A stretch of DNA of 64,000 nt, from positions 1 to 64,000 of the forward strand of contig CALMQM010000040.1 of NCBI GenBank assembly GCA_937871435.1, written 5' to 3'. The position numbers were made by a program, and so were the translations under genes. Every line of letters starts with the position of its first letter. Within the stretch, counting starts at the first letter, position 1. Source of the stretch: an uncultured Bacteroidota bacterium (GTDB lineage: Bacteria; Bacteroidota; Bacteroidia; AKYH767-A; 2013-40CM-41-45). Below the pieces are notes generated by a model, which saw only the letters and a program-made list of their open reading frames with translations, searched no databases and had not been told where the DNA came from. This document shows positions 1-64,000 of the stretch, piece after piece.

Positions 1-534
1 GATTCCATTTGAAGCCGGTACTGAGGCCACTATTGCAGCATTACCGATATATACTTTTCCATCTTTTATCTGAACCTTCACTTGATTTCCTCCAAACATG
101 GTTATGGTCTGTCCATCCTTGAAACTTTCTGCCTTGAAAACACCAACGAGAACATGGTTATACAGAACATTCTGGAGTTTATCTTTATTTTCCGGTTTCA
201 CCAAATTTTCCACAGTTCCTTTTGGTAATGCATCAAAGGCAGCATTGGTTGGAGCAAAAACTGTGAAGGGGCCATTGTTTGATAATGCATCTACAAGTTC
301 CGCAGCTTTTACAGCCGCAACAAGAGTTGTATGATCTTTCGATCCAACAGCCACTTTTACTACGTTTGGTTGCGAAACATCGTCATTGACGGTTGATTGG
401 CCACCATCTGCAGGCTGATCAATAGCTTCAGTTTGTGTTGCAGATGATTCTTCATTTTCAGATGAATTTTTACATGCGTTGAAAAATAAAAGCATACATG
501 TAACAGCCAGAATTTGGAGAAGGTGTTTTTTCAT
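1..534 (-). CDS. Fasciclin (FAS1) domain lipoprotein, 3' end outside the window
   Basis: This is a partial gene read on the minus strand from an ATG at 534. The first 178 codons are present and the frame is still open at base 1. The product starts with a lipoprotein-like signal (MKKHLLQILAV...FFNAC, Cys at about 21), followed by an acidic Ser/Thr/Gln-rich linker to about residue 60. A FAS1 domain follows, with the typical TVFAPTNAAFDALP segment and the NHVLVG strand. FAS1 proteins are secreted or surface adhesion-type proteins; which partner this one binds cannot be read. It should be anchored by lipid in the envelope. The family call is firm. Only the end of the FAS1 domain and anything beyond it are missing. 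Confidence 0.88.
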   Translation of the reverse strand, partial: MKKHLLQILAVTCMLLFFNACKNSSENEESSATQTEAIDQPADGGQSTVNDDVSQPNVVKVAVGSKDHTTLVAAVKAAELVDALSNNGPFTVFAPTNAAFDALPKGTVENLVKPENKDKLQNVLYNHVLVGVFKAESFKDGQTITMFGGNQVKVQIKDGKVYIGNAAIVASVPASNGI

Positions 535-671
535 AGGGTTTCGATTAAATGTCAGGAATTTATTTTCCGAAGGTATTTTGAGCCCTATTTTTCTAAAATG
601 ACTATTCTCAATCTAACAACCCATTTATATCAGGATAAAAAGTAGGAAATCGTATCTTTCTGATCTGATTG

Positions 672-1229
672 ATGAATAGCTTCAATTTTCAAGGGACAAT
701 GAACATAAAAAATGAAAAATGTATTCTCAGGAATTGGAAAGAAAGTGACGTTCCTTTACTCGCTGTTCATGCAAATAACAAGAATATAGAAATGAATTTG
801 AGGGATGGTTTTCCGATTCCTTATACCTCAGAGGATGCCGCTGAATTTATTTCATCCGTTCTAAAATCTGACCCTGTTACAGTTTTTGCTATTGAAGTGA
901 ATGGAGAAGCAGCAGGAAGTATCGGCTATTTTCCGAAATCAAATATCTATAAATTCAATGCGGAGATTGGATATTGGCTTAGTGAAAAGTACTGGGGTCA
1001 GGGCATTATGACTGAAGCAGTTGCTTCATTAACTGAATATATTTTTGAAAATACAAAGTTGAGGAGAATCTATGCTGAAGTCTTTGCAAAAAACTCTTCA
1101 TCTGCAAAAGTCCTTGAAAAAGCCGGATATACTTTAGAAGCAAGAATCAGAAATCATATAGTCAAGGATGGACAAATGGATGATACATTGCTATATACTA
1201 TTCATAAGACCGATTTTGAAAACCGGTAA
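672..1229 (+). CDS. GNAT family N-acetyltransferase (RimJ/RimL-like)
   Basis: The product of about 185 residues belongs to the GNAT acyltransferase fold, subgroup acetyltransf_3 (RimJ/RimL/SpeG-like). Visible marks are the N-terminal LRNWKESDVPLL strand, GYWLSEKYWGQGIMTEAV for acetyl-CoA binding (the Q/RxxGxG/A-type loop), and the later NSSSAKVLEKAGYTLEA block. The substrate (protein N-terminus, amino sugar or small amine) cannot be told. An ATG at 672 and an in-frame ATG at 699 (MNIKNEK) are both possible. The latter sits just after AAGGGA and aligns better with the usual family start. The gene converges on the M13 peptidase gene, and a strong hairpin lies between them. Confidence 0.88.
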   Translation: MNSFNFQGTMNIKNEKCILRNWKESDVPLLAVHANNKNIEMNLRDGFPIPYTSEDAAEFISSVLKSDPVTVFAIEVNGEAAGSIGYFPKSNIYKFNAEIGYWLSEKYWGQGIMTEAVASLTEYIFENTKLRRIYAEVFAKNSSSAKVLEKAGYTLEARIRNHIVKDGQMDDTLLYTIHKTDFENR

Positions 1230-1233
1230 AAAA

Positions 1234-1263
1234 AAGAGCTGTCTCATTTGGGAGACAGCTCTT
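1234..1263 (-). terminator. Strong hairpin terminator between convergent genes
   Basis: A perfect 12-bp stem (AAGAGCTGTCTC, 1234-1245, and GAGACAGCTCTT, 1252-1263) encloses a 6-base loop. Read on the minus strand it is followed by a run of seven T residues (complement of 1227-1233), so it looks like the intrinsic terminator of the M13 peptidase gene. It can also block the plus-strand GNAT transcript. Confidence 0.85.
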
Positions 1264-1281
1264 AAATAAGAAATATTTTTT

Positions 1282-3330
1282 CTACCAGATTTTTACTCTC
1301 AGGCTATCAGGTCGCCACATCGGGTCTCCTTCTTTGATGCCAAAAGCTTCATAAAATTCCGGTACGTTGCTGAGTGGACCGTTTACCCGAAGGAAATTCG
1401 GAGCATGAACATCAGTCATTACCTGCATGGCCAGAGATGCATCGCGTGCATGTCCGAGCCAGCCTAAAGTATAACCAAGAAAATACCGTTGAAGCGGAGT
1501 CAGTCCATCAATCTTTTCACCTTTTTTGTATTGTTCTGTTTTCTTGAATGCTTCCAGACCAATTACTACTCCACCCAAATCCGCAATATTTTCACCAAGG
1601 GAAGCTTCACCATTTACATGCAAACTATCCAATACAACAAAATCGCTGAATTGTTTCACCAGAATATTTGCCTGCTTCATAAACTTGATCGAATCATCCG
1701 CAGTCCACCAGTTCTGAAGGTTACCATTTGCATCAAACTGACGACCCTGATCATCGAAACCATGTGTAAGTTCATGTCCGATTGTAGAAGCCGCGGCATA
1801 TCCGTAAATGATTGCATCATCAGCAAGTGAATCAGGCAAGCCAGGAATGAGGAATTGTGCAGCAGGCAAAACTATTTCGTTATTGGAAGGATTATAATAA
1901 GCATTGTAAGTCTGAGGAGTCATTTCCCACTCTGTACGATCCACCGGTTTGTAGAGTTTATCTACCTCATATGCATAACTCCATGCTCTGCAATTCATCA
2001 CATTTTGAAGATAAGAGTCTGAAGTGATATTCAGCTTGGAATAGTTTTTCCATCTGTCAGGGAAGCAAACTTTGCGGTTAATTTTGGAGAGTTTGTACAA
2101 TGCTTTTTGTTTCGTGCTGTCTCCCATCCATGTCAGACCCATGATTCTTTCTTTGTATGTATCCAGCATATTCTGAACAAGTGCATCGTAACGTTCACGC
2201 ATACTTTGTGGAACATATTTGGAAACGTACAACTGACCCAATGCATCTCCGAGATATCCTTCTTCTTCATCAAGTACGCGTTTCCAACGTGGGCGCTGTG
2301 TTTTTACGCCGGACATTACTGTTCCGTAAAAATTAAAGCTTTCCTTTTCGAATGCTGAACTCAACTGCCCCGTAAAACTGTTGACAAGGTTCCATCTCAG
2401 ATAGGTTTTCCAATCCTGCAAGGAAACAGTTTTTAAACTTTTCTCTACTTGAGTATAAAATTCAGGTTGACCGACAATGACCGAATCAATGTTTTTGAGA
2501 TTCATTCGTTCCATGATCTCTTTCCATGGAATTGAAGGAGTGATTTTGGTAAAATCTTCAACTGACATTTTATTGTAGTTGGCATACGGATCGCGCAGAT
2601 CTTCGAGTTTCCTGGAAGCCTTAGCCAATTCCGTTTCAAGTTTCATAACAGCGGCAGCACTTCGGTTTGCAGTTACTCCATCTTCACCCAATAAGCCGAA
2701 CATTCTGCTCAGGTGAAGAACATATTCCTTACGAATATTTGCAGTTCTTGAATCCGTATTAAAATAATAGTCTCTGTCAGGCAATCCGATTCCTCCCTGA
2801 TAAAAGTGCAAAGCATAACGCTCAGAATTTTTTTCATCCTGATAGATTGCAGGAGAAAACAAAGGAGAACCAATGTTGACCTGATAATCAGCGATAAGAT
2901 TCACGACGTCCTGTATATTTTTCAGGTTATTGATTTTTTCAAACTCCGCTTTTAACGGTTCAATGCCGAGTTTTTCAATCGTTGCAGAATCCATTCCGCT
3001 TGACCAAAAGTCACCGATCTTTTGTGAGTTGCTTCCTTTTTCTGCAGTCTTATCTGCAGCTGCTTCATCACTTAGTTGACGAAGTTTAGCATAGTTGTCG
3101 TCACGAACCAGATTTGCAATACCCCAGCGACGTTCACTTTCCGGAATCGGGTTTTGTTTCATCCATGTTCCGGTAGCGTATTTAAAAAAATCAGTTCCCG
3201 GGCTCACTGTTGTATCCAACCATTGCCAGAGGAAATCATCCTGTGTGACAGTACCAGCTTGTTCGTTCTTCTTAGATGAACATGACCAAATCATAAGTAA
3301 GGTCACAGGCAGCAGTAATCGTTTTTTCAT
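1282..3330 (-). CDS. M13 family zinc metallopeptidase (neprilysin/PepO-like) lipoprotein
   Basis: The 682-residue product matches the M13 (neprilysin/endothelin-converting enzyme) family in length and motifs. Near residues 518-522 it carries the zinc site HELTH inside IGHELTHGFDDQGRQFD, and about 55 residues later GENIADLGG, whose Glu is the third zinc ligand. NAYYNPSNNEIVLPAA, which lines the substrate cleft, lies upstream. The N-terminus (MKKRLLLPVTLLMIWSC) is a signal with Cys17 as probable lipid anchor, so the enzyme is probably periplasmic or outer-membrane attached and cleaves oligopeptides. The usual C-terminal CxxW ends here as VKIW without the Cys. The gene is monocistronic, with a terminator right after it and a divergent gene upstream. 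Confidence 0.95.
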   Translation of the reverse strand: MKKRLLLPVTLLMIWSCSSKKNEQAGTVTQDDFLWQWLDTTVSPGTDFFKYATGTWMKQNPIPESERRWGIANLVRDDNYAKLRQLSDEAAADKTAEKGSNSQKIGDFWSSGMDSATIEKLGIEPLKAEFEKINNLKNIQDVVNLIADYQVNIGSPLFSPAIYQDEKNSERYALHFYQGGIGLPDRDYYFNTDSRTANIRKEYVLHLSRMFGLLGEDGVTANRSAAAVMKLETELAKASRKLEDLRDPYANYNKMSVEDFTKITPSIPWKEIMERMNLKNIDSVIVGQPEFYTQVEKSLKTVSLQDWKTYLRWNLVNSFTGQLSSAFEKESFNFYGTVMSGVKTQRPRWKRVLDEEEGYLGDALGQLYVSKYVPQSMRERYDALVQNMLDTYKERIMGLTWMGDSTKQKALYKLSKINRKVCFPDRWKNYSKLNITSDSYLQNVMNCRAWSYAYEVDKLYKPVDRTEWEMTPQTYNAYYNPSNNEIVLPAAQFLIPGLPDSLADDAIIYGYAAASTIGHELTHGFDDQGRQFDANGNLQNWWTADDSIKFMKQANILVKQFSDFVVLDSLHVNGEASLGENIADLGGVVIGLEAFKKTEQYKKGEKIDGLTPLQRYFLGYTLGWLGHARDASLAMQVMTDVHAPNFLRVNGPLSNVPEFYEAFGIKEGDPMWRPDSLRVKIW

Positions 3331-3573
3331 AATTACTTTTTTATATGTTGTTGTGAATGTAGTTTACTACACACGAAGGGGGTAAATCCGAGGGTCACAA
3401 AGCTAATGAAATGCTCTGTTTTTCAACAAGTTTAACGCATGTTAACTTATTCACTAAAGCTCCATTTACCTTTTGAAATTCAAGTGAATACAAAATGAAT
3501 TGACCGGAATAAACTTGCATGTTCATGACATTTCTCATTCGATACAATCATTAGATTCGCAAAAAACAACAGA

Positions 3574-4656
3574 ATGATCAGATTATTGTCATTATATATT
3601 ATGGTCTTCATAGTGGCTTTCAGACCTGCATTGATTGCACAGCCAGCTCATACAAATTCAGATAAAGCACCTGACACCACAGTACATTTTCTAAGTGAAA
3701 AGCATTTCAAAAATGTGCGGCAATTGACTTTCGGCGGCGACAATGCTGAAGCATATTTCAGTTTTGACAATACGCGTGTCGCATTTCAGTCAACAAATCC
3801 GGCAAAGAATGTTGAGTGTGATCAGATATTTTATTCCAGACTGGATAAGTTTGAACCTGCGTTGGTGAGTACTGGTAAAGGGAGAACAACCTGCTCCTAT
3901 TTTTTGCCTGGTGATTCACTGATTCTTTATGCATCCACACATTTGGCAGCAAATGAATGTCCTCCTAAACCTGCACCACGTCCTGATCATAAGTATGTAT
4001 GGGCTTTGTATGAGTCCTTCGATATTTTCGTAACGGACCTGAAAGGAAATATTCGCAAGCAACTCACTAACACTCCCGGATACGACGCAGAAGCAACTGT
4101 GAGTCCGACAGGAGATAAAATAGTTTTTACATCCACCCGAAATGGTGACATTGATTTGTATACAATGAATATCGATGGCAGCGATGTGCGACAAGTGACA
4201 AATCAACTCGGGTATGACGGCGGAGCTTTCTTTTCACAAGACGGCAAAAAACTTGTGTTTCGGGCAAGCAGACCCAAGAGTGAAGAAGAGGTGAATACAT
4301 ACAAATCCCTTCTCGCACAAGGACTGGTAATGCCAACCAATATGGAAATTATGACATGCAATGTTGACGGATCTGATTTGAAACAAGTCACAAATCTGGG
4401 CGGAGCAAACTGGGCACCTTATTTTAGTCCTGATGGAAAAAAGATCATCTTCTCGAGTAATCATGTTTCCAAAGGTTATCATTTCAATTTGTGGATGTGT
4501 AATCTGGATGGTAGTGATTTGGAGCAAGTTAGTTTTGATCCAGTGTTCGATGCTTTTCCTGTATTTTCCCGAGACGGAAAGCAATTGGTATTTTCGAGTA
4601 ATCGCAACAATGGCGGAACACACGACACCAATCTGTTTATAGCTGACTGGAAGTAG
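3574..4656 (+). CDS. Secreted TolB-like PD40 beta-propeller protein
   Basis: The 360-residue protein has a hydrophobic signal (about 1-22, ending ALIAQP) and then a string of PD40/WD40-like beta-propeller blades. Repeated signatures are SPTGDKIVFTSTRNGDIDLY, FSQDGKKLVFRAS, FSPDGKKIIFSSN and FSRDGKQLVFSSNRN, with NxDGSDxxQVT connecting strands. This is the fold of the C-terminal part of TolB. Such propellers act as binding scaffolds in the periplasm or at the surface, and no catalytic residues are evident. There is no OmpA or T9SS tail. The gene lies between a divergent peptidase and the efflux operon, with about 170 bases before the latter, so it is probably its own unit. The partner is unknown. 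Confidence 0.85.
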   Translation: MIRLLSLYIMVFIVAFRPALIAQPAHTNSDKAPDTTVHFLSEKHFKNVRQLTFGGDNAEAYFSFDNTRVAFQSTNPAKNVECDQIFYSRLDKFEPALVSTGKGRTTCSYFLPGDSLILYASTHLAANECPPKPAPRPDHKYVWALYESFDIFVTDLKGNIRKQLTNTPGYDAEATVSPTGDKIVFTSTRNGDIDLYTMNIDGSDVRQVTNQLGYDGGAFFSQDGKKLVFRASRPKSEEEVNTYKSLLAQGLVMPTNMEIMTCNVDGSDLKQVTNLGGANWAPYFSPDGKKIIFSSNHVSKGYHFNLWMCNLDGSDLEQVSFDPVFDAFPVFSRDGKQLVFSSNRNNGGTHDTNLFIADWK

Positions 4657-4827
4657 TGCGGAACTCTTAATTTAATTTAACATTTTTCTGAATTTTATCA
4701 TTCAGGATTATGATGCAGTGAATTCTCAGCATCTTTTAAGAAAGGGAATCGACAGGTTTTTCTTAAGTTTGCATGCTTTTACTTTTCAAAAAGTTCGGGC
4801 TGATTTTTTTATCCAGATAAAACACGA

Positions 4828-5889
4828 ATGAAACCAGGTCGGATACTCCTGCTTCTTGCAGTCGCAATGTTATTTGTTGTGATATATCTCAACAAATGTT
4901 CGAGCAACAAATCCGGAAACAATAGTAAAGCAACAGGAAGTAAATCCACTTCACCACTTGCTGTTTCCGGAGTCATTGTGAATTCTCAAACACTGAGTGA
5001 TCAGATTTACGCTTCCGGTACTTTGTTATCCAACAATGAAGTGGAATTAAGAAATGAAATTCCCGGAAAACTCATGAAACTCGGATTTGAAGAAGGTTCA
5101 AGAGTGACCAAAGGAGATCTTCTGGTGAAAATTGATGACAGTGATTTACAGGCTCAACTTCGCAAACTTTTACTGGATAAAGAACTGGCAGAAAAAGATG
5201 AAAGCAGGCAAAGGGATTTGCTGAATTTGAATGGGATTAGTCAGCAGGAATACGATATCGCTTTGACCGGATTAAATAAACTGAAAGCAGATATTGAATT
5301 ACTCCGGACACAAATAGCAAAAACTGAAATTCGGTCACCTTTCAATGGAAAAATCGGATTAAGAACTGTCAGTGAAGGTTCCTTCCTCCCTACTAATACA
5401 CGGATTGCGACTTTGCAAGAGGACGATCCCATGAAACTTGAATTTTCGATTCCTGAAAAATATGTTGGTTCCATGGGGACGCACAGCGAAGTTTCATTTT
5501 CAGTAGAATCAGCCAAAGGAAAGTTCAAAGGAAAAGTGTATGCATCAGAACCAAAAATTGATGTGCTTACACGTACGCTGACACTACGGGCAATTTGTCC
5601 GAATCCGCAGCATCAATTGATCCCGGGTGCTTTCGCCAAAATTGATGTGCCTTTGGAAAAAATTGACGGTGCGATTATGATTCCAACACAATGTGTCATC
5701 CCTGAACTGAAAGGTTACAAAGTATTCACAGTACAAGAAGGAAAAGCCAGGCCTGTAAAAATAAATCTCGGTTTTAGGAATGACAGTACTGTTCAGGTGA
5801 CAGAAGGACTGTCAGCCGGCGATACTGTTTTGACCACCGGTATTATGCAAATGCGTCCGGAAATGCCAGTGAAGGTAAGTGTTCGTTAA
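4828..5889 (+). CDS. RND efflux periplasmic adaptor subunit (HlyD/AcrA family)
   Basis: The 353-residue protein is the membrane fusion component of a tripartite pump. It has an N-terminal hydrophobic anchor (about 5-21) and a barrel-sandwich half-motif (LRNEIPGKLMKLGFEEGSRVTKGDLLVKID). A short alpha-helical hairpin (about 95-155) and the second lipoyl half (RSPFNGKIGLRTVSEGSFL) follow, then beta-barrel and membrane-proximal domains to the end. It links the inner-membrane pump to the TolC-type channel. It is the first gene of a three-gene operon: the pump gene follows 48 bases after its stop. The substrate class cannot be inferred from sequence alone. Confidence 0.95.
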   Translation: MKPGRILLLLAVAMLFVVIYLNKCSSNKSGNNSKATGSKSTSPLAVSGVIVNSQTLSDQIYASGTLLSNNEVELRNEIPGKLMKLGFEEGSRVTKGDLLVKIDDSDLQAQLRKLLLDKELAEKDESRQRDLLNLNGISQQEYDIALTGLNKLKADIELLRTQIAKTEIRSPFNGKIGLRTVSEGSFLPTNTRIATLQEDDPMKLEFSIPEKYVGSMGTHSEVSFSVESAKGKFKGKVYASEPKIDVLTRTLTLRAICPNPQHQLIPGAFAKIDVPLEKIDGAIMIPTQCVIPELKGYKVFTVQEGKARPVKINLGFRNDSTVQVTEGLSAGDTVLTTGIMQMRPEMPVKVSVR

Positions 5890-5937
5890 AAATATTTTTT
5901 CGAAATAATCAATTTTCAATAACAAGAAAACTAAAGT

Positions 5938-8900
5938 ATGAGTCTTTCATCCATCAGTCTGAAACGCCCTGTACTGGCAATGGTGATGTCCATCATCATT
6001 GTTTTGTTTGGATGGATCGGATTTAATTTTCTGGGTGTAAGGGAATATCCTTCCATTGATCCGCCTGTGATTACAGTACGGACCTCCTATGCGGGAGCCA
6101 ATGCAGAAGTGATTGAATCACAAATTACCGAACCACTTGAAAAAGCAATCAACGGTATTGCAGGGATTCGATCGATTTCTTCCAATAGTAATTTAGGTAC
6201 GAGTAATATTACTGTAGAATTTACTCTTGATGTTGATTTGGAAGCCGCTGCAAATGACGTTCGTGATAAAGTTTCACAGGCATTGCGTCAATTGCCTCAG
6301 GATATAGATGCTCCTCCAGTTGTCACCAAATCTGACGCAAACAGTGATGCCATCATTTCTATGACGGTAGAGAGTAATACAAGAAATCACCTGGAAGTGA
6401 GTGATTATGCTTCGAATGTAATTCTTGAGAGACTCCAGACTATACCGGGAGTAAGTACTGTTCAAATCTGGGGTGAGAAGAAATACGCCATGAGAATCTG
6501 GATGGATCCATCAAAGCTGGCAGCTTTTGGTTTAACTCCTCTGGATATTCAAAATGCACTGAACAGGGAAAATGTAGAGTTACCGGCAGGTAAATTAGCA
6601 GGAAGCAGCACGGAATTGACTGTGAATACCAAAGGAAGATTATATACAGAAAATGATTTCAATAATCTGATTATTTCTTCAAATGGCACACAAACTATCA
6701 GGTTACAGGATGTTGGCAATGCTCAGCTTGGACCGGAAAACGAAGAGACCATATTGAAGCAAAGTGGTACGCCGATGATTGGATTGGCCCTTGTTCCTCA
6801 GCCTGGTTCGAATTATATTGAAATAGCAGATGAATTCTATAAACGTTATGAGCAACTCAAGACAGATCTCCCTAAAGATCTGATGCTGAACATCGCACTC
6901 GACAATACAAAATTTGTTCGCTCATCTGTTTTGGAAGTTGAAGAAACATTGCTAATTGCTTTCCTGCTTGTTGTCATTATCATCTATTTATTTTTCCGGG
7001 AATGGTTGATTGCAGTCCGGCCATTGATTGATATTCCTGTTTCACTGATTGGAGCTTTCTTTATCATGTACCTCGCCGGATTTTCAATCAACATCCTCAC
7101 TTTATTGGCAATCGTGCTGGCTACGGGACTTGTAGTGGATGATGGAATTGTTGTCACGGAAAATATATACAAGAAGCTTGAAGCAGGTATGAAACCATCA
7201 GATGCTGCACATGAAGGATCGAATGAAATCTTTTTTGCAGTTGTCTCTACATCTCTCACACTGGCAGTAGTTTTTCTACCAATTATTTTCCTACAGGGAT
7301 TTGTTGGAAGGCTGTTCAGAGAATTCGGTATTGTGATGGCTGGTGCAATATTAATTTCCGCTTTTGTGAGTCTTTCCCTCACTCCTGTTCTCAATGTGAA
7401 ATTATCCAGGTCCACTCATAAGCATTCTAAATTCTATCTGGCAACAGAGCCGTTTTTCAGTGGAATGATTGATCGATATCGACGGTCCTTGACCAATTTT
7501 ATGAAATTCAGAAGATGGGCATTGGTCATTCTGATTGCTACAGCAGGTTTAATCTTTGGTGTGGGTTCCCTACTCCAATCGGAATTGTCGCCGTTGGAAG
7601 ACCGCAGTTGGTTGCGACTTACTGCTTCCGCTCCGGAAGGAACAGCATACGATTACATGGATAAATACATGGATCGTATTTCTACATTTCTCGTGGATTC
7701 TATTCCGGAGAAAAAAGTAGTGCTCACTGTTACTGCTCCCGGATTTGCCGGATCAGGAGCAGTCAATTCGGGATTTGTACGTCTCGCTTTGGTTACTCCG
7801 GATCAACGAAAAAGATCTCAACAGGAAATTGCTGATTACCTGAATAAAAATTTAAAATATTTCCCTGAAGGAAAAGCATTTGTCATACAGGAACAAACGA
7901 TCAGTGCAGGAGGCGGCGGAGCAAGGAATGGTTTACCTGTTCAATACGTGCTTCAGAATTCTTCTTTCGACAAACTGAAAGCTTTCCTTCCGAAATTTGT
8001 AGAAGAAGTAAATAAAAATCCGGTGTTTCAGGGTGTGGATGTAAATCTGAAATTCAATAAACCTGAATTGAACATCAGCATAGATCGCGAAAGAGCAAAT
8101 GCATTGGGTATATCGGTAAATGATATTGCTCAAACATTGCAACTTGCTTACAGTGGCAAACGAATGTCTTATTTCACCATGAGCGGGAAACAATATCAGG
8201 TCATCGGACAAATGGACCGGGCTGACAGAGATGAACCGCTTGATTTAAAAAGCTTAAATGTCAGAAACCGGAACGGCGAAATGATTCAGCTGGATAATGT
8301 AGTTTCCGTTGTTGAAGAAAGTAGTCCACCTCAGTTGTACCATTTCAATCGTTACAAATCTGCAACTGTGCAGGCTGGATTGGCACCAGGAAAAACGATT
8401 GGTGATGGAATTAAAGCGATGGATGAAATTGGTAAGAAAGTTTTGGATGAATCATTCAGCACAGCACTTACCGGTCCATCGCGTGATTATGCAGAAAGCA
8501 GTTCAAACATACTCTTTGCATTTATTCTTGCATTGGTTTTGATCTATCTGATTCTGGCAGCTCAGTTTGAAAGTTTCATTGATCCGTTTATCATCATGCT
8601 GACGGTTCCTCTTGCATTGGGAGGTGCAGTGTTGAGTCTGTGGTTGTTCAATCAAACGCTTAACATTTTTAGTCAGATTGGAATTATAATGCTTATTGGT
8701 TTGGTAACTAAAAATGGAATTCTGATTGTAGAGTTCGCGAACAAACAAAGGGAAAAAGGAATGTCAAAGCGTGAAGCAGCTATTGAAGCTTCCGCTCTGC
8801 GTTTACGTCCTATCCTGATGACTAGCATTGCTACCATCCTTGGTGCATTACCTATTGCAATAGGTCTTGGTAATGGAGCACAGAGCCGGATTCCAATGGG

Positions 8901-9006
8901 GATAGTAGTTGTAGGCGGTTTGTTGTTTTCGCTCATTCTCACCTTGTATGTTATTCCTGCGATGTACACCTATATTTCTTCTGGTAAAAAACATGGAAAT
9001 GAATAA
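5938..9006 (+). CDS. RND efflux pump permease (AcrB/MexB, HAE1 type)
   Basis: At 1022 residues this has the full length of the AcrB/HAE1 resistance-nodulation-division family. It starts with the usual SLKRPVLAMVMSIIIVLFG first membrane helix. Two large periplasmic porter loops are present (about 35-330 and 560-870). The helix-4 proton-relay aspartates lie in GLVVDDGIVVTENIYKK, and the helix-10/11 region contains GLVTKNGILIVEF. The pump exports drugs, dyes or fatty compounds using the proton gradient, as a trimer in the inner membrane. It sits in operon order adaptor, pump, channel with tight spacing. Nothing is truncated. No regulator of the TetR or MarR type is adjacent, so control of the operon is not visible here. 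Confidence 0.97.
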   Translation: MSLSSISLKRPVLAMVMSIIIVLFGWIGFNFLGVREYPSIDPPVITVRTSYAGANAEVIESQITEPLEKAINGIAGIRSISSNSNLGTSNITVEFTLDVDLEAAANDVRDKVSQALRQLPQDIDAPPVVTKSDANSDAIISMTVESNTRNHLEVSDYASNVILERLQTIPGVSTVQIWGEKKYAMRIWMDPSKLAAFGLTPLDIQNALNRENVELPAGKLAGSSTELTVNTKGRLYTENDFNNLIISSNGTQTIRLQDVGNAQLGPENEETILKQSGTPMIGLALVPQPGSNYIEIADEFYKRYEQLKTDLPKDLMLNIALDNTKFVRSSVLEVEETLLIAFLLVVIIIYLFFREWLIAVRPLIDIPVSLIGAFFIMYLAGFSINILTLLAIVLATGLVVDDGIVVTENIYKKLEAGMKPSDAAHEGSNEIFFAVVSTSLTLAVVFLPIIFLQGFVGRLFREFGIVMAGAILISAFVSLSLTPVLNVKLSRSTHKHSKFYLATEPFFSGMIDRYRRSLTNFMKFRRWALVILIATAGLIFGVGSLLQSELSPLEDRSWLRLTASAPEGTAYDYMDKYMDRISTFLVDSIPEKKVVLTVTAPGFAGSGAVNSGFVRLALVTPDQRKRSQQEIADYLNKNLKYFPEGKAFVIQEQTISAGGGGARNGLPVQYVLQNSSFDKLKAFLPKFVEEVNKNPVFQGVDVNLKFNKPELNISIDRERANALGISVNDIAQTLQLAYSGKRMSYFTMSGKQYQVIGQMDRADRDEPLDLKSLNVRNRNGEMIQLDNVVSVVEESSPPQLYHFNRYKSATVQAGLAPGKTIGDGIKAMDEIGKKVLDESFSTALTGPSRDYAESSSNILFAFILALVLIYLILAAQFESFIDPFIIMLTVPLALGGAVLSLWLFNQTLNIFSQIGIIMLIGLVTKNGILIVEFANKQREKGMSKREAAIEASALRLRPILMTSIATILGALPIAIGLGNGAQSRIPMGIVVVGGLLFSLILTLYVIPAMYTYISSGKKHGNE

Positions 9007-9040
9007 AAATATGATTGCTGAGTCAGGCAACACATTTAAC

Positions 9041-10372
9041 ATGTTTTTCAAGGAAAGAATACAACATCAGGTTTGTATTTACTTCCTTAGTTTTATTTTC
9101 ATTTTGCAGACTGATGTATGGGCTCAGGAGAGTGTTTTAACATTAAACAAAGCCATTGAGCTCACTCTTTCCAATAATTTTGATGTAAAAATTACTGAAA
9201 TTGATAAGGAGAGAAATAAGAACAATGATCAGGCTGGAAATGCCAGCATGCTTCCACGCCTGGATTTAAATGGCTCCTACACAAAATCGAATCTGAATAC
9301 TCAACAGAGCTATTCAAGCGGACAGGAAGTAAACCGAGACAATGTAAGTTCTGAAAACCTGAATGCTAATGCAACCCTCAACTGGACGATTTTTGACGGG
9401 ATGAAAATGTTATCGACCAGGCAAAAATTGGGTGAATTGTATTTTCAAAGTGAGGAGAAGCTTAAAATTCAGATGGAGAATACACTGCAAGAACTCATCA
9501 CTGAATATTTTACCATTGTTCAACAAAAGCAGCTCTTAAAAGCAACCAGAACAGAAATTACATACGCGGAAGAAAGAATCAGAATTGCTGAAAGGAAATT
9601 GAGTAATGGTTCAGGTTCAAGACTGGACTATCTTCAAACTAAAGCTGATCTGAATGCCTTGCGATCTGCTGAGTTGAATCAGGAGTCAGCCTTGGAGTCA
9701 GCGAAGATCCGTCTGAATCTGCTGACGGTAAAGAATCAGTCTATGGAATTTGATGTCGAAGACAGTATTATTATTGATTACAGACCCAACCTGGATGACT
9801 TAAAGACAAGTGCTTTTAAGACCAATCATCTTTTAAAATATTTTGAAAAGAATCAAAGAATTTCAGAATTAAGTTTGTCAGTGATCAAAGCTGCAAGACT
9901 GCCGAAGATTTCATTGAATGGTACTTATCAATACAGTAAAGTAAACAACGAAGTTGGTTTCATATTATTAAATCAGAATACCGGCTTCAATTACGGAATT
10001 ACGGCTACACTGCCCCTTTTCAATGGATTCACACTTTCCTCACTGGTGAAAAATGCACGCCTGAGTGTGAAAGAAAGTCAATTAATGCTTGATCAGACCA
10101 GGCAAGAGTTAACAGCTGATTTATACAATGCGTTTAGAGATTTTAATCACAACATGACTATCCTGCAGCTGGAAGAAGAGAACATTGTGTATGCGCAGCA
10201 AATACTTCAGATAGCCCAGGAAAAATACCGTGTTGGCTCCAGCAATTTACTCGATGTGAAGAATGCACAGGCAACTTTTGAATCTTCGGTTGGCAGATTG
10301 GTGAATGCAAGATTTGAAGCCAAGATTTCAGAAACAGTTTTACGCAGATTGAATGGAGATTTGATTCATTGA
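9041..10372 (+). CDS. TolC family outer membrane efflux channel
   Basis: This is the outer-membrane channel partner of the preceding pump. The mature part begins QESVLTLNKAIELTLSNNFD, the standard start of an OEP repeat. Two OEP repeats with long helices follow (about 40-230 and 240-440). Start choice: the frame is open upstream into the pump gene, with ATGs at 8993, 8999, 9011 and 9041. Only 9041 gives a normal signal peptide (MFFKERIQHQ, then VCIYFLSFIFILQ, cleavage near VWA-QE), so it is preferred. The first two would overlap the pump stop and suggest coupled translation. With the two upstream genes it forms a complete tripartite exporter. Confidence 0.93.
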   Translation: MFFKERIQHQVCIYFLSFIFILQTDVWAQESVLTLNKAIELTLSNNFDVKITEIDKERNKNNDQAGNASMLPRLDLNGSYTKSNLNTQQSYSSGQEVNRDNVSSENLNANATLNWTIFDGMKMLSTRQKLGELYFQSEEKLKIQMENTLQELITEYFTIVQQKQLLKATRTEITYAEERIRIAERKLSNGSGSRLDYLQTKADLNALRSAELNQESALESAKIRLNLLTVKNQSMEFDVEDSIIIDYRPNLDDLKTSAFKTNHLLKYFEKNQRISELSLSVIKAARLPKISLNGTYQYSKVNNEVGFILLNQNTGFNYGITATLPLFNGFTLSSLVKNARLSVKESQLMLDQTRQELTADLYNAFRDFNHNMTILQLEEENIVYAQQILQIAQEKYRVGSSNLLDVKNAQATFESSVGRLVNARFEAKISETVLRRLNGDLIH

Positions 10373-10420
10373 TCAATACAACTTTGAGTTGAAATTAAAT
10401 TTCCGTGAATTCCACTTTCC

Positions 10421-11593
10421 ATGATGAAATTTTCCATTTCAAGTACGTTTAAAGAATTTATTCAAAGCCAGAAATTTTCCGGCATATTACTTATTTGTTG
10501 TACAGTAATTTCATTGCTGATTGCCAATAGTAGCTGGTCGAATGAATACCTGGAGATTTGGCACTCGAACCTGGGATTTAATCTAAGTGATTCTCAATTT
10601 ACGGTTGAACATCTGATCAATGATGGTTTGATGGCCATGTTTTTTCTGTTGGTAGGACTTGAAATAAAAAGAGAAATCGTCGCCGGTGAATTATCTACTT
10701 TTCAGAAAGCAAGTATTCCGGTTGCGGCCGCTTTGGGTGGTATGATCATACCGGCTTTGATCTATACAATCTTTAATAATGGAACAAATACTTCTTCCGG
10801 CTGGGGTATTCCTATGGCTACCGATATAGCTTTTGCAATTGGTGTTCTTTCATTGCTTGGAAACAGGGTACCTGACTCATTGAAAGTTTTGCTGACGGCC
10901 CTCGCCGTAGTAGATGATCTCGGGGCTGTGATCGTTATCGCGCTGTTTTATTCTTCCGGTATTTCATTGATGTATCTTTCTATTTCGGCTGGAATTTTTA
11001 TTCTTTTGCTGATTCTGAATAAATACCAAGTGAAGTCATTGTATGCTTATTTACTCCCGGGAATTTTGTTGTGGTATTGCATGTATTGCTCCGGTGTCCA
11101 TTCAACAATTGCGGGTGTTTTACTGGCAATGACTATTCCATATGATTCAAAAAATGAAACAAGTTCTCTACTCTATTTGGAACATCGATTGCATACTCCC
11201 GTTAATTATTTTATCATGCCGTTGTTTGCATTAGCCAACACAGCTATCATAATTCCTTCAGGTTTAATAAGCCAGGTATTTTCACATGAGAGTCTCGGAA
11301 TAGTATTTGGGTTGATGTTTGGAAAACCGATCGGAATAATTTCATTCATTTTGATTTCTATTATTCTGAAATTAGGAAAACTGCCTGAAGGAATCAGCAT
11401 GAAACAAATTATCGGATTAGGTTTTTTAGGTGGAATTGGATTTACAATGTCCATCTTTATTTCTCTATTGGCTTTTTCCGATGCAGAATATGTTCTGAAT
11501 GCAAAATTAGCAGTGTTGATCGCTTCCTGCCTATCGGGTATAATCGGATTTGTAGTTCTAAAGAGATTTTCTTATGACAAAAATTCATCCTGA
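10421..11593 (+). CDS. nhaA: Na+/H+ antiporter NhaA
   Basis: The 390-residue inner-membrane protein matches NhaA along its length, with about 12 hydrophobic helices. Key residues are visible: MATDIAFAIGV contains the helix-IV Asp, and LLTALAVVDDLGAVIVIALFY contains the paired Asp residues of helix V that bind Na+ and protons. LVGLEIKREIVAGEL and GGIGFTMSIFISLLAF are also family signatures. It exchanges cytoplasmic Na+ for external protons for pH and salt homeostasis. The gene follows the efflux operon by 48 bases and may be read through from it. Its 3' end overlaps the downstream methyltransferase gene by 20 bases. Confidence 0.97.
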   Translation: MMKFSISSTFKEFIQSQKFSGILLICCTVISLLIANSSWSNEYLEIWHSNLGFNLSDSQFTVEHLINDGLMAMFFLLVGLEIKREIVAGELSTFQKASIPVAAALGGMIIPALIYTIFNNGTNTSSGWGIPMATDIAFAIGVLSLLGNRVPDSLKVLLTALAVVDDLGAVIVIALFYSSGISLMYLSISAGIFILLLILNKYQVKSLYAYLLPGILLWYCMYCSGVHSTIAGVLLAMTIPYDSKNETSSLLYLEHRLHTPVNYFIMPLFALANTAIIIPSGLISQVFSHESLGIVFGLMFGKPIGIISFILISIILKLGKLPEGISMKQIIGLGFLGGIGFTMSIFISLLAFSDAEYVLNAKLAVLIASCLSGIIGFVVLKRFSYDKNSS

Positions 11594-12245
11594 TTCTTCT
11601 GAACTTGCAAAGCAATTGCGATTGCCACATGGGGAATTTGCTCAACAGGTTGGTGAATTTATGGAACGAAATAACCGAGAAATGTATTCGCTGTGTATCA
11701 GACATGCATCTATTATGGATGATGATTGTATTCTCGAAATTGGTCCGGGAAATGGCGGCCTTGTCAGTATGTTTTATGCAGCCAATAATTCCATTCGCTA
11801 TACCGGTATTGAAATGAGTCCGGAAATGATACATTCCTGTCAACTAAAAAATGAAAGAGAAATAGAAAAAGGAAGAGCCAGGTTCATTCACGGAAGTATT
11901 CTGGGACTTGAAGAAGATGATTCATTATTTGATCAGATTTTTGGCATCAATGTCATTTACTTTTTGGAACCATTGGAAGAATACCTGACTAAACTGAACA
12001 GTTTATTGAAATCAGGCGGAAAATTAGTTTTAGGCTATCGGCAAAAGGAAAGTATGCTAAAGTTGCCTTTTATTGATTCGGGATTCACTCTGTTTTCTGA
12101 TTCGGAAATTGAGCATTTCCTTATTAAATCAGGATTTTCCGGTATTCATTTTTTCCATGCTGAAGAAGAAATACGACTATTGCAGGGCGGAACTGCCGTT
12201 TTAAGTTACACTACTTGTCTTGCCTCGAAAGCAAAAATGACGTAA
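11574..12245 (+). CDS. Class I SAM-dependent methyltransferase
   Basis: The 223-residue protein carries the Rossmann-fold methyltransferase motif I (DCILEIGPGNGGLVSMF, about 51-67). A GIEMSPEMI motif II acidic strand and the motif IV-type block DQIFGINVIYFLEP follow, then LKSGGKLVLGYR (motif VI region). This is the Methyltransf_11/25 type acting on small molecules or lipids; the substrate is unknown. It starts inside the end of nhaA (20-base overlap), so the two are likely translationally coupled, although no functional link is known to me. There is no signal peptide, so it acts in the cytoplasm. Confidence 0.87.
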   Translation: MTKIHPDSSELAKQLRLPHGEFAQQVGEFMERNNREMYSLCIRHASIMDDDCILEIGPGNGGLVSMFYAANNSIRYTGIEMSPEMIHSCQLKNEREIEKGRARFIHGSILGLEEDDSLFDQIFGINVIYFLEPLEEYLTKLNSLLKSGGKLVLGYRQKESMLKLPFIDSGFTLFSDSEIEHFLIKSGFSGIHFFHAEEEIRLLQGGTAVLSYTTCLASKAKMT

Positions 12246-12299
12246 ACTTGTATTCCGCACAGGATACAACTGTCCCTCAATCTTAGAATTCCGGGTTTT

Positions 12300-12734
12300 A
12301 TGAAACGATTGTCATTTCTGATAGTTTTATTGATTTTGACTGCTACAGGCGGAATGGCTCAAACTGTGTCGAAATTAACCATTACCGACAATCTTGCTGC
12401 ATCCAGTAAGTTTGGCTATGGTAAGCCTAAACCTGCCGCTGCTAAACAGATATTTAGTATCCTTCCAGACAAAGGAACCCAGGTATTATTTTATGCATAT
12501 CTCGTTTCTTCTGATTCGTTGCCGGAAGAATACAAACTGAAATTTACCGCTTTCAAAACCGGTGGTGAAAAGGATGAATGGGTGGATGACAGAGAATTGA
12601 ATGTAAAGAAAACGGCAAGTTATTCCCTCACTGCTATTAATTTTTTCAAAGAAGGTCAATACAAGATTGTAGTCACACCTGCGAATGATCAACAAAAAAT
12701 TTTGGCAAGTGGAACTTTTAGCATCATCAAATAG
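12300..12734 (+). CDS. Small secreted protein of unknown function
   Basis: The 144-residue protein has a clear signal peptide (MKRLSFLIVLLILTATGGMA, cleavage before QT). The mature part of about 123 residues looks rich in beta strands (VLFYAYLVSSDSLPEEYKLKF, YSLTAINFFKEGQYKIVV), as in a small beta-sandwich. There are no Cys residues, no lipobox and no sorting tail. I do not recognise a family. It is probably periplasmic. It stands in line with the following 109-residue gene (24-base gap), and the two may be co-transcribed. Confidence 0.72.
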   Translation: MKRLSFLIVLLILTATGGMAQTVSKLTITDNLAASSKFGYGKPKPAAAKQIFSILPDKGTQVLFYAYLVSSDSLPEEYKLKFTAFKTGGEKDEWVDDRELNVKKTASYSLTAINFFKEGQYKIVVTPANDQQKILASGTFSIIK

Positions 12735-12758
12735 AAACAAGAATCTCTTTCAATCAAA

Positions 12759-13088
12759 ATGGATCAACAGAAGATAGAGAAAATTGTTGCCGCGGAACTT
12801 GAAGAAAGGTACAATTATTCTTTTCCTGAGCAATTTCAGGACAGTATTGATGAATTTTTAGTAGAACCATTTGAAGCAAATTTTTTATCAGAAGTTACAC
12901 GAGAATTTGATAAATATTGGGTAGTAGCAGACCTCATCCCTGAAAGTATTACCGAGGGACATCTTGTAATCTATTGTCCGGAGGAGGACTTATTCGGACT
13001 GGCATATAAGGGAAATTTGGAAGAAAACGGAGCAGGGATATTTATCGGACTTTTTGGATCTCTGGGTTCAGCACTCGAGAATGCATAG
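12759..13088 (+). CDS. Small acidic cytoplasmic protein of unknown function
   Basis: The 109-residue product is strongly acidic (many Glu/Asp, for example FPEQFQDSIDEFLVEPFEANF) and has no signal or membrane segment. It ends in a Gly-rich hydrophobic stretch (GAGIFIGLFGSLGSALENA) that could pack as a helix or associate with a partner. The coding signal is good: the frame is uninterrupted, there is an ATG start, and it lies 24 bases after the previous stop. I do not recognise the family and no neighbour hints at a role. Confidence 0.65.
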   Translation: MDQQKIEKIVAAELEERYNYSFPEQFQDSIDEFLVEPFEANFLSEVTREFDKYWVVADLIPESITEGHLVIYCPEEDLFGLAYKGNLEENGAGIFIGLFGSLGSALENA

Positions 13089-13143
13089 ACACTTTAAGGA
13101 TTTAAAATTCTAAGCAATCTGTTATTCAGAGTTAATTTATGTT

Positions 13144-13191
13144 ATTGTCAGGAAAAAGACAATCCGAACAAAGTATACCACCGTATCTTTG
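13144..13191 (+). promoter_or_regulatory. Candidate msrA promoter region with small inverted repeat
   Basis: TATCTTTG at 13184-13191 fits the Bacteroidota -7 consensus TAnnTTTG and lies 11 bases before the msrA ATG, implying a very short leader. Just upstream, ATTGTC (13144-13149) and GACAAT (13158-13163) form an inverted repeat where the -33 element would be. No good TTG is seen at the expected distance, so the call is tentative. Confidence 0.4.
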
Positions 13192-13202
13192 TAAAAAAAT
13201 CA

Positions 13203-13856
13203 ATGAAAAGAGTCACTTCTTTGTTCTTTGTACTAACAGTACTGATAACATTTCCCGGTTGTTCTCAACCAAAAGATAAAAATCAAGAATCCAATTCGAT
13301 GACAGACACCACAACATCAGAAAATACAGCAACTGCAACTTTTGGAGGTGGTTGTTTTTGGTGCACAGAAGCACAATTCCAATTGTTAGACGGAGTATTA
13401 AGTGTTCAATCGGGTTTTTCCGGAGGTTCAGTAAAAAATCCGAGTTACAAAGAAGTATGTACCGGGTTAACAGGTCATGCTGAAGTAATCCAGGTGACCT
13501 ATGATTCCACAAAACTTAGTTATGATGAATTGTTGGAAGCATTCTGGGCATCTCATGATCCTACACAATTGAATCGCCAGGGAAATGATGTAGGAACGCA
13601 ATACCGCTCAGTAATATTTTATCACGATGAACATCAGCGTGAGCTGGCTGAATTATACAAGAAAAAGCTGAATGAAAGTGGTGCTTACAACAAACCGGTG
13701 GTAACAGAAATATCACCATTCACTGTTTTTTACAAGGCGGAAGATTACCATCAGAATTATTTCAATCAAAACGGAGATCAGCCTTACTGTCAGTTCGTAG
13801 TAGCTCCGAAAGTGGAAAAATTCAAAAAAGTGTTCAAAGAAAGAATTCATCATTGA
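13203..13856 (+). CDS. msrA: Exported peptide-methionine (S)-S-oxide reductase MsrA
   Basis: The 217-residue protein has the MsrA catalytic signature GGGCFWCTEAQFQLLDGV (nucleophilic Cys near residue 51). It also has GYSGG-like SGFSGGSVKNPSY, the HDPTQLNRQGNDVGTQYRS block and, near the C-terminus, GDQPYCQFVV, whose Cys could be the resolving residue. It reduces methionine-S-sulfoxide in proteins. The first 20 residues (MKRVTSLFFVLTVLITFPGC) form a lipoprotein-like signal, so this copy should repair envelope proteins rather than cytoplasmic ones. No MsrB domain is fused. The gene is followed by a long hairpin shared with the convergent protease gene. Confidence 0.95.
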   Translation: MKRVTSLFFVLTVLITFPGCSQPKDKNQESNSMTDTTTSENTATATFGGGCFWCTEAQFQLLDGVLSVQSGFSGGSVKNPSYKEVCTGLTGHAEVIQVTYDSTKLSYDELLEAFWASHDPTQLNRQGNDVGTQYRSVIFYHDEHQRELAELYKKKLNESGAYNKPVVTEISPFTVFYKAEDYHQNYFNQNGDQPYCQFVVAPKVEKFKKVFKERIHH

Positions 13857-13866
13857 ACACCGAAAT

Positions 13867-13907
13867 AAAAGGTATTCGTCAGAATATGATTCTGATGAGT
13901 ACCTTTT
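13867..13907. terminator. Bidirectional 19-bp hairpin between msrA and the C1 protease gene
   Basis: Arms 13867-13885 and 13889-13907 pair over 19 bp (two G-U wobbles) around a 3-base loop. The outer ends are AAAA/TTTT, so both directions get an A-tract before and a T-tract after the hairpin. It fills the 51-base gap between the two convergent stop codons exactly. Confidence 0.85.
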
Positions 13908-15470
13908 CTAATGTTTATCAATTTCCAGGATAACGCTTACTGCATTTTCAGAAGATGATGTTTCTCCGGTGAAATGTGCTGCACCTCTTTCGCCTTTAAA
14001 TTGAATTGATGAAATCTCCTGACCTTGCAAAGCTTCATGAATTTTCTCTGCATAAGTAGATTGACGGCTTTTATTAATCAGTGCATTCAAAGCTGTATAA
14101 TCAATCGGTTTTTTTGTTACGATAACAGCCATGAAATCTTTTTGACCGATACTATCCGGCAGCAATGAATAATCCTTTGGAAACAGACGAGTTCCTGTAA
14201 TACCACAATACGGAGAATGCTTCGGTGTATAGGGAAACAAGACATAACTTGAACCGTCAGTTTCTTGTCCGAAGACATAGGTATAACACTCTATATTGTT
14301 GGTAGCTTCAATTTTAAATTTTGTTCCTTTTGAAACCGGAGTTTGAGTTTTGAAAATACCGTTTCCAACAGGACTCAGCTCAATATATTTTTTACTTTCA
14401 TTTTCAAGCAAGGCAATATTCATTTCAAATTCAGAAGCAGAGAATTTTTTTCCGCTACCCATCGGATACAAACCATAGGCTTCTTTAGTGAAATAATCAA
14501 AATCTTTGTATCGTACCCACGCGATCCCGTCCTTTCCCCATTCTGGTCCCCAGCTATTCATGATTTGAAAGGCTCCACCTTCTAAATAATCATCGTAGCC
14601 GATTACACACATGCAATGACCACCAAATCCATTCATGTCATAATCATCTCTTGTGGGAAACCAGACTTGTTGTCCCATCATGCCATGCATGAAACTTCCG
14701 CCGATCATCATTCCAACTACAACAGGCGCTCCTTGTGCCAGATTTTGTTTGATGGCCAGCATATCTACTTTGTAATCATCTCCACTCTTTGTAAGACGCT
14801 GGGCTCCTTTAATTTTGTATTGCGAAGCTTCATTTAACTGCGCTTCGTCCGGTTGTCTGGAACAATCCTCGTCAGTATATTCAAATTGGTTCAATGGTAA
14901 GGCTCCGACCTGTTGCATATTCTCCATCGCTTTTTCGATATAAGAACCCTGACAGTTTTGGAGATGGATCTGATTGTATGTGAATGCAGGACTGAAGGCT
15001 ATATCATTTCCTGAGCTTTGTGCCGCGCTGCTGAATAATATGCTGCGTGCCGCATACCCACTACCCCATCCGACACATGAACCTTGTTGGCCCTGATTCA
15101 ATCTGGGTGGAGCAAATTGTTCAAGAGATATTCTTTCAGGCAAAGGATTTTTCTTATTGTCAGCCAAAGGTTCGAAGACTTCAACAGCATCATATTTCTC
15201 CTGATCAAAACTGGCTCCTAAACTAAATAAACCCTGAAGGTTTTGTTTTCCACCTCCTCCATTGGAACAATTTCCTCCAAAGAAGTACCAAGCACCTGCG
15301 AGTGCAAGCACGAGTAAACCAAGTTTAGGATTTCTAAATAAAAGACTCAGCAGAATTGCAATAATATTACCTCCCGGACCACGTCCACCACCACCGCTTC
15401 CACCACCTCCTCCGGGGTAATTGTCTGGTCCGGACGGACCACTGTCATCTTTAGAAATTCTGATTGGCAT
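13908..15470 (-). CDS. Membrane-anchored papain-like (C1 family) cysteine protease with DUF4384-like tail
   Basis: The 520-residue protein has three parts. Residues 1-70 hold a Gly-rich segment (GGGGGSGGGGRG, about 20-31) followed by a transmembrane helix (about 50-66). Residues 100-345 are a C1 peptidase domain with QGSCVGWG (Cys132), GFGGHCMCVIGYDD (His285) and MNSWGPEWG (Asn305), which is a complete catalytic triad. Residues about 350-450 resemble DUF4384 (ATNNIECYTYVFGQ, YVLFPYTPKHSPY). A short tail ends the protein. It lacks the classical inhibitor propeptide; the Gly-rich head may be a linker. The membrane topology suggests the protease faces the periplasm. The next gene on the same strand upstream is a TerB-like protein, 107 bases away. 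The substrate is unknown. Confidence 0.88.
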   Translation of the reverse strand: MPIRISKDDSGPSGPDNYPGGGGGSGGGGRGPGGNIIAILLSLLFRNPKLGLLVLALAGAWYFFGGNCSNGGGGKQNLQGLFSLGASFDQEKYDAVEVFEPLADNKKNPLPERISLEQFAPPRLNQGQQGSCVGWGSGYAARSILFSSAAQSSGNDIAFSPAFTYNQIHLQNCQGSYIEKAMENMQQVGALPLNQFEYTDEDCSRQPDEAQLNEASQYKIKGAQRLTKSGDDYKVDMLAIKQNLAQGAPVVVGMMIGGSFMHGMMGQQVWFPTRDDYDMNGFGGHCMCVIGYDDYLEGGAFQIMNSWGPEWGKDGIAWVRYKDFDYFTKEAYGLYPMGSGKKFSASEFEMNIALLENESKKYIELSPVGNGIFKTQTPVSKGTKFKIEATNNIECYTYVFGQETDGSSYVLFPYTPKHSPYCGITGTRLFPKDYSLLPDSIGQKDFMAVIVTKKPIDYTALNALINKSRQSTYAEKIHEALQGQEISSIQFKGERGAAHFTGETSSSENAVSVILEIDKH

Positions 15471-15577
15471 CTTTATTAATTTTTATTCACTAAGAGATCA
15501 AACATTTAAACATGAAATAATCTGAATGTGTTGCGAGATGATACAGGAAACAAAAATATGCAGCTGCCAACAGGACA

Positions 15578-15937
15578 TCAGGCATTTTCACTTTCCCAAG
15601 TATCAAAAAGTAATTTCAGGTAAATATTTTCAGCAGGAGAAATGACATCGTCAGCTTTCACCAGCTGCACAGCGAAATTGAGAAAATCTGTTCTCTCCTG
15701 TGGAGTTGAATCTTCATAAAAATCATCCATGCATTTTTGAAAATGAAGGATGTAATCTTCAGGTTTCAGAAGGCTCAGGTGTTCAATTGCTCCGTCCAGA
15801 TTGACATGAAAAGGATAATTTTCCACAAGGTATTTTCGGATAACTAAATCTTCTTCAACACTGAATTGCTGATCTACAAATGCCAGCAATTGCAACATAT
15901 GATAACCGGCTTCAGCTTTGTTTAATTTTCTGTTCAT
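15578..15937 (-). CDS. Small acidic helical protein, TerB-like
   Basis: The 119-residue all-helical protein resembles the TerB/DjlA N-terminal helical fold: AGYHMLQLLAFVDQQFSVEEDLVIRKYL, then a second half FAVQLVKADDVISPAENIYLKLLFDTW. The paired acidic turns between helices (DQQFSVEED and ADDVISPAE) are the positions of the metal-linked acidic residues in TerB proteins. There is no signal peptide. No other Ter genes are present, so tellurite resistance is not implied; stand-alone TerB-like proteins are often envelope-associated regulators. It precedes the C1 protease gene on the same strand and may share its transcript. Confidence 0.7.
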   Translation of the reverse strand: MNRKLNKAEAGYHMLQLLAFVDQQFSVEEDLVIRKYLVENYPFHVNLDGAIEHLSLLKPEDYILHFQKCMDDFYEDSTPQERTDFLNFAVQLVKADDVISPAENIYLKLLFDTWESENA

Positions 15938-16106
15938 TGATTAAGTGAATGATTCAATGCTAATATATACAATTCAATCACACAATTCAATGAAAGGCAA
16001 AACGGGGTGAGAAAGAAAACTGTGAGAGGAAAACAGTGAGTTTCGATCAAATATTTGTAAATTTGTTGGTTCCAGGATGGAAATCTAAATCCCTGAAAAT
16101 CAATCG

Positions 16107-17927
16107 ATGTCAGATATCATTCGTTTATTACCGGATACAGTTGCAAATCAAATTGCTGCCGGAGAAGTGATTCAGCGACCTGCTTCTGCGGTCAAAGAAT
16201 TGCTGGAAAACTCTGTGGATGCCGGTAGCAGCCGTATTGAGCTGTATGTAAAAGATTCGGGGAAGACACTTTTGCAGATCAGCGATGATGGTTGCGGAAT
16301 GAGTCCTACTGATGCACGTCTTTCATTTGCTCGTCACGCCACCTCTAAAATCAGAACAGCCGATGATTTATTTTCCATTCGTACAAAAGGATTTCGCGGC
16401 GAAGCTCTGGCCTCCATTGCGGCCATTGCTCAGGTTGAATTGAAAACAAAACGTCATGACGATGAACTGGGAACCCTTGTCATCATAGAAGGAAATGAAG
16501 TAAAGAATCAGGAACCTGTTACTACGCCGGCCGGCACGAGTATTTCCGTTAAGAATCTTTTTTACAATGTTCCCGCACGCAGAAATTTCCTGAAATCCAA
16601 TCCGGTTGAAGCGCGACATATCATTGACGAGTTTGAACGTGTAGCTCTGGCACATCCTGACATTTTTATGTCATTACATCAGAATGGTCTGGAGATATTC
16701 AAATTACCTGCTTCCAATTTGCGCCAACGGATTGTCGGAGTATATGGAAGTCATTATAACGAACGATTGGTTCCAGTGCAGGAAGAAACCAGTTTGCTCT
16801 CCATCTCTGGCTTCATTGGTAAACCTGAATTCTCCAAGAAAACCAGAGGTGAACAATACTTTTTTGTGAACAGACGATTCATCAAGGATCATTACCTGCA
16901 TCATGCTGTTTCCAGTGCTTTTGAAGAGTTGTTGCCACGAGAAAGTTATGCATCCTACTGGTTGTACATAGATATTGATCCATCCAAGATTGATGTCAAT
17001 ATTCATCCTACAAAGACTGAAATAAAATTTGAAGATGAACGATCTGTGTATGCTATTGTTCGTGCTGCTGTAAAACGTTCACTTGGTCAATACAGTGTAG
17101 CACCGGCTTTGGATTTTGAACAGGAAAACTCTTTCAGACTTCCACATTCAGCACTTACTCAGCCTGCCCAAAAGCCAACAATAACCGTCAATACAGATTA
17201 TAATCCATTTCAATCCAACAAGCCAAAATCCATTAGTGGCTCCGGATGGGAGAAGGTGTATGAAGGGATCCAATCAGTGTCCGCACACCTTGAGTCACAG
17301 CCTGTCGAATCACAAACCACAGCATTTACGAAACAGCATACAGGGAACAGTCCTTCTGTTGCAGGAACAAATCTGAGGTTCCAGATTAATCAGGAGTTCA
17401 TTGTTCATCGTATTGCCGAAGGATTGTTAATTATTGATCAGCAGGCAGCGCATGAGCGTATACTTTTTGAACGCTTTTTAAGCAATATGGATGGTGAAAA
17501 ATCAGGCTCACAACAAAACCTGTTTCCGCAAACGCTTAGTTTTTCAGGCGCTGATTTTGACTTGATGAAGGAGCTTGAACCTGATATCCGCGCCCTTGGA
17601 TTTGATATCAGGGAATTCGGAGGAAATAGTTTTGTTCTGCACGGATCACCAGTTGGTATTGAATCTGGTATGGAGCGGGAAATTTTGGAGCAGGTTCTGG
17701 AACAATATAAGAACTATCATTCCGTCTATTCTACCGGGGTTCGTGAAAGTCTGGCTAAGTCTATGGCGAAGAGCCTTTCCATAAAACGTGGCAAGAACCT
17801 TACGGATGCGGAGATGATATCCATTACTGATGATTTGCTTTTGTGCGAAAAACCAAGCGCCGGTTTGGATGGTAAACCGTGTATGAGTTTGTTGAAAACC
17901 GATGATATCCGGGATCGTTTCAAGTAA
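16107..17927 (+). CDS. mutL: DNA mismatch repair protein MutL
   Basis: The 606-residue protein has the full GHKL ATPase of MutL: IAAGEVIQRPASAVKELLENSVDAG, ISDDGCGM, GFRGEALASIAAI and the domain ending NIHPTKTEIKFEDE (to about 330). A flexible linker follows (about 345-430) and then a dimerisation domain. MutL couples MutS mismatch recognition to strand incision and unwinding. The C-terminal site is IDQQAAHERILFERF, with Gln where endonuclease-type MutL has DQHA. The late motif reads CEKPSAGLDGKPC rather than CPHGRP. Nicking activity is therefore doubtful. The gene is followed by two rhomboid genes on the same strand, 78 bases on. Confidence 0.97.
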   Translation: MSDIIRLLPDTVANQIAAGEVIQRPASAVKELLENSVDAGSSRIELYVKDSGKTLLQISDDGCGMSPTDARLSFARHATSKIRTADDLFSIRTKGFRGEALASIAAIAQVELKTKRHDDELGTLVIIEGNEVKNQEPVTTPAGTSISVKNLFYNVPARRNFLKSNPVEARHIIDEFERVALAHPDIFMSLHQNGLEIFKLPASNLRQRIVGVYGSHYNERLVPVQEETSLLSISGFIGKPEFSKKTRGEQYFFVNRRFIKDHYLHHAVSSAFEELLPRESYASYWLYIDIDPSKIDVNIHPTKTEIKFEDERSVYAIVRAAVKRSLGQYSVAPALDFEQENSFRLPHSALTQPAQKPTITVNTDYNPFQSNKPKSISGSGWEKVYEGIQSVSAHLESQPVESQTTAFTKQHTGNSPSVAGTNLRFQINQEFIVHRIAEGLLIIDQQAAHERILFERFLSNMDGEKSGSQQNLFPQTLSFSGADFDLMKELEPDIRALGFDIREFGGNSFVLHGSPVGIESGMEREILEQVLEQYKNYHSVYSTGVRESLAKSMAKSLSIKRGKNLTDAEMISITDDLLLCEKPSAGLDGKPCMSLLKTDDIRDRFK

Positions 17928-18005
17928 AATCATTCCGACATTCAACCCATGGAAAAATCCACAGTTTAGTGTAATTGAAAGCGGATTTTCATCCTTATTA
18001 ATCGT

Positions 18006-18869
18006 ATGAATTATCAACCCTTTCGTCCACGTTCCTCCAGTTTTCTTCCGGAGGTTGTTAAGAATATCCTGATCATAAACGGGATCATGTTTCTTGCCAC
18101 CGTACTCATGGAAAACCGGGGTGTGGAACTAAGCGATATACTCGGACTTCATTATTTTCAGTCGGAAAAGTTCAGGGTATTCCAGTTGATAACATACATG
18201 TTCATGCATGGAAGTTTCATGCACATTTTCTTCAATATGTTTGCTGTATGGATGTTTGGTTCCGCAGTAGAAAATGTGTGGGGACCGCGAAGGTTTCTGA
18301 CCTTTTACCTGATAACCGGATTGGGCGCAGCAGTTGCGCATTATGGTATTTTCTACTTTGAAATGCAACCTGCAATGGCCATTTTCAATGATTATATTGC
18401 TTCTCCGAGTCATGAGAAACTGCAGGCCTTAATCAATTCGGAAGCATTTCAGAGCTTTTCTTCTTCGGAAATGAGTGAACATCTCAATTCTTTTATTCAT
18501 GACTATACTGTTACGGCCGCCAGCAATTCAGCGGAAGCTTTAAAACTGAGCGTGGATTACATGAGTCAGTTCAAAGCAGACATACTCAATGCTCCTGTAG
18601 TGGTTGGTGCATCCGGGGCTGTTTTCGGATTATTACTTGCCTATGGAATGTTGTTCCCGAACAATTTATTGTTCATGATGTTTTTCCCGATTCCTATCAA
18701 GGCTAAATATTTTGTTATCATTTACGGCGCTGTCGAATTGTTCAGCGGAATTGCTCAGATTCCCGGAGACAATGTCGCTCATTTTGCGCATCTGGGAGGA
18801 TTGATTACAGGACTTATCCTGATACTTTTCTGGAGAAGAAGGCGCGGAAACAATGACAATTATTTTTAA
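18006..18869 (+). CDS. Rhomboid family intramembrane serine protease (first of two)
   Basis: The 287-residue integral membrane protein has the rhomboid core: LITYMFMHGSFMHIFFNMFAVWMFG (L1 loop/TM2), GASGAVFGLL with Ser203 as nucleophile, and VAHFAHLGGLITG with His262 as the likely base. A soluble insertion of about 65 residues (roughly 130-195) separates the third and fourth helices, much longer than in GlpG. It cleaves single-pass membrane proteins within the membrane; the substrate is unknown. Its stop is 18 bases before the next rhomboid gene, so they form an operon pair. The C-terminus ends in a basic run (FWRRRRGNND), as expected for a cytoplasmic tail. Confidence 0.93.
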   Translation: MNYQPFRPRSSSFLPEVVKNILIINGIMFLATVLMENRGVELSDILGLHYFQSEKFRVFQLITYMFMHGSFMHIFFNMFAVWMFGSAVENVWGPRRFLTFYLITGLGAAVAHYGIFYFEMQPAMAIFNDYIASPSHEKLQALINSEAFQSFSSSEMSEHLNSFIHDYTVTAASNSAEALKLSVDYMSQFKADILNAPVVVGASGAVFGLLLAYGMLFPNNLLFMMFFPIPIKAKYFVIIYGAVELFSGIAQIPGDNVAHFAHLGGLITGLILILFWRRRRGNNDNYF

Positions 18870-18887
18870 GGTTTAGTTCATCCTGCC

Positions 18888-19775
18888 ATGGCAACATCTT
18901 TTACAAACACATTGAAGCAACAACTCAATACTGCTGATACCCTGCAGCGTTTGTTGCTGGTGAATGCGGTTGTCTTTGTTGTGATTCGTTTGATCAATAG
19001 TCTGTCGAGACTTTACAATGTACCACTGCTCGAATTTGATTTTGTGAATTCATGGCTCGCAGTTCCCGCAGCTCCATTGCAATTACTTCACAAGCCATGG
19101 ACATTGATTACCTACATGTTTTACCATTGGGATTTCATGCATATTTTATTCAACATGCTGTGGTTGTTCTGGATGGGAAAAATTTTTCAGGAATACCTTG
19201 GCAACAAAAAGCTGCTTACAACTTATCTTTTAGGAGGAATTAGTGGTGGGATCCTGTATATACTGGCATACAATTTATTTCCATTGTTCGCATCTTCCGT
19301 CGAAGTATCTTCCGCTCTGGGAGCTTCCGCGAGTGTATTGGCAATAACTATTGCAACTGCTACCCTGCTCCCGGATTACGCTATCCATCTCTTGTTTTTC
19401 GGACCGGTTAAATTGAAATACATTGCTCTTGTTACTATTTTTTTAGATTTAATAAATGTCAGCGGGGCGAATGCTGGCGGACATATCGCGCATATAGGCG
19501 GGGCATTGTTTGGCTTTATATATATCAAACAATTGAAGAAAGGCAATGATATTGCAGCCTGGCTGAGTAAACTAATTGATTTCATTACACCCGGGAAAAA
19601 ATCAAGATTAAAAGTGAGTCATTCCAGGAGAAAAAGTGATGAAGATTATGCAGCTTCAAAAAAGAGCAAGCAGGAAAGACTGGATTTGATTTTAGAAAAG
19701 ATCAGTAAATCAGGTTACGGCAGTTTGAGCTCGGAGGAACGGGATTTTCTTTTCAATGCAAGCAAGGAAAAGTGA
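18888..19775 (+). CDS. Rhomboid family intramembrane serine protease (second of two) with charged C-terminal domain
   Basis: The 295-residue protein has rhomboid signatures: LITYMFYHWDFMHILFNMLWLFWMG, GASASVLAI with Ser147 as nucleophile (GASA rather than GASG), and GGHIAHIGGALFGF with His202. It is only distantly similar to the preceding rhomboid and lacks that protein's long insertion, so the pair is not a recent duplication. After the last helix comes a soluble C-terminal domain of about 65 residues (RRKSDEDYAASKKSKQERLD, then ISKSGYGSLSSEERDFLF) ending in a small helical hairpin. This tail occurs in rhomboids of Bacteroidota. It probably lies in the cytoplasm. The next gene follows by 63 bases. 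Confidence 0.92.
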   Translation: MATSFTNTLKQQLNTADTLQRLLLVNAVVFVVIRLINSLSRLYNVPLLEFDFVNSWLAVPAAPLQLLHKPWTLITYMFYHWDFMHILFNMLWLFWMGKIFQEYLGNKKLLTTYLLGGISGGILYILAYNLFPLFASSVEVSSALGASASVLAITIATATLLPDYAIHLLFFGPVKLKYIALVTIFLDLINVSGANAGGHIAHIGGALFGFIYIKQLKKGNDIAAWLSKLIDFITPGKKSRLKVSHSRRKSDEDYAASKKSKQERLDLILEKISKSGYGSLSSEERDFLFNASKEK

Positions 19776-19838
19776 CTCTGAACGATTGATATTAATCAGA
19801 TAATTGGACGATTCCAGATTGGGATCCAAGAAAAAACG

Positions 19839-20954
19839 ATGAAGCAGCCCCTGTTCGTTCGAATCATGTGGATAGTGAATATCCTCGCCATCGTCGGCTT
19901 GCTGCTATCCTACCTTGCTGCTTATGTAAGTCCTGCCACCATTTGGTGGTTAGCGTTATTCGGACTGGCTTATGGAAGCTTTTTGGTTATCAATTTGTTG
20001 TTTGTAGTATTCTGGTTGATCAGAAAAAGCAAACGATTCAGGTATTCTCTGATTCTTTCCCTTGTTGGTGTCTGGAAAATATTCGGGATGTATCAAGTAT
20101 CATTTTCTTCTCCCGAAACTGATTCAGCTCAGAAAGAAAAAGGTCGATTGAAGGTGATGAGTTTTAACGTCCGACTGTTTGATTTATATAACTGGTTTCA
20201 CAGCAATGATACACGTGCAAGAATCTTTTCGTTTCTCAAGGAAGAGCAACCCGATGTAATTTGCTTTCAGGAGTTCTTTACTTCTGAAAGAGGAAAACCA
20301 TTTTTCCGAAATGACGATACTTTACGGAATCTTCTTTCCGCATATTCCCATATTGAATATACGCTGACATTACATGAAGGAGATCATTGGGGAATTGCTA
20401 CTTTTTCCCGTTATCCGATAGTAAACAAGCAGTCTGTCCATTTCCAAAAACGAGGCGGAAATATTTTCATTTATACTGATATCAAAGTTGGTGATGATAC
20501 AGTCCGTGTGTTCAACACCCATTTGGAAAGTGTACGATTCCGCTGGGAAGATTATAAATTCATCAAAAATCTTGGCAACGATGAAGTAGAGCAAGATGAA
20601 GTAAAAGGTGGTTTAAACATTCTTAGAAGACTGAAACGTGCATTTGTAAAACGTGCCAATCAGGTACAAATCCTTCACGATACATTGGATGCAAGTCCTT
20701 ATCCTGTGATTTTATGCGGCGACTTTAACGATACTCCTCCATCCTATACCTACCATATTCTGGCTGATGATCTGAAAGATGCTTTCAGGGAAAGCGGCAG
20801 TGGTTTTGGGAAGACCTATTCAGGACCATTTCCTTCCTTCCGTATTGACTATATTTTCCATGATAAACGGATCAATTCTTATGCATACAAAACAATACAC
20901 AACGAATTGTCTGATCATTATCCAATTAGTTGCTGGGTGGAATTGCCTCATTAG
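19839..20954 (+). CDS. Membrane-anchored endonuclease/exonuclease/phosphatase-fold protein
   Basis: The 371-residue protein has three hydrophobic helices in the first 90 residues and then an EEP (DNase I-like) domain. Marks are MSFNVRLFDLYNW, DVICFQEFF (metal-binding Glu), NTHLESVRF, ILCGDFNDTP (catalytic Asp-Asn) and LSDHYPI (catalytic His). The fold hydrolyses phosphodiester bonds in nucleic acids, phosphoinositides or sphingomyelin. The membrane anchor suggests an envelope substrate, but the specificity cannot be read. It is the last gene of a co-directional run mutL-rhomboid-rhomboid-EEP with gaps of at most 80 bases, followed by a 196-base gap. Confidence 0.88.
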   Translation: MKQPLFVRIMWIVNILAIVGLLLSYLAAYVSPATIWWLALFGLAYGSFLVINLLFVVFWLIRKSKRFRYSLILSLVGVWKIFGMYQVSFSSPETDSAQKEKGRLKVMSFNVRLFDLYNWFHSNDTRARIFSFLKEEQPDVICFQEFFTSERGKPFFRNDDTLRNLLSAYSHIEYTLTLHEGDHWGIATFSRYPIVNKQSVHFQKRGGNIFIYTDIKVGDDTVRVFNTHLESVRFRWEDYKFIKNLGNDEVEQDEVKGGLNILRRLKRAFVKRANQVQILHDTLDASPYPVILCGDFNDTPPSYTYHILADDLKDAFRESGSGFGKTYSGPFPSFRIDYIFHDKRINSYAYKTIHNELSDHYPISCWVELPH

Positions 20955-21136
20955 AATGAGAATTTTGTCTTTAAATTAATTTTCCGTTGAATGTATTTAT
21001 CGATTTAATTAACAGAAACTTATACTGATAAACCAAAGCAATTTGTAGTTTCATGTTTTCAAATGTTTGATCTGATTATCCAACAGAACCGGATTTGAAT
21101 ATCCCAGACCTGAGCTCAAAAAGCAGGCATTTTTTT

Positions 21137-21144
21137 TAACTTTG
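21137..21144 (+). promoter_or_regulatory. Candidate -7 promoter element of mtaB
   Basis: TAACTTTG matches TAnnTTTG and ends 6 bases before the ATG at 21151. If used, transcription would begin at or next to the start codon, giving a leaderless or near-leaderless mRNA. No TTG lies at the expected -33 distance, so this rests on the -7 box alone. Confidence 0.35.
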
Positions 21145-21150
21145 CCGGCC

Positions 21151-22482
21151 ATGTCAGAATCTCCTTCGGTTTCATTTTATACGCTTGGCTGCAAGCTCAA
21201 TTTCGCGGAAACTTCCACTATTGGAAGACAGCTTCGTGATGCCGGATTCAGGAAAGTAGACTTTTCAACCGGGGCTGATGTGGTTGTCATCAATACTTGT
21301 TCCGTGACTGAAAATGCGGATCGGGAGTGTAAAACGCTTGTAAAAAAAGCACTACAGTTTAATCCCGGATCATTCATAGCCGTAATTGGTTGTTATGCGC
21401 AATTGAAGCCTGAAACTATTTCAGCGATTCCGGGCGTAGATTTGGTTCTTGGAGCGACTGAAAAATTTAATCTCAGCCAGTATCTCCATCATTTTGATAA
21501 AAAGGAAAGGGCCGAAATCCATTCATGTGAGATTGCGGAAGCTCAATCTTTTGTCAGTTCATACTCAATTGGAGACCGAACCCGGGCATTTCTTAAGGTT
21601 CAGGATGGATGTGATTATACCTGTTCTTATTGCACTATTCCACTCGCACGTGGTGAAAGTCGCAGCGACAGCATCGAAAGTGTTCTTCAATCAGTTAAAG
21701 AAATAGCCGGACGGGGAATAAAGGAAATTGTCCTCACCGGAGTTAATATCGGTGATTTCGGGACAGATCATCAGCAGTCCGGAAGAAAGACTTCCAGTTT
21801 TTTGAAATTAATTCAGGCATTGGATGAATCGGAAGGAATAGAAAGATTTCGTATTTCTTCTATTGAACCGAATTTGCTCAGTGACGAGATTATTTCTTTT
21901 GTTGCTGCCTCAAAAAGATTTGTTCCACATTTTCATATACCACTTCAATCAGGATCAGACAAAATCCTTGGTCTGATGCGAAGGAGATATCGCAGGGAAT
22001 TGTACGCGGAAAGAATTGCTTACATCCGAAAATTAATGCCTCATGCCGGAATTGGTGTGGATGTAATTACCGGATTTCCGGGCGAAACAGACGAAGATTT
22101 TTTGGAGACATATAATTTTCTGAAAGAATCTGAAGTTTCCTATCTCCATGTGTTCACATATTCGGAAAGAGATAATACCGATGCTTTGCAAATTCGACCG
22201 GTTGTTCCTATTCCTATTCGCAAGCAACGCAATAAAATGTTGCGCATCTTATCCGACAAATTGCAACATTCATTTAGCGAAAAATACATCGGGAAATCAT
22301 TTGATGTACTTTTTGAGAATAGTTCTGATGACGGATGGATTCGTGGATTCACGGGAAATTACATCAAGGTAAAAACACAATTTGAAGGTTCACTGGCAAA
22401 CAAATTATTGAGATGTACACTTGGATCACCCGATGAATTGATGTGTCTTACAGCTGAAGTTGAATTTAGTGTATCAAACTAA
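21151..22482 (+). CDS. mtaB: tRNA (t6A37) methylthiotransferase MtaB
   Basis: The 443-residue protein is a radical-SAM methylthiotransferase. It has an N-terminal MTTase domain (FYTLGCKLNFAETSTIG, NTCSVTENAD, GCYAQLKP) supplying three Cys for one iron-sulfur cluster. The radical-SAM CxxxCxxC motif lies in GCDYTCSYCTIPLARGESRS. VKIQDG-like LKVQDGCD and GFPGETDEDF are also typical. It adds a methylthio group to t6A at position 37 of ANN-decoding tRNAs. The start is the ATG at 21151; the frame also allows a TTG at 21142. NTCSVTENADRECK and the overall length fit MtaB better than MiaB or RimO. It stands alone, downstream of a 196-base gap. Confidence 0.93.
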   Translation: MSESPSVSFYTLGCKLNFAETSTIGRQLRDAGFRKVDFSTGADVVVINTCSVTENADRECKTLVKKALQFNPGSFIAVIGCYAQLKPETISAIPGVDLVLGATEKFNLSQYLHHFDKKERAEIHSCEIAEAQSFVSSYSIGDRTRAFLKVQDGCDYTCSYCTIPLARGESRSDSIESVLQSVKEIAGRGIKEIVLTGVNIGDFGTDHQQSGRKTSSFLKLIQALDESEGIERFRISSIEPNLLSDEIISFVAASKRFVPHFHIPLQSGSDKILGLMRRRYRRELYAERIAYIRKLMPHAGIGVDVITGFPGETDEDFLETYNFLKESEVSYLHVFTYSERDNTDALQIRPVVPIPIRKQRNKMLRILSDKLQHSFSEKYIGKSFDVLFENSSDDGWIRGFTGNYIKVKTQFEGSLANKLLRCTLGSPDELMCLTAEVEFSVSN

Positions 22483-22666
22483 ATCGAATACCAAATTTTA
22501 AAACTTTTTCAGAACATTCTTGTTTTAGGTTTTTCTCAAGATTAAATCCCCATATTGTTTTTCAAATTTATCAGAGTCGATTTTTGGTAAATCACTGCTT
22601 TTTTTCTATTTTGCTATCATCTTGAAAACCTTTATTAATACCACATTTTAAGTAATTACATTCAAC

Positions 22667-25600
22667 ATGAAACACACTCACACCATGAAGCAGGTTTCCT
22701 GCTTCCCGAAAAATTTATTGTCCAAACATTCATCCACAGGTATTCTGTTATTTATTTTCCTGATCCTGTCAGGATATGCAAAAGCCACGGATGAATGTAT
22801 GATGTTACCTATTCCTGTTCAGGACAGAGTTCAATCGGCTTCTTTGATCACAGAAGCGGAAGTAATGAGCACAAGTTCCTTTTGGAATAAGCAGCACAAC
22901 ATGATCTTTACCGTGAGTCACCTGAAAATTTACAAAGTTTTCAAAGGAAATAAGAACCTGAGAGAATTTGACATTATTACCACAGGTGGGACAGTTGGAT
23001 TGGATAGAATAGAGATGACATCTAATCTTATTCTTCATCCGGGACAGCAAGGAATTTTCTTTTGTAACGTGTCAGGACTTGATACGAGAATTTCCTACCC
23101 GGGTGTAACAACGTTGTATGACGCATATGGTCTACAGCAAGGATTTGTAGAGTACAACCTGAGTGAGAATTCAGCATCTACTCCCTTCTTCCAATTTTCA
23201 TCTATCACCGGACAATTGTACAATGAAGTGATGAGTTATACTGGTATTCAGTTTCAACAAGTAGAAACAAATGTGAAACTGAACCAAAGTATCCAACAGC
23301 TTGCGGTACCCAAGACAGGCGGAAATACGACGCAGGCTGTACCTACAATTACGAACTTCACTCCTACCAGTATCACAGCCGGAACACATTCAATATTGAC
23401 AATCAATGGTACAAATTTCGGAGCAACAAGAGGTACAGGGTTTGTCGAATTTAAAAATGCGAATGATGGCGGAGCAACCTATGTAAAGGCAAAAGTGAAT
23501 GATTATCTGACCTGGACGAATACTCAAATCACTTTGTATGTTCCCAGCAGCTCACTTTCAGGTGGACCTTCAGCAGGAACCGGAACGATTCGTGTCACGA
23601 ACAGTGACCCAAATTTTGTTGTGAGTGCTTCTCAACTCACAATCACCTATTCGCACATCAACGTTGAATTCAACAGCACAGGCTTTTATACTGAACACAT
23701 AAATGATAACACTACCGGTGGTTATACTTTTCAGTTTAATTCGACCCGTTTTGCTACCAATGCTCCGGCTGTGGCTGCTTTTACCAGAGCAATGAATACA
23801 TGGACATGTAACACCAATATAAACTGGATTATCGGTGCCAATACTGCAGTCGATACTGTTCTTGCCGATGGAATTAACATAGTTCGTTTTGACATTGGTC
23901 CATCCATGCCGACGAATGTACTTGGAACTGCAACAAGCCGCTTATCAGGTTGCGTGGGTGGTGTTGATACAGTATGGACAGTAACAGAAATCGATGTGAT
24001 TTATGATGATGGAGCCGCAGGTTTAGCCTGGCAATACGGGCCAACACTTGCGAACATTAATCAGATAGATTTTGAATCCGTAACTGTTCATGAATTGGGT
24101 CACGCACATCAGTTACAGCACATCATTCTTTCGGGAGCAGTCATGCACTATGCCATTTCCAACGGTCAAAATACCAGGACGCTGAGTGCAGCCAATGATA
24201 TTGCAGGAGGAAATTATGTGCTTACAAAAAGTTTTGCCACGCATGGTGCCTGTAAAACATCTGGTTCACAAATGACAGCATTAAGCCTTGCCGCCAGCGT
24301 AAGTATAGCTGCAAATCCCGGTAATAACGTGTGTGCAACGAGTAGTGTTACTTTCACTGCGACTCCGGTGCTTCCTGCCGGAACTCCTGTTTATCAATGG
24401 AAAAAGAATGGGGTGAATGTCGGGACAAACAGCACTTCTTATACCAATGCAAGCTGGGTAAATGGAGATATAGTCACTTGCGTAATGACTGTCAGCGGAG
24501 GTTGTAATGAAGTGAAAACTTCCAATGCCATTACTATGACCGTCAATGCAGCATCAGCAGTGAGTGTTTCCATTGCCGCGAGCCCTTCCAGCACAATCTG
24601 TTCAGGAACAAACGTCACTTTCACTGCCACTCCTACCAATGGTGGAACACCGGCATATCAATGGAAGAAGAATGGCGTGAATGTGGGAACTAACAGCGCA
24701 ACATATTCTGATGCAACTCTTGCAAATGGAAATACAATCAGTTGTGTGATGACAAGCAGTTTGGGCTGTACGACTGGAAATCCGGCCACTTCAAATACAA
24801 TCACAATGACGGTAAACGCCAATGTCGCTGCCAGTGTGAGTATTGCTGCAAGTCCATCAGTCAATATTTGTTCAGGAACCAATGTGACATTTACAGCAAC
24901 ACCGACTAATGGAGGCCCGACTCCCGTTTATCAATGGAAAAAGAACGGAGTGAATGTCGGCACAAACAGTGTGACCTATTCTGATGCCGGACTTGCGAAC
25001 GGGAATACAATCACCTGTACAATGACAAGCAATGCGAACTGTGTAACCGGAAGTCCGGCCACTTCCAATACACTCACAATGACAGTTACAGCTTCCGTTG
25101 CTGCAAGTGTAAGTATAGCCGCCAGTCCTGCCGGTACTATTTGTTCCGGAACCAATGTCACATTCACAGCCACACCAACTAATGGAGGCAGCACACCTGT
25201 TTATCAATGGAAAAAGAATGGCGTGAATGTAGGAACAAACAGTGTGACTTATTCGGATGCAACACTTGCGAATGGAAATACCATCACTTGTACGATGACC
25301 AGCAATGCTACCTGTGTTACCGGAAATCCTGCTACCTCCAATACAATCACGATGACCGTAACAACTCCTGCAGCGGCCAGTGTTTCAATCGCAGCAAGTC
25401 CATCTTCTACTATCTGTTCGGGTACCAGTGTGACATTTACTGCTACTCCTGTTAATGGCGGTGTACTGCCCTCTTATCAATGGAAAAAAAATGGAGTGAA
25501 TGTTGGATTAAACCTGACAACTTATACTGATGGAGCTTTAGCCAACGGCGATGCAATTCAATGTGTGTTGACAAGTAATCTGAGCTGTGTTTCAGGAAGT

Positions 25601-28087
25601 CCGGCCACCTCCAATACCATTAGCATGACTGTAAATCCAAATTTACCAGCAAGTATCAGTATTGCAGCTTCTCCTTCCACTACAATTTGTTCAGGAACTA
25701 ATGTCACCTTCACTGCGACACCAACAAATGGAGGCTCCACTCCTGTTTATCAATGGAAGAAAAATGGAGTCAATGTGGGACTAAATAGTAATACGTATTC
25801 AGATGCCGCATTAGCAAATGGCAATACCATAACCTGTACAATGACCAGCAATGCCACTTGCGTAACCGGTAGTCCTGCAAATTCAAATACACTAACAATG
25901 ACGGTGAATGCAAATGTTCCGGCAAGCGTGAATATAGCGGTATCTCCATCCAATACAGTTTGTGCGGGAACTCTCGTCACCTTCGCCGCAACACCCACTA
26001 ATGGAGGCACAACTCCTGTGTACCAATGGAAAAAAAATAATTTAAATGTAGGTACCAATAATTCCGCATATTCAGATGCATCCCTTGTCAACAGTGATAT
26101 TATTACCTGTGTCATGACAAGTAATGCAACTTGTGTTACCGGAAGTCCGGCCACTTCGAACTCAGTGACAATGACTGTTAATCCAAATCTTCCTACAAGT
26201 GTGAGCGTGAGTGCCTCTCCTTCTACTACCATTTGCAGCGGAGCTGTTGTGAATTTTACCGCAACACCAACCAACGGAGGCACAACTCCGGTTTATCAAT
26301 GGAGAAAGAACTCAAGCAACGTCGGAACAAACAGCCCAACTTATTCTGATGGAAGTCTTTCGAATAATGACACTGTGTATTGCATTTTAACAAGTAATGC
26401 AACCTGTGCGACCGGAAGTCCGGCAACTTCGAACAAATTAATCATGACAGTGAATACAATATTTCCAGTGAGCGTAAGTATAGCAGCCAGCCCTTCCACA
26501 TCGATCTGCAGCGGAACAAACGTCACTTTTACTGCCACTCCTGTAAACGGTGGAGCCTTGCCGACATACCAATGGAAAAAGAACGGTGTGAATGTGGGCA
26601 CAAACAGTCCTTCCTATTCTGATGCAGGACTTGCGAATGGAAACAGCATTCAATGCGTTCTTACGTCAAGTCATACTTGTTCTTCCGGGAATCCGGCAAC
26701 ATCGAACACTATAACAATGACTGTTACTAACAATGTAGCCGCAAGTGTCAGCATTTCGGTTTCACCGGCCGCAAATATCTGCCAGGGTACAAATGTGACG
26801 TTCACTGCTACACCAACCAACGGTGGAGCTTCACCTGTATATCAGTGGAAAAAGAATGGTGTAAATGTCGGGACGAACAGCACAACCTATTCAGATGCTA
26901 CACTTGCAAATAGCAATACTATCAATTGCGTAATGACCAGCAATGCTTCTTGTGTTACAGGAAATCCTGCAACATCAAACACTGTAACAATGACTGTTCT
27001 ACCGAATGTTACTGCATCTGTCAGTATTGCAGCAAGTCCATCCGTTTCCATTTGCTATGGAACCAACGTTACATTTACCGCGACGCCTACCAACGGAGGT
27101 CAGCCGGTATATCAATGGAAAAGAAACGGTGCCAATGTAGGATCCAACAGTTCAACTTATTCGAATGCGACGTTAACTAATGGGAATACTATCAGTTGTG
27201 TAATGACCAGTAACGCGACATGTGTATCAGGAAATCCGGCTGCTTCAAATACACTTACAATGAGTGTGGATTCAATTCCAAAAATCACTTCATTCACTCC
27301 TGGAAATGGAAGCGTGGGCAACAGCGTGGTGATTACCGGTTCGTATTTCTCTTCCGCAACACAGGTGCAATTCAACACTACAAATGCAACATTTGTTGTG
27401 AACAATGCAAATCAGATAACTGCTACTGTTCCAGCAGGTGCGACAAGTGGTACAATTAAAGTGATTAATCCATGTGGAACCGGAACTTCCCTTACAAGTT
27501 TTACAATTAATCCAAGTTCGGTCACGCTGACATTAACGGTATTTATCGAAGGGTATTATCTGAATGGAGCTCCGATGCCTGCTGTTATCAATCCTGGAAT
27601 ACATCCAAATGTTTGTGATACTGTAACTGTGGAATTGGTAAGTCCGGGAAATACAACTGTTGTGCAGGCCAGTGACAAGAAAACAATTGGTACCAATGGC
27701 GTAGGAACATTTACTTTCCCCGGCAGTATGATTGGCTCATTCCACTGGATCGTTGTGAAGCATCGTAATTCCATTCAAACCTGGAGTGCTGCTGCAGTTA
27801 ATTTTCCCGGATCTACAGTAAGTTATAATTTTACAAATGCTCAGAATCAGGCATTCGGAAGTAATCAAATTGCAAATGGAGATGGCACATTTTCAATTCG
27901 AAGTGGTGATGTGAACCAGGATGATCTCATTGAATCGACCGATTTTGGATCCATAGAAAATGCTTCTCAATCATTCCTTTCTGGTTATGTGAGTGAAGAT
28001 TTAACGGGAGATAATCTTGTTGAATCATCTGATTATGGATTGGGAGAAAATAACTCTCAGCTGTTCCTTTTCGCAATCAAACCTTAA
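22667..28087 (+). CDS. Giant secreted matrixin-like metalloprotease with 11 Ig-like repeats and dockerin-like C-terminus
   Basis: The 1806-residue protein begins with a signal peptide (hydrophobic about 25-41). Layout: an N-terminal domain of unknown family (about 45-220), an IPT/TIG domain (about 224-325) and a matrixin-like zinc protease (about 330-520). The zinc site HELGHAHQLQH (475-485) and Met-turn GAVMHYAI (Met493) fit M10 peptidases, except that the usual Gly of HExxHxxGxxH is Gln482. Eleven Ig-like repeats follow (about 542-1536), each with YQWKKNGVNVG and a Cys pair. A second IPT/TIG domain (about 1537-1620), a beta domain and two Ca-binding loops (DVNQDDLIESTD and DLTGDNLVESSD) end the protein. 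No type A or B T9SS tail is visible. It is probably a surface adhesin-protease. A strong terminator follows. Confidence 0.9.
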   Translation: MKHTHTMKQVSCFPKNLLSKHSSTGILLFIFLILSGYAKATDECMMLPIPVQDRVQSASLITEAEVMSTSSFWNKQHNMIFTVSHLKIYKVFKGNKNLREFDIITTGGTVGLDRIEMTSNLILHPGQQGIFFCNVSGLDTRISYPGVTTLYDAYGLQQGFVEYNLSENSASTPFFQFSSITGQLYNEVMSYTGIQFQQVETNVKLNQSIQQLAVPKTGGNTTQAVPTITNFTPTSITAGTHSILTINGTNFGATRGTGFVEFKNANDGGATYVKAKVNDYLTWTNTQITLYVPSSSLSGGPSAGTGTIRVTNSDPNFVVSASQLTITYSHINVEFNSTGFYTEHINDNTTGGYTFQFNSTRFATNAPAVAAFTRAMNTWTCNTNINWIIGANTAVDTVLADGINIVRFDIGPSMPTNVLGTATSRLSGCVGGVDTVWTVTEIDVIYDDGAAGLAWQYGPTLANINQIDFESVTVHELGHAHQLQHIILSGAVMHYAISNGQNTRTLSAANDIAGGNYVLTKSFATHGACKTSGSQMTALSLAASVSIAANPGNNVCATSSVTFTATPVLPAGTPVYQWKKNGVNVGTNSTSYTNASWVNGDIVTCVMTVSGGCNEVKTSNAITMTVNAASAVSVSIAASPSSTICSGTNVTFTATPTNGGTPAYQWKKNGVNVGTNSATYSDATLANGNTISCVMTSSLGCTTGNPATSNTITMTVNANVAASVSIAASPSVNICSGTNVTFTATPTNGGPTPVYQWKKNGVNVGTNSVTYSDAGLANGNTITCTMTSNANCVTGSPATSNTLTMTVTASVAASVSIAASPAGTICSGTNVTFTATPTNGGSTPVYQWKKNGVNVGTNSVTYSDATLANGNTITCTMTSNATCVTGNPATSNTITMTVTTPAAASVSIAASPSSTICSGTSVTFTATPVNGGVLPSYQWKKNGVNVGLNLTTYTDGALANGDAIQCVLTSNLSCVSGSPATSNTISMTVNPNLPASISIAASPSTTICSGTNVTFTATPTNGGSTPVYQWKKNGVNVGLNSNTYSDAALANGNTITCTMTSNATCVTGSPANSNTLTMTVNANVPASVNIAVSPSNTVCAGTLVTFAATPTNGGTTPVYQWKKNNLNVGTNNSAYSDASLVNSDIITCVMTSNATCVTGSPATSNSVTMTVNPNLPTSVSVSASPSTTICSGAVVNFTATPTNGGTTPVYQWRKNSSNVGTNSPTYSDGSLSNNDTVYCILTSNATCATGSPATSNKLIMTVNTIFPVSVSIAASPSTSICSGTNVTFTATPVNGGALPTYQWKKNGVNVGTNSPSYSDAGLANGNSIQCVLTSSHTCSSGNPATSNTITMTVTNNVAASVSISVSPAANICQGTNVTFTATPTNGGASPVYQWKKNGVNVGTNSTTYSDATLANSNTINCVMTSNASCVTGNPATSNTVTMTVLPNVTASVSIAASPSVSICYGTNVTFTATPTNGGQPVYQWKRNGANVGSNSSTYSNATLTNGNTISCVMTSNATCVSGNPAASNTLTMSVDSIPKITSFTPGNGSVGNSVVITGSYFSSATQVQFNTTNATFVVNNANQITATVPAGATSGTIKVINPCGTGTSLTSFTINPSSVTLTLTVFIEGYYLNGAPMPAVINPGIHPNVCDTVTVELVSPGNTTVVQASDKKTIGTNGVGTFTFPGSMIGSFHWIVVKHRNSIQTWSAAAVNFPGSTVSYNFTNAQNQAFGSNQIANGDGTFSIRSGDVNQDDLIESTDFGSIENASQSFLSGYVSEDLTGDNLVESSDYGLGENNSQLFLFAIKP
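24290..27274 (+). repeat. Eleven in-frame tandem Ig-like repeats, mostly an exact 273-bp period
   Basis: The codon pair for YQ of the YQWKKN motif falls at 24392, 24656, 24929, 25202, 25475, 25748, 26021, 26294, 26567, 26840 and 27110. Nine successive intervals are 264 once and then 273 eight times; the last interval is 270. Only the first and last spacing deviate. Each unit encodes about 91 residues with an ICSGTNVTFTATPTNGG start, a YQWKKNGVNVGTNS core and an ATSNTITMTV end. These are coding repeats inside the matrixin-like gene, not a mobile or CRISPR array. Confidence 0.95.
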
Positions 28088-28115
28088 TGTGGTAATATTC
28101 ATTGATTTGCTTAAC

Positions 28116-28144
28116 AAACAGTCCCGGAAAAACCGGGACTGTTT
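28116..28144 (+). terminator. Intrinsic terminator of the giant matrixin-like gene
   Basis: A 12-bp stem (AAACAGTCCCGG and CCGGGACTGTTT) encloses a 5-base A loop and is followed by a T-rich tail (CATTTTATT). It starts 29 bases after the stop codon, separating the giant gene from lgt. Confidence 0.88.
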
Positions 28145-28216
28145 CATTTTATTCACTTTCCAGTTTGCAAATCTATTCGCACATTTACACTTCTAAAAAA
28201 TCAGCCTTAACACTCT

Positions 28217-29380
28217 ATGTACCCAGGACTTTCGGATTTGATAAACGATTTTTTCGGAACACATTTTTCTGTTTCTTTTCCTCCGACGTTTGGTACACTT
28301 GTGGCAATTTCATTTTTATTGGCCGCATGGACTTTGAAAATTGAATTAAAGAGAAAGGAAAAATTGGGATTAATATTTCCGGAGAAACAAACAATGTTGA
28401 TTGGTCAGCCTGCAAGTGCCATGGATCTGATCAGCAATGGAATTTTTGGATTTATTCTCGGGTTTAAACTTGTATATATTTTTGCAGAAAGTAATCAGTT
28501 TTTTTCCGACCCTCCCGGAATCTTATTGAGTACGAAAGGAAATTTTCCAGGAGCGATTGCAGGTGCTGCATTATTTGTTTATTTAAAGTACAGGGAGAAA
28601 AACAAAGAAAAATTACCTGAACCTAAAATTCAGGAAATCACTGTGTCTCCTTTTCAACGAGTTCCGGAATTCACAATGGCAGCCGCATTTGGAGGATTAT
28701 TAGGAGCAAAAATATTTCACATTTTCGAATACTGGAGTGATTTTATGGCTGATCCTGTTGGAATGTTTTTCAGCGGTAGCGGATTGACAATGTATGGTGG
28801 ATTAATCGTTGGAGCGATTGCAACCATCTGGTATGGAAAAAAACATGGTGTGCCGATGCTGCAACTTAGTGATGCAGCGGCTCCAGGTTTGATGCTTGCA
28901 TATGGTACCGGCAGAATAGGTTGTCAACTTGCAGGTGATGGTGACTGGGGTATTATCAATATGGCGCCGAAACCGGGATGGATGAGTTTCCTGCCAGATT
29001 GGTTCTGGAGTTTTAAATATCCTCACAACGTCATTTCCGAAGGCGTACAAATTCCGGGATGTGAAGGCCGACATTGTTTCGAATTGATGCATGGTGTGTA
29101 TCCGACTCCTTTGTATGAGAGCATTGCCTGCATACTGCTGTTTTTTCTGTTATGGTGGATGAGAAAAAAGACTTCAATCCCCGGAATGATTTTTTCTTTT
29201 TACCTATTGTTTAACGGCATAGAAAGATTTTTAATTGAAAGTATACGGGTGAATTCTAAATACCATGTTGCGGGAATTGAATTTACACAGGCACAACTGA
29301 TCAGTTTGTTATTGATTGTAACAGGTCTTGCAGGAATATTTATTCTCAGATCCCGTAGGAAATTAAAGTCTGATTTTTAG
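28217..29380 (+). CDS. lgt: Prolipoprotein diacylglyceryl transferase Lgt
   Basis: The 387-residue inner-membrane enzyme transfers diacylglycerol from phosphatidylglycerol to the lipobox Cys of prolipoproteins. Family marks are GLTMYGGLIVGAI (YGGL core), GTGRIGCQLAGDGDWG (the GRxGNxxNxE-like loop, here GRIGCQLAGD), HGVYPTPLYESI and the late NGIERFLIESIRVN. It is longer than Escherichia coli Lgt (about 290), with an inserted charged loop (YREKNKEKLPEPKIQE, about 120-135) and a long ELMHG-region insertion, both seen in Bacteroidota versions. Many lipoproteins in this window (FAS1, M13, MsrA, DUF4878) would be its substrates. It is followed 37 bases on by the inositol-monophosphatase gene, a likely operon. 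Confidence 0.93.
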   Translation: MYPGLSDLINDFFGTHFSVSFPPTFGTLVAISFLLAAWTLKIELKRKEKLGLIFPEKQTMLIGQPASAMDLISNGIFGFILGFKLVYIFAESNQFFSDPPGILLSTKGNFPGAIAGAALFVYLKYREKNKEKLPEPKIQEITVSPFQRVPEFTMAAAFGGLLGAKIFHIFEYWSDFMADPVGMFFSGSGLTMYGGLIVGAIATIWYGKKHGVPMLQLSDAAAPGLMLAYGTGRIGCQLAGDGDWGIINMAPKPGWMSFLPDWFWSFKYPHNVISEGVQIPGCEGRHCFELMHGVYPTPLYESIACILLFFLLWWMRKKTSIPGMIFSFYLLFNGIERFLIESIRVNSKYHVAGIEFTQAQLISLLLIVTGLAGIFILRSRRKLKSDF

Positions 29381-29417
29381 AATTCACTAAACGACCAATT
29401 CATTTTCAATTTATTGT

Positions 29418-30221
29418 ATGATTGACCTGCAGGAACTTTGCGAAAATGTTACACAGCTTACACAAGAAGTTGGTGAATTTATTCGCGGTGAACGCAAACA
29501 TTTTAATCAAAACGCTGTCGAAAAAAAAGGTCACAATGATCTTGTCTCTTATGTAGATAAACAAGCGGAACGAATGCTGGTGGACGGACTTTCTGAAATT
29601 TTACCGGGTTCAGGATTTATTACAGAAGAAAAAACAAGTTCAGTTAAAGGGGAATTGTACAACTGGATCATTGATCCTTTAGATGGGACTACAAATTTCA
29701 TTCATGGATTGCCTTGCTTCTGTATAAGTATCGGATTACTTCAGGGAAATACACTTGTGCTTGGCGTTGTTCATGAACTAAACCTGGATGAATGTTTCTA
29801 TGCCTGGGAAAATGGAGGCGCTTACATGAATGGAAACAAAATCAAAGTTTCAGCTGAAAAAAATCTTGGTGACAGCCTGATAGCAACCGGATTTCCCTAT
29901 CACAATTACGAACGGATGGAAGCATACATGGAAGTGTTCGATTATTGTATGCGTAATACACATGGTCTGCGCAGACTGGGTTCTGCTGCCGCTGATTTAG
30001 CATATGTTGCCTGCGGACGCTTTGAAGCATTTTATGAATACGGACTCAATGCATGGGACGTCGCCGGAGGAATTGTACTGGTAAAAGAAGCCGGCGGACA
30101 AGTGACGGATTTTTCCGGTGGAGAAAATCATTTATTCGGAAAAGAAATTCTGAGCAGCAATGGTTCTATTCATGAAGATTTTCTCCACGTAATCATGGAT
30201 AAATTTTCTAAGGATGAATAA
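29418..30221 (+). CDS. Inositol monophosphatase family protein (SuhB/CysQ-like)
   Basis: The 267-residue protein has the lithium-sensitive phosphatase motifs: ITEEKTSS (metal-binding Glu), WIIDPLDGTTNFIHGLP (metal-binding Asp residues and the DGTTNF loop) and LNAWDVAGGIVLVKEAGG. The family dephosphorylates inositol-1-phosphate, or 3'-phosphoadenosine phosphate in CysQ. SuhB-type is favoured by the TNFIHGLPCFCISIGL wording. It acts in the cytoplasm with Mg2+. It sits directly after lgt on the same strand and converges with the T9SS gene downstream, with only 17 bases between the stops and no evident hairpin. Confidence 0.92.
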   Translation: MIDLQELCENVTQLTQEVGEFIRGERKHFNQNAVEKKGHNDLVSYVDKQAERMLVDGLSEILPGSGFITEEKTSSVKGELYNWIIDPLDGTTNFIHGLPCFCISIGLLQGNTLVLGVVHELNLDECFYAWENGGAYMNGNKIKVSAEKNLGDSLIATGFPYHNYERMEAYMEVFDYCMRNTHGLRRLGSAAADLAYVACGRFEAFYEYGLNAWDVAGGIVLVKEAGGQVTDFSGGENHLFGKEILSSNGSIHEDFLHVIMDKFSKDE

Positions 30222-30238
30222 TGTTTGCTTCTCCCCTT

Positions 30239-32053
30239 TTATTCTTTAATGAATCGTAATGTTTTAGATTTTTCTGCTGTATAAATTCGGATAAAATAAA
30301 TTCCTTTTTCCATCCTTTCAACATTAACTGAATTCTCAACTATTCTTCCTGACTGAATTATTTTTCCGGTCATATCTATCAACTCAAAAAAATGTTCTGA
30401 AGCAACGGAATTATCGCCAAAAGAAACTGATAACATTGAGTGAACCGGATTCGGATAAATAGAAATTTCAGTTGATTCAATAACTGAATTTTCCATTGTT
30501 GGATTCACCTCCCTTGCTGGTGCAGAAAGTGTTCTGAAGGTAATTGAAGTGCTGTAGGCACTATTCCCACTGCTGCATAAGGATTGTAAGCTTACTTCAT
30601 AATTCGTATTCTTTTTCAATCCGGTTAATACGTATGAAAAAGTTCCACTCGTCCATGTAAATGTACGGGTGGTATACGGACCTGTTCCAACTTTCCTGAA
30701 ACGAATTCTGAATTGAGGAGCTGTTGCTCCACTCCAGTTGATTCTTGCACTTGTGGTTGCAATGTTTGTAATATTCACATTCGAGGGAACCGAACAATTG
30801 TACCCTGCAGTAACTGTTGTGGTCTGCGATTGGCTGGCACTGCATCCGGCTGGACTTGTGTACGAATATGTTATTGAATATGGACCACCTGCACCCGCAT
30901 TAGCCGGTGAGAAAACAGATCCTGAAATTCCAGCACCTGAAAATACACCTCCTGCTGGAGTTCCGACAAGTGTAACCGGTGCACTCAAAGTTGTGTAACT
31001 TGAATTGAGCCCGCTGAAACTGACAACCGGAATTGGATTCGCTGTTACTGTAACCGCTGTGGAAGTAAAGCTACAAGAGGCACTGGATGCAGTAACTGAA
31101 TAGGATCCTGATGAAGTTGCAGTATAACTCTGACCAGTTGCTCCGACAATAGCTGTTCCATTATTCTTCCATTGAAAAGTATAGGCCGGAGCCGCATAGG
31201 ATGCTGTTAAAACAACAGAATTACCCTGACAAAAAGACAAAGGTCCGCCTGCGTTTACACTCAAAGCAACGGGAGCGGCAGCTGAAACTGCAGCAGTGGT
31301 AACTGTATTGCAGACATTGCTGATTCTGCAAGAATAACTTCCGCTTTGTCCGGAAGGAATTGTATATTGATATGTGGTCCCACCTGTTATTGTCGCCCCG
31401 CTTTTAAGCCATTGATACCCGTTGCCGCTGACATTCGGAACAGACAAGATTCCACAGCTTGAATTGACTGTGATAGTTGTTCCTGAAACAACCGGAGAAA
31501 CAAAATTCAGTTGAATGGCGCCGGTTACAATGGACCCACAAGTGTTACTGACCTGACAGGAATACAAACCACTTGAGGTTCCTGTGTAAGAATAATTTGT
31601 AGCTCCGGGAATGTTCACTCCGTTTAATTTCCATTGATACGAACTCCAGAAAGTTCCGGGAATACAAAGACCTGGTCCAACATACATTGTATATCCGCTT
31701 CCCGAACAAATCTGAGGTGGAGGAAACGGCATGATTACGGTATTGAAATCCTGCAATGCCCTTACACGAACAGGCGGAGAAGAACTTTGTAAACCTCCGG
31801 ACCAGGTAGCAACGCAATACCAATCTCCGGATGGAGCATTGAAACTTTGTCCGCTCGCTTGTGGCATAAACATACAACCGAATTTATACCACTCATATGA
31901 AACAGCTCCTGACGGACTTGCAACCAAAGTGGTTGTTGTTACAGTTCCACATAAATCCACAATTCCAGAGGGGCTTGTGGTGAGAGCGGGCTGAGCGAAT
32001 ACGTTAAGTATAACGAATGATAGGATGTAAACAATGAGTACAAGTTTTTTCAT
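30239..32053 (-). CDS. T9SS type A cargo protein with Ig-like and fibronectin type III domains
   Basis: The 604-residue secreted protein has a signal peptide (MKKLVLIVYILSFVILNVFA). Several Ig-like modules follow, with the recurrent strand pattern YQWKLNGVNIPGATNYSY, YQWLKSGATITGG and FQWKNNGTAIVGATGQSY. An FN3-like domain (about 420-505, CSVPSNVNITNIATTSARINW) comes next. A type A sorting tail ends the protein (SIYPNPVHSMLSVSF to KTLRFIKE, about 530-604), which directs export through the type IX system and attachment or release at the surface. There is no enzymatic domain, so it is probably adhesive or structural. The Ig modules share the YQWK theme with the giant matrixin-like protein nearby but are more divergent. 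Confidence 0.92.
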   Translation of the reverse strand: MKKLVLIVYILSFVILNVFAQPALTTSPSGIVDLCGTVTTTTLVASPSGAVSYEWYKFGCMFMPQASGQSFNAPSGDWYCVATWSGGLQSSSPPVRVRALQDFNTVIMPFPPPQICSGSGYTMYVGPGLCIPGTFWSSYQWKLNGVNIPGATNYSYTGTSSGLYSCQVSNTCGSIVTGAIQLNFVSPVVSGTTITVNSSCGILSVPNVSGNGYQWLKSGATITGGTTYQYTIPSGQSGSYSCRISNVCNTVTTAAVSAAAPVALSVNAGGPLSFCQGNSVVLTASYAAPAYTFQWKNNGTAIVGATGQSYTATSSGSYSVTASSASCSFTSTAVTVTANPIPVVSFSGLNSSYTTLSAPVTLVGTPAGGVFSGAGISGSVFSPANAGAGGPYSITYSYTSPAGCSASQSQTTTVTAGYNCSVPSNVNITNIATTSARINWSGATAPQFRIRFRKVGTGPYTTRTFTWTSGTFSYVLTGLKKNTNYEVSLQSLCSSGNSAYSTSITFRTLSAPAREVNPTMENSVIESTEISIYPNPVHSMLSVSFGDNSVASEHFFELIDMTGKIIQSGRIVENSVNVERMEKGIYFIRIYTAEKSKTLRFIKE

Positions 32054-32201
32054 GAGTCGTGTGATTTGTAGGTATAGAGAAAAAGAAAATAAATTCCACT
32101 CAATGAGTGTGAATGTATCTGTAATACGAAAATCAGGAATCAGCTTTTGGCAGATATGTTAAAAGCTGTTGTGAATGAAAATATTGAGAGGGTGAAAAAA
32201 A

Positions 32202-33191
32202 TTACTTATCAGAGATCCCGTAAATGAGATCAGCAGAAAAACGCTGGTCCAGCACACCTAATTTCTCCGCACTTGCTTTGGATACCTTTATAATCAATCC
32301 TTCATTATCGCCTGAATCGGGTAATTTCCCAACCACTTTCACGAAAATGGATTTGTTATTCATCCGGTTGGTGATTTTGATAATGGTACCGTTTGGTGCA
32401 GTTCGATGTAAGGCGTAATATTTATTGGGATTGATATCCTCATCTTCTATCCAGGAAGCGACTCCTTGTTCATTGACTTCTTTTCTTCCATTAGAGAAAG
32501 TGTATTTCCTGTCTTCCTTTCTTGGCTCGAGCTTTGGTTTCTCTTCTGTTGCAGTAGGAATAATTACTGTTTCCGCTTTCCGGGGTTCTATTGTAACAGC
32601 GGGTGGATTACTCTCTGTCTTTGCGGGTGTTGAGGATGAAGAAGAATTTCCGGTTTTCTCTTCCTTTATTGCAGATTCATGAACAAGAGGATGTATGTCT
32701 GAGTTATGACCAACAATTAAAGACTGTCCAGGTTTGATTGAGTTATTTTTCAGATTATTCCAATCCTTGATGTCTTCAACCTGTACATTGTATTTCTTTG
32801 CAATACTGAAGAGGGTTTCCGACTTGGCAACTTTATGAATTTTATTGACCGCTTTTTTTCCTTGAACCGGTTGCTCTGTTTTACCTGAAACGGATTTCTC
32901 TTTGTCGATAAAATTCTTCTGAAATCTCGGGTCATTCACTTTTGCTTTTGCAGGAACTAATAAGACTTTCCCTTTGATAAGTTTATCGTCCTGATTTTTA
33001 TTTGCGAGTCTCAGTTCAGAATAAGAAATCCCGTATTTACGGGCAATGGAATACCATCCTTCTCCGTCACCAACCTGATGTTTGATGAATCTGGAACCTT
33101 GTACATTTTCAACACCAATCGAGTCAACAGGGCTACTTGCCTGAATAAAAAACGGGGTAGCTAACCCGAGAATAATCAATAAAATTTTCAT
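32202..33191 (-). CDS. Secreted protein with two LysM domains and an RlpA-like double-psi beta-barrel
   Basis: With the ATG at 33191 the product has 329 residues and starts with a clean signal peptide (MKILLIILGLATPFFIQA). The frame runs further upstream into the symporter gene, but those codons look spurious. Domains: LysM 1 (GWYSIARKYGISYSELRLAN), LysM 2 (SETLFSIAKKYNVQVEDIKDWN), a Ser/Pro/Glu-rich linker, then an RlpA-like barrel (GVASWIEDED, ALHRTAPNGTIIKITN, VKVVGKLPDSGDNEGLIIKVS). LysM binds peptidoglycan glycan. RlpA-type barrels are lytic-transglycosylase-like or denuded-glycan binding, and here the catalytic residues are not obvious. The protein is likely a periplasmic cell-wall factor. 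A 95-base gap separates it from the symporter gene upstream on the same strand. Confidence 0.88.
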   Translation of the reverse strand: MKILLIILGLATPFFIQASSPVDSIGVENVQGSRFIKHQVGDGEGWYSIARKYGISYSELRLANKNQDDKLIKGKVLLVPAKAKVNDPRFQKNFIDKEKSVSGKTEQPVQGKKAVNKIHKVAKSETLFSIAKKYNVQVEDIKDWNNLKNNSIKPGQSLIVGHNSDIHPLVHESAIKEEKTGNSSSSSTPAKTESNPPAVTIEPRKAETVIIPTATEEKPKLEPRKEDRKYTFSNGRKEVNEQGVASWIEDEDINPNKYYALHRTAPNGTIIKITNRMNNKSIFVKVVGKLPDSGDNEGLIIKVSKASAEKLGVLDQRFSADLIYGISDK

Positions 33192-33285
33192 CCGATTGAA
33201 TTTCGGCTCCATGAGGCAAAAATAGTGCAATGATGATGGGTACGAGGTACTTCTCAAACCCAGAATGAACAAGGTTTTCAACAGT

Positions 33286-34743
33286 TCAGACAGTCTTGAG
33301 ACCGGATCGAATAAGAAAAAGACCCAGATAGGTAAAAATGCCGTTGACAATCAGTAATTCAAAGCCGAATTTATATCCATTGAAAATCGTCTCTGAATAG
33401 TCATTTAAAATATAGCAGACGATGGGAGAAAGAAGACATACCAAGGGTACCCATTTATCTTTTACTCCCTGTTTAGAAAACAGGCCAAAAGCATACAATC
33501 CAAGTAAAGGACCATATGTGTATCCGGCAACGGTGAACAATTTATTGATCACTGCATCATCATTGATGAGTCTGAAAATGACAATCACAATTAGTAAGAG
33601 AAGTGCAAAGCTGATATGAACGGTATAGCGTGTGTGTTTTTGTTTTTCTTCGCTCCAACCCTTCTTTTTTATCCCTAAAAAATCAATACAAAACGAAGCA
33701 GTAAGTGCAGTCAAAGCTCCGTCTGCGCTGGGATAAGCTGCTGATATCAATCCAATAATAAAGAAGATCGCGGATAAAGTACCTAAACTGTTCAATGCTA
33801 CTGTTGGAAACAAATCATCACTGCTGCGGGTTGGGATGGCAAGACCTTTGGATGACGAATAGATGTACAGTAATGCTCCCAAAGCGAGGAACATAATATT
33901 TACAAAGAGTAAAATAATGCTGAAGGTGTACATGTTTTTTTGAGAATCCTTCAGCGTTTTGACACTGATATTTTTCTGCATCATCTCCTGATCCAGACCC
34001 GTCATCGCGATGGCGATAAACATCCCGCCAAAAAATTGTTTCAGGAAAAATCCTTTCGGTCTCCAGTCACTATTCACTACTTTGGAATATTCACCATTAA
34101 ATACTTTGTCAAAAAGATCCCCAAAACTCATATCCATTTGTTTCACGATGAGGATTACTGACAGAATCACAGAAAGCAGCATGAACGTAGTCTGGAGCAT
34201 ATCTGTCCAGACAATAGTCTTTACTCCTCCTTTGAATGTATACAACAAAATCAGGGCGATGAAAGTCGCCACTGTCAACCAGAATGGAATTCCCCAATTA
34301 TCAAATACAAAGGTCTGAAGTACGTTTACCACAACGAACAATCGAAAAGATGCACCTATTGTTCTGGAAAGGATAAAATAGAAAGCTCCTGTTTTATAAC
34401 TCCAGAAACCAAATCTGCTTTCCAGGTAGGAATAAATTGACGTCAGATTTAGTCTGTAATACAGAGGAAGTAACATGGTGGCAATCACTGTATAACCTAC
34501 CAGATAGCCAAAAACGACCATGAGGTAAGTAAATTGAGTGGAGCCAACCCATCCGGGAACTGACATGAAAGTGACTCCCGATAAGGATGCTCCGATCATC
34601 CCATATGCGACAATATACCATTTGGATGATTTATTGCCTATAAAAAAGGATTCGTTGTCGGCATGACGGCTGGTTCGCCATACAACATAAAAGAGTAAGG
34701 CGGAATAGGCTAATACGCATGTTAAAATCAAACCTGGTGACAT
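33286..34743 (-). CDS. Sodium:solute symporter family transporter (SSS)
   Basis: The 485-residue protein has about 13 hydrophobic helices and the SSS family layout. An early Trp-Tyr segment (SSKWYIVAYGMIGASLSGVTFMSVPG) is followed by YRLNLTSIYSYLESRFG, TIGASFRLFVVVNVLQ, FKGGVKTIVWTDMLQTT (sodium site region) and GLISAAYPSADGALTALTASF near TM8, where the family has its Na2-site Ser/Thr. It imports a small solute with Na+; the substrate is not predictable (amino acid, sugar, nucleoside or sialic-acid types share this pattern). It lies upstream of the LysM-RlpA gene and is divergent from recR. Confidence 0.92.
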   Translation of the reverse strand: MSPGLILTCVLAYSALLFYVVWRTSRHADNESFFIGNKSSKWYIVAYGMIGASLSGVTFMSVPGWVGSTQFTYLMVVFGYLVGYTVIATMLLPLYYRLNLTSIYSYLESRFGFWSYKTGAFYFILSRTIGASFRLFVVVNVLQTFVFDNWGIPFWLTVATFIALILLYTFKGGVKTIVWTDMLQTTFMLLSVILSVILIVKQMDMSFGDLFDKVFNGEYSKVVNSDWRPKGFFLKQFFGGMFIAIAMTGLDQEMMQKNISVKTLKDSQKNMYTFSIILLFVNIMFLALGALLYIYSSSKGLAIPTRSSDDLFPTVALNSLGTLSAIFFIIGLISAAYPSADGALTALTASFCIDFLGIKKKGWSEEKQKHTRYTVHISFALLLLIVIVIFRLINDDAVINKLFTVAGYTYGPLLGLYAFGLFSKQGVKDKWVPLVCLLSPIVCYILNDYSETIFNGYKFGFELLIVNGIFTYLGLFLIRSGLKTV

Positions 34744-34831
34744 TCCGTTTAGGGTTGTGTATCCAAGCCGAAGTAACTAATTTCGCATTCAGTAAAGGAA
34801 ATCGCCTAAACAGACTTATCAACACAAAATC

Positions 34832-35461
34832 TTGAGTACTTTTTCATCCAGAATATTAGAAGAAACCGTGGCGGAGTTTTCCCGACTGCCCGGTATTGGT
34901 AAACGAACGGCTCTGAGGCTGGTTTTGCATTTACTGAAAACGGCTCCTGAAGAGCCGGAAAAACTCGGAAATGCATTGGTGCGTTTGAGAAAAGAAATTC
35001 GTTACTGTTCAATTTGTCACAATATCACTGAAAGAGAAACGTGCGCGATTTGTTCCAACCCCAGGAGAGATGATGCAGTGATTTGTGTTGTTGAAGATAT
35101 TCGTGATGTGATAGCAATTGAAAACACGAATCAATACAATGGCAAATACCATGTACTTGGCGGGATCATCAGCCCGATGGATGGAATTGGTCCCTCAGAC
35201 CTCGCCATTGACTCCTTGCTGGTTCGTTTGAAAGAACATCCGGTCCGTGAATTGATTATGGCTTTGAGTGCGACGATGGAAGGAGACACAACAGCATTTT
35301 TTATTTTCAAAAAAATTGCCGCGTTGTCACTTCCGGATATCCGTTTCTCAACGATTGCAAGAGGAGTATCAGTTGGTGACGAGCTGGAATACGCGGATGA
35401 GGTAACACTTGGAAGATCCATACTTCACCGGGTTCCATATGAAAATTCAATTCCAAAATGA
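34832..35461 (+). CDS. recR: Recombination mediator protein RecR
   Basis: The 209-residue protein contains the RecR order of domains: a helix-hairpin-helix ([22 protein letters not shown]), a C4 zinc finger ([19 protein letters not shown]) and a Toprim domain ([36 protein letters not shown]). It ends with the Walker-B-like strand and [21 protein letters not shown]. It helps RecF/RecO load RecA at gaps. The only suitable initiation codon is TTG at 34832, giving [23 protein letters not shown], the expected length ahead of the helix-hairpin-helix; no ATG exists nearby in frame. It is divergent from the symporter gene across 88 bases. Confidence 0.95.
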
Positions 35462-35527
35462 TTTCTAAGTGGTTTGCGTCCTGATATTCCTTGATGAACT
35501 GTAAACTTTAATCCTTCCGATTTCTTT

Positions 35528-37501
35528 GTGAAGCTATCCGTCATTATTGTCAATTACAACGTCAAGTATTTTCTTGAACAATGCCTGCATTCGGTATTGA
35601 AAGCATCCGCAGGTATTGCTACGGAAATTTGGGTTGTGGATAATAATTCAGTGGATGGATCAGTGGAAATGCTTGCTGAAAAATTTCCAACTGTTAAGCT
35701 TATCGCAAATACTGATAACAAAGGATTTTCGAAAGCAAACAATCAGGCGATTGAAAAATCCACTTCGGAATACGTCTTGTTGCTGAATCCGGATACTGTA
35801 GTTGAAGAGGATACATTCCGGAAAATGCTATCATTCATGGATTCCCATCCCGATGCTGGAGGTTTGGGAGTAAAAATGATAGATGGAACAGGTCGTTTTC
35901 TCCCGGAATCAAAAAGGGGATTGCCTACTCCTGCGGTTGCATTTTATAAGATATTCGGTTTGTCAGCGTTGTTTCCAAAATCCAAAACATTTGGAAAATA
36001 CCATTTAGGCTATCTTGGAGAGAATGAAATTAATTCCGTGGATGTACTGGCAGGTGCTTTCATGTTGATTCGTAAAAAAACGCTGGATAAAATTGGATTG
36101 CTGGACGAAGATTTTTTCATGTATGGAGAAGACATTGATTTGTCATACAGAATTATCAAAGGCGGCTATAAGAATTATTATTTCCCGGAAACACGAATAA
36201 TCCATTACAAAGGAGAGAGTACAAAAAAGAGCAGTGTCAATTATGTTTTTGTGTTCTACAACGCGATGATCATTTTCGCGCGTAAACATTTCTCCAAATC
36301 AAACGCTTCACTTTTCACCTTCTTTATTCGTCTGGCAATTTACCTGCGGGCCGGTGCAGCTTTGTTCATCCGATTCATCAAAAGAATTTTTCTTCCTTTA
36401 CTTGACATGCTCCTGCTCTATTCAGGCATGTATTTTTTGAAGGAATACTGGGGAAAAAATATGGTGGTCAATTACCCGCCTGCCTTCATGCAGTTGGCTG
36501 TGCCCGGGTATATATTTCTTTGGATCACCTCAGTTTTTTTCAGCGGCGGATACGATTCACCTATTCGATTATCCAAAGTTATTCGGGGGATCTTCACAGG
36601 AACCTTGTTCATACTTGTCATCTACGCTTTGTTACCCGAAGCGTCCCGCTTTTCAAGAGCCCTAATTTTACTTGGCTCAGTATGGGCCAGTATTGCAATG
36701 ATACTGGATCGATTACTTTTAAATGCTCTTTCTTCCAAAAGCGTCGTGATGGACAATGAAGCAAGAAAACGATTACTCATTGTTGGTCAAGAAGAAGAAG
36801 GGGTGCGTGTATTATCCTTACTCAAATTATCTTCCACCTCTCACAACTTTATTGGCTTCGTAAAACCAGCTGAAATCGTGAATCAGGGAATAAAACATCA
36901 TGCTGAGTATGAAAAATATTTCCTCGGTAATGTGAATAAACTTGGTGAGATCATTGAAGTCTACGGTATTGAAGAAGTCATATTCTGTGGCAAAGACATT
37001 TCTTCAAACCAAATCATCAACTGTATGTCAACAGATCAGGCAAAAGATGTTGAATACAAAATCGCGCCACCTGAAAGTATGTTCATTATAGGTTCCAGTT
37101 CGGTTGATAATCCCGGGGAATTGTACGTGATTGACATCAACAGCATCAGTAAATCGGTTAACAAGAGAAACAAAAGAGTAATGGATATTGCACTATCACT
37201 TTTCTTTTTCATAGTATCACCATTACTGATCATTTTACAACATAAACCCGGAGGCTATTTTTCTAATATTTTTAGTGTGCTTGCGGGAAGAAAATCATGG
37301 GTAGGATATTCAGGTGAATTACACACTACCACTACTTTGCCCGGAATAAGACCCGGAGTGTTGGGACCTTTGGATGGTTTGCCACAACATTCTCTGGACC
37401 AGTTGACCATCTCTCGTCTAAACACCTTGTATGCAAAAGATTACAAAGCTTCCACAGACCTGCACATTGTGTGGAAAGGGTGGAGAAATTTGGGCAGATA
37501 A
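35528..37501 (+). CDS. GT2 glycosyltransferase fused to a WbaP-like membrane module with incomplete sugar-phosphate transferase domain
   Basis: The 657-residue protein, with a GTG start, has four parts. Residues 1-245 are a GT-A glycosyltransferase: LSVIIVNYNVKYFLEQCLHS, VVDNNSVDGS, LLLNPDTVVEE and FMYGEDIDLSYRI, the rhamnosyltransferase-like GT2 layout. Residues about 265-400 hold four or five hydrophobic helices. Residues about 414-500 are a Rossmann-like segment (RLLIVGQEEEGVRVLSLL) like the CoA_binding_3 part of polyprenyl glycosylphosphotransferases. Residues 548-657 match the beginning and end of the bacterial sugar transferase domain (KRVMDIALSLFFFIVSPLL, RKSWVGYSGE, GIRPGVLGPL, STDLHIVWKGW) but lack its central catalytic FRTM and Asp-Glu segment. 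It probably works in cell-surface polysaccharide synthesis at the inner membrane. Confidence 0.85.
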   Translation: MKLSVIIVNYNVKYFLEQCLHSVLKASAGIATEIWVVDNNSVDGSVEMLAEKFPTVKLIANTDNKGFSKANNQAIEKSTSEYVLLLNPDTVVEEDTFRKMLSFMDSHPDAGGLGVKMIDGTGRFLPESKRGLPTPAVAFYKIFGLSALFPKSKTFGKYHLGYLGENEINSVDVLAGAFMLIRKKTLDKIGLLDEDFFMYGEDIDLSYRIIKGGYKNYYFPETRIIHYKGESTKKSSVNYVFVFYNAMIIFARKHFSKSNASLFTFFIRLAIYLRAGAALFIRFIKRIFLPLLDMLLLYSGMYFLKEYWGKNMVVNYPPAFMQLAVPGYIFLWITSVFFSGGYDSPIRLSKVIRGIFTGTLFILVIYALLPEASRFSRALILLGSVWASIAMILDRLLLNALSSKSVVMDNEARKRLLIVGQEEEGVRVLSLLKLSSTSHNFIGFVKPAEIVNQGIKHHAEYEKYFLGNVNKLGEIIEVYGIEEVIFCGKDISSNQIINCMSTDQAKDVEYKIAPPESMFIIGSSSVDNPGELYVIDINSISKSVNKRNKRVMDIALSLFFFIVSPLLIILQHKPGGYFSNIFSVLAGRKSWVGYSGELHTTTTLPGIRPGVLGPLDGLPQHSLDQLTISRLNTLYAKDYKASTDLHIVWKGWRNLGR

Positions 37502-37526
37502 GAGGTTCTCATTATTCATTATTTTA

Positions 37527-37534
37527 TAAATTTG
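37527..37534 (+). promoter_or_regulatory. Candidate -7 element upstream of the E2 gene
   Basis: TAAATTTG matches TAnnTTTG and lies 67 bases before the E2 start codon, in the 100-base gap after the glycosyltransferase gene. No convincing -33 TTG was found, so confidence is low. Confidence 0.3.
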
Positions 37535-37601
37535 TGCAAGAGGATGGTATTCAATCCTCCGTTATTTATCAGTTCTCAACAATCCAAAGCATAGAATTTT
37601 C

Positions 37602-38924
37602 ATGGTTCAGTTGATCATGCCCAAAATGGGCGAAAGTGTAGCAGAAGCAACCATTTTAAAATGGCTGAAAAAAGAAGGCGACAAAATCGAAGCAGATGAA
37701 CCGGTGCTAGAAATTGCAACCGACAAAGTTGATTCAGAAGTTCCTTCACCGGCAGCAGGCGTTCTTTCCAAAAGACTGTTTGAAGAAGGTCAGGTTGTAA
37801 AAGTTGGTGAGGTCATTGCGATGATCGCTGCGGAAGGTGAAAGCACACAAACAAGTGCTCCGGTTTCTCAACCACCTGCAACCGCTCCTGCTCCTGTACC
37901 GGCTGTTCCTGTTGCAAACGGTAAATCCAATGCTGTTCCGGTGAGCCATGAACCTCTTTCCAAAACCTCATCTTCCGGTAGATTCTATTCTCCGCTTGTT
38001 CGCAACATTGCGAAACAGGAAGGATTGTCCATGTCCGAATTGGAAACAATTGCCGGATCAGGAATGAACAACCGTGTTACGAAGTCCGATATTCTCCATC
38101 ACCTTGAACAACGTGGGCAGGGCGGTACATCCATTGCGGCTCCTGTTGCTAAACCGGCATCTGCTCCGGCAGCTGCACCAGCCGCTTCTGTTGCTCCTGC
38201 TGTATCAGTAGGTGGTAGTTTTGAAATCATTGAAATGGATCGCATGCGTAAATTGATTGCGGACCATATGGTGATGTCAAAACAAACTTCGCCACATGTA
38301 ACTTCTTATGTTGAAGCTGATGTTACCAACATTGTGAAATGGCGCGACAAGGTTAAGTCTGCATTCGAAAAGAGAGAGCGTGAAAAAATTACCTTCACTC
38401 CTATTTTCATAGAAGCTGTTTGTCAGGCGATAAAAGATTTCCCGATGGTAAATGTATCCGTGGATGGATCACGCATCATTAAAAAGAACTTCATCAATAT
38501 CGGAATGGCAACTGCACTTCCAAGTGGAAATCTGATTGTTCCGGTAATAAAAAATGCTGACCACCTTAGTTTAACCGGAATAACAAAAGCAGTAAATGAT
38601 CTGGCCAACCGTGCCAGAAATAACAAATTGAAACCGGAAGAAATTCAGGATGGAACTTTTACTCTCACCAATGTTGGCAGTTTCGGAAATGTGATGGGTA
38701 CACCGATTATTAACCAGCCACAAGTTGCCATTCTTGCTGTCGGTGCGATTCGTAAGAAACCCGCTGTGATCGAAACTCCTGAAGGTGATACCATCGGCAT
38801 CCGTCACATGATGTTTCTTTCTTTGTCCTATGATCATCGTGTTGTTGACGGTTCACTTGGTGGCAGTTTCCTGAGAAGAATTGCCGACTACCTTGAAAAA
38901 TTTGATGTCAACCGTAACTTCTGA
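37602..38924 (+). CDS. Dihydrolipoamide acyltransferase, E2 of a 2-oxoacid dehydrogenase complex
   Basis: The 440-residue protein has one lipoyl domain (residues 1-77; EIATDKVDSEV with Lys42 as lipoylation site). An Ala/Pro-rich swinging linker follows, then a peripheral subunit-binding domain (FYSPLVRNIAKQEGLSMSEL, about 127-165) and a second Ala/Pro linker. The catalytic domain (about 205-440) ends LSYDHRVVDGSLGGSF, with the active-site His and Asp. It passes acyl groups from E1 to CoA in the core of pyruvate, branched-chain or 2-oxoglutarate dehydrogenase. The wording fits the branched-chain or acetoin/pyruvate group seen in Bacteroidota; the exact substrate is undecided. No E1 or E3 gene is adjacent. 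Confidence 0.92.
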   Translation: MVQLIMPKMGESVAEATILKWLKKEGDKIEADEPVLEIATDKVDSEVPSPAAGVLSKRLFEEGQVVKVGEVIAMIAAEGESTQTSAPVSQPPATAPAPVPAVPVANGKSNAVPVSHEPLSKTSSSGRFYSPLVRNIAKQEGLSMSELETIAGSGMNNRVTKSDILHHLEQRGQGGTSIAAPVAKPASAPAAAPAASVAPAVSVGGSFEIIEMDRMRKLIADHMVMSKQTSPHVTSYVEADVTNIVKWRDKVKSAFEKREREKITFTPIFIEAVCQAIKDFPMVNVSVDGSRIIKKNFINIGMATALPSGNLIVPVIKNADHLSLTGITKAVNDLANRARNNKLKPEEIQDGTFTLTNVGSFGNVMGTPIINQPQVAILAVGAIRKKPAVIETPEGDTIGIRHMMFLSLSYDHRVVDGSLGGSFLRRIADYLEKFDVNRNF

Positions 38925-38974
38925 TCTGTTTTACTTCTCCTTCACTTGTTCTTATCAGCAATAAAAATCCAGGA

Positions 38975-40585
38975 ATGACCAGAATTCACTTCGCGAAAAT
39001 TTTCGCGTTACCGGTTTTGGCGGCACTCTTTTGCCCCACATTTTCAGCCGGACAAAAAGCAAAAGCCGGACATGTTCTCACAACCGATGAAGCTAAAATT
39101 GTGAAAAAGGATGCGGCAACTTTGTTTGTTTCTACAGACTACAAAGGTGCTCTCACAGGGTATAAGGATCTGGTAAAAGCTGATCCATCCAATGCTGACT
39201 ACAACTACAGACTTGGAGTTTGTTACCTCATGACAAGTGTAGATAAATCAGCCGCACTTGCCTGCCTTGAAAAAGGAAAGAATGCAAAAGATGCAAAGAA
39301 GGATATCGCTTTCTATCTTGGAATGGCCAACATGTATCAGATGAACTGGGATGCAGCCATTGAAAATTTTCAATCGTACAAGGCAAGCAGTGCAAACAAA
39401 CCCATGAAGGATTTTCTTCCTACAGATCGTTTGATTGAAATGTGCAACAATGGAAAACAACTTTCATCTTCAAAAGCCAATGTCACATTCACCAACATGG
39501 GAAAAGGCATTAATTCACCATTTGAAGAATACAATGCGTTTATATCGGCAGACAACAAAGAACTCGTTTTTACATCCAGAAGGAAAGGAAATATCGGAGG
39601 CTTCGTTGAAGATCTGGGAATCTATACTTCTGATCTGTATTGGTGTTTGTGGAAAGATACCATATGGAGCAAATGCAAAGGACTTGGTGGTATTGTGAAT
39701 AGTGAATGGGATGAAGAAGCGGTCGGACTAAGTGCTTTGGGAGATGAATTGTTTATTTATTTTGATAATGTGGATGCCTTTGCTGACTTAGGAATTGCAT
39801 CGCTCAAAGGAAAAACCTGGCAGAAGCCGGTGATGTTGCCCGAACTGATAAATTCCAAGCAATACGAAGGAGGAGCCTGCACTTCACTGGATGGTTCGAT
39901 GATTATTTTTTCAAGTAACCGGAAAGAATCACTCGGCGGAAATGATTTATGGATGGTAAAAAAAGAAGCAAGTGGTGAATGGGGTGCTGTGACGAATATG
40001 GGAAATGTACTCAATACTAAATATGATGAGGAATCACCATTTTTGACTTTGGATGGAAAAACTTTGTATTTCAGTTCCAAAGGACACAACAGTATGGGAG
40101 GTTATGATTTGTTTAAATCCAGTTGGGATGCCGCTGCAGGTAAATGGGGAGCTCCTGTAAATCTCGGATTGCCTATCAACGACGCGGATGATAATTCGTT
40201 CATCTCTTTCACGGGCGACGGGCGTTACGCGTACATTTCGGCTTTGATGAAAGACGGATACGGTGACCGCGATATATACAGAATTGAATACAACGATACT
40301 TTGGATCATCCTTTCCGGACGCTTATCACCGGAAATGTCAGTTCATCCAGTGGAAGCAGAATTGAATTGACAAAGGTTACTCTCACCAACAAGGCTGATC
40401 AGTCTGTGATGGTTTATAAACCAAATACTGCCACTAATGCTTTTGTTTTGAATGCTGCACCTGGCGAATATACTCTGAGTGTGGAAGGTTATAATTTTGC
40501 TGCTTACACTGAAGATATCACAATCGCCAACGAATTTCCAGTTAAGGAAGTCAATAAGCAGATTGCTGTAACTTCCACTAAATAG
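38975..40585 (+). CDS. Secreted TPR and PD40 beta-propeller protein
   Basis: The 536-residue protein has a signal peptide (about 1-25, ending TFSAGQ) and TPR-like helices (about 35-150; SNADYNYRLGVCYLM, KKDIAFYLGMANMYQMNWDAAI). A PD40 propeller follows (about 170-450; FISADNKELVFTSRRKGN, TSLDGSMIIFSSNRKESLGGNDLWM, LTLDGKTLYFSSKGHNSMGGYDLF), then a C-terminal beta domain (GNVSSSSGSRIELTKVTLTN) like a carboxypeptidase regulatory fold. This is the PorE/OmpA-type layout without the OmpA domain, so it has no visible peptidoglycan anchor. The role is probably scaffolding in the periplasm or outer membrane. It lies between the E2 and exonuclease genes with small gaps. Confidence 0.85.
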   Translation: MTRIHFAKIFALPVLAALFCPTFSAGQKAKAGHVLTTDEAKIVKKDAATLFVSTDYKGALTGYKDLVKADPSNADYNYRLGVCYLMTSVDKSAALACLEKGKNAKDAKKDIAFYLGMANMYQMNWDAAIENFQSYKASSANKPMKDFLPTDRLIEMCNNGKQLSSSKANVTFTNMGKGINSPFEEYNAFISADNKELVFTSRRKGNIGGFVEDLGIYTSDLYWCLWKDTIWSKCKGLGGIVNSEWDEEAVGLSALGDELFIYFDNVDAFADLGIASLKGKTWQKPVMLPELINSKQYEGGACTSLDGSMIIFSSNRKESLGGNDLWMVKKEASGEWGAVTNMGNVLNTKYDEESPFLTLDGKTLYFSSKGHNSMGGYDLFKSSWDAAAGKWGAPVNLGLPINDADDNSFISFTGDGRYAYISALMKDGYGDRDIYRIEYNDTLDHPFRTLITGNVSSSSGSRIELTKVTLTNKADQSVMVYKPNTATNAFVLNAAPGEYTLSVEGYNFAAYTEDITIANEFPVKEVNKQIAVTSTK

Positions 40586-40591
40586 AAACTG

Positions 40592-41359
40592 ATGCAATTA
40601 CAACTTAAAAGACCGATTGTTTTCCTTGATCTGGAAACAACCGGTGTAAATGTCGGAGCCGACAGAATTGTCGAAATTGCTTTGCTTAAAATTTTTCCAA
40701 ATGGTAATCGCGATTCCAAGAATATGAGAATCAATCCAACTATTCCTATTCCTTTGGAGGCTTCTAAAGTTCATGGCATCTATGATCCCGACGTGGCGGA
40801 TTCTCCAAAGTTTAGTGATGTAGCGAAAGATCTCAATACATTTCTGGGAGGCAGTGATCTGGGTGGATACAATTCCAACAAATTCGATATTCCATTGTTA
40901 ATTGAAGAATTTACACGCTGCGGAATCATCTTTGATTTGAGCGATCGGAAGTTGATTGATGTTCAAAACATCTTTCACAAAATGGAACAACGCACACTTG
41001 CCGCTGCCTATAAATTTTATTGCGATAAGGATCTGACGAATGCACACAGCGCCGAAGCAGATACATTGGCTACGTATGAAGTATTGCTTTCCCAACTGGA
41101 AAAATATGATTCGTTGAAAAACGATGTTGACTTCCTCGCGCAATTTAGTTCAATCACGAAAAATGTGGACCTGGCAGGCAGAATTGTATTCAATGAAAAA
41201 GGCGAAGAGGTATTTAACTTCGGTAAATACAAGGGCAAACTTGTAAAGGAAGTATTCAAAACCGAACCTTCCTATTATGATTGGATGATGAAAGGTGATT
41301 TCGCAACCAATACAAAAAATGTAATTACACAATTGCGTTTAAAAGAATTCAACAAGTAG
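40592..41359 (+). CDS. DnaQ-like 3'-5' exonuclease with C-terminal FGKYKG domain
   Basis: The 255-residue protein has the DEDDh exonuclease motifs: FLDLETTGVNVGADRIVEIAL (Exo I, Asp-Glu), GGYNSNKFDIPLL (Exo II, Asp) and TNAHSAEADTLATYEVL (Exo III, His and Asp). The C-terminal 50 residues (FNFGKYKGKLVKEVFKTEPSYYDWMM) form the small DUF3820-like domain found after the exonuclease in ExoX-like proteins. It probably trims DNA 3' ends in repair or replication-associated processing. The ATG at 40592 is only 6 bases after the preceding stop, so the gene is likely in the same transcript as the PD40 protein. The FAH gene follows after 24 bases. Confidence 0.9.
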   Translation: MQLQLKRPIVFLDLETTGVNVGADRIVEIALLKIFPNGNRDSKNMRINPTIPIPLEASKVHGIYDPDVADSPKFSDVAKDLNTFLGGSDLGGYNSNKFDIPLLIEEFTRCGIIFDLSDRKLIDVQNIFHKMEQRTLAAAYKFYCDKDLTNAHSAEADTLATYEVLLSQLEKYDSLKNDVDFLAQFSSITKNVDLAGRIVFNEKGEEVFNFGKYKGKLVKEVFKTEPSYYDWMMKGDFATNTKNVITQLRLKEFNK

Positions 41360-41383
41360 GATTATTCATACTTTCCTTAGTAT

Positions 41384-41995
41384 ATGAAAATCATTTGCAT
41401 TGGCAGAAATTATGTGGAACATGCTTTGGAACTGAAAAATGAAGTTCCTGCAGAACCGGTTTTTTTTCTAAAGCCGGATACAGCTATACTTCCTGAACAA
41501 AGACCATTTTATATACCGGATTTTTCTAAAGAAATCCATCATGAAATTGAACTGGTGCTGAAAATTTGCAAAGAAGGAAAGAATATTGCACCGGAATTTG
41601 CTTCCCGCTATTTCGATCAGATCACAGTTGGAATTGATTTTACAGCCAGGGATATTCAACAGAAGCAAAAAGAAAAAGGCTTGCCCTGGGAGCCTGCCAA
41701 AGCATTCGATCATTCTGCTCCGGTAGGCAAGTTTATTTCCTTCTCTTCATTGGCTAATCCTCAATCTATCCGTTTTCATCTGGATAAAAATGGAAATACT
41801 GTTCAAACCGGATCCAGTGATTTGATGATACATTCTTTTGAGAAAATGATCAGTTATGTTTCGCAGTTTATTACGTTGAGAAAAGGTGATCTGATATTTT
41901 CAGGAACTCCAAATGGCGTAGCACAAGTCAATCCCGGCGATGTTCTCAATTGCTATCTGGAGGATCAATTACTTCTGACTGTAGAAGTAAAATAA
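41384..41995 (+). CDS. Fumarylacetoacetate hydrolase (FAH) family protein
   Basis: The 203-residue protein is the short FAH type. It shows IICIGRNYVEHALELKNEVP, EPVFFLKPDTAIL, IHHEIELVLKI (metal-binding Glu pair), GIDFTARDIQQKQKEKGLPWE with the metal Asp, and IFSGTPNGVAQVNPGD near the end. Related proteins act as acylpyruvate hydrolases or oxaloacetate decarboxylases (FAHD1 group), cleaving C-C bonds in 2-oxo compounds with Mg2+. Exact substrate unknown. It is the last gene of the plus-strand run E2-PD40-exonuclease-FAH and is followed by a terminator hairpin. Confidence 0.92.
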   Translation: MKIICIGRNYVEHALELKNEVPAEPVFFLKPDTAILPEQRPFYIPDFSKEIHHEIELVLKICKEGKNIAPEFASRYFDQITVGIDFTARDIQQKQKEKGLPWEPAKAFDHSAPVGKFISFSSLANPQSIRFHLDKNGNTVQTGSSDLMIHSFEKMISYVSQFITLRKGDLIFSGTPNGVAQVNPGDVLNCYLEDQLLLTVEVK

Positions 41996-41997
41996 AA

Positions 41998-42024
41998 AAG
42001 CCCGCCATTTTAATTGGCAGGCTT
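41998..42024. terminator. Hairpin terminator between FAH and DUF4878 genes
   Basis: Arms 41998-42007 (AAGCCCGCCA) and 42015-42024 (TGGCAGGCTT) pair over 10 positions with one C-A mismatch and a 7-base loop. The left side is a run of A (41993-41999), giving a T-run for minus-strand transcripts. It lies between convergent stops and probably serves both. Confidence 0.75.
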
Positions 42025-42043
42025 CTTACTATAAAATCATCGT

Positions 42044-42499
42044 TTATTTCGTAGCATCATTCATTCCTGCGGCAAGGCTGTCAGTATTGGTCGCGCCAAC
42101 ATCCATTTTATCTGAGCCTTCAGCTCCATTCAGTGATTCCTTAGTCATGTTTACCTTCCATTTTCCATCCACACGCATCAGGTTGAGTGGAATTTCTCCT
42201 TCTTTACCTTCTTCTTTGTACATGACAACAGCATTGTCTCCTTCTATTTTCTCAGAAATAATTTCATACTTTACTTCAGCAGTTTGTCCGGAATCCTGAA
42301 CCATCTTTGAAAAGCCGGCCATTGTTTCCATTAATTTCCTTGTATCCTCAGTTCCGTATTTTTTTGCTGCTTCAAAATCCTGCTCATGAAAAGCTTTTAA
42401 AAATGAATCCGCTACAGCTCTTGGAGAATCTCCTTTCCCACAGGAAAAGAACAGAATGAATACTGAAATCGCGAGGACTGAGGTAATTTTAATTTTCAT
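42044..42499 (-). CDS. DUF4878-like lipoprotein
   Basis: With the ATG at 42499 the product has 151 residues: a lipoprotein signal (MKIKITSVLAISVFILFFSC, Cys20), then a domain like DUF4878/NTF2-like proteins (SPRAVADSFLKAFHEQDFEAAKKYGTEDTRKLMETM, then VMYKEEGKEGEIPLNLMRVDGKWKVNM). Such cone-shaped domains bind small ligands or act as lids; the function here is unknown. The frame extends upstream into the previous gene, but the Met at 42499 is the clear start. Its ATG overlaps the TGA of the upstream hydrolase gene (ATGA), so translation is likely coupled. A threonine-rich acidic tail ends the protein. Confidence 0.85.
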   Translation of the reverse strand: MKIKITSVLAISVFILFFSCGKGDSPRAVADSFLKAFHEQDFEAAKKYGTEDTRKLMETMAGFSKMVQDSGQTAEVKYEIISEKIEGDNAVVMYKEEGKEGEIPLNLMRVDGKWKVNMTKESLNGAEGSDKMDVGATNTDSLAAGMNDATK

Positions 42500-43182
42500 T
42501 GTCTGAGATTTGAACTTAGGTTTTGGTAATTGTAAGAGTAGATACCGGTGCAATGGTGACTTAGGTAAATGTTATCACAGGAAACGAATGTTCGTCCTGA
42601 AACATGTGTCAAAGGTATATAATTTTTATCCCCGCTCGCATCCTGCAATAGCTTATATACCATTTCTGTACAATACATCTTGTTGTCACTTCTCAGATCG
42701 AAGTCGGTGTCAAACTCCAGTCCGTTTGAGTAGAAAGCCTGTACCTCATTCCGTATTTTTGCCAAAGCCTCTTTTCCTAAATCTGTTCTGAAGATCCCAA
42801 AGGAATGAATCCGGTCAGCACGGCAGAATTCTGCCAGACTCTCTTTTTTCATTTTGTTACTCTTATTTTCCTCTCCTCCAATGCAGTGATAAACAAATAT
42901 ATTTCCGTTTTCAATTTCAATAATTCCCGCATGAGAATATCGGGGATCTTTCAGTGAAAATTTAAGAAATGCATTGCTGATAAATCCTCTGCCATGGCGA
43001 AAAATAATGTCACCGGAATGAAGCAATGCCTTATCCGGTGCTGCCAGAAGCCAACTCTTATTTACCTGTGAAGCCTGCATTTTTGCTTTCACCGGCTCGA
43101 TCCAGCCGGAACCCGACAAAAAGATCAATACCAATGAAGCACAGACCACCAATAAAAGAACACTTTCTGTAATTCTTTTCAT
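42496..43182 (-). CDS. YiiX/YebB-like NlpC/P60-superfamily cysteine hydrolase
   Basis: With the ATG at 43182 the product has 228 residues. It has an N-terminal signal or anchor (MKRITESVLLLVVCASLVLIFL) and the circularly permuted NlpC/P60 pattern. GDIIFRHGRGFISNAFLKFS is followed by RYSHAGIIE (His) and, far downstream, NKMYCTEMVYKLLQ (Cys). In this group the permuted His-then-Cys order is normal. The fold hydrolyses peptide, amide or ester bonds of cell-wall or lipid substrates; the actual one is unknown. It starts one base after the argS stop and ends inside the start of the DUF4878 gene, so the three genes form one operon. Confidence 0.85.
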   Translation of the reverse strand: MKRITESVLLLVVCASLVLIFLSGSGWIEPVKAKMQASQVNKSWLLAAPDKALLHSGDIIFRHGRGFISNAFLKFSLKDPRYSHAGIIEIENGNIFVYHCIGGEENKSNKMKKESLAEFCRADRIHSFGIFRTDLGKEALAKIRNEVQAFYSNGLEFDTDFDLRSDNKMYCTEMVYKLLQDASGDKNYIPLTHVSGRTFVSCDNIYLSHHCTGIYSYNYQNLSSNLRQ

Positions 43183-43183
43183 G

Positions 43184-44995
43184 TTACATTCTTTCCGGAA
43201 CCTGAATACCAAGCAATTTCATTGACTGACTAATCACAGCTGCTGTCATGCCACTTAATGCAAGTCTGAAAGCAGTTGTTTGTGGTTCTGCATCATCCAC
43301 AATTACATGATCGTGATAAAAATGGTTGTAGCTTTTGGCTACATCGTATGCAAAATTCGCGACAACGGCAGGACTGAAATTTTGTCCGGCTTCAAGCACC
43401 ATCTGCGGATAGGAATATATGATTTTAAGCAGTTGTTTTTCTTCTTTGGACAAGGAATGACCGCCTGTATAGTGTGGGAGATTCGTCAACTTATTCCCTT
43501 TTTTCAGCACTGATCTGATCCGTGCATAGGTATACTGAATAAATGGTCCGGTGTTTCCATTCAGATCAATACTTTCAGCAGGATTGAAGAGCATTCGTTT
43601 CTTTGGATCCACTTTCAGAATGAAATATTTAATCGCTCCCATTCCAAGTGTGTGATACAATTCCCGTGCTTCAGCACTGTCGAAATCATCCAGCTTACCC
43701 ATAGCTTTCGTTGCCATTTCAGCTTCTTCCACTACATCTTTCATTAAATCATCCGCATCCACTACTGTTCCTTCACGGGATTTCATTTTACCGCTGGGCA
43801 AATCCACCATCCCATATGAAAGATGGTACAATCCATCTGCCCATGGCCGTTGCAGTTTTTGGAAAATGGCACGCAGGACTTTAAAATGATAGTCCTGTTC
43901 ATTTCCTACAACATAGATTAACTGATCAAGTCCCTTGTGTTCATCGAAACGGAGTTGAGCTGTTCCGATATCCTGAGTGATATACACAGAAGTTCCATCT
44001 GCCCTCAGCAATACTTTTTGATCCAATCCTTCTGCAGTCAGATCAACCCAAACTGACTGATCTTCTTTGCGGAAAAATGAGTTGGACTTTACTCCGTCCT
44101 CGACCATCTTTTTGCCAAGCAAATAGGTTTGAGATTCGTAATATATTTTATCGAAATCAACTCCCAGATTTTTATAAGTTATTGCAAATCCATCGTACAC
44201 CCATCCATTCATTTTTTCCCAAAGAGAACGGGTTTCGGAATCTCCGGATTCCCATTTTCTCAACATCTCCTGGATTTCCTGATTGAGGGGCGCGGATTTT
44301 TCAGCGTCTTCTTTGCTCATGCCTTTTGTCACGAGGTGCTCCACTTGTTCTTTGTATTTTTTATCATACAGAACATAGTATTTCCCCACCAAATGATCTC
44401 CTTTCATTCCGGATGAAGAAGGAGTTTCGCCATTTCCCCACTTCTGCCAGGCAAGCATAGATTTACAAATATGTATTCCACGGTCATTGACCAGATTCAC
44501 TTTGAGTACCTGGTGTCCGTTAGCTTTCAAAATTTCAGCGACTGAATATCCAAGTAAATTATTTCGGATATGTCCGAGGTGAAGAGGTTTATTGGTATTG
44601 GGAGATGAATACTCTACCATGAGAAATCTCGGTTTCACAGGTGAATCAGAGTTTCTATTCGGATCAAAAAGCAATGCATGTTCTGCATTCACAGCATTAA
44701 AAAAATCCGACCAACAGCTATCAGCGACAAGCAGATTCAGGAATCCCTTCACAACATTGAATGAAGCCAATACAGAGGAGTTCGCTTTGAGGTGTGAACC
44801 GATCTGGTTTGCTGTTTCTTCAGGTGATTTACCGCTTTGTTTTGAATAGGGAAAAACCACCAAAGTGCGGTCACCTTCAAATTCCTTCTTTGTTTCCTGC
44901 AGAATGATTTTGTCTTCCTGTTCGGAGATCCCGTACAGTTCCTGCAATGCAGATACTATTCCTCTTTTTAACTCCTTCTCAAACCACACACTCAT
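43184..44995 (-). CDS. argS: Arginine-tRNA ligase
   Basis: The 603-residue class I synthetase has an Arg-tRNA-synthetase N-terminal (Add-1) domain. The HIGH-type signature is SSPNTNKPLHLGHIRNN, and the KMSKS-equivalent is SGKMKSREGTVVDADDLM. The anticodon-binding domain ends FAYDVAKSYNHFYHDHVIV, and the C-terminus is MTAAVISQSMKLLGIQVPERM. It charges tRNA-Arg. It heads a minus-strand run argS - YiiX-like hydrolase - DUF4878 lipoprotein with no gaps, and lies directly downstream of an arginase-family gene (25-base gap), so the genes of arginine use cluster here. Confidence 0.97.
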   Translation of the reverse strand: MSVWFEKELKRGIVSALQELYGISEQEDKIILQETKKEFEGDRTLVVFPYSKQSGKSPEETANQIGSHLKANSSVLASFNVVKGFLNLLVADSCWSDFFNAVNAEHALLFDPNRNSDSPVKPRFLMVEYSSPNTNKPLHLGHIRNNLLGYSVAEILKANGHQVLKVNLVNDRGIHICKSMLAWQKWGNGETPSSSGMKGDHLVGKYYVLYDKKYKEQVEHLVTKGMSKEDAEKSAPLNQEIQEMLRKWESGDSETRSLWEKMNGWVYDGFAITYKNLGVDFDKIYYESQTYLLGKKMVEDGVKSNSFFRKEDQSVWVDLTAEGLDQKVLLRADGTSVYITQDIGTAQLRFDEHKGLDQLIYVVGNEQDYHFKVLRAIFQKLQRPWADGLYHLSYGMVDLPSGKMKSREGTVVDADDLMKDVVEEAEMATKAMGKLDDFDSAEARELYHTLGMGAIKYFILKVDPKKRMLFNPAESIDLNGNTGPFIQYTYARIRSVLKKGNKLTNLPHYTGGHSLSKEEKQLLKIIYSYPQMVLEAGQNFSPAVVANFAYDVAKSYNHFYHDHVIVDDAEPQTTAFRLALSGMTAAVISQSMKLLGIQVPERM

Positions 44996-45020
44996 TGTGT
45001 TTCATTATTTTGTAAATGAA

Positions 45021-45965
45021 TTAATTGGTGAGCTGACTCACCACCCGCTGAAGAATTTCAAATGTATTTTCAGCCATCAGATTTTCTTTATCAAGAGTAG
45101 GATTCACTTCTGAAATTTCAAAGCAAATTACTTTTTCGTTTTGAATCAATCTCACCAATAAACTTCCTGCTTCCTTTTCTGTAATACCATTTCGTACCGG
45201 TGTTCCCGTTCCTTTTGAAATCGAAGAATCCATACTGTCCACATCAAATGAAATGTAAATCATGTGGCAGCGCGACAAATGAGCCAGAGCATCCCTGGCG
45301 ATCTTCTCAACACCATTTCTTTTTACATCATTGGTGCTGAAGATTCTTACCTTATTTTTTTTCAGAAGATATGATTCTTCCGGTTCAACATCCCTCAATG
45401 CAATAAATACGAGGTCGTTCCATTCAATTTTAGGAGTTATTCCTCCGATCTTTTTAATCTTCGACCAAAACTCAAGTGTGTCTTTATCCGGTTTGTTCAT
45501 TTTATTGCTGGCATTGTCTTCTGCCAGAACTGCAGCCAAAGGCATACCGTGCATATTGCCTGAAGGAGTTGTCCAGGGTGAATGCATGTCAGCATGCGCA
45601 TCAATCCAGATCACCCCGAGACGCTGTTTTGGATAGGCCATCTTAATCCCGGAAATGGTTCCGGCGGAAGTACTGTGGTCACCGGCGAGTACAATCGGAA
45701 ATTCATTAGACTTCAATGAGTTTTTTACAGCGTTGGCTGTTCGTTCAAGAACCGTGAGCAAACTTTTTATCCTTTTCGCGTACGGACTTCCGGGTGATTC
45801 AAACAAACTGGTATTCTCAGTCTGAACTTCTACCGAATCTATTTTCTTGAAGAGGTTACTACCGTAGTCAAAGGCGGCAATCTTGATTGCATCCGGTCCC
45901 ATGCTGGCTCCGCGGGTTCCTGCTCCTACTTCAGACTTTACTTCTACAAACCTGATCTTCTTCAT
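45021..45965 (-). CDS. Arginase family protein (probable arginase)
   Basis: The 314-residue protein has all metal ligands of the ureohydrolase family: LAGDHSTSAGTISG (His), VIWIDAHADMHSPWTT (Asp-His-Asp) and YISFDVDSMDSSI (Asp-x-Asp). The TTPSGNMHGMPLA stretch and GTGTPVRNGIT favour arginase over agmatinase or formimidoylglutamase. It would split arginine to ornithine and urea with Mn2+. One deviation: the position equal to Asn130 of rat arginase (DxNxP) is His here (DMHSP), a residue that contacts the substrate carboxylate. It lies between argS and the divergent arginine decarboxylase gene, which agrees with an arginine role. Confidence 0.85.
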   Translation of the reverse strand: MKKIRFVEVKSEVGAGTRGASMGPDAIKIAAFDYGSNLFKKIDSVEVQTENTSLFESPGSPYAKRIKSLLTVLERTANAVKNSLKSNEFPIVLAGDHSTSAGTISGIKMAYPKQRLGVIWIDAHADMHSPWTTPSGNMHGMPLAAVLAEDNASNKMNKPDKDTLEFWSKIKKIGGITPKIEWNDLVFIALRDVEPEESYLLKKNKVRIFSTNDVKRNGVEKIARDALAHLSRCHMIYISFDVDSMDSSISKGTGTPVRNGITEKEAGSLLVRLIQNEKVICFEISEVNPTLDKENLMAENTFEILQRVVSQLTN

Positions 45966-46018
45966 TGGTTACCTTTTGTTTTACTCTATTCAAAAAATTT
46001 ATTCCCTACGTATGTGAT

Positions 46019-46072
46019 AAATGTAAGTTACTTACTTTAGCAGAAATTTGACAATCCGGGTTACTTACATTT
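46019..46072. promoter_or_regulatory. Inverted repeat in the arginase/arginine decarboxylase divergent gap
   Basis: AAATGTAAGTTAC (46019-46031) and GTTACTTACATTT (46060-46072) are inverted copies matching at 12 of 13 positions with 28 bases between them. They are centred in the 149-base gap between the two divergent arginine genes. An additional direct TTACTTAC copy lies at 46028-46035. The spacing (about four helical turns between arm centres) suits a dimer or tetramer operator. No regulator gene is nearby. Confidence 0.45.
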
Positions 46073-46114
46073 AGCGTAAAGTCCCAAGGGTCATTCAACT
46101 CCTTTCAGCATACA

Positions 46115-47518
46115 ATGAAGAACACTTACCGTGACCTGATCGAACAAACCTTTTACTTCCCGCAGGAAGGTTTTGAGGTGATCGACAATCAACTTCACTT
46201 CTATGGTATTGATTTGATGGAAATTATCAAACAATACGGTACTCCCTTGAAAATCACCTATCTGCCTAAAATTGGGTCACAAATTAAGAAAGCCAAACGA
46301 CTTTTCAATGTAGCCATTGCAAAAGCAGATTACAAGGGTTCTTATACCTACTGTTATTGTACGAAGAGTTCCCATTTTTCGTTCGTTTTGCATGAAGTTT
46401 TAAAGCATGATGTTCACTTGGAAACCTCCTCTGCTTTTGATATCCCAATCATCCGTTCCCTTTACCAGGAAAAGAAGATCGACAAAAACGTTTTCATCAT
46501 CTGTAACGGATACAAACGGCCGCAGTACATTCAATACATTTCGGATCTGATCAATGACGGGTTTGAAAATGTAATTCCGGTTCTGGACAATATGAATGAG
46601 CTTGGATTATATGAGAAAAAGATCAAAGGAAGGAAGAAAGTTAAAGTTGGAATTCGGATTGCAGCCGGAGAAGAACCGAATTATGAATTTTACACATCCC
46701 GTTTGGGTATTCGCTATGACGAGATCAAGGATTATTACATCAAAAACCTTAAGAAGAATCCGAAGTTCCAGTTGAAGATGTTGCACTTTTTCATCAACAC
46801 AGGCATTAAAGACAATGCCTACTACTGGAACGAATTGAATAAGTGCGTGAACGTTTACTGTGAGTTGAAAAAGATCTGCCCTACACTCGATTCACTGGAT
46901 ATCGGCGGTGGTTGGCCGATCCGAAAATCGCTCGGCTTTGAATACGATTATGAATACATGGCTGAACAAATTGTAAAACAAATCAAACAAACCTGCAAAG
47001 CACAAGGTGTGGATGAGCCCAATATCTTCACAGAGTTTGGAAGTTTTACAGTAGCTGAAAGCGGAGCAACATTATTTTCCATCATTGATCAGAAACAGCA
47101 AAACGACAATGAGCTCTGGTATATGATAGACAGTTCCTTCATTACTACTCTTCCGGATACCTGGGGAATAAAACAGAAATTTATTCTTCTCGCTATCAAT
47201 GACTGGGAAAAGGATTACAATCGCGTAAATATTGGCGGACTCACTTGCGATAGCGATGATTATTATAACACCGAATCGCATGTTAACCAGGTATATCTTC
47301 CCAAACAGGAAAATCCTCAGGGCGAACAATTGTACATCGGCTTTTTCCATACCGGAGCCTATCAGGAAAGTATCGGTGGTTATGGCGGAATTCAACATTG
47401 TCTGGTCCCGGCACCGAAACATGTTATCATCGATCGTGATGAGGATGGTGAGATTACCACGCGTCTTTTTGCAAAAGAACAAAGCGCCAAGAGTATGCTT
47501 AAAATTCTTGGTTATTAA
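46115..47518 (+). CDS. speA: Arginine decarboxylase, alanine-racemase-fold (Bacteroidota SpeA type)
   Basis: The 467-residue protein belongs to the fold-III PLP decarboxylases. YCYCTKSSHFSFVLHEVLKHD holds the PLP Lys, LETSSAFDIPIIRSL the following strand, SLDIGGGWPIRK the phosphate-binding Gly loop, and IFTEFGSFTVAESGATLFSI and YIGFFHTGAYQESIGGYGG the C-terminal barrel and substrate site. It matches the short Bacteroidota arginine decarboxylase, which makes agmatine for polyamine synthesis, rather than the longer E. coli SpeA. It is divergent from the arginase-family gene, so arginine can go to ornithine and urea or to agmatine. The VOC gene follows by 14 bases. Confidence 0.88.
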   Translation: MKNTYRDLIEQTFYFPQEGFEVIDNQLHFYGIDLMEIIKQYGTPLKITYLPKIGSQIKKAKRLFNVAIAKADYKGSYTYCYCTKSSHFSFVLHEVLKHDVHLETSSAFDIPIIRSLYQEKKIDKNVFIICNGYKRPQYIQYISDLINDGFENVIPVLDNMNELGLYEKKIKGRKKVKVGIRIAAGEEPNYEFYTSRLGIRYDEIKDYYIKNLKKNPKFQLKMLHFFINTGIKDNAYYWNELNKCVNVYCELKKICPTLDSLDIGGGWPIRKSLGFEYDYEYMAEQIVKQIKQTCKAQGVDEPNIFTEFGSFTVAESGATLFSIIDQKQQNDNELWYMIDSSFITTLPDTWGIKQKFILLAINDWEKDYNRVNIGGLTCDSDDYYNTESHVNQVYLPKQENPQGEQLYIGFFHTGAYQESIGGYGGIQHCLVPAPKHVIIDRDEDGEITTRLFAKEQSAKSMLKILGY

Positions 47519-47532
47519 GAACCGAAACTGAC

Positions 47533-48327
47533 ATGAAAAGAATCACAGGTATTGGCGGAGTTTTCATAAAAGCATCTGATCCGAAGTTTCTTGCCAGATG
47601 GTACGAAGATCATTTAGGTATTCCATTTGGCACAAACGTGTATGCCAGTTTGAAATGGAGAAATGCCAATGATACCAACGAAATTTGTACTACCGCTTTC
47701 AGTTTCTTCCCGGAAAACACAACTTATTTTCTCCCCGGTGAAAAAAAGCTGATGCTGAATTTTCGTGTCGAGAATCTTAGAGAATTATTGCCATTGCTTC
47801 AGACTGAAGGAGTGAATGTGCTGGAAAAAACTGAAGAATATGAATATGGAAAATTCGGCTGGGTAATGGATCCTGAGGGCAATAAGATTGAACTTTGGGA
47901 GCCTCATGAATCGGGATTTGGTGAATCGCCTCAGTCTGTCCCTGTTTCAGGACCTGTAAATGGCCTGGGTGGTATTTTCATAAAGAGTTCGGATCCGAAA
48001 AAGCTGGCGCAATGGTATGCCGATCATTTCCAACTGAATTTCCAGGGAACGATGTGTATGTTTAGATGGAAACAGGTGAATGATGCACAAAAAGATGGCA
48101 CCACCGTATTATCGTTTTTCAAAGAAGATACTCAATATTTCAAGCCATCAGACAAGAGTTATATGCTGAATCTGAATGTGAATCAGATTGAACAATTGAC
48201 GGAGGAGCTCAGGACATCACAAATTCCTGTTGCGCCTAAAGTCGATGATTCGGAATATGGTAAGTTCAGCTGGTTGATGGATGCCGAAGGAAATAAAATT
48301 GAATTGTGGGAATCCAATAAATCCTGA
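47533..48327 (+). CDS. Two-domain VOC (glyoxalase/bleomycin-resistance fold) protein
   Basis: The 264-residue protein is an internal duplication of a VOC module. Residues 1-128 begin ITGIGGVFIKASDPKFLARW and end EYEYGKFGWVMDPEGNKIEL. Residues 137-264 begin VNGLGGIFIKSSDPKKLAQW and end SEYGKFSWLMDAEGNKIELW. Both halves carry the C-terminal metal Glu of EGNKIELW. No N-terminal metal His is obvious, so metal binding may be incomplete or the protein a binding rather than catalytic type. The substrate is unknown. It starts 14 bases after the arginine decarboxylase stop and is probably co-transcribed; a functional link is unproven. Confidence 0.9.
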   Translation: MKRITGIGGVFIKASDPKFLARWYEDHLGIPFGTNVYASLKWRNANDTNEICTTAFSFFPENTTYFLPGEKKLMLNFRVENLRELLPLLQTEGVNVLEKTEEYEYGKFGWVMDPEGNKIELWEPHESGFGESPQSVPVSGPVNGLGGIFIKSSDPKKLAQWYADHFQLNFQGTMCMFRWKQVNDAQKDGTTVLSFFKEDTQYFKPSDKSYMLNLNVNQIEQLTEELRTSQIPVAPKVDDSEYGKFSWLMDAEGNKIELWESNKS

Positions 48328-48346
48328 TCACAGGTTAAATCCCGGG

Positions 48347-49411
48347 TTAAAGAAATTCAACTTCAGTTGCTCCAAAACCGTATTGTTCAGGTGGTGCTTC
48401 ACCGTAACGGATAAAGGGAATTTTTTTCAGCTCTTCCCGGATTGCACTTTTAAGTACACCTTGACCAACGCCATGTATAAAGGTAATCTTGTGGATTTTA
48501 TTCACCATTGCCTGATCCAGTTCATACAGGAAATAGTTCAATTGATAAGCGATGATTTGTGCATTGCTCATTGCTGAATAATCTTTGAGCAATTCTTCGA
48601 TATGAAGATCGACAACCTTTGTACGTGAAAGAACAGTAAATTTTTCTGCTTTGCCTTTACCCTGTCTTTGTTGATTTCTCAGATTTTCTTCAGTTTCCTT
48701 TTGCTGGTACTTTTCCAAAAGTTTGCTGATGTCAATTTCATTGATTGGATTCATACTGAACAAAGGCATTAGCAAAACCGGTAATTCTCCTGATCTCAAA
48801 GTGTTTTTGTAAGTTGGATCAAGGAAATCTGAGCCGGAAAAAGACAGTTGTTTGATGATGGGAGAACGCGGTCTGTATTCTTTTTTTGCAAAAAACAGAA
48901 ACTGAAATTCAAATCCATCAAAGCGATGCAATTGATCCGGCGAATACATTCCAAGAGCCAGTTCCGATCTGGGTGATACGGAACCACTGTCAATTCCGGA
49001 ACGAAAATCAGCCAGCTTTCTTGACACCGTGAACATGATATCATACGCTGTATTGTTAATCAGGATCAGTTCGATTTCAGATGTAAGCGGGGTTTTTTCA
49101 TGCACCATTTTCAATCCGGCATACACTGTATCATCCGGATCCATGGAAGTGATGATATCAGGCTTTCGTGCCGGAGATTTAATGGTTGAAACCGATTGAC
49201 TGACTTCTTTGGGGTCAGATTTTGGGTGAGGTTCGCGAGGAAGTTCTTCGTCTAATTGAAACTCTATCCGAACCCATTGCTTCTCCTCAGCAATATGTTT
49301 AAACCCATCTGCATCAGCTACTTCAATTTTATCGTTGGACAAAATCCGAACCACTGATCCCTCCAAATTATCGTTTAAAAAGCGTACTTTATCTCCTACT
49401 TGTAATTTCAC
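48347..49411 (-). CDS. DUF2027 protein with C-terminal Smr domain
   Basis: The preferred start is GTG at 49411, giving VKLQVGDKVRFLNDNLEGSV, which is how the family normally begins. An ATG at 49486 would add 25 residues of non-family sequence. Parts: an SH3/Tudor-like N-terminal barrel (to about 50), a Ser/Pro-rich linker, a middle beta domain (about 105-245; ELILINNTAYDIMFTVSRKL), a Glu/Gln-rich helix, and a Smr domain at the end (VVDLHIEELLKDY, ITFIHGVGQGVLKSAIREEL). Smr domains are DNA or RNA nicking or binding modules. The role of the whole protein is unknown; it is widespread in Bacteroidota. It converges with the VOC gene, 19 bases apart. Confidence 0.85.
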   Translation of the reverse strand: MKLQVGDKVRFLNDNLEGSVVRILSNDKIEVADADGFKHIAEEKQWVRIEFQLDEELPREPHPKSDPKEVSQSVSTIKSPARKPDIITSMDPDDTVYAGLKMVHEKTPLTSEIELILINNTAYDIMFTVSRKLADFRSGIDSGSVSPRSELALGMYSPDQLHRFDGFEFQFLFFAKKEYRPRSPIIKQLSFSGSDFLDPTYKNTLRSGELPVLLMPLFSMNPINEIDISKLLEKYQQKETEENLRNQQRQGKGKAEKFTVLSRTKVVDLHIEELLKDYSAMSNAQIIAYQLNYFLYELDQAMVNKIHKITFIHGVGQGVLKSAIREELKKIPFIRYGEAPPEQYGFGATEVEFL

Positions 49412-49759
49412 CTGATGTAATTTATTCCATTTCCAAATGGTAGAAAAACCGGAATGAGCCTTTGAAAATAAAGGTAAATTATCCAATTTCTTGCATCATC
49501 CTTCCGGGCTTTTTCACTTTTCATTGTTTATAACCATCTTTAAGCCTCATCTCTTAGCTGAATTGTTCTGAATTTTCATGACATTTCTCAGACAAATTGA
49601 GAATTTTTCATTTGTTAAATTTTGATAAAAATGAAAGAATAATTCATTTCATTGTCACATTGAAATAGCTTATTCATATCTTTGTGCCGGAGTTAGTGAA
49701 AAGCTGCGACACTTCTTATCTGATTCCCCGCATAAATCTTAGAATCTTTTATCCCTGAA
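49412..49759. other. Intergenic region of about 350 bases between the DUF2027 and DedA genes
   Basis: If the GTG start of the DUF2027 gene is right this is the longest non-coding stretch in the window. It is AT-rich, holds the divergent promoters, and contains no tRNA-like or stable structured element that I can see. The part from 49412 to 49486 is still open in the DUF2027 frame. Confidence 0.6.
49652..49684 (+). promoter_or_regulatory. Candidate Bacteroidota sigma-70 promoter for the DedA gene
   Basis: TTG at 49652-49654 and TATCTTTG at 49677-49684 are 25 bases start to start, the spacing expected for the -33 and -7 (TAnnTTTG) elements. The implied 5' leader to the ATG at 49760 is about 70 bases. 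Confidence 0.6.
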
Positions 49760-50410
49760 ATGGAGTTTATTCAACAGTTGATTGATTTTATTTTACATAT
49801 TGATAAGCACCTTATTGAAATGGTGAATCAGTATGATAAGGTCACTTACCTGTTGTTGGCCCTGATCATTTTCTGCGAAACAGGATTTGTGGTCACTCCT
49901 TTCCTTCCGGGAGATTCTTTGTTGTTTGCTGCCGGCGCCCTGGCCGCTGCAGGATCTTTGAACATTGGTTTATTGATTCTGATTTTGTTCCTGGCTGCCT
50001 TTGCAGGTGACAATACGAATTATGCGATCGGAAATTTCATCGGACATAAAATCATCGCAGCGAAACGTAAATTGATCAAGAAAGAATACATTGACCGTAC
50101 ACATGCTTTTTACGAAAAGCATGGAGGGAAAACTGTTGTGATTGCCCGGTTCATGCCGATTCTCCGCACCTTCGCACCGTTTGTCGCTGGTTTGGGCAGT
50201 ATGACATACCGTAGATTTATCGGTTTCAGTCTGCTTGGAAATGTATTGTGGATTTGCGGATTTTCCATTGCAGGCTATGCATTCGGAAATATTCCTGCTG
50301 TCAAACAAAATTTTACACTGGTCGTTTTCGGAATAATTATCCTCTCTCTCCTGCCAATGTTGATTGCTTTCATTAAAGCAAAATTATCCTCTAAAACTGC
50401 GAACTTTTAA
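49760..50410 (+). CDS. DedA family membrane protein
   Basis: The 216-residue protein has the DedA/SNARE-associated layout: an amphipathic start, IIFCETGFVVTPFLPGDSLLFAAGALAAAG, two re-entrant regions with GDNTNYAIGNFIG, and the hallmark VIARFMPILRTFAPFVAGLGSM. DedA proteins act in the inner membrane as proton-linked flippases of undecaprenyl phosphate or phospholipids and support envelope integrity. This copy has the conserved acidic Glu in FCETG and the Arg residues of RFMPxxR. The aroE gene follows 18 bases after the stop, so the two are likely co-transcribed. Confidence 0.93.
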   Translation: MEFIQQLIDFILHIDKHLIEMVNQYDKVTYLLLALIIFCETGFVVTPFLPGDSLLFAAGALAAAGSLNIGLLILILFLAAFAGDNTNYAIGNFIGHKIIAAKRKLIKKEYIDRTHAFYEKHGGKTVVIARFMPILRTFAPFVAGLGSMTYRRFIGFSLLGNVLWICGFSIAGYAFGNIPAVKQNFTLVVFGIIILSLLPMLIAFIKAKLSSKTANF

Positions 50411-50428
50411 TCCCAAATTTATTCAATC

Positions 50429-51187
50429 ATGAAACGTTTTGGTTTATTCGGCCATCCACTGGAACACTCTTATTCTAAGAAATTTTTTCAGGAAAAATTT
50501 CAACGGGAAGGTAGAAGTGATTGCGCCTACGAAAACTATGACACTGAGAACATCTATGACCTGAAACAAATTGTGAAGGACAATCCCGATCTGGTAGGAT
50601 TGAATGTCACAATTCCGTTCAAGCAGGACATTATTCCTATGCTCGATAATCTGGATGATATCTCTCAGAAAATCGGAGCTGTAAACACCATCCGCATTAA
50701 TCGTCAGGATGGTGGTAAATTCGAGCTGCATGGCTACAATACAGATGCCTGGGGTTTTGAGTTAGCCATTCGTCCGATTCTTCGCCCGCATCACCGCAGG
50801 GCCCTGATCTTAGGCACTGGTGGTTCAGCCAAAGCTGTGTCTTTTGTATTCAGAAAACTGAATATCGAGCATTTCTTCGTTACACGAGAGGAATCCCGTT
50901 TTCACTATTCATACGCTGACCTGAATGCGAATACCATGAAAGCTTTCCAGGTCATTGTAAACACTACACCGCTTGGAATGTATCCGAATGTCAATGAATG
51001 TCCGAATATTCCATATGAATTTCTGACTCACAAAAACCTTTGCTTCGACCTGATTTATAATCCGGCTCAGACAAAATTTTTGGAGAAATCTAAAGAAGCC
51101 GGTGCATTTATCCATAATGGTTTCAGAATGCTAAGATTGCAGGCTGAAAAATCATGGGAGATCTGGAACGAACCGATCTATGTATAA
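50429..51187 (+). CDS. aroE: Shikimate dehydrogenase
   Basis: The 252-residue protein reduces 3-dehydroshikimate to shikimate with NADPH in aromatic amino acid synthesis. Marks: FGLFGHPLEHSYSKKFF (substrate site), GLNVTIPFKQDIIPMLD (catalytic Lys), GAVNTIRI, GYNTDAWGFELA (Asp), ILGTGGSAKAVSFVFRKL (nucleotide-binding Gly loop) and VNTTPLGMYP. The C-terminus (NGFRMLRLQAEKSWEIWN) holds the usual Gln. It lies in tandem with the DedA gene and ends before a strong terminator. Other shikimate genes are not in the window. Confidence 0.96.
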   Translation: MKRFGLFGHPLEHSYSKKFFQEKFQREGRSDCAYENYDTENIYDLKQIVKDNPDLVGLNVTIPFKQDIIPMLDNLDDISQKIGAVNTIRINRQDGGKFELHGYNTDAWGFELAIRPILRPHHRRALILGTGGSAKAVSFVFRKLNIEHFFVTREESRFHYSYADLNANTMKAFQVIVNTTPLGMYPNVNECPNIPYEFLTHKNLCFDLIYNPAQTKFLEKSKEAGAFIHNGFRMLRLQAEKSWEIWNEPIYV

Positions 51188-51211
51188 TTCATAATCAAAA
51201 ATAATTTTTAC

Positions 51212-51241
51212 AAAAGACCGGTTCCTCTGAGCCGGTCTTTT
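51212..51241 (+). terminator. Intrinsic terminator after aroE
   Basis: A stem of 10 perfect base pairs (AAAAGACCGG and CCGGTCTTTT) extends by three further pairs (TTC with GAG, one a G-U wobble) to a 4-base loop, and is followed by a T-run. It begins 24 bases after the aroE stop. Confidence 0.9.
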
Positions 51242-51455
51242 TTGTTGTGATTAAAAAGAATTTCAAATACAAATTGAGTCTTAGTGATTTTCACTTGAAA
51301 TAATGTGGAAGAATTTTCGAAAGAATGATTCTGAAAAATTCTGATTCATTAAGATGTTCACTGATCTGATTCAAATGTCAAATAGTAAAATTGAAATTTT
51401 GTTTACCTTACATTTGTCTTCATGTTAGTAATACCGCCATTAGAATTACAGCTAT

Positions 51456-53474
51456 ATGCCTTTTAATTTAGAATCAGAATATAAACCTACAGGTGATCAG
51501 CCGGAAGCGATACGGCAACTTGTGGAAGGACTGAACCGCGGTGATGCCGCCCAGACTTTACTCGGTGTGACAGGTTCAGGAAAAACATTTACTGTAGCCA
51601 ATGTGGTTGCGCAAACCAATCGCCCGACGCTAGTACTCAGTCACAACAAAACTCTCGCCGCCCAATTGTACGGAGAATTCAAACAGTTTTTCCCTCACAA
51701 TGCAGTTCAGTATTTCGTGAGCTATTATGATTACTATCAGCCTGAAGCTTATATTCCTACTACGAATACTTATATCGAAAAAGATTTATCCATCAATGAT
51801 GAAATAGAAAAGCTTCGTCTTAGTACAACAACTGCTCTGCTGAGCGGACGCGAAGATGTGTTAGTTGTAAGTTCCGTCTCCTGTATTTACGGGATCGGAA
51901 ATCCATCGGACTTCAAAGATAACATCATTAAAATAAAGGAAGGAGAACGCATTAGCAGGAATGCATTTTTACATCACCTTGTGACCGCCTTGTACAGCAG
52001 AACAGATGTAGATTTTACGAGGGGTAAGTTTCGTGTTCGTGGTGAAACTGTGGATGTTTTTCTTGCCTATGGTGATATCGCGTACCGTATTAATTTTTTT
52101 GGTGATGAAATAGAAGAAATCGTAACTATTGATCCTGTTTCCGGAAGAACTATTGAAAAAAATTCCGCTGTCGTCATTTATCCTGCAACCATTTTTGTGA
52201 CCAGTCCTGATCGCCAACTGGAAGCAATCTGGAACATTCAGGAGGACATGGTAAAACAAGTAGATTACATGCGTTCGTTGGGACAAAATCTGGAAGCCAA
52301 ACGCCTTGAAGACAGAGTTACCTATGATCTTGAAATGATTCGTGAATTGGGCTATTGTTCCGGAATTGAGAATTACTCTCGCTATTTTGACGGACGTGAA
52401 CCCGGATCCAGACCATTCTGTCTGCTGGATTATTTTCCGGATAATTATTTAATGGTGATAGATGAAAGCCATGTAACTGTTCCGCAAATCCGGGCGATGT
52501 ACGGAGGAGACCGATCGCGAAAACAAAATCTTGTTGAATATGGATTCCGTCTTCCTTCCGCTCTTGACAATCGCCCTTTGAAGTTTGATGAGTTTGAGTC
52601 ATTGGTGAAACAGGTAATTTATGTCAGCGCCACTCCTGCAGATTATGAATTACAAAAAAGTGAAGGTATTCTTGTCGAACAGGTTATTCGACCTACCGGA
52701 TTACTGGATCCTATCATTGAAGTTCGACCAAGTTTAAACCAGGTGGATGATTTGCTCGAAGAAATTGACAGGACGGTGAAGGCCGGTGAAAGAGTCCTTG
52801 TAACTACATTGACAAAGCGAATGGCGGAAGAGTTAACCAAATACATGGTAAAGTTGAATATCAATTGTCGCTACATTCACTCCGAGGTAGAAACACTGGA
52901 TCGTGTCGAATTATTACGCGACTTGCGACTCGGAAATTTCGATGTGTTGGTTGGAATTAATTTGTTACGTGAAGGACTCGATTTGCCGGAAGTTTCACTT
53001 GTAGCAATTTTGGATGCTGACAAAGAAGGATTCCTCAGAAGTAATCGTTCTCTTACACAAACTGCAGGAAGAGCGGCCAGGAATATCAATGGAAAGGTGA
53101 TTTTTTATGCTGACAAAATCACAGACAGCATGCAAAAAACAATGGATGAGACTACCCGAAGAAGGGAAAAACAAATTGCTTATAACCAGGATCACGGACT
53201 TTCTCCTGTTCAAATCAAACGTTCGAAAGAAAGTATCATGGGTCAGACTAAATTGTCGGAATCAAAATATACAGAAGAACATGCATATGTAGAAAACACT
53301 CAGTTCAGTGTAGCTGCTGATCCTGTTGTTCAATATATGAATCCCGATGAATTGAAAAAATTGATCGCCCAGACTAAAAAATCAATGGAAAGAGCCGCGA
53401 AAGATCTGGATTTTATCGAAGCTGCAAGGTTGAGAGACGAAATGTACGAACTTGAAAAATTGTATAAAAAGTAA
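51456..53474 (+). CDS. uvrB: Excinuclease ABC subunit UvrB
   Basis: The 672-residue protein is a full-length UvrB helicase-like damage-binding subunit. Marks: YKPTGDQPEAIRQL start, Walker A LLGVTGSGKTFTVANV, the beta-hairpin YYDYYQPEAYIPTTNTYIEKD, DEShV-type motif MVIDESHVTVPQ, YVSATPADYE, helicase motifs VLVTTLTKRMAEEL and VGINLLREGLDLPEV, QTAGRAARN, and a C-terminal UVR domain (SMERAAKDLDFIEAARLRDEM) that contacts UvrC. It works in nucleotide excision repair with UvrA and UvrC. It is transcribed alone after a 268-base gap; a TACATTTG box at 51409-51416 may be its -7 element. Confidence 0.98.
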   Translation: MPFNLESEYKPTGDQPEAIRQLVEGLNRGDAAQTLLGVTGSGKTFTVANVVAQTNRPTLVLSHNKTLAAQLYGEFKQFFPHNAVQYFVSYYDYYQPEAYIPTTNTYIEKDLSINDEIEKLRLSTTTALLSGREDVLVVSSVSCIYGIGNPSDFKDNIIKIKEGERISRNAFLHHLVTALYSRTDVDFTRGKFRVRGETVDVFLAYGDIAYRINFFGDEIEEIVTIDPVSGRTIEKNSAVVIYPATIFVTSPDRQLEAIWNIQEDMVKQVDYMRSLGQNLEAKRLEDRVTYDLEMIRELGYCSGIENYSRYFDGREPGSRPFCLLDYFPDNYLMVIDESHVTVPQIRAMYGGDRSRKQNLVEYGFRLPSALDNRPLKFDEFESLVKQVIYVSATPADYELQKSEGILVEQVIRPTGLLDPIIEVRPSLNQVDDLLEEIDRTVKAGERVLVTTLTKRMAEELTKYMVKLNINCRYIHSEVETLDRVELLRDLRLGNFDVLVGINLLREGLDLPEVSLVAILDADKEGFLRSNRSLTQTAGRAARNINGKVIFYADKITDSMQKTMDETTRRREKQIAYNQDHGLSPVQIKRSKESIMGQTKLSESKYTEEHAYVENTQFSVAADPVVQYMNPDELKKLIAQTKKSMERAAKDLDFIEAARLRDEMYELEKLYKK

Positions 53475-53519
53475 ATCTATTTTTTCATTTTTTATTTCTG
53501 AAAAAATAAACCGAATTCA

Positions 53520-53909
53520 ATGAAAAACAAACTTGTGATGTTTTCGCTTTTAGTAGATGATTACGACAAAGCCATTGAATATTATACCAAGACACTCTGT
53601 TTTACTTTAGTTGAAGACACAAAAATGAGTGAAACCAAACGTTGGGTGGTTGTGACTCCGGGAGATTCCGGTTCTTCCATCCTATTGGCGAAGGCAGCTA
53701 ACGACGAGCAGAAAAGCAGAATTGGAAATCAAACCGGGGGACGAGTATTTCTTTTCTTACATACAGATGATTTCTCCACCTATTATTCAAGACTGAAATC
53801 CAATCAAGTCCGGTTTGTACGCGAGCCGGTTCAGGAAAGCTGGGGAATGGTAGCTGTATTTCAGGATGTGTATGGTAATCTGTGGGACCTTATTCAACCT
53901 GCCACTTAA
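53520..53909 (+). CDS. Single-domain VOC family protein
   Basis: The 129-residue protein has one VOC module: NKLVMFSLLVDDYDKAIEYYTKTLCFTLVEDTKMSE at the start, RWVVVTPGDSGSSILLAKA in the middle and VAVFQDVYGNLWDLIQPA at the end (the DxxGNxWDLI pattern, with Asp-Leu in place of the usual metal Glu). Such small proteins are often lyases or binding proteins for small molecules; this lacks a clear metal site. It sits 45 bases after uvrB, possibly on its transcript, and converges with a GNAT gene. Confidence 0.9.
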   Translation: MKNKLVMFSLLVDDYDKAIEYYTKTLCFTLVEDTKMSETKRWVVVTPGDSGSSILLAKAANDEQKSRIGNQTGGRVFLFLHTDDFSTYYSRLKSNQVRFVREPVQESWGMVAVFQDVYGNLWDLIQPAT

Positions 53910-53959
53910 CACAAGTACTTCGAAGTTTCGTTCAATGCACTAAATAGAATGAATGCATT

Positions 53960-54427
53960 TTAATTTTCAAGAGACATGACCATTTTGAACGTCTTTCTGC
54001 CAAAGTCTTTGTGAATTTCTTCCGGACCAACCTGAGTAAAACCCGATTTTGTATACAATGAAACAGCAGCTTTTAAACTGGAAGCAGTTTCAAGCATGAC
54101 CTCTGTTTTACCATGTTCTTTTGCTTCCTTCACTACAGCCTGAATTAATTTCAATCCAATTCCCTTACCCTGAAATCGGGCCGAGACTCCCATTTTTATC
54201 AATTCATAGGAATTTTTACCATGAGGAATACACGCGCAGGTTCCTGCAACTTCTTCATCGTGCAGTGCAAAAAACACTTGCCCTCCTTTCGCAAGTATTC
54301 TTTCAGGGTGATCAAGTATTTCAATGTCTGCATCAGTGGGATGGAAATACTTATTTAACCATTCCAGATTCAAACTTTTAAAATAGCTCTTATACACTTC
54401 AGAATACGGAACAATTTTTATTTCCAT
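53960..54427 (-). CDS. GNAT family N-acetyltransferase
   Basis: The 155-residue protein has the compact GNAT fold: VFFALHDEEVAGTCACIPHG, then the acetyl-CoA loop GVSARFQGKGIGLKLIQAV (Q/RxxGxG/A), a VMLETASSLKAAVSLYTKSGF block, and a C-terminal strand. The amino end (EVYKSYFKSLNLEWLNKYF) resembles the small-molecule acetyltransferase type. Substrate unknown. It is transcribed in the opposite direction to uvrB and the VOC gene, with only 50 bases between the converging stops. Confidence 0.88.
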   Translation of the reverse strand: MEIKIVPYSEVYKSYFKSLNLEWLNKYFHPTDADIEILDHPERILAKGGQVFFALHDEEVAGTCACIPHGKNSYELIKMGVSARFQGKGIGLKLIQAVVKEAKEHGKTEVMLETASSLKAAVSLYTKSGFTQVGPEEIHKDFGRKTFKMVMSLEN

Positions 54428-54481
54428 CTGAAATAAATTGACTCAAAGAAATTTTAAAATCAAATTTTCTCTTTGCAACCA

Positions 54482-56353
54482 TCAATGAATTACCTGAATG
54501 CTTCTTGTTACAGTTTCTGATTCAGAAAAGATCCTGCAATAATACATTCCGGATTTTAACGAAGTTACATCGACACTGATTTGATTGACAAGTCCTGCAC
54601 GTAAACTCGGATGATCTTCATACAACAATTTACCATCAGCGCTATACAGTTGCAGACCAACAGACCCATACTTAGTCCATAGCTTCTCAAGGCTGATTGT
54701 ACTGCTCGTTGCAGCCGGGTTTGGATAAAATTGGCTCACACTGTTTTTCGTATCAACCGAAGCGATCCCGACAGGTATGTTAACAGTATCAATGGTAGCA
54801 TTGATCATAAGGTCTTCAATTTCGCGATTGCGATAAATTGCCCAGGCATTTCCAAGAACTTCGAATGTTCTGTTGCTGAATGGTCCTGTGACAGAATTGC
54901 CCAAAATAATTCCAACTCCATCCATGTTCCAGGAAACATAAAAACTTCCGCTATTGATCACAATCGGATTTGTTAATGGAATATCAACCCAAACAGGAGC
55001 GGTATAAGAAAGTGCATCAACATATACAGAATCCAGTTTCGTTCCATTACTTCCATTTGGTCCGTTGTCGTCGAACACGGCCATATAAAATCCTACAAGA
55101 TTTGGATTTGAAGTGATGTATGCATGGACTGAAGTAAGTTTGCAGGGATAAAATGGAGGAACAAATTGCACTCCTGCTCCACCCTGACCTCCCAGCCAGT
55201 TCAAACCAACGCCATTACTGAAACCATCATCGTAAGAAAGACGGATTGGTGTGTTTGTAGTATCCACAACTACCAGCTCAAGAGAAGCACTATCATTGCT
55301 GGGCGCGATATCACCGGGAACTAATGTGCGAGTTACCTGGATATAAGTACCATCAAATACTGGACTGAATGTTTCGCCCATATTTAAAGATGCGGTTGCC
55401 TGTGGAACCAATAAAGTTGTTGTGATGGTATCATCTACTTCAATTGTACCTGTAAACCCGCTTGCAGAGGTAGCTACATAAGAATACACATTGAATGGAT
55501 TGAGGTTGACATTCCCTGCATTTTTTATTTCGCTGTTCATTTCCCATGGATCAGGTGTGAGATTGCTGATGAATCTCGCACCATTAGTTGGATTGTCATT
55601 GTAGAGCGTAGATGCATCCAGTGCCTGGAAGGTACTTGTAGGTGGATAGGTAAATTTCACTGCATAAGGCGTAATGAAATATCCGGCACCTCCACCGGCC
55701 GGATTAATCATACTTTGTAAACCAACTCCTCCATTGATGTTTTCAATTCCTGCAGATAAATACGGAGAATTTCCACCGCCATAAACTCCTGTCTGCTGTT
55801 GATATTGAAAAGTAATCGAACTGTCAATTGTAGAAAGGATCAATTGAAAGGAATTACTTCCCTGATAAGATGGGGCGTTTTGATCCCAGAATGGTACATT
55901 CAACCAGGAAACAACAAGTGAATCATGGTTAGGACTGCTCCAGTAATAACATTGTCCCGGATTTCCTGCCCCGTCAAAATTTAAATCCGCGGCCATCGCA
56001 GCAATGTAATCCTGTGGTTGAGATGTACTCGGAATGAATGGAAACGGAACGGAAAGCTGACAGCTTTGAAAAGCGATATATCCATTTGATCCTACCCAAA
56101 ATTGATGTACATCATACCAATAATAATGAAAATCAAAATTGATCTGGAAAGGCCCTTGTGTGTTGTCATCAGAAAGCCTCTCTACGAGAACTCGTCCGGG
56201 TTTTGAGACAATGTCAATCCAATTGTACACGGGTCCCTGAGGGTCCAAATTGTCTTTCCAGATATAACCATATGCATCCGGTCCGCCCGAACCTGCAAAG
56301 GATGTTGTCGATATAGACAATAAGAAAAGAATGATGTGTAGATGTTTTTTCAT
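54482..56353 (-). CDS. Secreted T9SS type A cargo protein
   Basis: With the ATG at 56353 the product has 623 residues and a signal peptide (MKKHLHIILFLLSISTTSFA). The first 220 residues are like a secreted beta-sandwich (YGYIWKDNLDPQGPVYNWID, FWVGSNGYIAFQSCQ, DYIAAMAADLNFDGAGNPGQ), a pattern seen in exported Bacteroidota proteins. A middle domain (about 240-400) and a jelly-roll-like section (about 380-530) follow. The type A sorting tail runs about 545-623 (SQFYPNPAATSSTISL to SIQVIH). No catalytic motif is recognised. It should be exported by the type IX system. It stands alone, divergent from the rhodanese gene. Confidence 0.9.
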   Translation of the reverse strand: MKKHLHIILFLLSISTTSFAGSGGPDAYGYIWKDNLDPQGPVYNWIDIVSKPGRVLVERLSDDNTQGPFQINFDFHYYWYDVHQFWVGSNGYIAFQSCQLSVPFPFIPSTSQPQDYIAAMAADLNFDGAGNPGQCYYWSSPNHDSLVVSWLNVPFWDQNAPSYQGSNSFQLILSTIDSSITFQYQQQTGVYGGGNSPYLSAGIENINGGVGLQSMINPAGGGAGYFITPYAVKFTYPPTSTFQALDASTLYNDNPTNGARFISNLTPDPWEMNSEIKNAGNVNLNPFNVYSYVATSASGFTGTIEVDDTITTTLLVPQATASLNMGETFSPVFDGTYIQVTRTLVPGDIAPSNDSASLELVVVDTTNTPIRLSYDDGFSNGVGLNWLGGQGGAGVQFVPPFYPCKLTSVHAYITSNPNLVGFYMAVFDDNGPNGSNGTKLDSVYVDALSYTAPVWVDIPLTNPIVINSGSFYVSWNMDGVGIILGNSVTGPFSNRTFEVLGNAWAIYRNREIEDLMINATIDTVNIPVGIASVDTKNSVSQFYPNPAATSSTISLEKLWTKYGSVGLQLYSADGKLLYEDHPSLRAGLVNQISVDVTSLKSGMYYCRIFSESETVTRSIQVIH

Positions 56354-56520
56354 GGATCTTATTTTGAGAGTCAATGAAAAATACAAAATAGAGATGAAAT
56401 CACAAATTTTAGAGCGAATTATATTTCAAGAATGTTAAAATGCGCTCAAAAAAGGCTGCCCTGTTATTTTAATTTAAAATAAATTATTTTTACGGCAGAC
56501 AAAATTTCAGATCAACCCTC

Positions 56521-56838
56521 ATGAAAGAAATTACAGTTCAGGAACTCAAGGAAAAAATGGATAAGCAGGAAGATTTTCAACTCATCGACGTGAGAGAATA
56601 CTATGAATATGAAATTTGTAATCTCAATGGAGAACTTATTCCGATGTCTTCCATATTGGATCAACTCGATAAAATATCCAAAGACAAACCGGTAATTGTG
56701 CATTGCAAATCCGGTGGAAGAAGCGGAGTAATTGTAATGGAACTTGAACGTCGTTTTGGAATGAACAATCTTTACAATCTGAAAGGTGGAATCCTCGCTT
56801 ATGCACGGGAAATTGATCCATCACTGGCAACGTATTAG
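56521..56838 (+). CDS. Rhodanese-like domain protein
   Basis: The 105-residue protein is a single rhodanese module: MKEITVQELKEKMDKQEDFQLIDVREYYEYEIC, then VIVHCKSGGRSGVIV with the active-site Cys in CKSGGR, and NLYNLKGGILAYAREID. The six-residue loop CKSGGR is that of sulfurtransferases rather than of Cdc25-type phosphatases. It probably carries persulfide sulfur in the cytoplasm, and partners cannot be named from the neighbourhood. It converges with the DUF2279 gene, with 21 bases between the stops. Confidence 0.93.
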   Translation: MKEITVQELKEKMDKQEDFQLIDVREYYEYEICNLNGELIPMSSILDQLDKISKDKPVIVHCKSGGRSGVIVMELERRFGMNNLYNLKGGILAYAREIDPSLATY

Positions 56839-56859
56839 TTTGATGAATCAAAATTATTT

Positions 56860-57849
56860 TCAAAAATAAAATGCATGGTATCGGGCTTTTCTACCGGGAC
56901 TCCATTCAATTGCAGGAGCCGGCAAATGAACGATGTTAATGATTTTAAAAAAGGAAGAAAGCAATACTGATTTCGTTTTTATTCTTGCGAGATCGAAATC
57001 CAGACTTAAAAAATATTGGCGATAACGATTGAATGAAGGAATTGAATTGCCATCAACTTCAACAGGGTTCTCCTTCCCTCCTGTCATCCCTTCAGCACCA
57101 AATCCAATCCCGATACTTAACCAATTTGGAAGCCAGTCTGATTTTTTGAAAAATGATCGGGGATGAATGCTCATCCAATAGGTAAGTCCGTTATAATCTT
57201 TCAATATGTTTTCCGGCAGATTACTGCCAAGAACATCCGGTCTGTATTTTGAATATTTAGTTTGACGAAAAGAATATTTCAACACGATTCGTTGTTCTTC
57301 CCATTGCAGTTGCTGTAAAGTAAACAATGCCACTCCTGATGTATTACATAGTACATCTCCGGGAGAAAATCCCCATTCAGCTGAAAATCCGTCAAACACT
57401 TCAATTGTTGTCTGATACAAGAATGATATTCCGGAAGCAAACAATGCTGATTTTTTATTGTTGTAACCTGACCATCGAAAACTTTTAGCCAATGGTTTGG
57501 CTATGGAATAAGCATCCCATGCATGTCCGAACTTATCCATTTGTTCCCACTCGGCATTGTCATTAAAAAAATGAAAAGAAGATTGAGGATAATCCTGATA
57601 CCATTGAGTATACAACCAGTACATGCTCACCGGATACAACCCCAATGTCGTACCTACAAGAATTTTTGTTCTTCTCGTGTCAGGATCAGGAGAATTTTGC
57701 AAAGAAAATAATCTGAGCCTGGAACCATCCGCCGTAATTGAAAAAGAAAGCTCCCTGCCTTCCTGTTTGGCTCCGGTTTCGTTTTCTGCGACACATTTAT
57801 GAACTATAATTGAAAACAATAAAATGAAAATAAATTGAAAAAGTTTCAT
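56860..57849 (-). CDS. DUF2279 (YfiM-like) envelope protein
   Basis: With the ATG at 57849 the product has 329 residues, starting with a signal peptide (MKLFQFIFILLFSIIVHKCVA). The family core is visible as FNDNAEWEQMDKFGHAWDAYSIAKPL, then FASGISFLYQTTIEVFDGFSAEWGFSPGDVLCNTSGVALF, typical of YfiM/DUF2279 proteins. His, Asp and Glu residues of the core line up as in the family, but no activity is established. A beta-rich C-terminal half follows. The ATG at 57897 in the same frame would give an unlikely N-terminus overlapping the T9SS gene. Its start lies 13 bases beyond the stop of the type B T9SS gene, so they are likely co-transcribed. Confidence 0.85.
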   Translation of the reverse strand: MKLFQFIFILLFSIIVHKCVAENETGAKQEGRELSFSITADGSRLRLFSLQNSPDPDTRRTKILVGTTLGLYPVSMYWLYTQWYQDYPQSSFHFFNDNAEWEQMDKFGHAWDAYSIAKPLAKSFRWSGYNNKKSALFASGISFLYQTTIEVFDGFSAEWGFSPGDVLCNTSGVALFTLQQLQWEEQRIVLKYSFRQTKYSKYRPDVLGSNLPENILKDYNGLTYWMSIHPRSFFKKSDWLPNWLSIGIGFGAEGMTGGKENPVEVDGNSIPSFNRYRQYFLSLDFDLARIKTKSVLLSSFFKIINIVHLPAPAIEWSPGRKARYHAFYF

Positions 57850-57862
57850 ACAAAAAAAATCA

Positions 57863-59536
57863 TTAACGAAGAAGTACCAGTTTCCCCTTTTTCTCAACTA
57901 TGTCACCCTGACGAACACTGTACTGTGCTTTGTAAACATAAACTCCTTCTTCCTGTAACTTCCCTCTGTATTTTCCATCCCATCCGGTGAATTGATTCTC
58001 TGTTTCAAAAATAAGCTGTCCCCACCGATTAAATATTTTCAAATTATAATTCGATAGTTCACTGCCGGAAGGAATAAACTCTTCATTTTTTCCATCCTGA
58101 TTTGGTGTGAAAGCATTTGGAAAAATAATATCATTGAGACAATCTTCAATAATTTCAATTGAATCTGAAGTCGTACAGCCTGCATTATTTACAATTTTCA
58201 CACTGTACTTTCCTCCCCTGTCCACAATAAATTTCTCCTGTGTGGAAGCATCTTGCCACAAATAGCTTTGAAAATTTCCCGCGTCAAGAATAAACAATGA
58301 ACCGGGACAAAGTGTGGTATCATTTCCCAAATCAACCAATGGAAAGGCATCAGGACCTATAGGTACATTCACCGTTGCATTCACATCACAAGCATCCGCT
58401 GTGGATACAAGCACTGAATAATCTCCGGAACTCAATCCTATAGCAGTGGTTGTATTCTGTATCGGATCAGTATCCCAGGTATACAGACTGACTCCGGTTG
58501 AGCCCGACACCTGAACACTTGCAGTGCCATCCTTACTGTTTACACATGTTTCAGGAGTGGATGACATCGCAGCGGAAAGAATAGTAATCTCAGTGTTGGA
58601 GCTCACTTCAGGCAGACAATCATTTCCAGAAAATAAAGTCACCGTATATTTCCCCGGACCAGAAAAGGTGTGCTGTGGATTCTGTTCTGTACTTGTATTG
58701 CTGACTGATCCCGGATCATTAAAATTCCAGCTCCAATGTGTATGACATCCTGTTGTATCAGAAAATTGAATGGTATTGCCAGAACCGCAACTCCAGGAAT
58801 AAGAGAATGGAACGGCTGTCGCTTCCTCAATTCTGAACTGATCAAAAGCAAAACCATCGTAATCATTGCAGGTTGTACCGGACCCAAAAATGAAACGGAA
58901 AATCACCTGAGTTTGACCATTCAATTCAGACAAACAATGTTTTGCGGTTTTCCATTCTCCACTACCATGTCCTCCTCTGCATGAACCGGATGTATTCTGA
59001 ACCGTTCCGGCCCAGCCCTGAGTTCCATTTGTCATTCCACCGAGATTCGTTACGTTATTTACGTTGTACCAATTTTGATCAACACAATTGTCAGGTTCGG
59101 AATAGGAACCAAGTGTTCTCCATGAAAGTCCTCCGTCAGTTGAATATTGAAGATTGGCACCGTCATACAAATATTCAGTATCCCAGAATATGCTGACAAT
59201 AAGAACAGGTTTAATAAGACTGCTCAAATCAAAACAAGGACTCTTCACCCAGGATCTTTCTCCATAATTGTAAAAAGGAGTTACCAATCCTCCGGTGATC
59301 CAACATTGTGTACCACTCGCGGCGGAAGAAATCACGGATTTGGAAGGAGTACCAAGAGCCCAATCGGAATTGCTTCCACCTGAAGTCCATCCTGCAGGGC
59401 CACTCTCAAAATCTTCCGCATATGGGTACGAAGAAACAGGAACCCCACATTGTCCAAAAGACACAGTTTGCATCAGGAAAAGATCCAATGCAAACAGCAG
59501 GCTTAAAACCCCAATTATTTTCCTGATTCTGATCAA
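57863..59536 (-). CDS. T9SS type B cargo protein with PKD domain (CHU_C tail)
   Basis: The 557-residue protein has a signal peptide (about 1-29, ending VSFGQ) and a MAM/jelly-roll-like region (about 30-235; YPYAEDFESGPAGWTSGG, GFAFDQFRIEEA). A PKD domain (about 245-325; WSWNFNDPGSVSNTSTEQNP, GPGKYTVTL), further Ig-like strands and a C-terminal type B/CHU_C sorting domain follow. The last begins FPNAFTPNQDGKNEEFIP and ends YRGKLQEEGVYVYKAQYS plus VLLR. Type B tails mark export through the type IX system, usually with a PorP/SprF-type partner. No PorP/SprF gene is visible next to it. The probable role is adhesion or surface structure. Confidence 0.93.
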   Translation of the reverse strand: MIRIRKIIGVLSLLFALDLFLMQTVSFGQCGVPVSSYPYAEDFESGPAGWTSGGSNSDWALGTPSKSVISSAASGTQCWITGGLVTPFYNYGERSWVKSPCFDLSSLIKPVLIVSIFWDTEYLYDGANLQYSTDGGLSWRTLGSYSEPDNCVDQNWYNVNNVTNLGGMTNGTQGWAGTVQNTSGSCRGGHGSGEWKTAKHCLSELNGQTQVIFRFIFGSGTTCNDYDGFAFDQFRIEEATAVPFSYSWSCGSGNTIQFSDTTGCHTHWSWNFNDPGSVSNTSTEQNPQHTFSGPGKYTVTLFSGNDCLPEVSSNTEITILSAAMSSTPETCVNSKDGTASVQVSGSTGVSLYTWDTDPIQNTTTAIGLSSGDYSVLVSTADACDVNATVNVPIGPDAFPLVDLGNDTTLCPGSLFILDAGNFQSYLWQDASTQEKFIVDRGGKYSVKIVNNAGCTTSDSIEIIEDCLNDIIFPNAFTPNQDGKNEEFIPSGSELSNYNLKIFNRWGQLIFETENQFTGWDGKYRGKLQEEGVYVYKAQYSVRQGDIVEKKGKLVLLR

Positions 59537-59670
59537 AATAGCCCTTCGTTAGAAGATACAAAAAAACAAAAAAAAGGGATGCAAGTCCAGCACCGGAACA
59601 GGCTGATCTGATTAAATAAACGTTAATTAAGCGCTGTAAGAAGATTTATGAAGAAATATCTTCCCGGAGA

Positions 59671-61278
59671 TCACAATCCGCCGACTATTTGATCCTTCGG
59701 ATATTTGACAGTAAATTTCAAATTCCGGATCTCCGTTTGAGTCGGTTGTACACTAAGCTTCCAGGTTATTTTTCCGCTTTCCTTATTATAATCACCGGAG
59801 GAATAGTCATTCAGATTGACTTTTATGTCATCATTTTTGGAAACAGGAATCTGATCCTGTAAGGTCAAATCAATTGCTTCCTTTTTTCCATTTCTGACGG
59901 TGATTTTATAATTCAATTCTTTCACCATATTTCCACCTACAAATTTGGAAGTACTCAGGTCTTTTTGTTTTTCACGAAGAATGACAATTTTCTTATCGCG
60001 TCCCAAAGATAAATCCAAAGTATCTCTTGTATTACGTGGATTGATACTGGATTCTCCAACAAAATTTCCTTCGAAATACACATTTGAATTTCCCGGTAAC
60101 AAATTCAAATTTTCCCATCCCGTAATTTTTGCAATGAGAAATGCATCCTTGTCAATTTTCGGAGCAGCATAATAGCTATAGCTGGCGGGTAAATCATACG
60201 ATTGAATATCGACGGAATATTGTTTGCCATCAGAAAGAATTGTATAAGGTATCTGAATTTCAAAATCAGTGCTGAGTTGATTTTGTTCTACAACAACAGG
60301 TGCTGTATAATCCAAAGAAGCATCCTTTCTGGATCCTCTTACTCCAGGCTGGGTTACAACAACTTCTGATAATTGCAATTTGTTGGAAAGATTTATTCCT
60401 TGCAATTCACTGTAGTTTCTGTAAAAATCCAGGTACCATGGTGACAACTCAGGTTTATTTCCACCGAGTGAAGGATTCCCTGTCGATAATGTCAACTTTA
60501 CATCTTTCCAATTTTCACCTGTACTTTGAGAAATATCTGCCTTGTAAGCAAGTTGAATCGGACTTTGAATATCCGTAGCTCGAATATCGTATTTTGGAAT
60601 CCAGGATGCTCCATCCACAAAATAACTCAATGTAAAATTCACCGGTACTCTACTCTTTGTTGAAACAGTGATAAGGAGCTTACCTGACGGAACATTTTGT
60701 TTCGCGTTCAACGTCTGCCATTGATTGTAGATTTTTGTTCTTTTCTCGGTTAATCTCTTCGCTTCAGCATGTACATCAATTAATTTTACTGTAAGTTCAA
60801 TCATCCGTTCACGAAAAAGATCAGCGACTTCTTTGAGATTATCCGGATCAACACCAATATTTGCTCCTCCGACAGATTTGTTCGCATTGAGCAAGGCAGA
60901 TTCCTGCGTATACACATTATCCAAGCCGGTATTCTTTTCAATTTCAAGATCCAGTTTTTTCAATGAATCAGCCAGCTGAGCTACTTCCGGAGATGATTTT
61001 TCTCCATCCAAAAAGTTCAATTCATGCACAACTGAAAGAAGAGTAAAATTTCCGATATCAGAAACGGTGATCGAATTTTTGTTAATTCTGGCTGATAATT
61101 CCGGTATCACTAATTGTGTCACACCCGCATCCACAGTCGTCTGAATGCTTCTGCTTACCTGCGCACCACTTTGATACACTCTGACATTTTTTATCTCCGA
61201 ACTACTGACTATTTTCTGATTCTGTGCAGTAGCCGCTATTGGGAGAAAAAATAAGAGTAAAAAGCTGAAATGTTTCAT
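59671..61278 (-). CDS. DUF4139/MuiA family secreted protein
   Basis: The 535-residue protein has a signal peptide (MKHFSFLLLFFLPIAATA). An N-terminal DUF4140 section follows (about 20-120; IKNVRVYQSGAQVSRSIQT), then a coiled helical part (about 115-190; KRLTEKRTKIYNQWQTLNA). The DUF4139 domain runs to the end (VPVNFTLSYFVDGASWIPKYDIRA, STGENWKDVKLTLSTGNPSL, ELNYKITVRNGKKEAIDLTLQDQIPVSKN). This is the mucoidy-inhibitor MuiA-type family, of unclear biochemical role in the envelope. The AQIS-type loop and WIPxYD strand are classical. The gene lies between the T9SS type B gene and the PorE-like OmpA gene on the same strand. Confidence 0.9.
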   Translation of the reverse strand: MKHFSFLLLFFLPIAATAQNQKIVSSSEIKNVRVYQSGAQVSRSIQTTVDAGVTQLVIPELSARINKNSITVSDIGNFTLLSVVHELNFLDGEKSSPEVAQLADSLKKLDLEIEKNTGLDNVYTQESALLNANKSVGGANIGVDPDNLKEVADLFRERMIELTVKLIDVHAEAKRLTEKRTKIYNQWQTLNAKQNVPSGKLLITVSTKSRVPVNFTLSYFVDGASWIPKYDIRATDIQSPIQLAYKADISQSTGENWKDVKLTLSTGNPSLGGNKPELSPWYLDFYRNYSELQGINLSNKLQLSEVVVTQPGVRGSRKDASLDYTAPVVVEQNQLSTDFEIQIPYTILSDGKQYSVDIQSYDLPASYSYYAAPKIDKDAFLIAKITGWENLNLLPGNSNVYFEGNFVGESSINPRNTRDTLDLSLGRDKKIVILREKQKDLSTSKFVGGNMVKELNYKITVRNGKKEAIDLTLQDQIPVSKNDDIKVNLNDYSSGDYNKESGKITWKLSVQPTQTEIRNLKFTVKYPKDQIVGGL

Positions 61279-61344
61279 GTCAAATAAATTTGTGTTGTAT
61301 TTTTTTTCAGTAATTGTAATACAAAAATCAAAAAAGATAATTCT

Positions 61345-63285
61345 CTATTTTGATGTAACTACAAAAACAGTTCTTCTGTTTCTTGCTTTACCCGACTCAG
61401 TTGCATTGGACGCAATAGGTTTGGTTTCACCAAATCCTTTATATGTCATCCGGGCTTTATCAATTCCACGCGAAACAAGATAATCAAATACCGCTTTCGC
61501 ACGGTTCTCTGATAAAGTCATATTATCATTTGGATTTCCAATGTTGTCTGTATGTCCATGCAAACTAACTCTCAGTTTAGGATTCAATTTCATATAATCA
61601 GAAAACTCATCGAGAACAGTTTTGATTGTATCATTCAAATCAGTGGAGTTTGTATTGAATAAAATATCATTGATAGTATACTGTCCACCTACCTCCAGTT
61701 TCTTCAGTTCAATGTCACGTTTTACGGGTTCTTCGTTAATTGTGTCCCTGGTAGAAATATACTGTGATTCGAAAGCATAACCTTCCTTTTTCACTGACAA
61801 CAATAAATCATGATCAAAATTAACTACAAACGCATATTCTCCTGTCACAGAATCGACATCAATCTTGGTAATTTGTTTTGTTGATGCATCTTTAATTTCA
61901 ATACTGGCTTTTACTATTTCCTCATTCCTGGGACCGTTCATGTCGCCGCGTTGAAAATATACTTTGTTTGGACGTACATCAGGATACAAATCGAAGGAAT
62001 ATATATCGTATCCACCGGCTCCGTTATTTATTTTGTTGGAAGCAAAATAGCCGGTTTTTCCATCGGTGCTCACAAAGAATCCAACTTCGTCCGCTTCGGT
62101 ATTGATAGGATATCCAATATTCACCGGCTTGCCCCAATGGCCTTTGTCATCCATTTTACTCATAAAAATATCATAGCCACCAAGTCCGGGCAAACTGTCT
62201 GAAGAAAAATACAAACTCCTGCTGTCGCTATGAAGAAATGGCGACTTTTCATTTCCGTTTGTATTGATTGTACTCCCTAATCTTATTGCTTTGGACCATG
62301 AACCATCTTCTCGCTTTGTGGTATAATAAATATCGATACCGGAAATAGAATCTCTGGCAGAAGCAAAATAAAGTGTCTTGCCGTCTGATGATATACTGGG
62401 CTGCGAATCCCATTGCATAGGGTCATTGACACTTGGACCCAGATTTCGGATTTCAGACCAGTGTCCATCAACAAAATCAGAAGTGCAGATATCAAAATTG
62501 CCTTTTGTATTGACTGTAAAAAACAAATGTTTGTTATCAATTGTGATTGATGCTCCGCCTTCATTGTTACTCGAACTTTTGTTGAACGGTTCATCCATCG
62601 GTGCTCCCAAATCAAACACTCCGGGAGCTTTCAGATGAGCAATCATAAATTTCTCTACGCTTTGTGGTGTCAACATATTACGTTCTTTCAACTCATAGCG
62701 TCGCGTAAAGAAGGCGAGTTCATTATCGGGAGAAATGTATGGAAGGTATTCCGGATCTTTGGTTGAAAGATCTTTCACAGGTTGAGGATCAAACGGAACC
62801 GGATGTGCATACAGCTTCGCTTTGACAAGCATTTTTTCTGCTTTGGCTCCATGATCTTCATTGATTCTGTCGAACGACAAAAATTTATTAAAGCAGGTTT
62901 CGGTTTCTTTCCATTTTTTATAATCGAAATACAACCATCCAAGTTGAAAGTACATTTCTGCATCCAGATCAGGACACAATTCCATGACTTTCTTATAACT
63001 CTGTTCCATGGTTTTATCGTCCTTTTTTTTCAGACTGATATTTCCCTGCAACAAATACGCATCCGCGAATTCCGGCTCCGCGTCAATCGCCTTTTCAACA
63101 GCTGCAGCAGCGTCAGTATATTTTTTTGATTTAAATAATGAGGAGGCCTCTTCGAAATATTTTATTGCCTTCTTATTTTCCGTTTTAGGACACGCTCCAT
63201 CCTGAGAATATGCAGAAACCATTGTTCCTGCTAACGAAATCCAAACCAAAATCCACCGACGACATTCAAACACCAGAGAATTCAT
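61345..63285 (-). CDS. PorE-like protein: TPR, PD40 propeller, regulatory domain and OmpA C-terminal domain
   Basis: The 646-residue protein has a signal sequence (about 1-27) and TPR helices (about 35-140; YFEEASSLFKSKKYTDAAAAVEKAI, ADAYLLQGNISLKKKD). A PD40 propeller follows (about 170-430; LPYISPDNELAFFTRRYEL, SISSDGKTLYFASARDSISGIDIYY, DSRSLYFSSDSLPGLGGYDIF), then a carboxypeptidase-regulatory-like domain (about 440-530) and OmpA (about 535-646; LHGHTDNIGNPNDNMTLSENRA). The OmpA end binds peptidoglycan. This order is the architecture of PorE of the type IX secretion machine, which links the PorK/PorN ring system to the cell wall. Many Bacteroidota also have paralogues of this layout, so PorE identity is probable but not certain. 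An AsmA-like gene lies just upstream (9-base gap). Confidence 0.9.
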   Translation of the reverse strand: MNSLVFECRRWILVWISLAGTMVSAYSQDGACPKTENKKAIKYFEEASSLFKSKKYTDAAAAVEKAIDAEPEFADAYLLQGNISLKKKDDKTMEQSYKKVMELCPDLDAEMYFQLGWLYFDYKKWKETETCFNKFLSFDRINEDHGAKAEKMLVKAKLYAHPVPFDPQPVKDLSTKDPEYLPYISPDNELAFFTRRYELKERNMLTPQSVEKFMIAHLKAPGVFDLGAPMDEPFNKSSSNNEGGASITIDNKHLFFTVNTKGNFDICTSDFVDGHWSEIRNLGPSVNDPMQWDSQPSISSDGKTLYFASARDSISGIDIYYTTKREDGSWSKAIRLGSTINTNGNEKSPFLHSDSRSLYFSSDSLPGLGGYDIFMSKMDDKGHWGKPVNIGYPINTEADEVGFFVSTDGKTGYFASNKINNGAGGYDIYSFDLYPDVRPNKVYFQRGDMNGPRNEEIVKASIEIKDASTKQITKIDVDSVTGEYAFVVNFDHDLLLSVKKEGYAFESQYISTRDTINEEPVKRDIELKKLEVGGQYTINDILFNTNSTDLNDTIKTVLDEFSDYMKLNPKLRVSLHGHTDNIGNPNDNMTLSENRAKAVFDYLVSRGIDKARMTYKGFGETKPIASNATESGKARNRRTVFVVTSK

Positions 63286-63294
63286 TGATACAAA

Positions 63295-64000
63295 TTACTT
63301 TTTAAATGGATTAAGATTCTTGAGCTGATCTTTCGCTTTTTGTTCCGCGGCTTTTTTAATACTGTCTGCTTTGGCTTTTGCTTTTGCTTCAGCTTCTTTT
63401 TTTATACGATCTGCTTCCGCGCTCGCTTTTGCTTTTTCCGCATCCAGTTTGGCCTGCGCCTGCGCTTTTAATTTTTCCGCTTCTTCCCTTGCTTTGGCTT
63501 CCGCTTCTGCTTTCTTTTTATCAAATTCCGCTTTGGCAGCGGCTTTCAAATCATCCATGGCTTTTGCTCCTTGTTTATTCAGATCAGTGGAAACTTTTGG
63601 ATCATTTACCGTTCCTCCAATTTTAATTGAAACAGGAATGACATCTCCTACACTGAAATTCGCTCCTTTTGAGTTGGCAGAAGAAATCAAAGTATTCAAA
63701 GCTGCATTGGCTGTTCCGCCAAAAGCCGATCTCGGAATATCGCTGACCATGGTGTAATCAATGGTCTGGTCAAAACCATTCGAACCACCGATTTTACTTT
63801 TGAATCCATTCACATTCACATCAAAAGGATCTACAAACACACGACCATTCATAAATTTGAATGAAGGATTCATCACAGGAATTACGAGTCTTTTCCAGGA
63901 AGGCATTTTAAGAACATCCGCAACCTTATTGAATGCAGGAAAATTCTGAACGACAATGTTGCTTGTATTTAATTTCCCTGCTCCGTTTAATGTATTTACG
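63295..64000 (-). CDS. AsmA-like protein, C-terminal part (5' end outside the window)
   Basis: The frame is open through base 64000, so the beginning of the gene is missing; the visible 234 codons are the C-terminus. They read GAGKLNTSNIVVQNFPAFNK, MNPSFKFMNGRVFVDPFDV and ADLKIGGSNGFDQTIDYTMV-like strands, then VGDVIPVSIKIGGTVNDPKV, the close of an AsmA/DUF748-type C-terminal domain. After this comes an alternating Lys/Ala/Glu helix of about 90 residues (about KAMDDLKAAAKAEFDKKKAE onward) ending NLNPFKK. AsmA-family proteins span the periplasm as lipid-transfer bridges. The ATG at 63906 is internal, not the start. It precedes the PorE-like gene by 9 bases. Confidence 0.85.
   Translation of the reverse strand, partial: VNTLNGAGKLNTSNIVVQNFPAFNKVADVLKMPSWKRLVIPVMNPSFKFMNGRVFVDPFDVNVNGFKSKIGGSNGFDQTIDYTMVSDIPRSAFGGTANAALNTLISSANSKGANFSVGDVIPVSIKIGGTVNDPKVSTDLNKQGAKAMDDLKAAAKAEFDKKKAEAEAKAREEAEKLKAQAQAKLDAEKAKASAEADRIKKEAEAKAKAKADSIKKAAEQKAKDQLKNLNPFKK

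Follow-up and report, generated by a model that had tools for sequence, protein, structure and literature searches.

A matrixin-like protease of an uncultured Bacteroidota bacterium with a remotely TIMP/NTR-like N-terminal domain and a dockerin-like C-terminal module proposed to act in T9SS sorting

The window analyzed here, a stretch of 64,000 nucleotides from an uncultured Bacteroidota bacterium, encodes a matrixin-like protease with a remotely TIMP/NTR-like domain at its N-terminus and, at its C-terminus, a recurring dockerin-like module in the place where related proteases carry a T9SS type A CTD. We read this protein as a T9SS-type secreted protease with an inhibitor-like N-terminal domain, a variable stalk and an alternative sorting module, a reading to which we give an even chance. 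According to this proposal, the signal peptide would direct Sec export, the N-terminal domain would probably hold the enzyme latent or shield its active site, and the module, replacing a type A CTD, would be the likely outer-membrane sorting or anchoring signal for export by the T9SS. The Ig stalk would serve as a spacer holding the protease out, and the protease would act on extracellular proteins. The latency mechanism, the T9SS dependence and the surface location are inferred from comparisons of sequences. The further proposal, that the module represents a so far undescribed class of signals for T9SS sorting or anchoring, interchangeable with type A CTDs, and that the protease carries a TIMP-like inhibitor domain in cis, is offered tentatively, as a possibility on the doubtful side.

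The features of the gene and of the region directly behind it are as follows:

22667..28087, + strand: whole gene, intact, 1806 aa (ORF list; 61%-identical orthologous core in genome G006).
22667..22795, + strand: N-terminal segment, putative signal peptide, residues 1-43 (direct reading; relatives have the same hydrophobic stretch before Cys).
22796..23065, + strand: TIMP/NTR-like N-terminal domain, residues 44-133, with invariant Cys44 (18-19 relatives aligned; weak Pfam NtA/TIMP matches; hhalign 76%).
23342..23629, + strand: first TIG domain, residues 226-321 (PF01833).
23657..24283, + strand: matrixin-like catalytic domain, residues about 331-539 (PF00413 in 18/18 members; hhalign 98.3%).
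24089..24121, + strand: zinc motif HELGHAHQLQH, residues 475-485 (no variation at its His, Glu and Gly among 18 sequences).
24143..24145, + strand: Met493, predicted Met-turn (AVMHYAI; invariant in 18 sequences).
24293..27277, + strand: array of eleven Ig-like repeats with a period of about 91 aa, residues about 543-1537 (Ig_3; Tandem Repeats Finder; unit alignment).
27278..27505, + strand: second TIG domain, residues 1538-1613 (PF01833, best stretch).
27518..27904, + strand: first half of the C-terminal module, residues 1618-1746, with a KHRN..QTWS signature (11 genome copies; 27-member alignment; no Pfam or NCBIfam model).
27905..28084, + strand: second half of the module, type I dockerin-like doublet, residues 1747-1806, with Lys-Pro at the stop (PF00404 in 23/27; solved dockerins; terminal X-Pro).
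28118..28151, + strand: likely intrinsic terminator, with a perfect inverted repeat of 10 bp (ACAGTCCCGG/CCGGGACTGT) ahead of TTTCATTTT.

The single frame of 1806 residues described by the first-pass annotation is confirmed as intact by the ORF list. The protein starts with a signal-peptide-type hydrophobic segment, and cleavage is putatively placed near ...GYAKA/TDEC; both were judged by eye.

At the level of profiles, the protease domain is a matrixin relative. Peptidase_M10 (PF00413) matched the whole protein with 24.7 bits and its core with 27.7 bits at a cut-off of 24, and it matched all 18 family members as well. In hhalign, comparison of the family profile with that of ordinary Bacteroidota matrixins gave a probability of 98.3% (E 1.8e-13); the aligned part starts at the helix preceding the active site and extends to include the Met-turn. 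The matrixin-type zinc protease proposed in the first-pass annotation therefore stands at the sequence and profile level. Residues H475, E476, H479, H485 and M493 are invariant in the alignment of 18 sequences, and Met493 aligns with the Met of ordinary matrixins in the profile-profile comparison; on this pattern, the domain is predicted to have zinc-dependent proteolytic activity. The Gly required by the M10 motif HExxHxxGxxH is replaced by Gln482 in the window protein. It is kept in the relatives L005 (HELGHLHGIEH) and L041 (full HEIGHGLGLGH), which marks Gln482 as a change within the family; L041 also has the N-terminal domain, TIG and protease in the same order as the window protein. Relatives of residues 42-544 occur in 19 of the 42 genomes of the order, and the AlphaFold model of residues 40-546, built with five sequences, had a pLDDT of 36. 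Matrixins had also been called uncommon in Bacteroidota, which is incorrect, since PF00413 exceeded its cut-off in 96 of 296 genomes, a count in which some short matches may represent other HExxH peptidases.

The region preceding the first TIG domain, overlooked by the first-pass annotation, is a conserved domain (residues 44-133) that forms part of the family core and starts with an invariant Cys in the alignment of 18-19 relatives. The NtA and TIMP families have the NTR/OB fold in common. Among 19 members, NtA (PF03146) matched four (best E 0.0052) and TIMP (PF00965) two (best E 0.21), none of these matches lying over the curated cut-off and none falling on the window copy. Against a bacterial TIMP-family profile built from four domains of TIMP-family proteins, hhalign gave 76% (E 2.3e-5, score 35), and the alignment placed the Cys of the domain opposite the first Cys of that profile. 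As controls, 20 column-shuffled profiles reached at most 0.8%, and unrelated profiles (TIG, catalytic, repeat, C-terminal) at most 0.5%. We treat this likeness as remote similarity and not as membership, as the window domain differs from TIMP/NTR proteins in lacking CxC, in having a Cys that is not the first mature residue and in being fused to a protease. A search of the PDB with the domain profile returned chance matches only, and this part of the AlphaFold model had a pLDDT below 35.

The remoteness of a similarity confined to profiles, the lack of a Pfam match over cut-off or of a PDB match, and the one Cys where TIMPs have CxC would also suit an ordinary conserved beta domain that is no kin of TIMPs and that aids folding or binds a ligand without any inhibition. 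We consider this reading to fall just short of an even chance, given that the hhalign E-value, the alignment of its Cys with the first one of bacterial TIMP-family proteins, and the low values of the shuffled and unrelated controls argue against it. If the N-terminal domain is instead TIMP-like and inhibitory, the window protein would unite a bacterial protease and a TIMP-like regulator in one chain, a case that would bear on the origin of TIMP-type metalloprotease control.

With regard to the way in which such inhibition might work, Cys44 is single, without the second Cys of CxC, and it lies 2-5 residues inside the mature protein as judged from the cleavage read by eye; chelation of the TIMP style, via the N-terminal amine, is therefore unlikely. 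Cys381 is found in 18/18 sequences and Cys429 in 17/18, while Cys397 and Cys412 occur together in the same 10 sequences, a distribution that offers Cys44 no obvious partner. This suggests a cysteine-switch role, with Cys44, near the mature N-terminus, as a candidate zinc-blocking thiol. Attachment as a lipoprotein via Cys44 was rejected, because the residues preceding it in the family (TDE, AQ, DL, DNLS) form no lipobox. Small Bacteroidota proteins matching the TIMP family (L109-L112) were found in only 4 of 198 genomes, and several of them have CxC right behind a likely signal peptide, as in animal TIMPs.

Two known systems can be compared with this arrangement. Karilysin of Tannerella forsythia is a T9SS-secreted relative of matrix metalloproteases with a CTD unlike the classical form, and its 14-residue N-terminal pro-region has been held responsible for latency (PMC4404884). 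The window protein shares with it the HExxHxxxxxH zinc motif and the Met-turn, and also resembles it as a Bacteroidota enzyme with a putative N-terminal pro-region and predicted T9SS secretion. In contrast to the 14-residue pro-peptide and the KLIKK-ending CTD of karilysin, it has a 90-residue TIMP-like domain, two TIG domains, an Ig stalk, a dockerin-like module and Gln for the motif Gly. Potempins are small lipoproteins encoded beside the KLIKK proteases of T. forsythia and reported as their inhibitors (PMC7296668). They resemble the present case, by analogy only, in pairing a secreted Bacteroidota protease with an inhibitor-like part; potempins are separate lipoproteins, whereas the window protein would join protease and inhibitor-like domain in one chain.

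At the other end of the protein, the dockerin-like doublet proved to be half of a recurring 190-aa C-terminal module (residues 1615-1806), which is present in 11 copies in the host genome, in 21 of the 42 genomes of the order and in 35 of the 296 genomes of the phylum. Its first half, with the HRN..TWS signature, corresponds to no Pfam or NCBIfam family in any of 27 copies. PF00404 matched 23/27 sister copies, one sister protein exceeding the cut-off (23.1 against 22.9), and the profile of the module also matches type I dockerins of solved structure. As Pfam gives no match for the window copy itself, the dockerin-like C-terminus of the first-pass annotation is supported indirectly, through its relatives. 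By its loop motifs the doublet is predicted to bind Ca2+; the AlphaFold model of the C-terminus, built with three sequences, had a pLDDT of 35. A short form also exists: L071, L072, L074, L075 and L076 end right after the HRN domain (ETWSKNPVLFN...), without the doublet. The sister proteins carry a P-proprotein domain, Sortilin/BNR repeats, SprB repeats or a T9SS-associated galactose-binding domain (GBD_T9SS_assoc), which is consistent with surface or secreted cargo.

The position of the module is narrowly defined. It ends no more than six residues from the stop in 61 of 66 screened copies, although these are mainly from one order, related to each other and picked up through their likeness to the window copy, and thus do not represent independent events. 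Sixty of these 61 terminal copies end in X-Pro or in Pro plus one aromatic residue. The remaining one (L152, G009:C7:106906-108139) has an in-frame stop inside the dockerin doublet, which probably reflects a damaged gene or faulty assembly. Two further copies of the 66 end in Pro, 7 and 9 residues past the profile match, and the last three are internal, have no Pro ending and belong to proteins that end in a type A CTD (TIGR04183, 35-39 bits). The only internal copy of the host genome (L090, G000:C121:42000-58500) lies near the N-terminus of a 2869-aa protein with such a type A CTD at its end. Outside the set of 66, a copy in L073 was matched in its first half only; TIG-like repeats come after it, and the protein has a different end. 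In the wider phylum, module copies are also found near the stop, with more varied endings.

The same exchange is seen within the protease family. TIGR04183 was found at the end of seven protease relatives that could be read to their end (six over cut-off), and it had no match in the window protein or in its G006 orthologue, both of which carry the module, as do L077 and L078. In the sequences compared, the module and type A CTDs are mutually exclusive at the terminus. No NCBIfam model of a T9SS signal, type B and type C included, matched any of 27 module copies at E values up to 0.1. The host genome encodes SprA (2699 bits), at least 105 type A tails and 20 type B tails. SprA was found in 35/35 module-bearing genomes compared with 229/296 overall; the hypergeometric value of 6.6e-5 for this association takes no account of kinship, and as the SprA-negative genomes listed come mostly from one family, the association may itself reflect kinship.

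Published T9SS signals comprise types A, B and C (PMC10202324), and a 2025 study of T9SS shuttle proteins mentions no further type (PMC12618676). The module resembles CTDs of these types (TIGR04183, TIGR04131 and the ChiA type) in being C-terminal, in replacing type A in related proteases and in occurring, within our sample, only together with SprA, but it differs in its 190-aa length, its dockerin-like doublet, its X-Pro end and the lack of a match to NCBIfam T9SS signals. Neither the module signature nor a dockerin-like T9SS signal was found in the open-access literature, which is weak evidence of novelty.

Two other explanations of the module have to be weighed. If it were a true dockerin, it would dock the protease to a cohesin partner in a cellulosome-like surface complex, and export through the outer membrane would proceed by other means. 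The duplicated Ca2+-loop motif, the PF00404 matches in most copies and the likeness to solved dockerins all agree with this, and 11 different proteins of one genome carry the module, as would be expected if they were enzymes of one complex. We nevertheless regard it as unlikely. The doublet is preceded by an unmodelled domain, unlike in type I dockerins, and in some genomes the first half stands alone as the C-terminus. The lone cohesin match of the host genome lies below the cut-off, which makes a dockerin-cohesin complex less likely, with the reservation that a remote cohesin might have escaped the search. This reading would also leave unexplained why the copies end exactly in X-Pro and why type A CTDs are excluded. 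Similarly improbable is a structural end cap or ligand-binding domain that takes no part in sorting, in proteins that are periplasmic or otherwise exported. The internal copy of the 2869-aa protein on contig C121 suits such a domain, but a following type A CTD combined with a missing X-Pro marks precisely the three internal copies, and the sister proteins hold cargo-type domains such as SprB repeats and GBD_T9SS_assoc. If the module is a sorting signal, as we propose, annotation of T9SS secretomes misses a cargo class in about one in eight Bacteroidota genomes, and a defined module whose presence at the terminus excludes a type A CTD would make the question of T9SS recognition directly testable.

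Between the protease and the module lies the stalk, for which the first-pass annotation had described eleven near-identical Ig-like units. The two IPT/TIG domains that it had called in the protein are confirmed (43.7 bits, cut-off 20.9). Ig_3 matched repeatedly (104 bits), Tandem Repeats Finder reported a period of 273 bases over part of the array, and the anchor YQW(K/R)(K/R)N, spaced 88-91 aa apart over residues 576-1482, gives eleven units. The count is therefore right, but the units are not near-identical, as their pairwise identity is 51-88% with a mean of about 71%, figures from an alignment that left two of the eleven units merged. NCBIfam matches of PRK00872 and PsaC to the repeats, far below cut-off, were dismissed as spurious.

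The stalk varies among relatives: the G006 orthologue, which is the closest relative with 61% core identity, starts with a few Ig units and continues with repeats of other types, those of L077 are different again, and the Adhaeribacter relatives have none. As it is not conserved, we consider it an accessory spacer and not part of the protein core, and it may hold the protease off the cell. That the protein is a stalked adhesin with an inactive protease-like domain, an alternative of the first-pass annotation for which no specific support was found, is very improbable: the long Ig stalk and the metzincin Gly changed to Gln would fit it, but 18 relatives show no change in the zinc ligands, the catalytic Glu or the Met, and it is the stalk, not the protease, that relatives lose.

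The genes adjoining the protease gene are housekeeping in appearance, as judged by eye, and together with the likely terminator behind the protease gene this makes the gene context uninformative on function. Long antisense ORFs within the Ig repeats (24872-25207 and 25750-26283, both on the - strand) are a product of repeat composition and were therefore not counted as genes. At 30239-32053 (- strand), a 604-aa protein with Ig-like and fn3 domains and a C-terminal T9SS type A CTD (50.2 bits) represents a nearby cargo with an ordinary T9SS signal, and at 57863-59536 (- strand) a 557-aa protein has a T9SS type B CTD (60 bits). Proteins with type A, type B and module ends are thus all encoded in this one window.
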